The notes under the pieces are model-generated. The model had not been told where the DNA came from. It worked only from the letters and a program-made list of their open reading frames with translations, and did no database searches. The position numbers and the translations under genes were made by a program. A stretch of 64,000 nucleotides of DNA from Apostichopus japonicus. Taxonomy: Eukaryota; Echinodermata; Holothuroidea; Aspidochirotida; Stichopodidae. Numbering within the stretch: the first letter of the stretch is position 1; the number at the start of each line of letters is the position of its first letter. Positions 1-64,000 of this stretch are shown piece after piece. Location of the stretch: contig NC_092566.1 of assembly GCF_037975245.1 (NCBI RefSeq), positions 1,736,001 through 1,800,000 on the forward strand, given 5' to 3'.

Positions 1-587
1 AAGCACACATAATTAACTGATGAATACTGCAACATGTAAAGACTTCAGTATTTATACCACTACAGACAACCCCATAATCAGGAGTAGTGAATTAAAAAGA
101 ACTTGATTTATACGATAATCATGAAACAATTAACAAATACTGACTCGCAGATTCCATACGATAAATTTCAACTCAGATTTTGCCTTATTTTTGAAAGAAA
201 TTGACCCAAACAACTAGCTCTTAAAACAATTAACAATTAAGCAGTAAATATGACTTCAGAAATTAAACGAGTACTTTTCAACAATTAAATCTGATAGTTT
301 TGATGTTGTTTTTTTGTTTTGTTTTTTCCTTTTCTGGTTGTATATTTTTACTTTTTGTGTATTTTGAAAAACTGGAATAAGTTAACGCTTCGAACAAACA
401 GAGAATAATTTAAGATTTAAAGACAACTCAAGAGGATTTTCTTTCAAATGAGATAAAACAGGAAATATTTATGAAGGATTCTCACATATATAAAAGAAAC
501 ATAGTATTCCACCTGACATGTTCCAGCCTTAGTTAAAAACTCAAAATGGGAATGTGCTTGAACCTCCAAACCAGTTTGACTGAATGC

Positions 588-3500
588 TTATAATTCATCT
601 CTAGGAGGTGAGGGGTTGTCATCTTCGTTATGTGCTTCCATCTCAGCCATGTAGAGCGCCCCCACTGATTCACCTCCTAACAGGATATGATTCATCGCCT
701 GACCCATCCTTGAAGCTCTGAGAGGGGAAGGGGGGGATATTAAGAAAATAAAACACGGTTAACATGAAAGATAGACTTGAATGTTTATTCATCACATACA
801 ATAGTATTAACTTAATTATACAGTTAGGTAAAAAACCAGGCCATAATGTCAGATTAGGGGCTCTCAATTAATATTTTTCTACATGGGCCAAAGCAGAACA
901 TTTATCCAGATTAAAAAAAAAAATCAATCTATATCTTGATTGAACAAATGTGCAGGGTAGGATGGATGGCAGCCACACCCCCTGTTCAAGACTCGTCCAA
1001 TTGGAGCACAGTATTGGAGGATAATGCATATGTATACGATGGAAGTAAGTGTGTGTTATAAAATCTCGCGATACCTTGATTGACCAATGTGCAGGGATGC
1101 GATGGATGGTAGCCACACCCCCTGTTCAAGACTTGACCAATTGGAGCACAGTATTAGAGGGTGATGCATATGTATACGAGGGAAGTAATTGTGTGTTATA
1201 AAATCTCATTATACCTTGATTGAACAATGTGCAGGATTAGTCAGTAGGTTGCTGAAGCCTAAGAATTTAAGGGCCCAAACCCAATGAGTACAATATTGTG
1301 GTCTGAAATTTCCCTGACACTGGGTTATTGAATCTTCCATGGGCCATATTTGGTGTGCAGGCCACCTACTGAGAGAACCCTTCTTGACAGGATGACATAT
1401 ATAGGATAACTATGTATTAACTGAATAAAAATGTTACAGCCTGGGGAAGGGGGTCTATGAAAAGGGGTTCCCCTTTCCATTTGAGTGTGTGTATGTTTGT
1501 GGTGGGGGGGGAGGGGTTTGAAAGGTACCTACATGAAAATGGTAGCCCAATCACAATGAAAGATCAGGAAATTTGAAGGTCAGTTACTATTCAAAATTTG
1601 CTTTTCGGTGATCAATTCGGAATAGCTACATGGCAAAATCATTGTGGGGAATGCCCCCCTCCCCCTCCCCCTCCCCCCAAATATTTACAACAATTTTCTG
1701 CAACTACCTTAACACCTGAACAGTTATTATATTTTTAAAGTCCACCCAGACAACCACATAAGATGGAGACAAGAGGACATGTCTTCGGGAAATCCAGAAA
1801 GTATGGTAAGTACTCCTAAATGTATTTACACGGCATTGTAAGTCAACCCATCGGCCCAAAGTAAAGGCAATAGAGAAAAATGGAATTTAGTATGAAATGA
1901 AGAGGCATAAAAACCTCAATGACTTACGATCTCTGAAGAAGGTGAAATTTCTCCTGTAGAAAGAGCTGTATCTTATCCAAGGAAGACGTATTCAAGATGT
2001 TTACATTGTGCAACTTTAGAAAGATCGTTTCCAATATCTGCACAACCTCTGGATCTGAGGTGTTCACATGTAACTCTGGTGGGAATTAAAACAATCAAAG
2101 AATTGGTCAAAATACAGGATAGCAGGAACAATTTCCATGTACAAAACCCTAGGCATAGGACAATTTCTTAATTCATCCTTGGAGTATTAAATGCTGATAG
2201 CTATAATTTTTATCACTGATCAGGAAGATAAACGATACAAAAACAGGTTACTTTTCTGCACTGATGAGCAATTTTCTTTACATCAAGATTTTTGTAGTCT
2301 TGTAAAAAAAAAAGAAAAAAAAGTTAGAACCGGTACCATTTGGTACCAAACCACACATACACAATGCTAAATTGTGGGTGAGGTTACCAAGGAAACAGTC
2401 TTATAAGTAAGATTCAAGGTAACTAACTTTCCAAAGTAAAGTGACTTCAGCAAGTTTGTTAAGTTTGTAACCATGGTGATGACTCGAGTCAGATTCGAGA
2501 GTCAAGTCAACGACTCTGACTGGAGTCAGAAAATATAACTGGTAACAATTTGACCCAATATTTATAATGAAATGACCAATTACAACAAACAGATACCATC
2601 ATTGTCACATGGTTTATTAAATCCTCCATTTCTATATGAAATACGTCAATTAATTATCTAACAAGTCACTCGTCTTAAAGCCTTTAAGTTACTCTAGTTT
2701 CAATTGGGTAGCGTTCAGTCAGACAGAATGCAGCCAGTCTTATATTAAATCTTCTCATGTACTCCCAGATATTGTTTAATACTGTTATCATTAAACTGAC
2801 AATAAAAGTATGCTCCCTATTAAATCCCCATCAAAAATATTTTAACAAAATTGAAAACTTGACAAAGTTACGTCAGCCATCTTGGTTGTTATATGTATCT
2901 ACAATGGATAAAAGATCTCTTTCGTGGAAACTAGCATGATAATTCATAGATATATAGAGACGTACCAGCTAGACTTGCCGTTAGATCGGGGTCTTCGAAT
3001 GTCAAGTTATGCTGCTCCATGAACTCAGCTACCCTTTGATTGATTAATGCTCTGGTGGTATTTACGAAGAGATACATGTAACAAGATGGCGTTGATGAGA
3101 CAGTGTGGACATTGTGAAACTCCCCTGCTGACAACTGAAAGATTAACCAGAATGCAAAAATGAATTGTGGTTTCGATGATGTAACATGAGCAGTTTACTT
3201 CATGAATCTGACGTAATGTATAATGAGGGTGTACATGTTTACAGGGGTTTCACGATTTTACCTCTGATGACCTCCATTTGAACCTTTGACCTCCACCAAA
3301 AACAATAGGTTTCTTTAACTCAATGTGGTACTTCTACACATCAAATATGAAATTGGTCTGACCTTCCCTTCTTGAGATATCCTGTTTACAAGCTGGGCGT
3401 CACAAACGCACTCACACAGATACACATAGGCCATCATGAATGCATACGTTACGATTATCATCGAAACCAAAAAGGAAACATTGGCTTGAGCCAAGGAAAA

Positions 3501-6500
3501 TAAGGAGAGAAGATGGAAATCCAAGAGGTACATGTCACAAGTTGGTGTCGATTAAACATCGTAAAACTACCCTTCTGCCACTGAGAGAATTCAAAGAAAT
3601 TTAGAGTAAATTAAGCAAGTGTCAATGCAGTGAAAACCTTATCCTTGTTTGAACATTTCCGTGTCTGCTGTCTGTTCATAATTTGATTTTCTTGAACAAA
3701 CGTTTCAGATTTCTGTCGCTCAAGAGTCTTTTCAAAATCACTTACAAGATATTTATTTCATCCTTCAATTGAATTCACCCAGGGGGGTGTAGGGGTGGGG
3801 AAGAGGGTTCAATCTGAATTTTGAGCACAATCTTATACGGACACTGGGACATTAAAGATTGAATTGAGAAAAGAAGTTACCTCAATGAAAACTTTCCAAC
3901 ATACTGAATCATCAGTGGATTCCATAACACAAATTCCATGATTCGAATACTTTTCAACAAATGGCCACTTTGTAGTTACAATTTTATTTCCCTTGATGTT
4001 TCCACTTCAGGGAATTTCAACAAAAAAGCTTTTAATGTTGTAATAATAATAATAATACATTTTAAGAACATTAAAAGGGTACTTTTGTGACCAGAAAGGA
4101 GCAGTTTTCAATTTATGAAAAAGTTGCTTTTGACTGTCTCTTTTTAATACAAACTTGAAAAGTAGGAGATATGCCTCCAAATACCTATCAAAAAAGCTGG
4201 CAGACATCTTTGTTAATATTCTGATGGAATGGAGAACTCATAACCATTTTCACTGCATAAGATCTTTGATTTTAAAAACTTTATATAAAAGTTCCTTGAC
4301 ATCACCTACTCACCTTTATGGTATCTCCCATAGCCATGGAAACATTTTTCTTTTGAGCCGGTATTTCTACAAGAATATTCCCGCTGAGAACATGTAGACT
4401 AGTGTTACCAAGATGGGGATCAACAAAGTTTTCCAAAAAAAGTCCTGTTGTGCAAAAAAAGGGGGTAAAAGAAATATCTTTAAGCAACAGAATAGTTATA
4501 TTAAAACTGAAATAGAATTGAACTTTTGCCTCCTCAATAGCTGTCAGTTAATCTCAAGTTTATAAACTTCACCCAATAAAAACAGATAAAGAAAACTGAC
4601 CTTGTTTGCAAACTGTTATTTTCATTTGGGGGGATTTTATCTCAGAATGACTCACAACTATCATATAATGATGGAGAAATGGATGAAATCTATAAGCGAT
4701 AGTACTATTTCAAAATTCATATTTTCAAAATACATGTGTTCACAAACACAAACAGACAAAAGCATGCACATACTTGCCTACTTTACTTCAAAGGTTTTAT
4801 ACTTGCCAGTTTTAAAAAGTTGAAAACCTACTTCACAAATTTTCAAAGTGCATATATTGACTGTCCTAGGCAGATAACAACCCAGTGTTTTTCACATAAC
4901 TTTAATAGAAGCTAGTAACATGGTAATTTACAACACTTGAGCAGAACACACAGTTAATATTTTGTTTATAGTAACAGCAAAACAGATGTTCAAGTTCTTG
5001 AAACATCTTTGATACTTTACTAAAACAAAGTTTCAGCACTATGCCTCGGTCTACACTTTGTAACATGGATTGCAGCCTAGCCAAGTTGCATATAGGGATC
5101 AGGGCTGTCTGTATTATGGTCACATCAATTACCAGAACATTCATGTGATGAAGTGAAAGAGGAAATATAAATCTAACTTAGTGCCGCCAGCTGTCTAAGA
5201 GAGTAACAATTATAAGGATTACAACTACTGGTGTATTTATCATCTCAAGAGGAAGTTAATATTCACAACAAAAAATATTTCCCTTGGCAGGAATTGTAGA
5301 GGAAAGTTGTTGACAATCTGAATTCATCTGAGATTTTTCTTTACATCTTGATTTAGATTAAGATCTTTGAATAATGCTTCAATAGAAATCCTTCTTACCA
5401 GGAAAATCTGCCACGAATGTGACGTCAATATGGCTGTCTAACTGTTCCTCTATTTCTGCTAGTTTCGTCCTCCAGTCTGATAAATCAGTCAATAGAGGCA
5501 TAAGCCAAGGAGTGGGTTTAAAGGGAGACCACTCCGCAGTTATCATTTCTGTATCGGGATTCCATATCCTAGAAACGTCAAAAGACGTAAAATATCACAA
5601 TTAATTGTTCATAACCAAAAAACTATAAACTGAGAGGTTCATTAACAGTTAGGCCTGGTGACGCTACTAATAAAGCACTCAAAACCAGTAAAATTAATCA
5701 GACTTGCTTTTTCTTTTCTCTTTGCCTTGATCCAGTTAGCTTGTTAACAGTTAATGTATCTCACTAAAGCAATGAACAACTTTAAATCTACCTTGCAGTC
5801 AGCCAAGACAACATGTCTGATCTATGATCCTGATTTTTAAGATGCTTATCACCAATCATACTTGGAGGGAAAGAATATTCAGAGAGAGAATTGTCACATT
5901 CTTCTTTTTCTACATCTTTCAAGGAAGTTTGATAGGATATATGGCAGAGGTATTACATCACACAAAGAAGGCTTAAATAAGTAACATGGAAGTACTTGGA
6001 ATAAAGCAATATTATATTGATTGTTTGAAGTTAGAAAGTAAAACTGAAACCACAATATATTCCTTTGACGAATACTTAAAAAGAAAGATATGACGGTATC
6101 CGTGAAAAGCACAGACCTTTGTTGGAATCTACCGTTCATCGATAGCCAGATATCTAAATAGAGTGTAGGCTCTTCAACTCCAAGTTGGTGAAGCTTGTTG
6201 GCCACACAGGTCGTGTACTGTTTGACCATATCTGCATGTGTCTTCCATCTGTTAGTCTCTGTCCAATACTGACCGAACAAATCAATAAATAGAGATTATA
6301 ACACCGTAAAAAAAACACTGTAAAATGAGTACAAATCATATAAGATTGGTAATAAAAGTATACAGAAAGACCCAGTCAGGACAATTCTACAAAAATTTAG
6401 TACTCTCTGCAGTCCCAATCCAAACCAGATGTATCGATGGTACAAAATATTATGAATAACATTTTTGATAAAGGTTTGAAACTATTCGTACTGGCAGCAG

Positions 6501-9500
6501 GGGCGTAGCGAAGGGGTTTTTGTTGGGGGGGTGTGGAGAATTTGAGTTGCCGACGGATCTGGAAGTGGTGACTAGAATGGGGGAGGGGTCTAAGAGGAGG
6601 GGGTCTACCCCTCCCCTTTGGAAAATTTTTAGTTTTGAAACGTCCTTAGATGCAATCTGGTGTATATTTTAAGTCAAATTTGATTTGCCGACGGATCTGG
6701 AATTGGTGACTGAAATGGGGGAGGGGTCTAAATTTTTAGTTTTGAAACGTCCTTAGATGCAATCTGGTGCATATTTTAAGTCAAATTTGATTTGCCGACG
6801 GATCTGGAAGTGGTGACTGAAATGGGGGAGGGGTCTAAGGGTAGGGGGTCTACCCCTCCCCTTTGGAAAATTTTTAGTTTTGAAACGTCGTTAGATGCAA
6901 TCTGGTGCATATTTTAAGTCAAATTTGATTTGCCGACGGATCTGGAAGTGGTGACTGAAATGGGGGAGGGGTCTAAGGGTAGGGGGTCTACCCCTCCCCT
7001 TTGGAAAATTTTTAGTTTTGAAATGTCCTTAGATGCAATCTGGTGCATATTTTAAGTCAAATTTGGCACGGAAGAAGCTCCCGTTCTCCTTTTCTCTATT
7101 CAGCTTTCCTTCTTTCTTCCCCTTCCGCTCTCTTCACTTTTCTCCTTTTGCCGACAGACCCAAAATTTGCCGACAGCGACCAAATTATTGGGGGGGTGTG
7201 ACACCCCCCACACCCCCCCGCTCGCTACGCCCCTGACTGGCAGTACATGTTCTTTGCAGCATGATGTAGGAGGTCAGTGTAGAATTAGCATTACAAAAGC
7301 ACACCAACTGGCTGATGCATATGCATATATGCAAAACACTAGCATTGATGGTTATGCATCACTCTGACTAATGTACCACCAGTTTATACATATTCAACAC
7401 TCCAATTGTCAGTACTTATCAGATAGAACTTGCAGTGCATTTTCATTTGCAAAAAAACACATTTCTGACACATAACCTTCACAAACAAGAACATTTTTTA
7501 AGGATATTTTCTAGTGTGGGTGTGGATGATTGGGTAATAAAAAGTGTTCTCAATTTCTTTGACCCAACAATGTTGAGAAAGTAAACATGTTATACTGCAG
7601 AGGTCATATTCACTGCAACGTGGCAAGAGTTAGCTGCGTCAAACAAGAAAATTTGGATTTCTGTCAATTCTGCATCACTTACTGAAAGACACAACCTGAT
7701 TGCAACTTTTGTGTTGCAAAGACACAATTCTTTAAACTTTATCACAGCAATCTCTGTTTTTTTTCCAATCGTCCTGCTAATGAAGATAATATTCTTATCA
7801 AATTTGTACAATTTGTAAGGCAATCAGTAGATAACATACAAAGCTCAGCCTACATTCCAAATATATCACATTTCTGGGAGAATTCAGAAAGGATAAAAAG
7901 AGATTATAAGAGATAAAGGTAAAGCTTGAAAAAGACAACTGAGTTGATGATAACATCATCACAGACCCTCTACTGTGATCTATTTCCTGGAGCAACTAAA
8001 AAAAAAAATAAAAAAAATAAAGTTAGTCTTACATAATGAACCTAGATTTAATGTAAAGATACCGAGGTCTGATTTTCAACCATCAGGGACGAATATTATC
8101 ACTGTCTCTCTATTAATATGACACACGTGCCGCACGAATAATCCATTAAAACAACTGCTTTTCTGTGCCCTGTCCCACCCCCCCTCCCCCCCCCTCCAGC
8201 CCAAACTTCCTGAAATCTAGACAGGTTATAGCTTTTATAGCCTACAGACAGCAAGGAGTTTTAACACTAACAAATCCTTTGCACTATGAGCGAAAAGGAG
8301 GAGTGCTCCACAAATTTGCTGATGGAGAGAAATATGAAACGAGTGTCAAGAAGTCTCGAAACTGCCCCCCCCCCACCCCCTCCCCAGTTATATCAGAAAG
8401 GTTCAAAGATTTCAACAATATTTATATGCGCTTAGAGATAACTGTCAACAAAATTTAAATTAAGGTATATCCCATCTCACATGTATAAAAATTTTTCCGA
8501 AATTCTTCTCACTGTAATTATTTTACCTGTGTAACAGACCTCCTGCTCCCTCTGCCATGCACACACACTCCCCCCTCCCCCCACCCTCACCCTGGCCCAA
8601 CCATCCCACCACCCATGGAATGTCACTAGCAAATAAAACTATCATGGAAATTAATGCTATCACATAATTAGCTGTTTCTATTTAGTTTTATTAATACATG
8701 CAACATAACCAACTACTCGTACTTTAGAGAAACCCTTGACTTTGGAGCGAACATTCACTGGTACCACTCCAGAGATATACAAAATGGTAAAAGAAGAAAA
8801 AAAAAAAATGTTTGATGTATCTTACATCTGGTGACAAATAACCTTCTTTATCCGATGCTTTGTCTAAGAATCTAAGTTTTGTATGTTGCACATTCCAAGT
8901 GTGGACCATCATGTCCCATGAATAACCATAAAGGCCATTGGTCCAATTATTGAAGCCCTGAAATAAAAACAAAGAGGGGAGAGGGGAATTTAATTGTTTG
9001 ATCATAATATTGAAGGAAGTTAGAAATGCTAGTATCATGAGTTGATCATGTGCAGTATGGGTGGGCCCAAAATTGGACCAGTTGATGGACTTACAGTGAA
9101 TCTTGGTACAAAAGGAAGACTCTGTTTCCATGATGATGAAGGTAGACAGAGTACACTATATGGGACATAAAAGATTATAAGGTCTGCATGTGCACTGTCC
9201 ATCTCTTATGTTGAAATAAACTAGCACTCATAGGCCTTATATATAAATATATATCAACTACCTAACGTATTTCATGTGTCCTTTCCTATAAGCCAGCACA
9301 CATAGGCCTAATGTATACATATTTCATGTGTTCCTTCCTATAAGCCAGCACACATAGGCCTTATATATATATAAACTACCCAACCTATACATATTTCATG
9401 TGTCCATTCCTCAGAGCCAGCACACAAAGACCTTATATATATAAACTACCCAACGTATACATATTTCATGTGTCCCTTCCTATAAGCCAGCACACATAGG

Positions 9501-12500
9501 CCTTATATATATATATACAAACTACCCAATGTATAAATATTTCTTGTGTCCCTTCCTTTAAGCCAGCACACATAGGCCTTTTATATATATATATATATAT
9601 ATATACCAACTACCCAAGGTATATATATATTTCATGTGTCACTTCCTAGAAGCTAGCACACATAGGCCTTATATATATACAAACTACCCAACGTATACAT
9701 ATTTCATGTATGACCTGTCGACCACAATTTGCCCAACTGTGACTTTTCTCTTCTTAATTTTCTCAAAGCAAATAAAGATTAAGAGTTCCTCCATCAAAGC
9801 ATTAAAAAATCAACCTCTTTCTGACAGCTAGTTTCCGTTAAAAACTGTTATTTAAAGCAATTTCTTTGTTCACTGTCTGTGAGCAGCAATGACATCTCTG
9901 TGAGAAGATTAAAACAGACATGCGAAAGACAAGATCAGTAGAGATTTCCGAAGAGCAAGCTGGAAGGAAGGAAGAATCTTTTTGAACACATTTCAAGGAC
10001 ATTGAAGCATTTTCAAACAATGACCCAATTAACTTATGAACTATGCCTTTTGACCGAGGATGACAAATACCACAACTGTTCCATGGGCCCACATTTATGG
10101 TCTCAAGTAAATGGTCCAAGTACCCTAATGCTACAAATGATCCCATATGAAGGCCCCGTTACCAACACTATAATGAGGAGTCAAATATGGTAAATATCCA
10201 AAGATCTAAAATGCCTTATAAAAGATGACTTACCTGAGTGATAAAATGAGAATATGGTAGAAAGAGCTGGATGGACGTATAGAAAATGAAGAAAAGTGCC
10301 CCAAAGCTGTGATATTTTGTGAATTTCGAGAGTGATGACGACGATGATGACGAATGATTAGGCCTTTTCTCTGTTTTCAAGCCGGTCGATTTTGGCGGAT
10401 TGCGGATTTCATGCGGTCTTTGGTATACGCAATGCAAAGATTGAGCCGGAGTGGTAAGTGATGGCAGTCTTGTAGAAAGTGATGCTGGCAACTTTTGAAA
10501 AAGTTTCTTTGGCCAATCAGGATAGAAGAATATGAGCGATGTGGTAAGCATGACATAGGGAAACAGACCTGATGACATGAAGACAAAAAACTGACGTGAG
10601 TCAAAAACCTTCCTGAATTTATTTTGTTTGTTTTGATCATGGTCAAGTTATCTGCTCCACTAAACTCATTTATCCAGAACTGATACACTGGTTATGTTAA
10701 ATGATAAACCGTTCTCCTGTTTATTAATATCATTAATGTTTAATGAAACCATTAATGTTGGATAAAACCATTAATGTTGGATAAAACCATTAATGTTTAA
10801 TAAACCCATTTATGTTTAATAACACCATTAATGTTTAATAAAACCATTAATGTTTAATAAAACCATTGATGTTTAATAAAACAATTAATGTTTGAAGTTA
10901 TTTCTTTAAATTCTTAGTCTGAAAAGTGAAAATAGTCACCTATATAAAACAGTTGAGAATTCATAACATGGAAACTGCTCACGAAAAAAGCAGCGACTGG
11001 CCTCGTGAAATCAAAAAACAGAAAGAATCCAGCGCTCAGATCTAAGCATAACCCACCAAGATGAACTATAAAGTAATCAATATGGGTATTGGATAAACCA
11101 ATTAGTCTGTAAAGGAAACAACAACATAAATTAACACAAAATATAAATATTTCCCCATTTAAAGGCTCCTCAAAGACTTTTGAAAGCCCAGAAAGAGAAC
11201 ATTTCCATTTTGTTAAACTTCCTTTGCATTGTACCTTCTCATGCTATTACTCCAACTTGGTTTGCTGCCCCCTCCTCCACCTCCCTTCACAACCACCCTT
11301 TTTCTTGTGATGACACTGTTCGTGGAGAGACCACACAAAAATATTTGATTAGAATGAATATGCTTCTGATGGATGTTACCAAGGTCTGAAAAGGAAAATA
11401 ATTATTAATGGTTTCTATCAAACCAACATTTTTCCACCTCTTTTCAAACCTTTTCATTGATTCTAAGGCAATATTAGACAGAAACCTTCTACATTATGAT
11501 ATAAAATTGTTAAATTTTTATGCATAAATTACTTAATAATCCTGTCAAAACGGTATTTACCTTGAATAGGAAAAATGATATATTACTATTATTATACATT
11601 ATTATTATATACTATTATTATATATTATATATAATTATATTTTCAATAAATGGGAAGGAAACTTCATTGTGCAATTCCAACCCGTGTACAAAAAGTGCCC
11701 TTTACACCAGTTTTAAAGTTGCTTCCCCCACATCTACAAGAAACGTTACATTTCGCATCCCTTCGCCTCCATCCGCTCTACCTCCCTCTATCTCTCTTTT
11801 ATTCAAATTTCCAGAAGCGCAACATGTGGCCTTTAAAACTAGCTTATCACCCAAGGGACGAGAGCAAACTGAGATCTGTTTCACTAACGGTACTTCTGTA
11901 TCAATCAGCAGACTTTAACATCATCACAATGAACGGAGCTAAAGAACTGGATGTAAAGGTTTGTATGAAACATAAGAAATAAGTATGAATCTTTAAGACT
12001 TAAATTTCACTTCAGTATATAGACACAAATCTAGATATTTAAAGTTAGTTTAAAGTCATGAGAGGAACTTCCCTTGGTGCTTAACCCAGTGCCTCCTCAT
12101 TACCACTCCCACTCTCACTCTGTAAACAACTTCACTCCCTTAACCCATCTTAATCTAAACATAAAGAGTTCTTTTTCATTCCGATTTTTTTTTTTTGTAC
12201 CTGAAAGGATCAAAGACCCAATTGATTGATAGTTCTTCCATTGAGAAGCCCTGGACCCAATCAAGGTCCAGTTTCTTCAAGCCAGCGATGAAGTACACCA
12301 GAAATATCTAGAAGAGGGACACCAAATGAATAAAAGAGGTCAAAGGTTAACGACACTGCATGGTCCCTTCCTGTGATATTACTTCCATTCATAGAAATCG
12401 GACTTAGTTAGTGAAGAAAGTTGATTGAATTTCATTTTTAAGAATACTGATTCACTCTCCTCCCAATTTTATTCTCAAAGGTTCTCATAGACAGTCTTAA

Positions 12501-15500
12501 AAACTTCTTTAAAATGCCTAATATATATATTTTTTTTGCTAAACTAAAGTAATGTGCTGTAAAGTGTATAATTTATGTACAAATTCATCTTGTCATGAAG
12601 GGTACAGATACAATTTGCTGGCAGTAAGCTGGCACTCTAAGACTGCCTTTTTCATCACTTGAGATTTATAGATCTATCCCAGTAAAAGTTTTACCGAATT
12701 ATAATTGCATTGTACGAAAGTGCCATCTCAGACAAAGAATAACAAGCTTTTACTGACCCCGTTATAATCCATGTTGATGATACACCCCATGCCAATCTTT
12801 TCCCGTTTTCTTGGGGTCAATGGATGAAACGAACTTAGGCTCTTAGGTTGAGAACTTAGGCTCTTAGACACCTTTACTTAAGAATTGCTTATAGCAACCA
12901 GAGAAATATCGACTTCTTTTTCTGAGCTTTATTATTTCATAGTCTACTTACCTGCAATCTTAAAATTGCGTAATGCCAGACAGGTACATGAACGTTGCAA
13001 ATATTTTTATTCCAGATTGCGTCCACCGACCTGTTAAGAGAAATAAAGTACGATTTATAAGTTTAAAAATCGTCTCGAGAAGAAAAAGTAGCTGGACCTT
13101 GCATAATGTGTAAATAAAACTCTGAATTGAAATGAAGTTATTGGCATCAAGGGATTTGGCAGCCCTGTCATTCAATAGATACCTCCATCAGGCCTACTTG
13201 GGGAGCGATTAAATTCAGTATTTTAAAATCTTGACCAAACAATGCTTCAATTACAGCAGGCAGCAGTGATCCAATCAGCTGCAATGGGGCCTTCAAACAG
13301 GCCATGCATTTGGCACCTCAGAAGTGCATCAGTTTCGGGCCGGTGCTCAGTCAGCCAATTAGCCATGCTTGTAATTGATTAGAAGACTACTGGTGTGCAT
13401 CGTTAACATTTTACATGTGAGACCAACAATTGTGTGATGTTTTGTGCTCTCAGAAGAGCAATTAACTTAAAGGGTGTGAAGACTTGCACAAAAAGAAACG
13501 TCTAATGCCGTAATCTGACCTAGTTTCGAATGAGGTGTAAAAGAAGTGTTAGACATCACCATCGATCCCAGAAAATACACACACAGCTGCTACCTTCGGT
13601 AATTAAACACTAGTGTACAGTCAATACATACAGCTACGGTCAATACCCACAGCACAGTATACAAACGATACAGCGATGTACATCTCAGGTCCAGCTTAAT
13701 ATAACAAGGTATCACGTTTCATTACTGTCTGCATTTTGTAGCGACAAGAGAAAAACTTCACTTGCAAGCAACGGAAAGTTAACTTTTTCAGAGCGCGGCA
13801 CACGGTTTGGTGCGAGTCTTCAGTTCCTTTAATTGAAATACTTAAGCTTATTTTCCTGACAGTCTTGCACGTGTTGTATAAGGTCTACATTCTCAATTTA
13901 AGTCAAAAGGCACAAAATACAGTACTTACAAAAATCAAGGTTGTTATAACAAACTGATCTACTAACTTGATGTACTGTGACATAGTCTTACTGGATTTAA
14001 GGATTTTATCCATCATGCATTCAACCTTCTTTAACCTTTGACCTTCAGCATCTTACAGTAACATTTATGCACAAGGGTTGTTTATTTAATACATACATGT
14101 AACAACACATAACAAGGTTATTCATTAATGGCTAGACATTGTAAAATATTATAATAGGGTTGTCCTCGGGTAGTTAATAATTAATTGGTCTTCAGTACAG
14201 CAAGAAAAAGATCTCCAATTCTCCATATGGCAATAAAAATTTAGCACATTTGGGACATTAATTGATACATCATATCATTTCCTAATAACCAGGTGGCAAG
14301 AATCTCACACTATCTTTTCATTAATACTTTATAAATCAACATTTATCACCAACCGATGACACTTGTCACCATTCTGTTAAACATTCACTTGACATACAAG
14401 ACTTCATTTCCAAAACATGACACGTCCGACTGTCTGAAACAAAGGAGATGCTGTGCCAAGTTTATATTGATTCTGATATTCATAACCAGCAAGCCAGAAT
14501 GCTTTGTGATTCCTTGCCTTATAAGTTTATTCACCTGATTCATAGGGCAACTGAGAAAAATGGATCCTTAAGTCCTATTGTTCTTACAATGTTTTCAGAC
14601 TTTTACCTCTGTTGAACTCAAATGACCTTTGACCTCCACAGGAAAAACAATATGGTTCTTAATTCTACTCAATAAGGTGCATCCATGTACAACATATGGC
14701 ATTTATCCAACTTCCACTTTGTGAGTGAATGTGTTTACTAGGTTTTCAGACTTTGACACATGTTGACCTCAAATGACCTTCCACCGCCACAGAAAGCAAT
14801 GAGTCTACTCAATATGTTGTATCCACATGCCAAATATGAAGTTCATCCACATTATGGATTGTGAGTTACCATGGTAACAATATTTCAGACAGAAAACAAT
14901 GGTGTTCTTCTACTCAGTAAGGTTCATCTATGTACCAAATATGAAGTTCACCCACCATATAGATTTTGAGTTAATATTATGGTTGTAAACCAAGGCATCA
15001 CACATACACACAAGGACATACACACATAAGTACACACACCATCACGATCGTAAAGATTCCTTTTGCCTCTGATCATAGAAATACAGAGAGTTTCTCATAT
15101 ATACAAGTTCTAGTAGTGTTGGGTCATCAATTCTATCGTATGGATAGCTAAACAATGAAAAAAAGAACAGAGGGTCCAGACTGCATTTTGATAAATTATT
15201 TTGACATTTTGGGGGGAAATTAAACCACAAACAAATTTAACCCAGGAACAGTTCACACACAAGAAAGAACAAGCCAGTTACTATAAACAGATGAAAAATC
15301 TTTTAAACAACTTCAAAAAGTCACAACTTGGCAGCAGCTTTGCCTTTCGCATCTCTCTACACAACTAAATCAAACTAATTCCCGAAGTGCAAATTCACTG
15401 AACGTGTGAGCACAATAGTGTAAAGATGAAGGCCTTCCTTCACTGTTTTGGCATTTAAATCTTAGTCATGAATACTCACATCCAACATGTACCAAAGATT

Positions 15501-18330
15501 ACCTGGTTTTGGTTTTTCTTCCTTTTCTACTTCGGCTGATTTTTTAGAAAGAAAACCACCTTCATTCACCAAACGTTTGAAACAAAATGAATGCAGGAGC
15601 TGTACGTCATTCTTAGAATTGACAAAATAACAAACTTTTTACAAGCTTTTGTTGGGATTGTTTTCCTGAAAACACAACTCACCAAAATCTGTTGGCATCC
15701 ACAAAAGTCATCAGAAAAGCAGTAAGTCCAAATAAATAGGAATGGTTGTTCCAAGTAGTCTTGTCCAGCAAGAAAATATACCAGTAGGGAATGAGGTAAA
15801 GCAAACAGCTGACTCTATAGAAGAGTCCAATGCACATCCCAATTGCACCTGCAATGAAAAAAAGAATAATCAGATAAAAAAAACAGAGTTTTTCAAAGTA
15901 TTTAGCATTTCTGCATGTGCAAAAATGTTACCAATAACTGTAAAGCTAGGTAGATCAAAAGCACACTGTTATTGCAGAAGGCAGGTTAGGGAACAATGGT
16001 GGAGGAAACACAAGCAGAGAGCATTTTCATCGTTATTCTATTTTGCATAATTTTCGAATAAATTAGAAACTTTTCATGATGCCCGAACACCAGCAAAACT
16101 TACCCGTTTTCGGGGTATTTATGAATGAGGATACTTTTTTAACAATGCAGTGCAAGAAATGTTACCAAGTATTGTAAAGCTAGGTAGATCAAAAGCATAA
16201 TTGCAGAAGCAGGTTAGGGAGACATGAAGTAAATTTGTATGCATTTTTGGTTGTTATGGCAACATGTTAAATATACTTGTTCATACTTACCAATTAACAA
16301 GATGAGGTAGACAAGGTACATCCAATCCACAGGGAGGGGAGTAATAAAATTAAACAGAGGAAAGAAGCAAAGATTGGGATCGCTGAACTTATCATCTGCA
16401 AAGGGTAACCCCCTCTCTTGAAAAACATCAAGAACCATCAGAAAACCTGTCGACAAAAATGAAAACAGATATATTCTATCTTTAGAATCTAATTCAAATA
16501 TATGTCCTTTTGAAAACATAAAACATCACAGCATCTTAATTAACCAAAATTGTCAAAGAAGACTTTGGCAATGTAACTCTTATTGCAGTTTAGCAATTTC
16601 CAAGAAACAATGACTCAGATAGCAAATTGTTGTTGAATTACCTTCGGAAGGTTGCTATCCACGAGCATATATCTATTCACATCAATTCAAGCTTGAAAAT
16701 GACTGTAATTGAGACATTTTCTGACAAAATATGGGCAATGTTTCATTTTATCAAAAATCCATCAGAATTATTTCATTGCAAAGAAAGAAGACATAGACTT
16801 TTCTCTGTAAACATAAACAGTTGCTTGAAGTTGGTCCCCTCTCCCCCCCCCCCCCCCGGCAACCCCAATAACGTACAAAGACTTATTAAATATATGATAT
16901 TGTCATAGATTCTTAAAGCTGAATTGTAACTTCCAATTCTTTATCAGTTGTCTGACAGTTACAAGTAACTGGATACTGTCCAATTAAAATCAAGGGATTC
17001 ATTTGGTAATATCTGCCTGGAAGCTCCTAATTAGCAACCTGCTATTATTTTTTTATTTTCCGTCCAGTGCAGAAGATTTTTGCATCTCTCAGATTCTATG
17101 CAATGTTTAGAGTTAAATGCTTTAAAGGTCGTCAGTGTATAGCCCCCAGATTGGCTAAAAAGCTAGATAATGGTCACCAACACTCAAATTTCAAACAATC
17201 ATTTTTACTGCAACTCTACAAGTAGTCTTCTACATCGAGATAGCTTATTTCATTGTCTATTTTAACACTACTAATGATGTCTCAGAATAATTTGGAAGCT
17301 TAGCGCCTTTCGGGAAATAGACTTTTGAAAACTTCTAGAAATTATTAGCATGTTAAATTTGGGGCCAATACTGATGACCTTTAAGTTGATGCCATATTTT
17401 AAAAATCATTCCTGAGGCTATTTTGGTGTACTAGAAATAAAAATTATGTTTCCCAATATGTTATCTTAAGTTTAAAACTTTATTATGATGAACCATATCA
17501 TGCGATATACCATAGAATTGTGGCAATTTCTATGCATAACGCAGATTTGACAAAATTTTTAGCCTATACATTAAGGCCAACCTACAGAATAATGGTCAGG
17601 TAGGGGAGTGGGTGGTGTATTTTATAGGCACATGATCACCCAATCCTTGACCAAGAGGTGTTCATCTGCCATCTGGATGCCTCCCACCTCACACCGCACC
17701 AAGGGTGAGGGGGCCAGCAACCCCCTACCCGTCAGTATAGTTCCTAAGCTGCTGTGAACCACTGATTGGCCCATGTTGATTTATTTTATAGTGCCTCACA
17801 GCCTATATTAGCTCTTGACTTATGTCAATCTTCATGGGCTATTGTTCACTCTAGCTTTTATAAAAAAAATAATAATAAAAAAAGTAGCAAGGGGCAATTT
17901 TGCCACATGCCCTTTTCAAGCACTACATACATAATGTGGTTGAACTTGAACATTTGACTAAAGCAATGCAACTTTGCCCATGTAGCACATAATCATATCT
18001 TACCATTGTCAACCACCAAAATTGGAATTTTAGCTGATTTCAAGATAAAAATTAACGAATGACAGTTCTGAAATGTAAGCTTGTATTTAACACAACTTCC
18101 ACAAAATTACCAAATAAGATTCGCCAAATTCCAAGTCCAGCTGGATCTCGAGGTTGATTCATCAGGGGTTTGAATCTTGACCAAGAGGTGATATCTTCAA
18201 CTGTGAAGCCAAATATCTTCTTCATCTTTGGTGAGATATTTGCCGTCTCTTGTTTTACCTCCTGGGTTTGTTTATACTTCTCACTTTTTCTCTTGTTACT
18301 TGCACTGCCTCTGGAAGTGTTGGGAGCCAT
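588..18330 (-). CDS. GGCX: Vitamin K-dependent gamma-glutamyl carboxylase, 14 coding exons
   Basis: Coding exons, 5' to 3' on the minus strand: 18330-18111, 16446-16291, 15848-15683, 13030-12952, 12307-12201, 11106-10940, 10568-10234, 8957-8826, 6268-6117, 5568-5399, 4444-4314, 3134-2966, 2075-1928, 717-588. All have AG/GT borders, phases agree at every junction, and the total is 2262 nt (753 residues plus TAA); the human protein has 758. This integral ER membrane enzyme carboxylates Glu to Gla in secreted proteins while oxidising vitamin K hydroquinone. Compared with human GGCX, the catalytic base Lys218 is K219 (in [10 protein letters not shown]), His160 is H161 (in [10 protein letters not shown]), and the disulfide cysteines 99 and 450 are C100 and C475. 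Other clear matches are [25 protein letters not shown] and [12 protein letters not shown]. Exon 7 (residues 299-410) carries an added loop with a run of seven serines (371-377). The C-terminus is RDEL, an ER-retrieval type signal. The identification is firm. Exons 13 and 14 are the least conserved and rest on phase, splice sites and weak similarity. Confidence 0.95.
931..1236. repeat. Two-copy tandem repeat, 140-bp period
   Basis: Two nearly identical 140-bp units start at 931 and 1071, and the first 26 bp of a third start at 1211. Each begins with ATA(T/C)CTTGATTGA and contains a ...CCACACCCCCTGTTCAAGAC... core. They lie in the last intron of GGCX (718-1927). The rest of that intron shows only G/C homopolymer runs near 1500 and 1655. 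Confidence 0.9.
3225..3380. repeat. Degenerate dispersed repeat with TGACC half-sites
   Basis: This is a short member of the family also seen at 14590-15030 and 53570-55010. It has the order: TGATGACCTCC, TTTGAACCTTTGACCTCCACC, AAAAACAATAGG, CTCAATGTGGTACTTC, then CAAATATGAAATTGGTCTGACC. It lies in an intron of GGCX. Its origin is unknown. Confidence 0.6.
6498..7235. mobile_element. Non-autonomous hAT-type element with internal tandem repeats
   Basis: The element starts CAGGGGCGTAGCGA and ends with the inverse (CGCTACGCCCCTG). It is flanked on both sides by the exact 8-bp duplication ACTGGCAG (6490-6497 and 7236-7243). An 8-bp duplication with CAGGG..CCCTG ends is typical of hAT transposons. 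The body is four copies of a unit of about 138 bp (starting near 6547, 6684, 6790 and 6929; one copy is shortened), each with TTGCCGACGGATCTGG. There is no transposase frame. It sits in GGCX intron 8. Confidence 0.9.
9222..9712. repeat. AT-rich minisatellite, unit about 70-80 bp
   Basis: Roughly seven variable units each contain CAGCACACATAGGCCTTATATATA, a variable (TA)n, ACTACCCAACGTATACATA and TTTCATGTGTCCCTTCCTATAAGC. Length differences come mainly from the (TA)n run, which is longest near 9582-9605. The array lies in GGCX intron 7, between coding exons 7 and 8. Confidence 0.9.
10725..10895. repeat. 19-bp tandem repeat (ACCATTAATGTTTAATAAA)
   Basis: About nine imperfect head-to-tail copies of ACCATTAATGTTTAATAAA lie in GGCX intron 6, immediately downstream of coding exon 6 in transcript orientation (exon 6 ends at 10940). 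The array has no open frame and no spacers. Confidence 0.9.
13684..13852 (-). repeat. Dispersed repeat, copy 1 (13.7 kb)
   Basis: On the minus strand this contains a core of about 75 bp (TCTGAAAAAGTTAACTTTCC, then GTTGCTTGCAAGTGAAG, then GTCGCTACAAAATGCAGACA) that is nearly identical at 39800-39925 (plus) and 63602-63757 (minus). The copies at 13.7 and 63.6 kb also share a further 40 bp ending GCTGGACCTG. The class of the repeat is not recognised. It lies in GGCX intron 3. Confidence 0.85.
14590..15030. repeat. Cluster of degenerate TGACCTTTGACCTC-type repeats
   Basis: Three diverged tandem units share CAAATGACCTTTGACCTCCAC, AAACAATGxGTTCTACTCAATA and ACCAAATATGAAGTTCATCCAC. The last unit ends in a CA-rich stretch (CACATACACACA..). 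The family recurs at 3.2 kb and 53.6-55.0 kb. The whole cluster is within GGCX intron 3 (13031-15682). Confidence 0.7.
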
Positions 18331-18976
18331 TTGTTTTACTTATTTCTTTTTGCTTTTGAGAAAGTATGCACGTACTGTACACAAAAAGTAACAAGGAGAG
18401 AAATTATGCAATTAAGAATTATCCACCATTTCCAATCTACAAATGAAAATCACTGACTTTAATAACAGTGAGTCAAGCTCTGCCTATGACTATTATGTAA
18501 CAGAGTTGTCACATCAGTTAAAGGAAGAGTCAAATCATTGCTAGTGATTTATTTTTGTGATCTGAGTCAAATCATAGGATCAAGTCACCATGAGCGAATA
18601 TATACAATAAGTCTAAATATAGTCCTAATGAGCCTAATGAGTAATGTATTCAATTGTGTAATTCTGGCTAATAAGTCCCTTCAGCCTACATGTTGGCTCT
18701 ACTATTTATCATAAATATTTGTCTAGATAAGACATAGGCTATTACTAGGTGTAGGCCAATATGAGTTTTCATGTAGACTACTTTAGTTTGTCCTTTTCGC
18801 TTCGAAGTTTAGTTTCTCTCACTGGTCTCATTATTTTCAACGAAACATCTGTTACGGATGCATCACTTGTTTGTAACCAACACTAACAAGTAACACTAAC
18901 AGGGATGTCCAAACTACAGGGAGTTGCGCAAATTTAGCAAAATCACACATATACAATAAATGGCTTCAATGCTTAC

Positions 18977-19100
18977 CTTTAAAATCACACGGTGGTAAAA
19001 ACGAGTTCGATACGAATATAGTAACAATGAAGAAAACTCGGATATTTTAAAATCAGTGATACTTCTCCCGTATTTAGTTCTAAGTTCACAACATCGCTAA
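18977..19100 (-). other. Possible 5' non-coding exon of GGCX
   Basis: A good splice donor (AAAG then GTAAGC) lies on the minus strand at 18977/18976, and a pyrimidine-poor but usable acceptor (GTGTACAG) lies near 18380, just upstream of the GGCX start codon at 18328-18330. This would put a short untranslated first exon here. The upstream limit is a guess. No TATA-like box was recognised near 19100. Confidence 0.3.
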
Positions 19101-20524
19101 AGTTCAGACCTACGGTGTTTTGCTACACTAATCTACAAATAAAAGAATTGATTGGGCGAAGAAGAAAACATCTGGTATCAAATTACGCAACACAGGTACG
19201 ACCGAACTATAATATTTCCCTTCCACGTTGATAGGTAAAGCAACTTCTAACAAATCCGAGTGGTTTGCACCTCACTAGTGACATAATTTCTATGATCCCT
19301 TCAAAAAAAAAAATTCTGAGTGCATTGGGAATGTTAAACTGTTAACCTTATTTCCAAAAGTATCTCAGAATATACGAGATTTTTCACCTCGCCGCCGAAA
19401 CTGCACACAATCGATTTGACCTGTTTGCTGTACTAACAGATTGGGAGTTTTGAACGCCTTTTGAATGCGACCAAATTTGTAGGGTTAACAAAGATAGGCT
19501 AGCCTACGCCATGATTTAGTCTACTTTACTAAATCCTTTTGTCATTGTTATTTCACACTGTCTTTTTACCCTTTTCCGGATGCCATCGTTTCGATTTTAA
19601 CCCAGCGGTTTCTTGCAGCTCTCTTACATAAATATTGTCTGCGATCTGGAAAAAGCGGCATGACTAAAGGACGCAGAATATGACACAACACAGCGGGGAG
19701 GTCACTATTTTTAAAGTTTTTTTTTAAAGTTATTATTACAACTAAGGTTTTACACAACTTCAAACTTGACCGACAAAAGTACAATTCTCAGTACACACGC
19801 TAACGGCACCCTGACGTTTTACATGACCATATCAGGCTAATTATACTGCAATTATTGTATGTTCCCGCGATACTATGATCACAAACTGTCTGTGCATGCC
19901 GTGATGGAAGAGATAGCTTCTTTCGACTTCATCAAAAACTATTGCAAAAAAAGTATTTAGAAGTTCACTTCTTAAAAAGACCCGTGTTAGAAGTATCTTG
20001 GTGAGCCCATGCAGTGATAGCATGTTTATATAATTCTAATTCGTAAAAAATTCGAGGAATTTCGCAAATACAGCTGTGGCTTATAACAAGTGAATCCACC
20101 GACACCCATTGCTCAGTTTAGAAACTCCCATTTCAAGTTGGTTTAGTCATAAGCGGAATTCCTACTGTTCAGTCGTTGTCGTCATGATCAGCACAAAAAG
20201 CAAGTTGCTTTGAAGTTAACTCGATTGTTATCAATCTTTCAGGGAGGGTCCCAAGGGGTGGAACGGTTGGTCCCGGGCCTTTTCAAAAAGTGAAAAACAA
20301 TGATTTTCCCGCCAGCCTATCATTATCTGAAACGGGTCAAAGATTTAATAATATGGCTTGACCCTGAGCTAGTTGAAGCTGATACACGTGAACCACCATC
20401 ACTCCGCCTCCCCTTTCCCTCGAAAACATAGAATTTTAATTTCCAAAATGGTTCATTCTCATACATATTTTTGAAGGTATATAATCAGGTTGTACTAATA
20501 GCTACTTTTTATTTTGTGAGTTTG

Positions 20525-20590
20525 AAAAGGGAGAAGGGGATGGGAGAGGGGATGGGATCGGGTGAGGGGATGGGAGAGGGGATGAATGGT
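20525..20590 (+). repeat. G-rich GGGGATGGGAGA array, quadruplex-prone
   Basis: The pattern GGGGATGGGAGA / GGGGATGGGATCGGGTGA is repeated on the plus strand, giving many runs of three or four G separated by short loops. It lies upstream of the GGCX gene, in intergenic DNA. Confidence 0.7.
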
Positions 20591-22932
20591 AGGGGTATGT
20601 GAGTAGTGGTCATTAATAACGAAAGTCAGGGGTTGCATATCACTAAATTAAAGGTAGTCATTTATATCAGATCATGATGACGATGAAATCCAAGTCTGCA
20701 AGTGACCTTTAGTTTTTCTTTCTTTTTCCCCCCATCTTCTTTTTAAAATTCTGTCTTAGACCATTTCTTCAATTGTGCAGATCTGATTTTCCCACTTGTT
20801 ACCCACATTTTCCTGCTTATAAAAGCTTTACCATTAACTGACACACACCATAGTTATGCATTTGAAGGAGCAGATCCCTTCAACTTCTACATTTGGTTAA
20901 ATCCAGTACATCAACAAAAGAATGGCATAAAGTCAAAGATGTGATAAGCTCCATTAAATTTATTCATGCCTTTACAAAGTGTGTGGATACTACATCTAAC
21001 ATTTAGATATACATTATTTTGATATTACTTCAATGACTTTTATGCTTAATTTTATGCAAAATACCTGTCTTCGGGTATTTAGTATCTGACTATTTATTAC
21101 CTCTTTGCATATCATGAAAATTTCAGAAAAATATTCTTTCACAAATCCTAAGAGGTTTGTCATCCTGTTTCAAGAGAAAACGCTGTTGATGTGAAATGTA
21201 AGATGCTTTTGATGTTTTCATAATGGACTCTTTGTAGTTTTTTGTGCAACTTCAAAACCCATTATATATTTCTCAAGGAGACTTTCATCTCTTCATCCTC
21301 TCCATCTCTTAATCCTCTCATTTATCACAAAGAACATTTTATACTAATACATTCATTGTTTATCATCACTTCTTTTTTGGTCTTTTGACTAACCTCCTTC
21401 ATCTTTAGGATGCACATAAGAAATTACAAAAATTCACAAATTTCAATATTGATGGGGTGGAGGGGGGGGGGTGGAGGGTGGATGGAGGACTGGAAAATGA
21501 TGCAAAATGATTCAGCCATTGAGCACTGAGATGGATTTGAAAGCCATCTAGAGTTTGTGGTTCAGTTAAAAATTTTCATTCTCACGATAGTAAACACCAA
21601 ATGGTTGTTTACACCATTTCAGATTTTATGCTTCAATTCCACTTTCCTTACTCCACACACCCTCTCCTGCCTGCTCCGCCCTCCCCCCCCCCCCCCACCA
21701 ACCCTCCAGCTTGAACAAAACACTGAAGTACAGACAGCCTTGTTACTGGGTAGGCTACTCTTCAGACAAACATTTTAGGTAAAACTTCACAAGTTAAAGG
21801 GAAATGTCACCTCTAAGAGGTTCAATGGAGAATGTCAAGTGTTCCAATAACAATACTCTAATATTACTTTATATGAATTTTAATTAATAAAAAAATATGC
21901 AATATATTAAATTAATTAAGAAGGAGGATTATTTAAAGTTCACTTTTCAAAAGGCTACATAGCATGCATAGATATTCCTGGTAAGTCACGACACTTACAC
22001 TAAACCACAGAGGCATTGCTTAACTGGCCATTACAATCAAAAGCAACCTGACAAAATTAACAAAAAAAGGACAATAAAACAATCTAATGATCAAAGCCAT
22101 TGTTGTGAGCTTGGTTGACACAGTTTGGACATGGACAAAGTTTACTTGTTGTAGTAAAATAAGTTTGTTGGATTTGCTTAGGAAATTCATCACATCTGAT
22201 AGTAACTTTAACATTTTTTGGGCATTCTCCTTCACAAAGAGATAAGACTGTATCTTGAATCTTTCTATTCCAATGATTTCTTCAAATGAAACAGAGCAAA
22301 ACGTTTAAAAAGCAATTCAAGCAATTTCACTTTTTTAATAAACCAAAAATATAAGGTGTTCAACACCTTAAATAAATAATAAACTATGAGTTTACTTCAA
22401 AATATTCTTTTCTTCACAACTAGTATGAAAATAAATTTGTTCTGCAAATGTTTTAGAATGCGATTGTCGAGTCATTTATTAATGCTATAGCAACGACAAC
22501 ACAAACAATAAACCAATAAAAAATGGGCTTTACAGAAAACCATGGTATGAAATGGGTTGCTGACCAAACTGAAGGGGAAAAAAATAACTACAAATTTCAA
22601 ATCTTTGTCTCAGTGAGATGTTTGTAGTCCTCAACATGCAGTAAAACATCTTTACAGTGAATAGTGAAAAGTAATAAAATAAATATATTTCGGTAAAATA
22701 CTTTGTGTCAACATCGTGGAAAAACCAAAACACAAACATGGAATGAAAATCTAGAATAGGTGCAAATAAAAGCAGTGATAAATGAAAATTATGAAAATTT
22801 CAGAATTCAAAGAAATTTTTAACTCAGCCTGCACAGAGGAACAAAGGAATGAGAGGGGGAAAAAGAAAAAAGAAAACAAAGTTTACGATGGTCTAACTGA
22901 GTTGATGTCAATCTGGTTGATATTTCTGCTGT

Positions 22933-22938
22933 TTTATT
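22933..22938 (-). terminator. AATAAA polyadenylation signal of the WAP-Kazal-thyroglobulin gene
   Basis: TTTATT on the plus strand reads AATAAA on the minus strand, about 250 nt after the stop codon at 23190-23192. An ATTAAA at about 23018-23023 is an alternative. Placement is by motif and distance only. Confidence 0.5.
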
Positions 22939-23189
22939 TAGTGTCTTCTTCTTCTTTCCATTTTCTCACAGAAATATTAGTATTTCACTACTTATTATTA
23001 TTGTAATATCTTATAGTTTAATAAAATTTTGTAAGTTGGCAGCTTTGCAAAAATAAACACCAAACAGTCACAGTGTTAACTAAATAGATATATTTCACTT
23101 TAAACTACTAAACTTGCGACTTTCTTTGACGTGAATGTTGCATCACATCTAGCCAGAAAAAGCTCTGTTGTTTAAACTTTTGTTTGGTA

Positions 23190-26100
23190 TTATTTCTCTC
23201 TCAGCTCAAGACACTTCTCATCACTAACTCCCTCCTCGTCAGGAGATGGTATCTCGTTTCCCATGCAATCCGCGCACCAACAAGAACCTGTAAGGGACAA
23301 AAAAAAACAAGAAGTTTTGGTTAATATTTCTTTATTTGATGATATTTACTGTCAACTTTCTGTTAGCGATGCAATGCGGTCTAAGAGAAACCCGAGCTAG
23401 TAAAGCGTGCTTTGAGCAGGTCTAAGACATGCGAGTTAAATACAGACAGTTTTGAATGCCCAGCTTTCTGTACCTACTGTCAGAGACTGAGATCTCAACG
23501 TTTTATTTAAGTTTTAAAACAATCCATACTAAACTAATTGGTGGAATAATTTGGTCTCTTTCTCACTACTTTCACAATGCCACAGAACTTTTGCGGTTCT
23601 AAAATGTCACTCGCTTTACATTTCAGGATACCATTTCAAAGAAAGGAATCCCCCAAAGTAGTTTTTACAGAAAGCTACTTGCCAAATTGAAGTCATTCCC
23701 CAATCACGTTGTATAATAAAACCCACAACAATTTGCTACGGCTAATTGCTTAAAAACCTTCAGCATAGTTCTGCCATACTCGCAAGTACAATTTCCCACC
23801 AAATGGTTCTCACGAGTTCTATTTCATGCACTTAGTTTGTCAAATGCTCTAACAAGTTATTTTGGGGAAGCAACAGGTTCGGCGCAATAGGTTTATTCAT
23901 GAATACCTTTTCTGATACCAATTCTACGCATTACTATCCACATACTCAATTACATGGTAATTCCCATACTGGTTATATGCTAATGTACTGTTCGTGGTTG
24001 GACTGGTCCACGCAGTGTACTGAACTGTACTTTTGCGTTGAAATGAAAGACACGTAAATAACACTGATTTTTCGTACTTTATTTTGTTTTTAGTGAAATC
24101 TTTAAGTAAGTTGCTGCAAATGCAAAAACAGAGATAGGTTTATTCATGAATACCTTTTCTGATACCAATTCTATGCATTACTATCCCCATACTCAATTAC
24201 ATGGTAATTCCCTTACTGGTTATATGCTACTGTACTGTTTGTGGTTGGACTGGTCCACACAGTGTACTGAACTATATGCTAATGTACTGTTTGTGGTTGG
24301 ACTGGTCCACGCAGTGTACTGAACTGTACTTTTGCGTTGAAATGAAAGACACGTAAACAACACTGATTTTTCGTACTTTATTTTCTTTTTAATCGAATCT
24401 TTAAATAAGTTGCTGCAAAAAAAAAACAGAAATGGAAAAGTACTAAAATTGCAAATACATTTGTAGGCTCTAGGCTAGTGTCCATAGGTTCATGTTAGTG
24501 TCATATAGTACAGTTAACACTGGAAGTAGCCGTTCTGCAAAAATTTCCGGTATATCTGGTAATACCAATATTCGTCAGCGGGTTTAGTGGTATCAGTTTT
24601 GGCTAATACCGACGTACTACTCCACAAAATAAACGCTACATTTTCCCCAGTCAAAACAGATTCAATCCATTTACCACTGAAAAGTTTGTTGATAAACTCT
24701 ATGAAAATTTACCATCTTGTCAAATGACCTGATAATAATCCTCAACAGGTATTAAAAGATAATATAGGCTATACAGCATCAGCCCAGATTCTTATATGCA
24801 AAGCAGACTAGGTCAAATACACCAGCTTTGAAAGTGTGGTAGGTCTACTCTTATAGTGTTGCATCACAAGGTCAGTGTTAATGCTGTAATAACGCAATGT
24901 TAGGCATGTACTCAAGCCTACTTTTTTGAGTCATACTATGGAAATCTGACAGACCAGTGGTGTTTGCATACAAGTCTGTGTCATTTTTAACTTGATGAAC
25001 GAAACTTTAATTGGTTCATTTTTTTTTTTTGTGGAAGTGCTGTTAAAGTCCATGAGGCAAAGTATACCCATCAACCTATTATGTGATTGTACTGGGAACC
25101 TGTCAAACCAGACAGATATAATTTTAGCGGTCATGATAGGCATAGGTTTTGTGCATGGTTATAATGGGATGCTTTGAAGGGTCACTTTGTTGGTTCTAGA
25201 TACAGTAGACTCAAGAGTGAAACAGCTGTATGAAAACAATTAAATAAGACAAGAAGAAATACAGACACAATTACGGCTATCGGACTGGCATTAAATTAGT
25301 GAAGTACTAAAGCCACCAATTTTCAAAATTGAAAAAATCCTGATAAATTAATATAAAGAATTTTCTTTTGTGCACAATCCCACAAAGTTTATGCTATTAA
25401 TTCATTTCCCCTGGTGCAATTTTTCATAGACAATATTAAAGAAATTGAGTTTGCAGCCTGGGTGAGTAGTGTACCACTGGATATGTGGAAAATGGCAATG
25501 TAGCACAAAATCAAACAATGTTTTTAAGTAATGGTTTGATACTACCAGAGGTCAAAACATGACTGGTCTGTGATTTCAAATTTACATTTCTTCATTAAGC
25601 AATGCATGGTTAAAAGGAAGATGTCCAATAGTGTGAAATATGTTTGATATATGTTGGTATTTGTGGAAACAAATTTTATGCAAATATCTGAGTGTCTATC
25701 ATTAATTCATGACACATCCTTTAAACAGAACTTTCAATGGCGTGATCCTGGTAAGCCCAACAAGGCATATTATTCCACTAAGCCACAGGTTTAACAAATG
25801 TAAATACAAAGCACTTCTTTGGTTAAACGCATTAGGGAATTCTTTAAATATTTAGGACGATATCTGCTAATTGCAATAAATTCATATTTTATTCTCAGAT
25901 TTCAAGAGCGCCCACCGGATTACTAACTTAAGTGAATAATTTATATACAGTATTGCATGATGAATATGCTGTGTCACTACATATGGTAAGTGTAAATATG
26001 TATGGTACTTTTGTACAAGAGAACTGTAGTGCAGTGTATATTTTATAACTGACAGAAATTCAGAGGCTTCAAGCCTTCTGTACTAGATTTTGAATGCTCA

Positions 26101-29100
26101 ACTATGCCCTAATACCTCCCCAAAGATTTGATTGGTGTCTCCACTAGCATTTCCCTCCTATGAGAGTAAACCCAAGCCTCCATCTACCTACCATGTTGCT
26201 ATGATAATAATTTATTGGTTACCTTGGACTCCACTGTTATGTGTGTGCATCATTTTTGCATGCACATTTTAGTCTGTAATGCACATTTTAGTCTGTAATG
26301 CACATTTTAGTCTGTAATGTACATTTTAGTCTGTAATGCACATTTTAGTCTGTAATGTACATTCTAGTCTGTAATGCACATTCTATTCTGTAATGTACAT
26401 TCTATTCTGTACTGTCATGCACATTCTAGTCTGTAGTGCACATTCTAGTCTGTAATGCACATTCTAATCCGTAATGCACATTCTAGTCTGTAATGCACAT
26501 TCTAGTCTGTAATGTTCATTCTAGTCTGTAATGCACATTCTAGTCTGTAATGCACATTCTAGTCTGTAATGCACATTCTAATCCGTAATGCACATTCTAG
26601 TCTGTAATGCACATTCTAGTCTGTAATGTACATTCTAGTCTGTAATGCACATTCTAGTCTGTAATGCACATTCTAGTCTGTAAGGCACATTCTAGTCTGT
26701 AAGGCACATTCTAGTCCATTAATGCACATTCTAGTCTGTACTGTAATGCACATTCTAGTCTGTAATGTACATTCTAGTCTGTAATGCACATTCTAGTCTG
26801 TAATGCACATTCTAGTCTATAATGCACATTCTAGTCTGTAAGGCACATTCTAGTCCATAATGCACATTCTAGTCTGTAATGCACATTCTAGTCTGTAATG
26901 CACATTCTAGAATCTGCATACATTTTAGTCTGTATGCAGATTCTAGTCTGTACTGTACATTCTAGTCTGTAATGCACATGTTAGTCTGTACTGTAATACA
27001 TTTAGTCTGTAATGTACATTTTATTCCGTAAGGCACATTCTAGTCTGTTATGCACATTCTAGTCTGTAATGCACATTCTAGTCTGTAATGCACATTCTAG
27101 TCTGTAATGCACATTTATTTTGTCATGTACATTCTAGTCTGTAATTGATGCACATTCTAGTCTGGTATGCACATTTTGTCTGTAATGCCCACTCTAGTCT
27201 GTAACGCACATTATAGTCTGTAATGCACATTCTAGTCTGTAATGCACATTCTAGTCTGTAATGCACATTTTTGTCTGTACTGTACATTCTAGTCTGTAAT
27301 GCACATTATAGTCTGTAATGCACATTCTAGTCTGTAATGCACATTTTTGTCTGTACTGTACATTCTAGTCTGTAATGCACATTATAGTCTGTAATGCACA
27401 TTCTAGTCTGTATGCACATGCTTGTCTGTATTGCACATTCTAATCTGTAATGCACATGCTAGTCCATACTGTAATACATTTAGTCAGTAATGCATATTTA
27501 GTCTGTAAGGCACATTTAAGTCTGTAATGCACATTTATTTTGTCATGTACATTCTAGTCTGCAATTGATGCACATTCTAGTGTGGTATGCACATTTTGTC
27601 TGTAATGCACACTCTAGTCTGTAACGCACATTATAGTCTGTAATGCACATTCTAGTCTGTATGCACATGCTAGTCCATGCTGTAATACATTTAGTCAGTA
27701 ATGCACCTTCTAGTCTGTAAGGCACATTTTAGTCTGCAATGCACATTCCATTCGGCAATGCACATACATCTGCCTTCACATTAAAACTACACAGTAAGAT
27801 GAAGAGTATAATAAATGTCTAGATTCAGGACCATATTAAACAAATGGATTATTCACTTGGCAATGTTGAATATATCCTTTTTATCTTTTTAGTGTAACAT
27901 CACCTGCCCCTGGAATACCTTTTCTCTAAAACGACATCGAAGAGAAAGATGAAGTTTGATTTATTCGTTCACCTACCTGTAGAACCGTGGCACTGTTTGG
28001 GCAAGTAGAATCCTTTGTCGTCACACTGAGGGCGCTTTGCGCCAATTAGCCCCTGTTCTTCATACTTCATAAGGTCACTTTCACATGGCCCTGTGCCTCC
28101 TGCTTCCACTTGGCAAAGCTCTGTAAAGATTGATAAACGAGAAGAACATCTTTGTCAGAGCATTTAACTTACCATGATTGTCATCTAGATCATCAAGAGG
28201 AGAGTTAAATTACTTCTTTTTTTGTAAATAACACATTTCACCTAAAAAATGAAAAGGAATTTATCACAAACTGTTAGTAACTACTCCTCAAGAAAACTTG
28301 CCACCACATCATTCTGATGACAAAGCCAGGTCAGGGTGGTCACAATCTCAAGGAATCGCGACATTTATTTCATCCGACATAACGTATTAACTTTAGACAG
28401 ATAAGCAACGGGACCTTTACAGGCACTGCGAGATACGACAAAGATGACTCCGGTGGCCTACGATAGCCCAAGATGTCTGTAGAAGCTTTCAAATATCAAA
28501 CTTTCAGACGACAAGTTTCCTAGCATCGGAAAATTTAAAATGTTATATGTTAGGATCCACTACAGAATGTCATCAGAATTGTCAGTTTTCATTTATCCTG
28601 TTATCTCCTTCCCTAGATGGGGAAAGGGATTGGAGAAAGCTCAGAGAGCAACAAAGTATAGCAAATCACCCATGACACATGAAGTCTCTACACTTAATGC
28701 ACCCAAAATACTTGAAAATTCCTATCCAAATATTAAACCCTAGGTTTTTCCCCTGTAACATTATCAAAGACTCTGCTGTGCTGTGAACAGAATTCTTGCT
28801 CAATACATGAATTATACCGAAACGTTCATGTAACTGATAAATTATGTAAAATACCGCCCATAAAACTGACATACGAAAAGGTTTTTAGCTTTCAATAACA
28901 TCGGATTTTGGAATTAAAGACACCCTTGGTTTCCGAAAATTTTGTTTACATTTTTGTAACATAAATTTATATTTCATTTTTTGTTTCCTGAAATAAAAAC
29001 AACAAACCTGTCTTCTCTTTGCATTGCCCTTTGTAAGCCTCTGTGATCCAGGGTTGGTTGCGCGAACAAGTAATGAACCCCAACATGCAGGAGGTGGCGT

Positions 29101-32100
29101 AGGTGACGTTGTCTGTGCCACATACGGGGTCATACTCTCTGGTGCAAGCAATCTCGCACAGGTTCTCTCTCACCTCTGTCAAAAGAATGAACACAGAGAG
29201 ATGTAACCGTACCATACATCCGCCAACTTACATGTGACTTAGATATATCCTTTCAAAATGTCGTCAGTGATTAGGTCTGTGATTGATTTTATCCTACTGG
29301 TAACTGCTTCGGTATATATCTAGATACACTGTTACTACTCCATGTACAAAGGTACAATAAGTAACACTGGTCAGCCACTCTACAGATAGAAGCAGAATCC
29401 GTCCACTCAGTGGGTTCAACTACGTTAAAGTAAACTAGATAAAGGGACCATAGGGTGTTCTGTAAAAAATTACTTCAACATAATTTTATGTTTTCAACGT
29501 GGTACTGTACGTGCAAACCCACTGTTCACACATAAATCAACGTTGGTATGATTATAATACATACAAAGAAAATGACTGCCACTGGGCACAGAAATGAGAC
29601 AAAAAAGAATTTATATACTGGTCTAGATAAACACATTTTAAATGTAATTTTTCCTAAGCTGGGCGATGAGGACGAGTAAGTAATCATACTTATTTGCATA
29701 TGGTTAAGCCCTTCTAAGGTCAGGGAGCAGATATGCAGGCGCGTAGCCACAGGGGGGCGAAGGGGGCAGCCGCCCCCCCCTTGAGCATATTTTTAAATTT
29801 TTTTTTTTAATGTTTTTATGATATCGCTAGTATTTTCAAAAGAGAAAATGCTAACATACAACTTACAGGGCCTGGGAAGTGCCATTTCCAGCGATCTGGG
29901 AGGCATTTTCAGCCAAAATTTTCTTGTACGCTTCCCGCCAACCATGGTGGCCTTACGCTTAGATAGTTTGCAATGTCAAATCTACAGTTTCGCCCCTCCC
30001 TTGGCAAATTCCTGGCTACACGCCTGCAGATATGTAGTACATTTCCTGGTTGAACAGTAGTGACTAAATATTGTTGTAAATAAAACTGCTGTGATGACAC
30101 AAATGGGGTTAGGTTTGCCTTTTGTTTTCTACCCAAGCACCGTGCATAATTTGAAGTGCTGTGATTAATCATGATAGGATTTGAATATTTAGCACTGAAA
30201 ATGAACAAGTAATGAAAGCCAATCTTTCCATTTTCAACCACATTTTCTTTCAAATTATAGGTTATTTTGGACAGAACTCTGTCACATCAAATGTCCTATC
30301 AAATATCCAAATGAAAACACATCTCATGTTTGATGTCTAACAGAATGAAAATTTGGTACATAATTCCTTGAGATTTTGCAATGTCCTTCCCTCCTTTCAT
30401 TGAAGGATTATACGACACTAAAGGGGTAGTAAAGGTACGTATATGAATGGTTCAAAATGTTCAATTCTACCCTAATGGCTATTACAAAACCTCCTTTATA
30501 AAGTAACAACCAAATTAACAAATGTCACATTTCATTAGAAATGAAAAGCAAAATATTGACATAAATGCTGAAAACACACAATATATATCTAGTACTTTGA
30601 ACATTTCAAGTAGTGACTTCCTATCAGGTTTATGCAAGCCCCCCCCCCAAAAAAACCCCCCACCTTGATATAGTTTCTCATCATCATAAGAAATCAAAGT
30701 CAATGACATGCAAATTTACAAAAAAGGTGGTTCGATATCAAACTCTGTTTTTCAAGAAAATTGCTCTTTTCATAATATTTAGAGATATTATAGAAACCAA
30801 AGAAGGCATAGAGGAAAGAACTTAGAAGCAATAATTTAAATATGATTATATTTTTAACACCAAAAATTAATGCCAAATACGTGGCACCATCAATTCACAA
30901 AAAAATATATTTACATTTTTAACCTATTTTTCAAAACTAAAAAATGGTTGTGACAAAGTTCTCTATTTCTTAACTCAATCTTTTGCACGATCAAAGAATC
31001 ATTGTTATAAAGTGACAATTGATGATAACTGTAGCCGTCACTGAATTAATTGTTCATGTAAATATGCAATCCCCATTTTAAAAGCCAAATTCGACTTTTC
31101 AACAGTGATTGCTTCACTTTAAAAGCCTGCTGAACTTATGCATTTCAAAAGTTCAAGGAAAGAGAAGGATTTAAAAAGGTTCTTTGTGACAGGTTCAAGG
31201 TACATGTTTTGAACTTAAACAAGAGCACTTTTTTTTCTTCTTTTGTCACTGCTACAGTACTTTGTGGCTAAGTTTTTCCATATATACTGTCACTCAGTAC
31301 AAAGATCAAACTAAATGATTTCACAAAAACTGCCAAAAAATATCACTCATAGCCATGTGGCTTTTAAAATGTTTTAGAAGCATTCGAAAGCTACCTGTAA
31401 CTGTACTTCTGTGTTAATTTTGGTAAACATTGGGTACTACTACAGTACTTAGTCAACGCTAAAAGGATGACTTTAGGCATATTAACTTGGATACATTTTC
31501 TCGACCGTTCAAAACCACATCTACTGTATAAGTCTAGGTTGTATTTCTATATAAATAACACTTTAAATTTCGAATCACAAGAATCTCTATATAGGCCTCA
31601 CAGATCAACGATGATGTATGAAGTTAGTGTCACCTTAGGATGCCAATGACGATACAAAATAAGGTTATATTTATCTGCTATGAAGGCTGTACTTTCACAA
31701 TAAGGTTAAGGTTTGATATTCTTAAAGTATTTAAAAGCTGCTTTTCGATTTGATTTGACATAGTTTTTCTTGGAAGCTCTTCCATTATGAAATCCCATCA
31801 AATATAATTCATTAGCTTGGCTAGGGAAGTTTCATCATGTCAAATAATGGCTTCGCTTCCATATGACTATTAAAGTTACTGGATGCGAAAAGTCTAGGTG
31901 ACAAAACGTTCATAATCGAATCAAATTCATTCATCACTTGCTCACTAACCTTCACTTAGAGTTAGCGTACTAGGGGTGGGTGGGGTGGGGTGGGTTGGGG
32001 GGGAAGAAGTGTCATAGTTTCATCAACTACAATCATATTTGAATAAGACTTGGTAGGGTCTGGTAACCCAAAGTGGTTGACCAAGCCCTCCTTATATCTT

Positions 32101-34237
32101 CACAAATGATACAATATATTGACTTTCTTGTGATACTCAAGGTCATCAAATTGCCATCGAGTTATGAAAGAAATTCAAGAAAATTATTAGCTTGTAGTTT
32201 TCCTTTACTTACCCTGTCAGATTATTTAAATAGTGACCTTTGCCAACATCCGGGAAAACCATTTAATATTTGAATGATTAGGGCACTGTACAACCTTGGC
32301 TCAAAGTATTACGCATGCTTGGGGATTTTGACGAGCTAAAATGTGGGGGCAGCATTATTGATGACGATTAGACATCCTGTGTACTACATTCAAATGCACG
32401 AAAGCCCTTACAGAAGTCACTGGATAATGACAAACACTGTATTCTAAACACCTTCAAAATGCTTGCTGTTTGAAATGTCACAAGTCACTCAAAATACTTG
32501 AATGGATACATGTGCAACAACTACTGTGAGAAGTGCCTGACACTGATATCTACGAGAAATGTGAGAAAAACATCGATAATTTGGTTCTTGTTTAATTTCA
32601 CTGTGTCATCCCCTAATTAGAGACAGATTTCTGGGAATTTAATAGAGAATTGAATATTGTGGAAACACTTTCAACATCAAGAAAAAAACACAGGTTCAGA
32701 ACTCCTTATTAAATTTTATCAACAGATGTTCACACTCCTGAGCCATTACAATATTTCTAAATGCGTTCAGTATTTAAAACGCAGTTGCCATGTAGTCTGT
32801 TGTGTAATCTATTGTATGTATGTCCTATGACTGTACGTCCTTGAAGAAAAAAATCACCATCATCAGCATTAGAATAAAAAGCACAGCAGTGACTTATTAA
32901 AGTCACAGTAATCGTCTTGAATAAAAAATTGTAATAACGTTTCAAAATACACATTTCCCAAATGAAAATTAGAAATATTTTAAGCAGTTTCTGCTTGCAT
33001 TGTTAATCTGTGAGTTGTCACACGAAAGGTCATAACAAGGGCGTAACCCTTTTTAAATTTTGCTTTGATGAAAGAAATTTGGGTGGGGAATGCAATCAAA
33101 ATTTTAATTATTGAAACTAATTGGTTTGGATTGTAAAGCTAAAAGGTTTTGCGTTTCTACTTATGCAGAGTTATGATTGGAGTACTGTACTGTTTTGTTG
33201 GTGAGGTTTTCAACTTCAAGTTTGTATGTTATTGTTATGTCATCATTTGGGTCAAAAGGTGAATTTGAGGAGAGAGAAACTCGCAAAGACAAAGAGTACA
33301 GATTGATGTGCAAACTAGACTACTGTACAATAATACAGTGCAGTGTGAATATCTTTCTTTTTTTTAAATCAGTGGTTTTTAGAAAGAAAAGAAAATATTG
33401 TTGGTAAGAAACATACAATGTGAGAGAAGCTACTTTCTTTAATATCTGGATAAACTTACACACAACCTTATCTCTGGAAAGTTTCCAAATTTTATTGGGA
33501 CACTGAGATGAGGAATAAAAGTAGTCACTATATCGCATGCAGTACTGTGCAGTATACAGCCCAGTTATATAAACTGTACATGAGTCTAGCACAGGGTTGT
33601 CCAACCTTTTGCAGAGGAGGGCCACATGGAATGATTATGATGAAGGAGGGGGCCGCATGAACCCTACGCTCGATTTTCGATTTTTTGCCCAAAGCCCAAG
33701 GCAACAAAATGTGAGCACTGCGCGCGGAGCGCACTGATTTATTTTCCTTCCTGATAAAACAGATGAAAATAGTTCAGCGGCCCCCCCCCCCTCGACTGAG
33801 AAAGTGTCACACAAACTGACCTGTATGCAGTTTTTTTGGACCCAGAAGGTTCGAATGACTGATTATATAAATCAATAAATCTGCTCACTAAAATTTCGCA
33901 CAGTAGAGCATCTCTGGCGGGCCTGACGCAACCCTGCGGCGGGCCGGACTGTGGCCCGCGGGCCGTAGGTTGGACAACCCTGGTCTAGCAGATACAAACG
34001 ACTGTATATTTTCCTGCATGGCTGGCTGCATCAGATGGACTAACAAGAAGTTAAGTTAATGGCTGTTTTATTACCAATCACTCTCTTAGTTAAAGTTTTG
34101 TATCTCACTCAAGATCCAGTCATTCTCTGAATGCAGCATAGTTGTGTAACATTTTTTCCCTGTTATTCTTATATATGTGTGTATATATATTGATATATAT
34201 ATATATATTGATATATATATATATATTTATATGTATG

Positions 34238-34270
<33 letters not shown>

Positions 34271-37200
34271 ATATGTATATATTTAAATAATGAATAAAGA
34301 ACTCACCTTCCGTGGGCTGCAAGCACTCTGTACTTCCACAGTCAGTTAGGCAACACTTGAGTGTACCACTGCAGTCACTGTCTGCCTTGCAAGGCTTGGT
34401 ACATTTGGTTCCGATAGAAAAGTCGATCAGCTGAGGGCATCTGCCATTTTTGTTTCCTGAGATTTCAAGTGAAGAAAAGAGCAGGGAATGGCTTATCCTG
34501 TATTCAGAGACACCAAGTTTGGTACTCACAGGACCAAAAAGCAGCAATTTTAAAACATAATATTGTTATTTTCATGAATGATGTCGTATTAAATGTTTCC
34601 ACTATGTATGCTCTTTAACTTACATTATTTTCATTTAAGCCTCAATGATTCAGTTGCATGGTCAACTTCACATAATGTGAGTCTTACACTTGATCCTAAT
34701 CATCTTTGCAACATAAATGTTTGAACATTTTACTTATTATACCCTTTAAACGGAAATCTGACAGTAATGAGAACAGAAATGTGTTTCGTTTTTTTTTTTT
34801 GTGATTACTAGTTACTTAAAGGAGTAACAAAGGCAGGAGGATCAAAGACATTTATATTATTTAGTGGAATTTCGGGCGCATTACGTAATCAATGGCGGCT
34901 TACTCTGTACTGTGGTAAGGCCTTAGAAGCCAATTTTCAAAGCGAGCGTATTTAGTCAAACAGGAAGCGGTTAACTTAAAATTTGATTATTAGAGAGTTT
35001 TTAGGTTACTGAAGAAAATGAAATTGATCCCTGCCTTCATTATTTCCATTAAAGTTAGACATAATGTAGTTTTTCTGTGACAGTAAAAGGGGAATGAAAC
35101 CTTGTACAAAGGCAGATCCTTCCTAAATATTGAATATTAGAGAGTTTTTAGATTACTGAAGAAAATGAAATTGTCTCTGATCCCTGTCTTCATTATTTCC
35201 ATTAAAGTAAGACATAACAAAATATTCATCTGCAAAATAAGGCAATATTGCAAAAATGGATTACGGATACATAAATAGATACACTAATAAGTAATAAATA
35301 TATCAACTTTTGGGGTTGCCCCAGAAGAGACTTCCTTCACAGAAGATTCCAAGCATAATCTCACAAGATTTGTCCTTAATTAATACACTTAGGATACTCT
35401 ACTTACTCTTTTCAGCACCATGAACACCAACCTATGATGAAAACAAAAGAAAACAACTTTGATTCTTGAGCAAAAAAGAAACTTTCTACTACATTAAGAA
35501 TTATTTTGCCTGGCAAAACTTCTAGATATTCTACTTTTTCCTCCATTAAAAAAAAAAGAAATATTCAAAGTCAAATAGTTATTAACATCATCTGACAACA
35601 GTATTGGCAATTCCAGCTTCTGATCATTATTTGTACAACTGCAATAAAATGAACAGTGACTTTTCGGCAGTCCATTGAAAATATTTGGTTTGAAGAAATC
35701 TGCACAGTATACAGTATACCTGACTGAAAATAAAAGCAAAAGGTTTAAACACAAAACATTCAATGTCCTATGAAGGCTATACTGTGACTGTATCTGATGG
35801 CACTTCCATCTGAGCAACAACCAAACCAGAGAGCAATCCTGACAAGATTGTTAGGGAAATACCACCCAGTATTTCCCGACCGGGAAATATCATCAGACAA
35901 GATGGAAATATTAGGGAATATTAAACAACTGAATACTTTTCAATTTTTCAACTTGTTCTTTCATGCAAAAGTGTCATATAAACAGCAATTTCAAAGCAAA
36001 ATACCCAGAAAATGACCCCAAAAAAAGGGTACTCTAAAACTTGTGATTGGTGCCAACTGCTCCTTCAAGTTTTCTGTTTCATTGAGATTGTGCATTTTAA
36101 GTTTTTGATGCAATGATCAATCGAGTCCTCATTTTGAGCCACAAACAAAAGAATGAATGGGCAGTTCTGGATGTAGACGGTGTCTATGCACTGTAGTTGG
36201 CTGTTCAATCGGGTGTCACAGGGGAGTTGAACAGATTTTGCATTCACCAATGTTTCCCGGTATTTACCATTATTTCCTGGCCGGGCTATATTAATATTTC
36301 CCAGGAAATAACCAACTCCCAAATTCTCATCACAAAACATCCTTTATGAACAATAGATGATGGGCTACCATAATTTTATTCAGCTTTCAGAGAGAGAGAG
36401 ACACACAATGTCCACACAATCACACATACAAGCCACGGGACAGACTGCATTGTACCCGAGTAACCAGACTCCCACATATATATAGTTATCCTCGGTCACC
36501 CGACTCAGGAATGTTATCATACATGCAAGCCTTTCTATAGCAACTGAACTCTATATGCCTAGTTTTCCAAACCTTTCAAAAAATGTTATTAAATCCCACA
36601 CTTTTTCAAGACCAAAACATTTTTAGCAATATATACCATTGATAAAGCTTATGCACACACTTCATTATGTTAGGCTATCTTTGGAAGGTGGTAGGCCTAA
36701 CAATTATAACCCTTGCCAAAGGTATGCTAACCACTAACATTAAATAGCTACAAGGTTAGGACAGAAAATTATAGTGACAGAGACATAATGTTCATTCTGT
36801 GGAAAAGGAAACCTTTTTTCTATGTGGTCATGGAAATAGGAAGTGGGTTCAAATGACCATTTTTTCTCACTTTCCAGACTGAACTTTGTAAATAAAGCTC
36901 TTTCAAGACCCAACAAAAGAGTTTCCATGTTGCCCTACATTTTCCAGACTTTGTGGGAACCCTGTCTACAGAACTTCATGATAGGTTCCAACCAATGACA
37001 TATCCCATCTCTGCAAGTATAGTTTAATCAACTATAATGAGCATTTACGTACAATTCCAAGACTAAAAGAGAATGGGCCAACTTTTTTGAAAATCACACA
37101 TGGTCGAAAGCATTTCAAGTGATTTTGTTGATAGTTCAATAAGGAAATTTGAAAGTACACATCAATGTCATTTAGGCCTATGTGTAACCTGGTCAAACTT

Positions 37201-37905
37201 TGATTGAATCCAGTACTTGATGGAGAAAAAACTAGAGGAATCACCATTACTGCTGAACAAGAGTGCTTATTCCATACATCATCAAGCTAAGTCTGATGTT
37301 GAGGCCATGGCACCTGACAGTGGGCAAAAGAATTTAACTTAGAATATACTTGGCTATGCACAATGAAACCATAATTTTATTTAAACACCTTCCTTAGTAA
37401 CATAGTCTCTAAGTACTGTACTGTAGAATACCTTATCATGGCCAGGCTGTACATTAGGCCAGAGCCTTGGGTACATATACTATAAATTTTGTCAATATTT
37501 TATCTTGAAATATTTGGTAATACCTTTTAATCAACAGTTGGGTTTCACATATTTCATGCACTGTTATAACATTTGAAGCTTCTCTTTTCAATTTTTTCTT
37601 AGTTTGTTATTAGCTTTTACGTACGAGTCCTGCATTGCATTTCATCTGCCAGGAGTAATTTAGGCTGCAACGTTTGCAGAAGTTTGTGATGTTACTGTTA
37701 ATCCTTCACCGAATATGCGAAAACCTAACCTTAGGCTTAGGTTCTATTGGTATTGAGTATATTTGATAGGCTAACACAATACGTGTTCGTGACTATCGGT
37801 CTTAAGCTAATAATAAGTATTTTTATAGTACTGAATAATCACCGAGAAATATACACAAGCAACACTCACCCACATCAGCACTACCAATAATGCTAAAACC
37901 TTCAT
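23190..37905 (-). CDS. Secreted WAP-Kazal-thyroglobulin type-1 protein, 6 exons, 206 aa
   Basis: Coding exons: 37905-37870, 35431-35407 (25 nt), 34456-34307, 29175-29008, 28120-27977, 23287-23190. Phases agree throughout and total 621 nt (206 residues plus TAA). Residues 1-17 form a signal peptide ([12 protein letters not shown]...). WAP domain, residues 23-70: all eight cysteines (27, 39, 43, 49, 55, 56, 60, 65), with a short three-residue gap between the second and third. Kazal domain, 76-122: six cysteines with DPVCGTD; the position equivalent to P1 of ovomucoid (Cys-Thr-P1) is R83, which predicts trypsin-like targets. Thyroglobulin type-1 domain, 127-200: PQC, LPKQC and CWC, split by the last intron; C139 and C182 are extra cysteines. 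NVT at 93-95 is a glycosylation sequon. The likely role is extracellular protease inhibition; targets are unknown. This combination does not match a named family I know, so no symbol is given. The first ATG after the TATA box is used; the upstream in-frame extension has no ATG. Confidence 0.9.
23887..24432. repeat. Tandem duplication, 247-bp period, with an inner 52-bp duplication
   Basis: A 247-bp unit starting ATAGGTTTATTCATGAATACC at 23887 is repeated from 24134 with few differences. The second copy has an extra internal repeat of about 52 bp containing TATATGCTAATGTACTGTTT. It lies in the last intron of the WAP-Kazal-thyroglobulin gene. Low divergence suggests a recent event. Confidence 0.9.
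26261..27766. repeat. Minisatellite of a 19-bp unit, about 79 copies
   Basis: Head-to-tail copies of TGCACATTCTAGTCTGTAA run for about 1.5 kb, with point variants (TTTTAG, GTACATT, CTATAGT) and occasional short insertions. A distinctive variant string (GCACATTTATTTTGTCATG, then GTAATTGATGCAC or GCAATTGATGCAC, then GTATGCACATTTTGTC) appears at 27108 and again 420 bp later, a higher-order period of about 22 units. The array is in the 4.7-kb last intron of the WAP-Kazal-thyroglobulin gene, just 3' of the exon with the first half of the thyroglobulin domain. Confidence 0.95.
29736..30026. mobile_element. Complete hAT-type MITE, CAGGCGCGTAGCC family
   Basis: Its ends are CAGGCGCGTAGCC and GGCTACACGCCTG in inverse orientation, with the exact 8-bp duplication CAGATATG on both sides (29728-29735 and 30027-30034). 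The body is 291 bp with no coding capacity. Related, truncated copies lie at 42452-42716, 56491-56734 and 58738-58898. It is inserted in intron 3 of the WAP-Kazal-thyroglobulin gene. Confidence 0.9.
33592..33982. mobile_element. hAT-type MITE with CAGGGTTGTCCAACCT ends
   Basis: The terminal inverted repeats CAGGGTTGTCCAACCT and its complement AGGTTGGACAACCCTG, with the exact 8-bp duplication GTCTAGCA (33584-33591 and 33983-33990), define a 391-bp element. The ends resemble the hAT-Charlie group. No transposase frame is present. It is in intron 3 of the WAP-Kazal-thyroglobulin gene. Confidence 0.92.
34166..34285. repeat. (TA)n microsatellite
   Basis: An almost pure TA/TATG alternation begins only about 20 bp beyond the donor of the WAP exon (exon boundary 34307), inside the intron. 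Confidence 0.9.
34984..35220. repeat. Two-copy direct repeat of about 80 bp
   Basis: GATTATTAGAGAGTTTTTAG..CTGAAGAAAATGAAATTG..CATTATTTCCATTAAAGT..AGACATAA occurs at 34984-35063 and again at 35133-35219, about 150 bp apart. It lies in intron 2 of the WAP-Kazal-thyroglobulin gene. Confidence 0.85.
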
Positions 37906-38030
37906 AATTAACAAATTTCTGTTTCCAAAGGCAAGGGATATCAGATAAGTATAACGAATGTTGGAAAGAATACCGCACGCACACGACACTTGTTGCTAAC
38001 TTCTTTTGGGGTGGTGTATGATTGCAGCAC

Positions 38031-38039
38031 TTATATATA
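38031..38039 (-). promoter_or_regulatory. TATA box of the WAP-Kazal-thyroglobulin gene
   Basis: TATATATAAG on the minus strand lies about 130 nt upstream of the start codon at 37903-37905. This predicts a transcription start near 38005 and a 5' UTR of roughly 100 nt with no earlier ATG. It is inferred from motif and spacing. Confidence 0.55.
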
Positions 38040-39799
38040 GGCCTATATTGTTATTGTTATGGTTTCGGTTTATCAGCCGAGATTTAGGCTACGTCATTTC
38101 CGTTTACGTTATAATTGGTGAGTGACTGCCAATGATACGGCGAAAAGGTCACAAGAATATTTCCTAAAATAAGCTGGAGTATTTATTTCGCTCATTCTAT
38201 CTGACCTCTTGTTCTATCTGCCTCAGTTTACTTTTATTTTCCTACCAGACTGAAAGATCTGAGAAATGTTGATCATTTGATTTGATCTCTTCACATCTGG
38301 CAACAATTCCGGAGTATGTAATTTTGGCATGCTTAAATGACATCGTAAGACTGTCTGATATAGGTGGGGAAGTTGTGTGTAAGTTTGTGCCTTTGGGTAT
38401 TTAAGAAAGGGGAGGGAAGGGAAGAACGTAGCAAGTAGTACCCGTGCTTTCCTATCATAACAATATTTTGTCTTTGGTTTACATTAGGGATATTGACCTC
38501 GAGCAATGAAACTGATTAAGGGATTCTGTATGAATTAGGGAAGGGGCAGGGGGAGTTGTGGAAGGTATAAGAACTAATTACAGTCAAAAATTGTAATTTC
38601 AACCTTAGCCTCATTGTTGATGAATCATTAAATGAGTCGGCAGAAAATACTATCATTTTGCAAATCAGGTGAAAGTGTGGTTCACGTGCATTTCCTTTGT
38701 GGACGGATTTGAAAGTATATAGTTGTCCCGTCGGGTTCGAGGAACATTGAATATTTTTTTTTCTTGTTCTTTTAATAGTTTTCACGTTCCGTGACGTATA
38801 AACAATAATTTGCCATGTAAACGACCTTAGTTTCGGAATTGCAGATCGGTTGCGCTTTACTGTGAACGACAAATATCCACTGGTTTTTAGTTATGGAAAT
38901 ATGAGCGCTGGTTTAATCAGTAAGGAGACATAATAACAATTCTTCGCACCATTTTTTGGAAATCAGCTTCCAGGGGAATCGAGTGCCAGGCTGGTCTGGG
39001 CCATTGGGGCAATTATGTAAACGAGCACCCCCTTTTTTAACTCTTCATTTGCCCAAAGTATCCTACATATTATGATGGAAATGAGAATAGCTGGTCTGCA
39101 TTACTTATCTAATATTTCTCAGAGCCTCCAAATGACTCCGAAACCCGGGGTTATAGCCCGAGTGGGGGGGGGGGTTACATAGGTAATGAACACACTGGAC
39201 CTGAATATTGCAACCACCGATGTATGATCTGGGCAAGTATAGATTTACAGAGGAGACCAAAGTAGTGAATAGCTACTAAACAGTTTCGTTACATGTTAGG
39301 CAGAACATTGGATCCAATTAGATCTTCAGAATTATGCAAAGGTATAATCTATATATTTAGAAACATACGTCAACTCAGAAAAAGTATACTCCGGTACAAT
39401 GTACGCCTGATTTAGTGGAAATGTGTTCTTATTTCAAGCATTTCAACTAAAGGCAGAAAGAAGACCACCCGGTGCAGGCTAACTGAGAAACTAAGAAGAC
39501 AGGTTTTCTGTAAAGTGAGGGCAGCATACACAAAGTCTGCTGTACTTGAAGATGAACACATGAGCTAATAATAGATACATTTATTTGGATTCTTAGCATT
39601 TCGTCGCACAGACACTTTTTCATGTTTTGCTACAAGAAGGCAAAATTGGAAACTTACACAAGTTTCGATAGTTTTTATTTCAACAATTGAAATGAAATTT
39701 AAGAATAGTAACAATAGTGAACTACATTGCTATCGGATTTTAGCATGATGAAAGCATCGACAAAAGTATTCAATGCCAACCCACAAGAGTTTTTTTTTT
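38040..39799. other. Intergenic region between two divergent loci
   Basis: This separates the minus-strand secreted inhibitor gene from the plus-strand MINPP1-like remnant. I searched for the missing RHGxRxP exon of the phosphatase on the plus strand and did not find it. The region holds a G-homopolymer (39164-39173) and no convincing open frame. Confidence 0.5.
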
Positions 39800-39925
39800 T
39801 GCTTAAAGGCATTGAAGACTCGCCCCAAACCGCGTTCCGCGCTCTGAAAAAGTTAACTTTCCGTTGCTTGCAAGTGAAGTTTTCTGCTTGTCGCTACAAA
39901 ATGCAGACAGTAATGAAACGTGACG
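39800..39925 (+). repeat. Dispersed repeat, copy 2 (39.8 kb)
   Basis: The plus-strand copy of the repeat also found at 13684-13852 and 63602-63757 starts AAAGGCATTGAAGACTCGCC and ends ...GCAGACAGTAATGAAACGTG. It directly abuts the MINPP1-like coding remnant and shares an open frame with it (39727-40137), so the start of that frame is repeat-derived, not phosphatase. Confidence 0.85.
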
Positions 39926-39944
39926 GACAAACAGCCCTTACGAA

Positions 39945-42099
39945 ATCTTCTTTCCAAAGTACGGATAACGACCGTTCACGAGGTAGCGCCGAGGGATGCA
40001 TATCTGTCTTAGCCGGGAACAATAGTTGTATCTTTGAGATGCGAGAAGATGGCGCGACGAAATTAGGAGCAACTTGTCAGACCGGGATGGTTTCTACGGA
40101 CATCACGTGGTCTCCATTAGAAGGTGACCGCCTCCTATAGGGACGCACGACAATTGCCCCTATTATAATGAATTCAAGGACTGGTGGAGCTCGACGACGA
40201 ATACATGGCTTTTCGAAATGGACCCGAAGTAGAACAGGTGATACGCAATATCGAAAAACGGTTGACGGGTGATGAGAAATTTACAGCTACCATAGGTGAG
40301 CTATTGCGTCACGAGGTCTCACCGTTTACAACGCCCCTCCCAGCCCTACCCCACCCACCCCGTCCAAACCCACTCGCCCCCTCCGAGGAAAGGGACAAAT
40401 TTCTCGAGAAAAATCTTGTTTGAAGCGAACGTAATATTGTTTGATTTTCTCCACCCCACCACTTCCGCAACTCCAAATCTCGAACTTTGTTATTGTGGAA
40501 AAAAATATGAGTATTATTCAATGTGGGTTAGGATTTTTCCCTTTTTTATATTGTTTTCTTTTTCAAAATCTGTTCGATGTTTCCTTTGATATATTTTATC
40601 GAAGATAATAAACTTCTGTATCAGATAACAATATGAATTAATTAATACTTATACTTAATTATACTCTACTACAACATGTGCAAGAAGTCAACGTTCTGGA
40701 AAGAATATGCGGTATGGAAAGTGCCCTCTTTAGTGAATCCAATTGGTGTAATCTTTTCTCACAATCGGATCTTCGATTGAACGAGTATCTGGAAGAACTT
40801 GTCGAGTATTGGTACGCGTCACATGGGTACTCAATTAACTACCAACCTTCATGTGTCCTCCTAAAGAATATATCGAGTTATCAACAGACAGCAGTAGAAC
40901 AAAAGAGGTATGTTTCCATGTTTGAATATAAATTATAATGCAACACGTCACCGTTGAAAACTTTATATACTTTTGTTTTTTTTTCCCCTCAAAATAGTAT
41001 TAGTATTATTATATCGTATTAGTATTATTCATCATAAAGGCTTAACAGTATCATCAACATAATTACAAAATCATTATTTCTTGAATATTTTTCATACCTT
41101 TAGTCCTTTTTGGCCAGCTCCATAACCATATTATATTCCTATAGAAATGCATCTCGCAAAGTTATGAAGTATGAAAGTATAAATGTGAAGAAAACAAAGC
41201 AAGTTCGTCAATGTGCGTCGATGACATCACTGATGTTTGTTTCAAGTTCACTGCAGAATGCATGTTAATTGACTTCAGATGTTGTTATCTCGGCTGCAGG
41301 TATAGCGGCTGCAGGAAATGATTATAAATATTCTTTTTTATTATCTCATCCACTTTTAGATCATTCTAATATCTTCTTCTGGCATTCAAAGAGGCCTAAA
41401 ATTTATCAATAAAACTTGACACTGATATCATATCTGAAGCTATGTCACTTATTCACTTGGTTACACAATCATGTACCAGTAGCCCAGTGGAGTGACCAGT
41501 AGAGATCATTGCCCAACATTTAGTTTGAAATACCTCCCCTCCCCTCCCCTGCCAAATGCTCTCTTGAGCTCAAATGTCCGTTACATTGCCCAGTAGCACC
41601 AAACATACACATCTTCCATGTATTTTGTCTTTGTTCGCTATTGTTTTTTTTTTCTCTCTTATACATGCAGTAAAACAAAGAAAGGGATGTACAAGTTCGC
41701 CCACTCCGACACTGTTCAGGGGCTACTCTCTTTGATGGACCTTTATCGTCCCGAAGTGGCACCACTCGCAAATAACTACCCAATTGATGTCGTCTGGGAC
41801 TACAATGCCGCCATTATTACATGTCCCTTTGCTAGTAACATTGGTTTTACCCTATTCCAATGCCCCGTGACGTCACGGGTGATGAAAGTTACTATAAAGT
41901 ACTTGTTACTCATATAGCGAACAACCCATCAGAGTATAGGAACTTGTCAGACCTATTTCTGCCAGTATTCAAAGATGACGTCATTGACTTACAAACCGGC
42001 GCTTGTAACTTTGAAGAAATATGTAGCAATGCGTTAGCTTTAAAATCAAGTGGGGTATTCTTGGCCATATTCTACCTTTTACGTCATTTTGCTAACTAA
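39945..42099 (+). pseudogene. Multiple inositol polyphosphate phosphatase-like pseudogene
   Basis: The remnant resembles MINPP1, a histidine acid phosphatase that removes phosphates from inositol polyphosphates. Pieces: 39945-40137 (SRGSAEGCISVLAG..DRLL), 40146-40178 (HDNCPYYNEFK), 40181-40295 (LVELDDEYMAFRNGPEVEQV), 40685-40907 (WCNLF..EYLEELVEYW..HGYSINYQPSC..AVEQK) and 41671-42099 (FAHSDTVQGLLSLMDLY..PFASNIGFTLFQC, then GDESYYKVLV..CNFEEICSN). Human MINPP1 has matching blocks in the same order, including the catalytic HAE/HSD motif. Two introns (40296-40684 and 40908-41670) keep GT..AG borders, so the copy is not processed. The frame breaks at about 40138 (TAG plus shift), 40179 and 41866, each consistent with one missing base. 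No exon with the catalytic RHGxRxP motif is present; the 5' side is a dispersed repeat. Sequencing error is the alternative, but the three other genes here are free of frame breaks. Confidence 0.72.
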
Positions 42100-42205
42100 A
42101 TTGTTTCCACTGTATGCCCCCTCCTGTATCTTGCTCTCCTCTATGTATAAGCTCAACCCCCCCCCCACCCCCACCTGTCAAAGATATATCCCGAGTAGAT
42201 TTCAA

Positions 42206-42211
42206 AATAAA
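42206..42211 (+). terminator. AATAAA signal after the MINPP1-like remnant
   Basis: AATAAA lies 107 nt beyond the TAA at 42097-42099, a normal distance for a 3' end. It is consistent with a whole-gene duplication rather than an isolated exon fragment. Confidence 0.4.
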
Positions 42212-42451
42212 ATGTCCATTGGCCCAAACGATTAAAGGGAAAGTGCCTGAAGCAATATAAGTAAGTGTGATTTGGGTTTTGTCAATTTTATTTGGAGCGG
42301 AGGGGCGTTTCAGATATCATCATTGTTTTCTTTTGTATTAGAGAGCCGTAAGCGAAAATGCAGACGATGTGAAACCTTGTTCATGGGATTAATATTACAC
42401 AAAAATATTACACAAAATATGTAGCTATAATGGCGATAAGCTACAATAAGC

Positions 42452-42716
42452 CAGGCGCGTAGCCAGGAATTTGCCAAGGGAGGGGCGAAACTAGATTCGG
42501 CATTGCAAACTATTTAAGCGTAGCGCCACCATAAGTTGGCGCGAAACGTACAAGAAAATTTTGGCTGAAAATGCCTCCCAGATCGCTGGAAATGGCACTT
42601 TCCAGGCCTTGTAAGTTGTATCTTAGCTTTTTCTCTTTTGAAAATACTAGCGATATCATAAAAACATTCAAACAAATTTTTAAAAATATGCTCAAGGGGG
42701 AGGGGGGGGCGGCTGT
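42452..42716. mobile_element. Truncated MITE of the CAGGCGCGTAGCC family
   Basis: It begins CAGGCGCGTAGCCAGGAATTT and follows the reverse complement of the complete element at 29736-30026 closely, then stops at GGCGGCTG without the second terminal repeat. No 8-bp duplication can be defined. Confidence 0.85.
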
Positions 42717-43753
42717 AAGCCCTAACCAAATAGAGCCACGACACTACTCTTTTTCCATATGAGTGGGGGGGGGGGGACATTTGATATTGCTTTTCCCACC
42801 CATCGAAATGTGGGGGGACGTGTCCCCCCGTCCCCCCTGGATTGACGCCCATGGCCAAAGGGGAGGGGACCCTTGTATCGCGGATGCTTCGCCAACCCTG
42901 TTATTGCCCGATAAAAAAACACTGAAATTTAGTTGGTAACCGTTCTAAAATTTCTTGTCCTGTTAGGCAGAAATTTCGGAGCCTACTTTTCCTCTTCCCA
43001 CACGTACAACACAATAATCAAAGTTTCCTCCAACGTCTGCTAAAGTAGAGAAGTTTTCAACTTATAAGTCCAACTCTCGATAATTTGAAGGCGCAGATTC
43101 AGGAGTGTGTGTGGGCCGAGTGTATTTACCCTGACTTTCGATTCTTTTTTAAATTCTTTAATATTAGCAGACCTAACTTTTAACCCAACATATGCATCAG
43201 AATACACCATTTGACGACTAAAATTTTATTTTAGGTGGAGGGCAGGGACATACCCCGCTTGTAAAACTCTGGACTTGTGTCCCTTGTTCGGGACTATCAT
43301 ACATTCATGACACTGGCCAATGCGAATTTACCGTCACGATTGCTTGTGATGGTGATAACTGCAAAAGAACTCACCTCACTAGGGCTTTTATTTTTGGCGG
43401 GTTTTCAAATCTTGGCCTGTACCGCGCTGGGAAAAAATCGCTTCCCGGATGCATGCATATGGAGTGAACAGTTGCGAGCATGCTTGCATGCATGAAAGCG
43501 ACAATATACAATGCAGCATGCATGGGCAACAAGAACTGGTTACTGGGCGGGCAGCTACATTGCACATGCGCACTAAATCTGTCAGCCACACCATGCGTGA
43601 TGATACGTACATAGCTAGCTGCCTTGGCATTCAACATAACTTAACTACACTTTGCGTTACAGTTCAGGTTAGCAACTCAGATCAGTCCCGCGAGCCTCTT
43701 CTACATCCATCAAAATTGCTTCATCTCGGAAGTTCACACAGATTGCCTCCAAA
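42717..43753. other. Upstream region of the cyclophilin gene
   Basis: This holds a G/C-rich repeat fragment (42760-42850, runs of G with the inverse run CCCCCC), then unremarkable DNA. The cyclophilin 5' UTR and promoter must lie in the last few hundred bases. No TATA box is evident. The stretch at 43440-43530 is rich in GCATGCAT-type repeats. Confidence 0.4.
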
Positions 43754-52297
<8,544 letters not shown>

Positions 52298-52891
52298 ATA
52301 TGCAGTTACCTTGTTTATGAATCTAAACACTGCTGCACCGAATCTATCAATGGTTCAACACTTAGTGTACCTTGCTTGGAGGGGAATGAGGCAGGGTAGT
52401 AATTAAGGGGGAAAATGTTTTTCTCTTGAGGGGTGGGGGGGGGGTGTTTCTGTGTGTTTTGTGTATTGGCTTTTTGTGATACTATCAGATCACATCTGTA
52501 GTGTTTTCATATTTCAGAAGTAGCTGCAAAATGGCTAGAGGTGCCACTGCAGATATATTAGGTTATGTTCAAGATAGGTTTATTGCCCCTGAAAAATTTG
52601 ACTGACTTTGCAACATTGAAGCCGTTGTTGAAGCTGCACCCTAAATTTAATCCATTCCAAATCCTTTTCTGAAATCATGAAATGTTTTGTGTAGCACAAT
52701 AATAATACTTAACAAACTTTCTGTGTAAAGAAACAACACCAGCAAGCACTTAACACCATGAGATGCTTACTCCTGAAAGAAGTATTACTGTATTGAAATT
52801 TAATCAATGTTAAATGATATCAAATATCTCTTTTTGAAGAATGCACTGACTTGAAAGTCAATACTATCTTTGGCAAAGCTGGCTAAATAAA
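52298..52891 (+). terminator. Cyclophilin 3' UTR with AATAAA signal
   Basis: The 3' UTR starts after the TAA at 52295-52297. An AATAAA occurs at 52886-52891, which would give a UTR of roughly 600 nt. A G-run is present at 52427-52444. The assignment is by motif only. Confidence 0.5.
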
Positions 52892-53569
52892 ATTGATATG
52901 ATCTCCCATTACTACAAATTTCTTCTTGTAATCTGTGCTACTTATTTTCCTTTCCCTGAAAATTTGGGGTTACTCCATCCATTGAGGTTTAAGAGGCCAT
53001 TTAAGCATTTCCACAACAAGTTGTAAAAAGCACTCTTTTGTTTACTTGTCAATGGCTTTGCAATGGTGATGATATCTCTGTGTATGTGACAAATTTTATA
53101 ATCATGCTAGCTTTAAGAAGCAACCCTTGGTTGAACTTCATACTTATGATGTAAATCAACCCTGGGAGAGTTTTGTGAAGAACGATTGCCATACGTTAAA
53201 GTCAAGACGTGTGAATTTTCGCAACCACGAAAAAAAACCCTGCAAAAACGTGTTTACCATTTGTCTACGCAAACCTTTTTAATTCAAGACACACTTCAGG
53301 TGCGTGACGTAGTGCAAATTGTACAGGTAGTGACGTGTGCAATACCGACAGAATAGATGTACCAAGCTGGTACTATTTTGAATTCACAAGGTTTTGTTTA
53401 CAAAGGTGGTTGGCAATCACAGACTGGACATCGCTGTTGAAGGTTGGGGATGCAAGACTCCTGTTTTATGTGATCAGTGGAGAGGCAGCATTAAACTGGC
53501 GATGAATCCTCGCATGTATATCTAAGTAACCATGGGAAGCATTAATTGTCGACACCCCTGACTACACTC

Positions 53570-55010
53570 AAGCTGATTTGTTAGGTGAAAGTCAAGGTCA
53601 CCAATGCCCAAACTCTGAAAAAAATTAATGTTGTTGGGTTAACCGTAGGTAGCGTGGAACAGGTACTAGCCCTCTAGTTTTGGTGAAGGTCATTTGAGGT
53701 CCAACTGTGACCTCAATCTCATAAACAAGCAGCTGCCAAGATTTTAGCATTGATGAACTATATACTTGCAGCATGGATGTCTCGATGGCTGTTGTTATTA
53801 GTAGAAGTCAAAGGTCATCTGAGGTTAACAGCAGTACAAAATCTGGAATACCATTCAAGCAATAGTACTTAGTTTTCTGTTAAATCAAGGCATTTGTCAA
53901 CATCAATCAATGGGCTAAGCAAGAACCTAATACTGTTTCCCCTATATGGGAGAAGCAGAATGCAACTTCCACAAGTGTAAATCTGGAGAGTTCAACAACA
54001 AAAAGTCAGGGGGTGAGGGGAGGGGGGGGACAACTAAATTGTTGCCCGAAACTAGATCTTTAACAAAACATCTTAAATGTGAAAATGAAATTAACCTAAG
54101 TCCATGTAAATCTGGTTTACCAGTTCGGAAGATTTCTATTAAAATGTTTAGATCGCGCACTGATATGATACTCAAAGCCGTCTGTTGGCAGTTATGAGAT
54201 AATCACGAATGCTGGTATACCTCACTGGTTTTATTGGTTACTTTCCTTAAAGCAGGCAAGTAACGTATGCAGTCAAGTTGGCATGTGTATGTGATGCCCT
54301 AGCGATACCTGAAGCTCCAAGAAAGGTAACCATTGCAGTTCTCTTATGTAGCTTCTCATGAGTACAAGAACCCTATTATTTTGGGTGGAGGGCAAAGGTC
54401 ATTTGGGGTCAGCAGAAGGCAAAGTGTGAAAATCTCACAAATGCTTTATCTCCAGAACGTGAACATCAAAGGAGCCCATATTTGCATGGTATGATCGCCT
54501 TGTGTAGTGTAAAGGTTTTACACAATTTGATTTGGTTCATTTAAGGTTACCATGGATCAACATTTAAAATTTCTTGTAAATATGATATATCCAGGTAGGT
54601 TACTTAATTGGCTCTCATATTTTGCATGTGGCTTCCCTTATTGTTTTTTGTTATCAAAGGTCCCACTCTGTAAAGCCTTACCTGACAAACACAATATACC
54701 AAGATAGGCTACATAACATATCTCATATTTGGCGTGTCTTATAGTGAGTACAAGAAACCTATTAGTTTGGGTGGAGGTCAAAGGTCATTTGGGGTCTGCA
54801 GAGTTCCAAATGGTCAAATATCAAAAAGTACTTTTTCTTGAGAACTTAACCTTCAAAAGATATTATATATGCATGCCATGGTACATTACCCAAATGATAA
54901 GTGAAAAAGCGACACAATTTGGTTTATCTGAAAGCTTATTTAAGGTTTACAAAGTCAAACCCTACGAAGTTTCTCAAGGTCAGGTCTCAATGAAGATGTG
55001 AAACTTATGT
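53570..55010. repeat. Cluster of AGGTCAAAGGTCA-type dispersed repeats
   Basis: Four diverged units lie in the opposite orientation to those at 14.6 kb, with cores near 53686, 53807, 54392 and 54776. Each has (T)GGGTGGAGGTCAAAGGTCA(TTT)GGGGTC or a variant, followed by text resembling the other copies. The two best (54378 and 54766) share GTACAAGAAxCxTATTAxTTTGGGTGG. The surrounding 52.9-55.9 kb shows no gene. Confidence 0.7.
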
Positions 55011-56034
55011 AGATAACCTCCTTGCTGTTTTAGGTGAGCTGGTCAAATGTATTTAAAGACAAGTAACCGCTGGGATTGGTGCACACCATTGTATTATTAC
55101 GACATTACATAGAATAACATACAATTACTGTATCTTGAGGAGTACTGCCACCTATTTACCTTAGTTATGGAAAGCAGCTTTGCGCCTTGTTTTTAACTCG
55201 AAATGAGATTTCAATTCATCAAGCTAAGATATATTCCTCTCGAAGAAAATAAGTAACATATTTAATGCACTATCGAGACACAGATACTTGATTCTATTAG
55301 TATAAAGCGCATGTAGAGCTCAAATTGGACATTTTTAACTGTTACTTTATTATTGAAATTTGCTTGTCAAACTCGGGAAGTTCGGTACATTGCTATACAA
55401 AACACCCAGATAGTTATGTGTAACACGCTGTCATAGATGACTTACAAAGCGTAACCTACTTTGCATATAAGAATCATGACTGAGATCACTATTTTCCGTA
55501 ACCGCCGAGGCTATCTTCCGGCAAATGTGACTTTCGGGATCAAATTAAAAGGCGTCTTGGACTTTCTTGCCTACGTACTATTAATAACGTAGAGTTTACT
55601 GAAACAGTTTCTGTGAGTGCTATCCTCCCTTTGACACCAAATACCTTGATATCCTTTTCAAATGTGAGAACTGAAATATTTTGCCGTAGCTCACTGCCAT
55701 TGCAATAAAGATCAAATACATTTTGTAACTTGCCCATAGAATGTTACATTGCCTCTATCGATCCTTAATTAGAGCCCTGGTGACAAATATACAAGGATTG
55801 TCAAAAACATTTAGAAATGTTTTCATTTTAGTGATTCTAAAGAAATTGGTATATTTTGGATCCATTTAGTAGTAATACAAATTCATTTTCAACATGACTC
55901 ACTCGGTTATGAAACTTAACTTCTCCAAACACGGTGGGTATTTATTAGCATTCATCGATAATCCTATAATAATTTTTCCAGATGTATATTAGGTGCGTAT
56001 CCAGGGGGGGCGTTGGGGGCGCGCGCCCCCCGGG

Positions 56035-56200
56035 TAAGGAAAAGAGGAGAGAAAAAAAAGAGAAGAAAAAAAGGGAAAAGGAGGGGGAAAAAAGAAAAGG
56101 AGGAGAGAAAGGAAGGGAAAAGAAAAAGAAAAAAGAGAGAAAAAGGAGAAAAGGAGGGAGTAGAAGAGAGCCAAGACCTCGGGAAGAGAAAGAGGAACAG
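56035..56200 (+). repeat. Polypurine tract, about 165 bp
   Basis: The plus strand is almost pure A/G (GAAAAGGAGGGAAAAG-like) apart from one early TC-free edge. It directly follows a fragment resembling the MITE end (GTGCGTATCCAGGGGGGGCG, with GCGCGCGCCCCCCGGG). It yields lysine/glutamate-rich open frames in the purine strand that are composition artefacts. Confidence 0.85.
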
Positions 56201-56490
56201 TCATAGTTAAAGCGCTGATCCCTATTATATACACAGGGTAGCCAGTGACAGATCAAGGATTACGGAGGGGGTGTGCGCCTCACCCTACCCCTTACACCGA
56301 CAATTCCATTTTTGACGTTTCCATTTTTCCTCTCTCACTAATGTATCTATATAAATACGGTCTATCATGATGCGTGTGTCTGTATGGACGCCTTAAACAA
56401 TTGTACAAATTGTAGTACAATTGTGCTATATGGAACCAACTGTGGCTGGTCTTGAACTCGACCGAGTCGTCGGGGAACATGACGCATTTC

Positions 56491-56734
56491 GGGAAGGGGG
56501 CGACCGCCCCCTCCCCCCGAGCAAATTTTCTTTAAGACATCGCTAGTAATTTCAAAATAGACAATGCTTAGATGCAACTTACAAGGCCTGGGAAGTGTCA
56601 TTTCCAGCGACCTGGGAGGCATTTTCGGCCAAAATTTTTCTTGTACAATTCGCGCCAACTCATGGTGGCGCTTCGCTTAGATAGTTTGCCTACAGGCTTC
56701 GCCCCTCCCTTGGCAATTACTCGCTACACGCCTG
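56491..56734. mobile_element. Truncated MITE of the CAGGCGCGTAGCC family
   Basis: It matches the body and right end (CTCGCTACACGCCTG) of the complete element at 29736-30026, including GACATCGCTAGTA, CCTGGGAAGTG and CATTTTCGGCC. The left terminal repeat is missing. Confidence 0.85.
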
Positions 56735-56780
56735 TTCGAATTTGTAAAGCAAAGAGCAGATATAACATCATATCAGTGAG

Positions 56781-57802
56781 CACTGGCGGATCCAAGGGGG
56801 GCCAAGGGGGGCCATGCCCCCCCCAAAGGTGAGCCAAAAAGTGTTGTCGAACATCCGCTAAATCATATGATTGGAAATTTAAAAAATCGAGAGGAATAGC
56901 AGTGCCGGTAGACTAGTGTAAACCTTTTCGTTTTCTGGTTTAAAATTAAATGCAGAGCTCCCAACTGACCCGCAATTCGCGGGAATTAGACCCGCATTCT
57001 AATACCCAAATCCGCTGACCCGCACAAGCGTCCGAAAAACCGCATTGTAATTGTCAAGTATACATAAAAAAAAATTGCATCATATCTTGACTTAGCAACC
57101 ATCATTTCTTTAGCATTTAGCATAATAGAGTATAAAACCTCCTTTACAGCATCATTTGAACCTCAAATTAGCCTATATTTCTTTTCATTGGGGCGAGAAG
57201 CGAACATTTTCATGCCACGGGAAAGAATGAATTATCACCTACTATTCAATTTATTGATGTTACACACAAAAAAATGCATATTTCTCAGAAAATTTTGGGT
57301 GACAAAAACCTTTCTAAGTGCCACCATTTTACATGTAGGCATCACCATGATTCCAAAAAAATTCAAAAGGGGAGGGGGACACCCCCTCCCCTTATACCCC
57401 TCCCCCAGGACGGCGATTCGTGGCATGGACCAGCATTTGCCTTCTCAAGAGTTGGGAGCTATGTAAATGTATGAGCATGAGGATTTACAGTTTAACACCA
57501 TTTTGCAGTTACAGGCTGGTTGTAAGAAAGTTATAACCTATGAGAAATCAAATTGTTTGAGAAAGATGATCTCAACTTTGTTTTATAAATATTTTAGAAA
57601 ATTACACCTGGGAAACATGTTTTTTAGAAGTAAATTAACATCACCATTGTACACTTTTGTCGCACCAAATTACATCTGAGGGCATTCAGAAATAGAAAAT
57701 ATTTCATAGGGGAGGGGGGCACCCCCTCCCCTTTGACCCCTCCCCATATCACTCTAATGCCACTTTGGCCCCTCCCAAACAAAGGCCCTGGATCCGCCAG
57801 TG
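56781..57802. mobile_element. hAT-type element with CACTGGCGGATCCA ends
   Basis: The ends CACTGGCGGATCCA and TGGATCCGCCAGTG are exact inverted repeats. The 8-bp duplication TCAGTGAG flanks both (56773-56780 and 57803-57810). The body is 1022 bp, contains two stretches of the type GGGAGGGGGACACCCCCTCCCC (57371 and 57713), and has no transposase frame. Confidence 0.92.
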
Positions 57803-57810
57803 TCAGTGAG

Positions 57811-58737
57811 CATTGAAATGCATGTTCCACGATGAACAGCCTCAAAAAACTGTCTATGTGTGTATTCAAGGCGTAGGAGCCCAATTGGATTTGGGGCTGT
57901 AACGACTTGCCCGAAAAAGAGCCGAAATTTTTCGCGCGCGAGGCGCGCGTTCAACACATCGATGCCAATATCATATAAGCAAGCATCGGTCATTACATTG
58001 CATGGCATCGTGTACCTTACGGTCCGTGAAAGTTGCACAGTATACCGCTGGATGCTAATGTAAACAACCAAATGTCTTATGTAGATGGAGAAAAAGCATA
58101 CAGATCCATTTATGTCAAAACTCCCTTTTACAGTAGTAATGTCGGCCAAGCTTAGAACTTTATTTTAATTACCAAGGAGATCATTTTTAAGCTATTCATT
58201 GCTATTTATTTTTCTTTCAGTAGGTGCCCGAAAAAAATGGGTAAAAATTTGGTTGCGGCGGGGGGGGGGGGGGCTGCAGCCCCCGCCTTCTACGGGACCT
58301 ACGCCTATGTGTGTAGTGTTCGGTTTCGATATACCTGATATCGGAAATATCTGCTATTTTTCATTTCCTTCAACCAAGTTTTATAATAGCCATTATAAGA
58401 GGTTGCAATATTTCTACACCAATAAATTAACTGTGTCGGAATTTTCGAAAATTTCCTGACCAACATTTTTTCTATATTGGTTGTCCATAGATTGAATTTT
58501 GTGCAACATTATGGGTATGTTTTGAAGTGATTTAAGCCCATGAAATATTGGGCTTAAAACCTTGAAAAGTGGGGCTGTCAGATATTGTGGGCCGTGACGT
58601 AGAATCACCTACAAAAGCAATGATCCATAGGACATGCAATGAGGTCGAACATGATGAGTGACTGGTTACAATCTTCAAAAAGGTTATGGATGGAAAAAAA
58701 CTTTTGGGAAATACTTGGTTCTCAGGCAAAAGTGTAC
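57811..58737. other. Repeat-rich region without a recognised gene
   Basis: 57830-57960 resembles a MITE fragment (AAGGCGTAGGAGCCC, GGGCTGTAACGACTTGCCC, GCGCGCGAGGCGCGCG) and carries a minus-strand frame of 131 codons running into the neighbouring element. 58218-58310 is a hairpin-like G/C element (GTAGGTGCCCG.. GGGGCTGCAGCCCC ..GGGACCTACGCC). The rest is unremarkable. Confidence 0.4.
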
Positions 58738-58898
58738 ATCTGGTTGGTCATTTTCAAGCCCGAGAAGTGCCATTTCCGGTGATCTGGGGGGTATCAAAAC
58801 CAGAAATTTTCTTGTACGCTCCGCGCCAACCGATGGTGGCGCTCCGCTTAGATGGTAATTCGCGCCCCCCGGGTTAGAAAATCCTAGATACGCGCCTG
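58738..58898. mobile_element. Partial MITE related to the CAGGCGCGTAGCC family
   Basis: This fragment shares AAGCCCGAGAAGTGCCATTTCC, the CAGAAATTTTCTTGTACGC block and GATGGTGGCGCTCCGCTTAGATGG with the other copies, and ends in TACGCGCCTG. The left part and its terminal repeat are absent. Confidence 0.75.
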
Positions 58899-59079
58899 TA
58901 TATGGTCAGCAAACCTTCAGTTATAGAAAAGTTAAAATAATCAGCAGTTATTTTTAAGACGCTTAAGCGACAACAAATGTGGGAGAAACCTGTAAGGGCG
59001 TATGGATTACAACTTACACGTCTGGTCTGGTGACTTTCAATTCAACATTTCAACTCAAATTTGCAATCTTTGTTCAATT

Positions 59080-59226
59080 TAGAAAGATGGGTAAACCGTA
59101 GATTGCTCTTGAATGAAAAACCCACCTTACTATGACCCGGCCAGGTATCGAACCCGGAACCTCACGTTTGCTAAGCCTTATTGCTAAAAATGTCATCGCC
59201 TTTATCCACTCGGCCACAGCACCGGT
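59080..59226 (-). mobile_element. tRNA-Ser/Leu-derived SINE
   Basis: On the minus strand the head reads GGTGCTGTGGCCGAGTGG (box A) and, about 60 nt later, GGGTTCGATACCTGG (box B), in the layout of a long-variable-arm tRNA. The ends do not form an acceptor stem and the anticodon arm is degenerate, so this is a retroposed relative, not a working tRNA gene. A tail of about 45 nt follows (GTAAGGTGGGTTTTTCATTC..). Confidence 0.75.
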
Positions 59227-60741
59227 TAATGATACAAACATTTGGTACGAAGTGAGCTCTTTAGCGGCTGATGTTTGGTAATGGACGTACAAAAATGTGG
59301 ATAAAACTGTACTATACCCACCTTTCTGTGTCCAAATATGCTGCAAAGATCAAACTTTAATCCTTTCTGTTTGTACAACGTGCAACAAAATTGATCATCG
59401 ATCCATTTCTACAAAATATTGCTTCTACTGCACGGTGACCGTGTAAATGAACATTTTGCAGAGAAAAAAGACGTGTAGCGTATTGAGATATGCATAACTC
59501 TTCTTTCAGTATTTTTTAAATTTTCAAAAGAATAAATCAGCATTTTAGAAGAGGTAATTCGAAAAAGTTCTGGTTTTGTGTTGACAAATGAATCAGCAAG
59601 TTTAACAATTTTATGAAAATTGCTATTTAATTGAACAATGCAAACAGTTTGACGCTTTTTCAGAACGGTCTGCACTGGAGGTGTTTTTCGATATAAAAGT
59701 TGACATTTTACATGAAACTTTCAGTTGTTTTTTATCTGAGGATTTCAACTACTTTATCTCAAATTTTCCTCTGCATTCTAAAATTTACGAATTTTTACAT
59801 TACATTTTGACCTGTTCCTCGAAATTTTTCCACACATTCCTCAAACAAGTTTTTATTATTGCATGACGAAATATGGAGTTGTTTGTCATAAAATTTCGAT
59901 TTCGTATCTTCAACATCTGTCTTTCATCTCCGACTTCTTTTTGAAAAAAAATCTTCACGGACTTTTCGACGAAGTTTCGAGAAGAACAGTGGACTCTTTT
60001 GACTGAATATGGGGTATATGAAACGACAAAAGATATTTGATTGAATGACACTTCTTTTTCTAATACAAAGGTTCCATCCGAATGATCTAGTAGGGCACCC
60101 CTCCCCAATAGGCGTACGAGGCAGACTGGTGGGGGGGGGGGCAGAATGCCCAAACATTTCAGGGGACTACAAATTAGAAGTTGGAAAATTCGGGCTGCCT
60201 CGGGACATTAATTAAATTTTAAAATTAAAAAAAAAAATGCGTAGGATTTAATACACGGCCGCTTGCCCGAATTTTCTGCGACTCTTGCCCAAATCATTCC
60301 CGATTCTCCCCCAAATCGTTCCTAATTCCTTCCCAAATCGTTCTCGATTCTTGCCCGATTGGTCAACGACTCGTGACTGAATATTTTGACTCATAATGAC
60401 AACCGTACGTCGCGAGATAAAAGAGATTCCTAGCCTTTTTTTATATCCAAAATTGCAGGGGACTTAAAATTCGGCAAAATTTGTTGAAAAATTCGTACAA
60501 CGTCGGGTCACTTACTTTTCTACTGTCAGTATTTCTTCATAAAGTATTGTTTAAAATCCCTGCACACTGCCCGTGTTTTAGTATACTAAGCTATAGTCTC
60601 CTTCGTAGATACAAAACCCCATCTCCATTTAACATTAATGAAAGCATCCACACAGAGATGGGCTTATTAGTAACCTTATTTAGAAGAAGAAAAGAAAAGT
60701 ATTTCGGAAATTCTCATTTCCATGTGGAACAACCTTACAAA
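59227..60741. other. No recognised gene
   Basis: AT-rich DNA contains a poly-G fragment (60129-60140, with a nearby GGCGTACGAGGCAG resembling a transposon end) and a degenerate block of TTGCCCGA / CCCAAATCGTTC repeats at 60265-60365. I see no supported coding exon. Confidence 0.4.
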
Positions 60742-61006
60742 CAGTGGCGTATTAAGCAGGGGGGGGGGCCTTCCCGGGTACCAGTCAGGGGCGCCATACC
60801 ACAGCCCCAAGAAGTAAGTGGCAAAAGAGGAATGAGAATTTCTAAACATCCTAGTTCAAAGCTTTGTACCATTTTGCATCTAAGCCACGTTACATAAACA
60901 CAAATTTTCCCCACTCTTACACCCCTCCCCCAGGACGGCACACCCTACACGGGGTAACAAAGGAAGGATCCGCCCCTCGGTGCCAACTATTCGATGTACG
61001 CCACTG
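60742..61006. mobile_element. hAT-type MITE with CAGTGGCGTA ends
   Basis: The ends CAGTGGCGTA and TACGCCACTG are inverted. The flanks CTTACAAA (60734-60741) and CTTACAAT (61007-61014) match at 7 of 8 positions, consistent with an aged target duplication. The element is 265 bp with no coding capacity. Confidence 0.75.
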
Positions 61007-61490
61007 CTTACAATTGACAATTTCAATAAAATCATACTCGCAACCGGCATCAGAATTTTTCATGCGGAACGTGAAGTAAGTTTCGAAAATTCTGGCAAAA
61101 ACTTTCCGTCCACCCCCCAAATTGGAATGGTCCCGTACGCATATGCCCTACTCTCCACACTCTGTTCCTATGCATCTAATGAAGTGTCTCTTTACATCAC
61201 CGCCCACACGGGTTGACAAAGGAAAGATCCGCCCGGGTGCCAACTTTTCTAGGTTCGCCTCTGCTTACAAATGACAATTTCAATAAAACATACTCGCAAC
61301 CGGCATCAGAATGCTTCATGCGGCACGTGCAGTAAGTTTCGAAAATTCGAGGGAAGGTTTCAAAGTTCGGGCAAAAGCTTTCTGTCCATCCCCCAAATTG
61401 GGATGGTCCCGTACGCCTATGCCCTACTCTCCACACTCTGTCCCTATGCGTATTCGTTTATTGAAGTGCCCCTTTCCATATGAAGTATCT
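60948..61490. repeat. Two-copy tandem duplication, about 257 bp
   Basis: The unit ACACGGG(G/T)T..ACAAAGGAA(G/A)GATCCGCCC ... ACTCGCAACCGGCATCAGAA ... TGGTCCCGTACGC(A/C)TATGCCC occurs at about 60948-61205 and 61206-61490 with moderate divergence. The unit begins inside the MITE at 60742-61006, so the duplication carried the MITE's right end with it. Confidence 0.85.
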
Positions 61491-61740
61491 GTTCATGAAA
61501 TGAAAATAAAATCGTGAAATCATTGTAATCAAAAGGAAAAGCGCCACCATCTGTACTCGCACTACTGACATTGCCAATATTAATATTTGGCCTTCCATGT
61601 GTTTCAAGTAGCGTAGGCAACCAGTCGTCTGCTAAAAATTTGATGAGGAAGGGATATGGGTTAGTGCTTGTTATATTTTGTGGAGCGTCGCATTTGAGTT
61701 CTAAAGGCAGTACATCATCTGATTCGTTGGTAAGTTGGCT
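61460..61740 (-). other. Unassigned open reading frame, possible exon fragment
   Basis: A minus-strand frame of about 93 codons runs from 61740 to a TAG near 61462, with no Met until near its end. Its composition looks protein-like (LPLELKCDAPQNITSTNPYP, then FLIKFLADDWLPTLLETHG, then RPNINIGNVSSASTDGG). An in-frame TAA lies just upstream and no convincing acceptor site is seen. I do not recognise a family. It could be a decayed transposon or an orphan exon. Confidence 0.3.
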
Positions 61741-62516
61741 CCTTTACCTCTTGTTAATTAAGAATTAAGCACGGATCCCGCTAAAACCAGTATTCGACAC
61801 TCTTTTGATGGTTGAACCATCGGTCAGTTTGACGTAAGTAATAAGACCAACTTGGAGAATAGACATTTTTTTCACGCAGTGAACAATCTCAACGTAACGT
61901 TAGTAATGACAAGATTTTAGACATTAGTTTAGCCGGAAGTCTAAAGTAATCTAAAGTGAAGGCAAAAGGACCTGTAGAATATACATCATCAAAACTTACT
62001 AGACTGGCAGACAGTCGTTTATGTTAAGCCTCTAGAATCATACATTCGAAATGGTGATAGGCTGAAGCAATACTGTACATAATTAATAGGCCTGTAGTGT
62101 TATACCAACTCCTGGGTCAGTCAAAGTTAGGACTACGCTTTAACAGTGAAAAGTTTCATTATTACTCATCTTTTACCATGAAATTGTACAACATACTGTG
62201 GACAACAGCAACAGTTGTATCATATGGCCTGATACAGGCCTTTAAAGTGCCTTTCGTTTTGAGAACATTATATACTACTTACATTTTTTGCATCATGTAA
62301 AGTAATGCTTTCTCTAGCTACTTTTAAATGTCACCACTACATGCATGCTCACATGTATAGAATAAAAAGTAAAATAGATCTAATATTACCTAACAAATTC
62401 AAGACCCTTCAGGCCTTCATGCAGATTCTGGGCTGCCTATGAACGTGCTTGTCAGGAATAGTAACAACAAATTTGGTGGGTGGTCACCTTTTATAGAGGT
62501 ACGTATGTCTTATGTA

Positions 62517-62706
62517 CTTTTTTTTAAGGAAAAGTCGCCCAGGAAAGAACCTGGGCACGAAACCAAACTACCAAACGACTGATCCGCTCTCAGCCCCAGT
62601 CCCCTTGCATCGGGACTGTGACTTTGTGATCATCGTCGGGTGTGCATCACCATTCCCTCGAAAGGGAACAGATACTACACATGATCTTAGCCAAAAGGCC
62701 GAGAAT
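62517..62706 (-). mobile_element. U2 snRNA-headed retroposon (SINE-like)
   Basis: Read on the minus strand, it starts TTCTCGGCCTTTTGGCTAAG and continues ATCATGTGTAGTATCTGTTC, the first 40 or so nucleotides of U2 snRNA including the branch-site pairing region. It then diverges completely into about 135 nt with three perfect hairpins (TTCCCT-TTCG-AGGGAA; CAGTCCC..GGGACTG; GCCCAGG..CCTGGGC) and ends in an A8 run. A 14-bp direct repeat, GTATGTCTTATGTA on the plus strand, flanks it (62503-62516 and 62707-62720), as expected after LINE-type retroposition. No Sm site is visible. Confidence 0.85.
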
Positions 62707-62720
62707 GTATGTCTTATGTA

Positions 62721-63601
62721 TAACCTTAGCCTGATTTAGGTTTTAACCATATTATGAATTTAAATATTTAAGTTTCAGACAATTTATACCTCCAGTATTT
62801 CCCTCTGAGTAGCTGGCTGTGACACTTTAAGTGCCTGACTTAAATGCACTCTATTATTCTTTTCTCATTGTTGACAAATCTTTTCTGCATCACTGGTTTT
62901 ACTTTACTTTCAGTATTGAAGAGATTATATATGTAAGCTGCTACAATCCAAATCAGGATTTTTTCACAGGCAATGGTATGCTTTACAAATTCCAAGGATT
63001 TGGGGATTTTAAGCATTGAGTGTGTTGGGAAGGTCTTTAAATTTACTTCCATTCACAGACAGCTAATCACTGCTATATAACAGTGATAAACACTCTTGCC
63101 TTCATTGTTACTGAAAGTAAAGAAAGTTACACAATGATGGGTCCCATGTTAAAAATGAGAGTTCCACAGGCAGTGCTCTCCAATAGGCATATAGTTAGTA
63201 CATTGGCCTCAAAATGAATACTAGTGTATGAAACTCAAGTGCAGTACTACTTAAGTATTAAATGTTGTAGAAAGATGTTACGAAAATTAGCAAAAATTTT
63301 AGCAACTCTGATTGAAACAAGAGCATGTTTGATTGTAGAGTGCTTAGGAATTTAATTTATGAATTTTATTTTTGACATGTACTTTATGCAACTTTGTGAT
63401 AGGTGAAGGAGAAGGGAGGAGGGAGGAAGAGAAGGAGTGGAGGGGTGCCTAAAAGGTCCATCCCCATTTGCTAACTAAAATTAGTACTAGTGCAATAAAT
63501 ACAAACTATAATACATTCTAATTATAGTAATTTCAGCTCTGCAACTCTAGTCTGTTTTCTTAGTTATAAACATTTTAAAAATATGTAAATATATGTAAAA
63601 A
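62721..63601. other. No recognised gene
   Basis: Ordinary AT-rich sequence with a short G/A-rich patch (63403-63447). No coding exon or clear repeat boundary is seen. Confidence 0.4.
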
Positions 63602-63757
63602 ACAGGTCCAGCTAAAGATAACAAGGTATCTTGTTCCATTACTGTCTGCATTTTGTAGCGACAAGCAGAAAACTTCACTTGCAAGCAACGGAAAGTTAAC
63701 TTTTTCAGAGTGTGGCACGCGGTTTGGGGCAAGTCTTCAATGCCTTTAAGCCACGTT
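63602..63757 (-). repeat. Dispersed repeat, copy 3 (63.6 kb)
   Basis: This is the third copy of the repeat at 13684-13852 and 39800-39925, on the minus strand. It starts with AAAGGCATTGAAGACTTGCCCC and ends with AGCTGGACCTG. The sequence from 63758 to the window end shows nothing I can assign. Confidence 0.85.
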
Positions 63758-64000
63758 CACATTTGCTCTTCTCCAAGGAGGCTTAAATTAACGAAGAACA
63801 ATCCCCCAAGCTAACCCTTATCTCCAATACAGCATACCTCGTACGTATCAGACTTCAGGAGTACGGATGGTATTACACTAGTGCTCTGTTTATACACTGA
63901 AATTATAGCTACAGCATCAAAGGAGGACTGCAGCTGGTTTTCAACTTTTACCATCCAATGAACTTCTAGAGGAAACTGTAGTAGCTGGCCCTGCTTTACG

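Follow-up and report, generated by a model that had tools for sequence, protein, structure and literature searches.

A composite retroposon with a U2 snRNA head lies on the minus strand of positions 62503-62720 of the window, by which we mean the whole 64-kb stretch of DNA that was analysed. The insert itself is 190 nt long and sits between perfect 14-bp direct repeats; it consists of the 5' part of U2, a G+C-rich and strongly folded body and a short A tail. We tentatively read it as a non-autonomous retroposon that belongs to a SINE-like family headed by an snRNA, and we consider this reading somewhat likelier than any single rival. A composite retroposon with a U2 head at these coordinates, between perfect 14-bp target duplications and ending in an A8 tail, had been proposed in the first-pass annotation. 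The coordinates proved correct, with all features being read on the minus strand, and the U2 match, the order of head, body and A tail, and the duplications all support the composite structure. In 5' to 3' order of the insert, the features are as follows.

62707-62720, minus strand: target-site duplication, 5' copy, reading TACATAAGACATAC on the minus strand and identical to 62503-62516 at 14 of 14 bases
62706, minus strand: single A preceding the U2 match, either in the place of U2 C5 or an added base
62666-62705, minus strand: head, U2 snRNA nt 6-45, with stem-loop I and the branch-site recognition segment GUAGUA (from Rfam RF00004 and position count)
62526-62665, minus strand: body, 140 nt, G+C-rich and strongly folded (from fold and G+C; chance-level Rfam rows only)
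62518-62525, minus strand: A8 tail (from sequence inspection)
62517, minus strand: extra G separating the A8 tail from the 3' repeat (from sequence inspection)
62503-62516, minus strand: target-site duplication, 3' copy, reading TACATAAGACATAC and identical to the 5' copy

Target-primed reverse transcription leaves flanking duplications and an order of head, body and A tail. Both the target-site duplications and the 3' tail of a SINEU-type element are present here, with agreement over all 14 bp and eight A residues. The TACATAAGACATAC repeats end abruptly on both sides. In the window as a whole, 14-mers recurring 150-300 nt apart were listed at 21 places (neighbours merged), and self-comparison attributes 20 of these to longer duplicated stretches, leaving the TACATAAGACATAC pair as the only isolated one.

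Rfam assigns the head to U2 with 50.3 bits (gathering score 46, E 4.9e-07), and nothing else in the 64 kb matches a family at its gathering score. Rows below the gathering score elsewhere in the window (U7, snoR138 and three miRNA families) were set aside. Over U2 nt 6-45 the head is identical to U2 at 39 of 40 positions, so that the U1- or U2-derived head of a SINEU-type element is found as well. The U2 reference letters agree with the Rfam consensus across the head. The earlier description of an exact U2 5' sequence therefore needs qualification: it stands for 39 of these 40 bases, but U2 nt 1-5 are absent and nt 30, an A in U2, reads T in the insert (window position 62681).

This sole mismatch falls on a modified base of U2. 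In human U2, A30 carries both 2'-O- and N6-methylation (m6Am), a modification whose conservation is reported to extend from S. pombe to humans (PMC7960923), and for fly U2 the motif is given as 29AAAG32, with m6A as the product of the enzyme (PMC7324582). If mature U2 RNA was the template, the T could possibly reflect a misreading at the modified base. Vertebrate U2 is listed with fourteen pseudouridines, ten 2'-O-methyls and one m6Am (PMC7960923), and because U2 is so heavily modified, a chance coincidence with some modified base would not be improbable. A later mutation accounts equally well for the T.

The perfect repeats had been taken to suggest recent activity. They are indeed perfect, but the identity of 14 out of 14 bases rules out, at one-sided 95%, only a divergence of more than about 19%, and one mismatch among 40 head bases only a divergence of more than about 11%. 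Judged from these letters, the insertion does not have to be a very recent event.

The body differs from its surroundings in composition. Its G+C content is 54.3%, against 37.2% for the window, a value attained by just 30 of 3176 windows of body length outside the insert. The 186 nt from 62520 to 62705 are predicted to fold at -75.4 kcal/mol, against a shuffle mean of -55.6 (sd 4.0, z -4.93), and none of 200 dinucleotide shuffles was as stable; body and tail together reach a z of -3.25 (200 mononucleotide shuffles). The strongly hairpinned body of the first-pass annotation is thereby borne out. G+C content and the z of -4.93 fit a compact element derived from an RNA better than an arbitrary piece of transcript. 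None of 666 adjoining windows of 190 nt outside the insert, counting both strands, is equally stable, by a small margin: 33631-33820 on the minus strand comes near the insert's value at -73.8 kcal/mol, and four more 190-nt windows lie between -68 and -69 kcal/mol; the neighbour of 33631-33820, at 33821 on the plus strand, folds at -68.4.

In the predicted fold U2 stem-loop I forms, and 11 head bases (U2 nt 31-35 and 40-45) are paired with body bases 11-24. Folding head and body jointly gains -10.7 kcal/mol. With shuffled bodies the gain averages -4.5, as it does with shuffled heads, and it was equalled by 2 of 300 shuffled bodies and 6 of 300 shuffled heads. Since this test was picked only after the fold had been viewed, and since the complement of the head aligns locally with the body no better than expected by chance (372 of 500 shuffles score as well), the joint folding may be taken as a hint only. 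By the same alignment, an inverted copy of the head was rejected as the source of the body, the unusual fold gain notwithstanding.

Other sources for the body fared no better. Rfam at E values up to 10 returned just two rows for it, sR28 (E 0.69) and Va-907 (E 4.3), which we took as chance together with CRISPR-DR57 (E 2.3). An origin from tRNA, 5S, 7SL, rRNA or snoRNA was rejected, with no Rfam match near the gathering score, and the window contains no tRNA. Nor is the body likely to come from the 3' part of U2 or from reversed U2, whose alignments were equalled by 486 and 414 of 500 shuffles, respectively; between the last part of U2 and the first 50 nt of the body, 129 of 500 shuffles aligned as well. 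An open coding piece was discarded because the insert has stops in each sense frame (3, 1 and 3), and the 80-codon open frame that spans the insert on the plus strand has no Pfam match. Membership in SINE2/tRNA, SINE3/5S or SINE1/7SL was likewise rejected: the head is not of those families and the corresponding Pol III promoter was not found. The 3' end of the insert was also compared with the window in search of a likeness to a candidate partner LINE; the best match, 19.7 bits, lies within the range of 40 shuffled queries (maximum 26.8), and a partner could lie elsewhere. As far as these searches go, a body that the first-pass annotation did not recognise is still not recognised.

Within the window the insert has one copy. 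Small-word blastn found nothing above 22.6 bits for the head and 24.0 bits for the body, where 40 shuffles of each reach 25.4 and 29.7 bits. A profile search with nhmmer gave no further copy in the window; as a control, it recovered the insert itself at E 4.6e-41, with nothing in the masked window. Five exact-pattern scans of viral contigs gave 0 matches, which is no evidence against a family since these contigs are not animal nuclear DNA; two of the five used patterns that canonical U2 also matches, so that the 0 matches are uninformative on copy number. Two similar scans of prokaryote genome contigs, again with 0 matches, say little about animal DNA.

Most SINEs open with part of a Pol III gene and thereby bring a promoter along. 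In the insert, our promoter check placed the sense-strand Pol III boxes at chance level. Under two consensuses each, the best A box was matched by 958 and 930 of 1000 mononucleotide shuffles and the best B box by 517 and 326 of 1000. On the antisense strand there is one A-box-like match at 7 of 8 positions, a figure with no shuffle comparison behind it. TTTT occurs at insert nt 11, within the U2 stem-loop, and at nt 174, the first of which would hinder Pol III. U2 itself is transcribed by Pol II from an external promoter, so copies of a U2-headed element that land elsewhere would need a promoter nearby. This need is a problem for the SINE reading, one common to any snRNA-headed SINE.

A plausible course of events would start from an RNA in which the 5' domain of U2 (nt 6-45) was joined to the 140-nt folded body and the A tail. 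Template switching or RNA ligation may have supplied the U2 piece at the 5' end, and the body would be integral to the element, serving its structure and recognition by a LINE. Because the insert shows no internal promoter, its transcription probably depended on one outside it. The RNA would then have been reverse-transcribed at a nicked site by LINE machinery and left between the 14-bp target duplications. At the empty site, ggttaTACATAAGACATACgtacc, there is no TT/AAAA nick of the LINE-1 kind, which makes a LINE of another type more likely.

The first-pass annotation had also raised the idea that the RNA might interfere with or imitate U2 base pairing. A splicing or U2-mimic role is not supported. 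The insert does retain GUAGUA and stem-loop I. However, the first three bases of GUAGUA are predicted to be paired with the body (unpaired probabilities 0.00, 0.01 and 0.12), leaving the last three more accessible (0.92, 0.50 and 0.46), and the Sm motifs RAU3-6R and AU3-7G have no match in the insert. Together with the chance-level Pol III boxes, the TTTT in the head and a location between target duplications, like that of a retrocopy, this makes it highly improbable that the insert is a functional RNA gene which mimics U2, or blocks it, at branch sites.

Our leaning towards one copy of a SINE-like family stems from a compact body that is rich in G+C, folds well and stands apart from its surroundings, and from a head that folds with it. 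Against this reading stand the one known copy, the chance-level Pol III boxes, the TTTT at nt 11 and a fold that is not unique in the window. A one-off chimera is next in line and should be taken seriously, without quite reaching the standing of the SINE-like reading. Here a reverse transcriptase at work on the end of a LINE, a SINE or another RNA would have switched to U2 snRNA, or the two RNAs would have been ligated beforehand, giving a single insertion without descendants, in keeping with the single copy in the 64-kb window. Chimeras of LINE-1 with U1-U6 snRNAs are documented in mammals; like the insert, they have the snRNA piece 5' of the retroposed part and target duplications, and the common U6 chimeras are sense-oriented and often lie between such duplications (PMC13174262). 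The U6 pieces are full-length there, in contrast to a U2 piece that ends at nt 45, whereas U3 pieces are recurrently truncated, so that a truncated head would be no obstacle (PMC13174262). The mismatch at the m6Am base (PMC7960923) could, moreover, have arisen when mature U2 RNA was miscopied. However, an enzyme that switches to intact U2 would presumably begin at its 3' end, and a stop at nt 45 requires either a U2 fragment or an internal jump. A LINE-1 chimera would also be expected to lie at a TT/AAAA-type nick and to have a 3' part of LINE sequence: ggttaTACATAAGACATACgtacc is without the nick, and the body has no Rfam or Pfam identity and is not recognised as LINE, so that no partner LINE is shown.

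Read-through of a disrupted U2 gene would bring in the U2 piece by another route. An element inserted near nt 45 would be transcribed from the U2 promoter as a U2-5'/element RNA and retroposed elsewhere, which would account for transcription without an internal promoter. The LINEs Utopia and Keno insert at one site of U2 genes, to which the insert junction at nt 45 is close, and the 5' boundaries of Utopia are reported to differ between families (PMC4640811). The junctions share a region (nt 38-45) and are near but not identical, with the insert at 45 and not 38; in Phytophthora Utopia the downstream U2 starts at nt 39 (PMC4640811). Target duplications of Utopia are given as 20 bp for reptile elements and as absent from arthropod ones (PMC4640811), and neither would be expected to yield 45. 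Furthermore, Utopia and Keno are described as autonomous LINEs mainly inside U2 genes (PMC4640811), whereas the insert is 190 nt long, lies outside any U2 gene and carries its own U2 head. We regard a disrupted U2 gene as an improbable source. Tailless U2 retropseudogenes of therians resemble the insert as retroposed U2 5' parts with a truncated 3' side, but they lack an A tail and a foreign body (PMC5322556), both of which the insert has.

Kojima reportedly introduced SINEU in 2015 for SINEs with heads derived from U1 or U2 snRNA in crocodilians. SINEU elements in crocodilians form multi-copy families. They share the U2-derived 5' head and retroposition with the insert. The insert differs in having one copy in 64 kb and in its host, an animal whose vitamin K-dependent gamma-carboxylase exon is identical to the solved enzyme at 28 of 51 residues. 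This exon and those of a cyclophilin mark the host as an animal, and it is probably an invertebrate or at least no vertebrate. SINEU and SINE28 are jointly mentioned with avian, crocodilian and mammalian genomes (PMC8010984), SINE_U appears just as an entry among element labels in a Daphnia paper, and no U2-headed SINE of an invertebrate is among the literature matches listed. It is tempting to go one step further than the SINE-like reading and to suggest an independently evolved multi-copy family of U2-headed SINEs far from crocodilians, whose U2 segment and body fold as one RNA and whose A30-to-T change is the inherited footprint of a reverse-transcribed mature, modified U2 RNA; taken as a whole, this is unlikely. 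If the insert does belong to a family, snRNA heads would have been captured more than once in animals, and the question would become how U2-headed copies are transcribed, given the external Pol II promoter of U2. A single chimera, in contrast, would represent an ordinary though neat case of template switching or RNA ligation.

The window contains several other features. Two interspersed repeat families were noticed, one at 29773-30026, 42452-42704, 56524-56734 and 58752-58853 (77-91% alike, in both orientations) and a second at 13686-13832, 39801-39923 and 63603-63751 (90-96% alike). A 19-bp minisatellite of about 78 copies, with the consensus ATGCACATTCTAGTCTGTA, occupies 26260-27765. Exon-like stretches of the gamma-carboxylase lie at 4302-6295 on the minus strand, identified through Pfam for 5894-6295 and through PDB for 5894-6295 and 4302-4547; 2931-3194 on the same strand is perhaps a further stretch of it. 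Open frames at 39721-42099 (plus strand) may belong to a multiple inositol polyphosphate phosphatase. Two open frames of the minus strand, separated by 5 kb, hold a Kazal domain and a WAP domain (28967-29227 and 34227-34565), possibly as parts of one secreted inhibitor gene. Finally, two exon-like cyclophilin stretches were found at 49714-52297 on the plus strand, with 51 of 67 residues identical to cyclophilin A.
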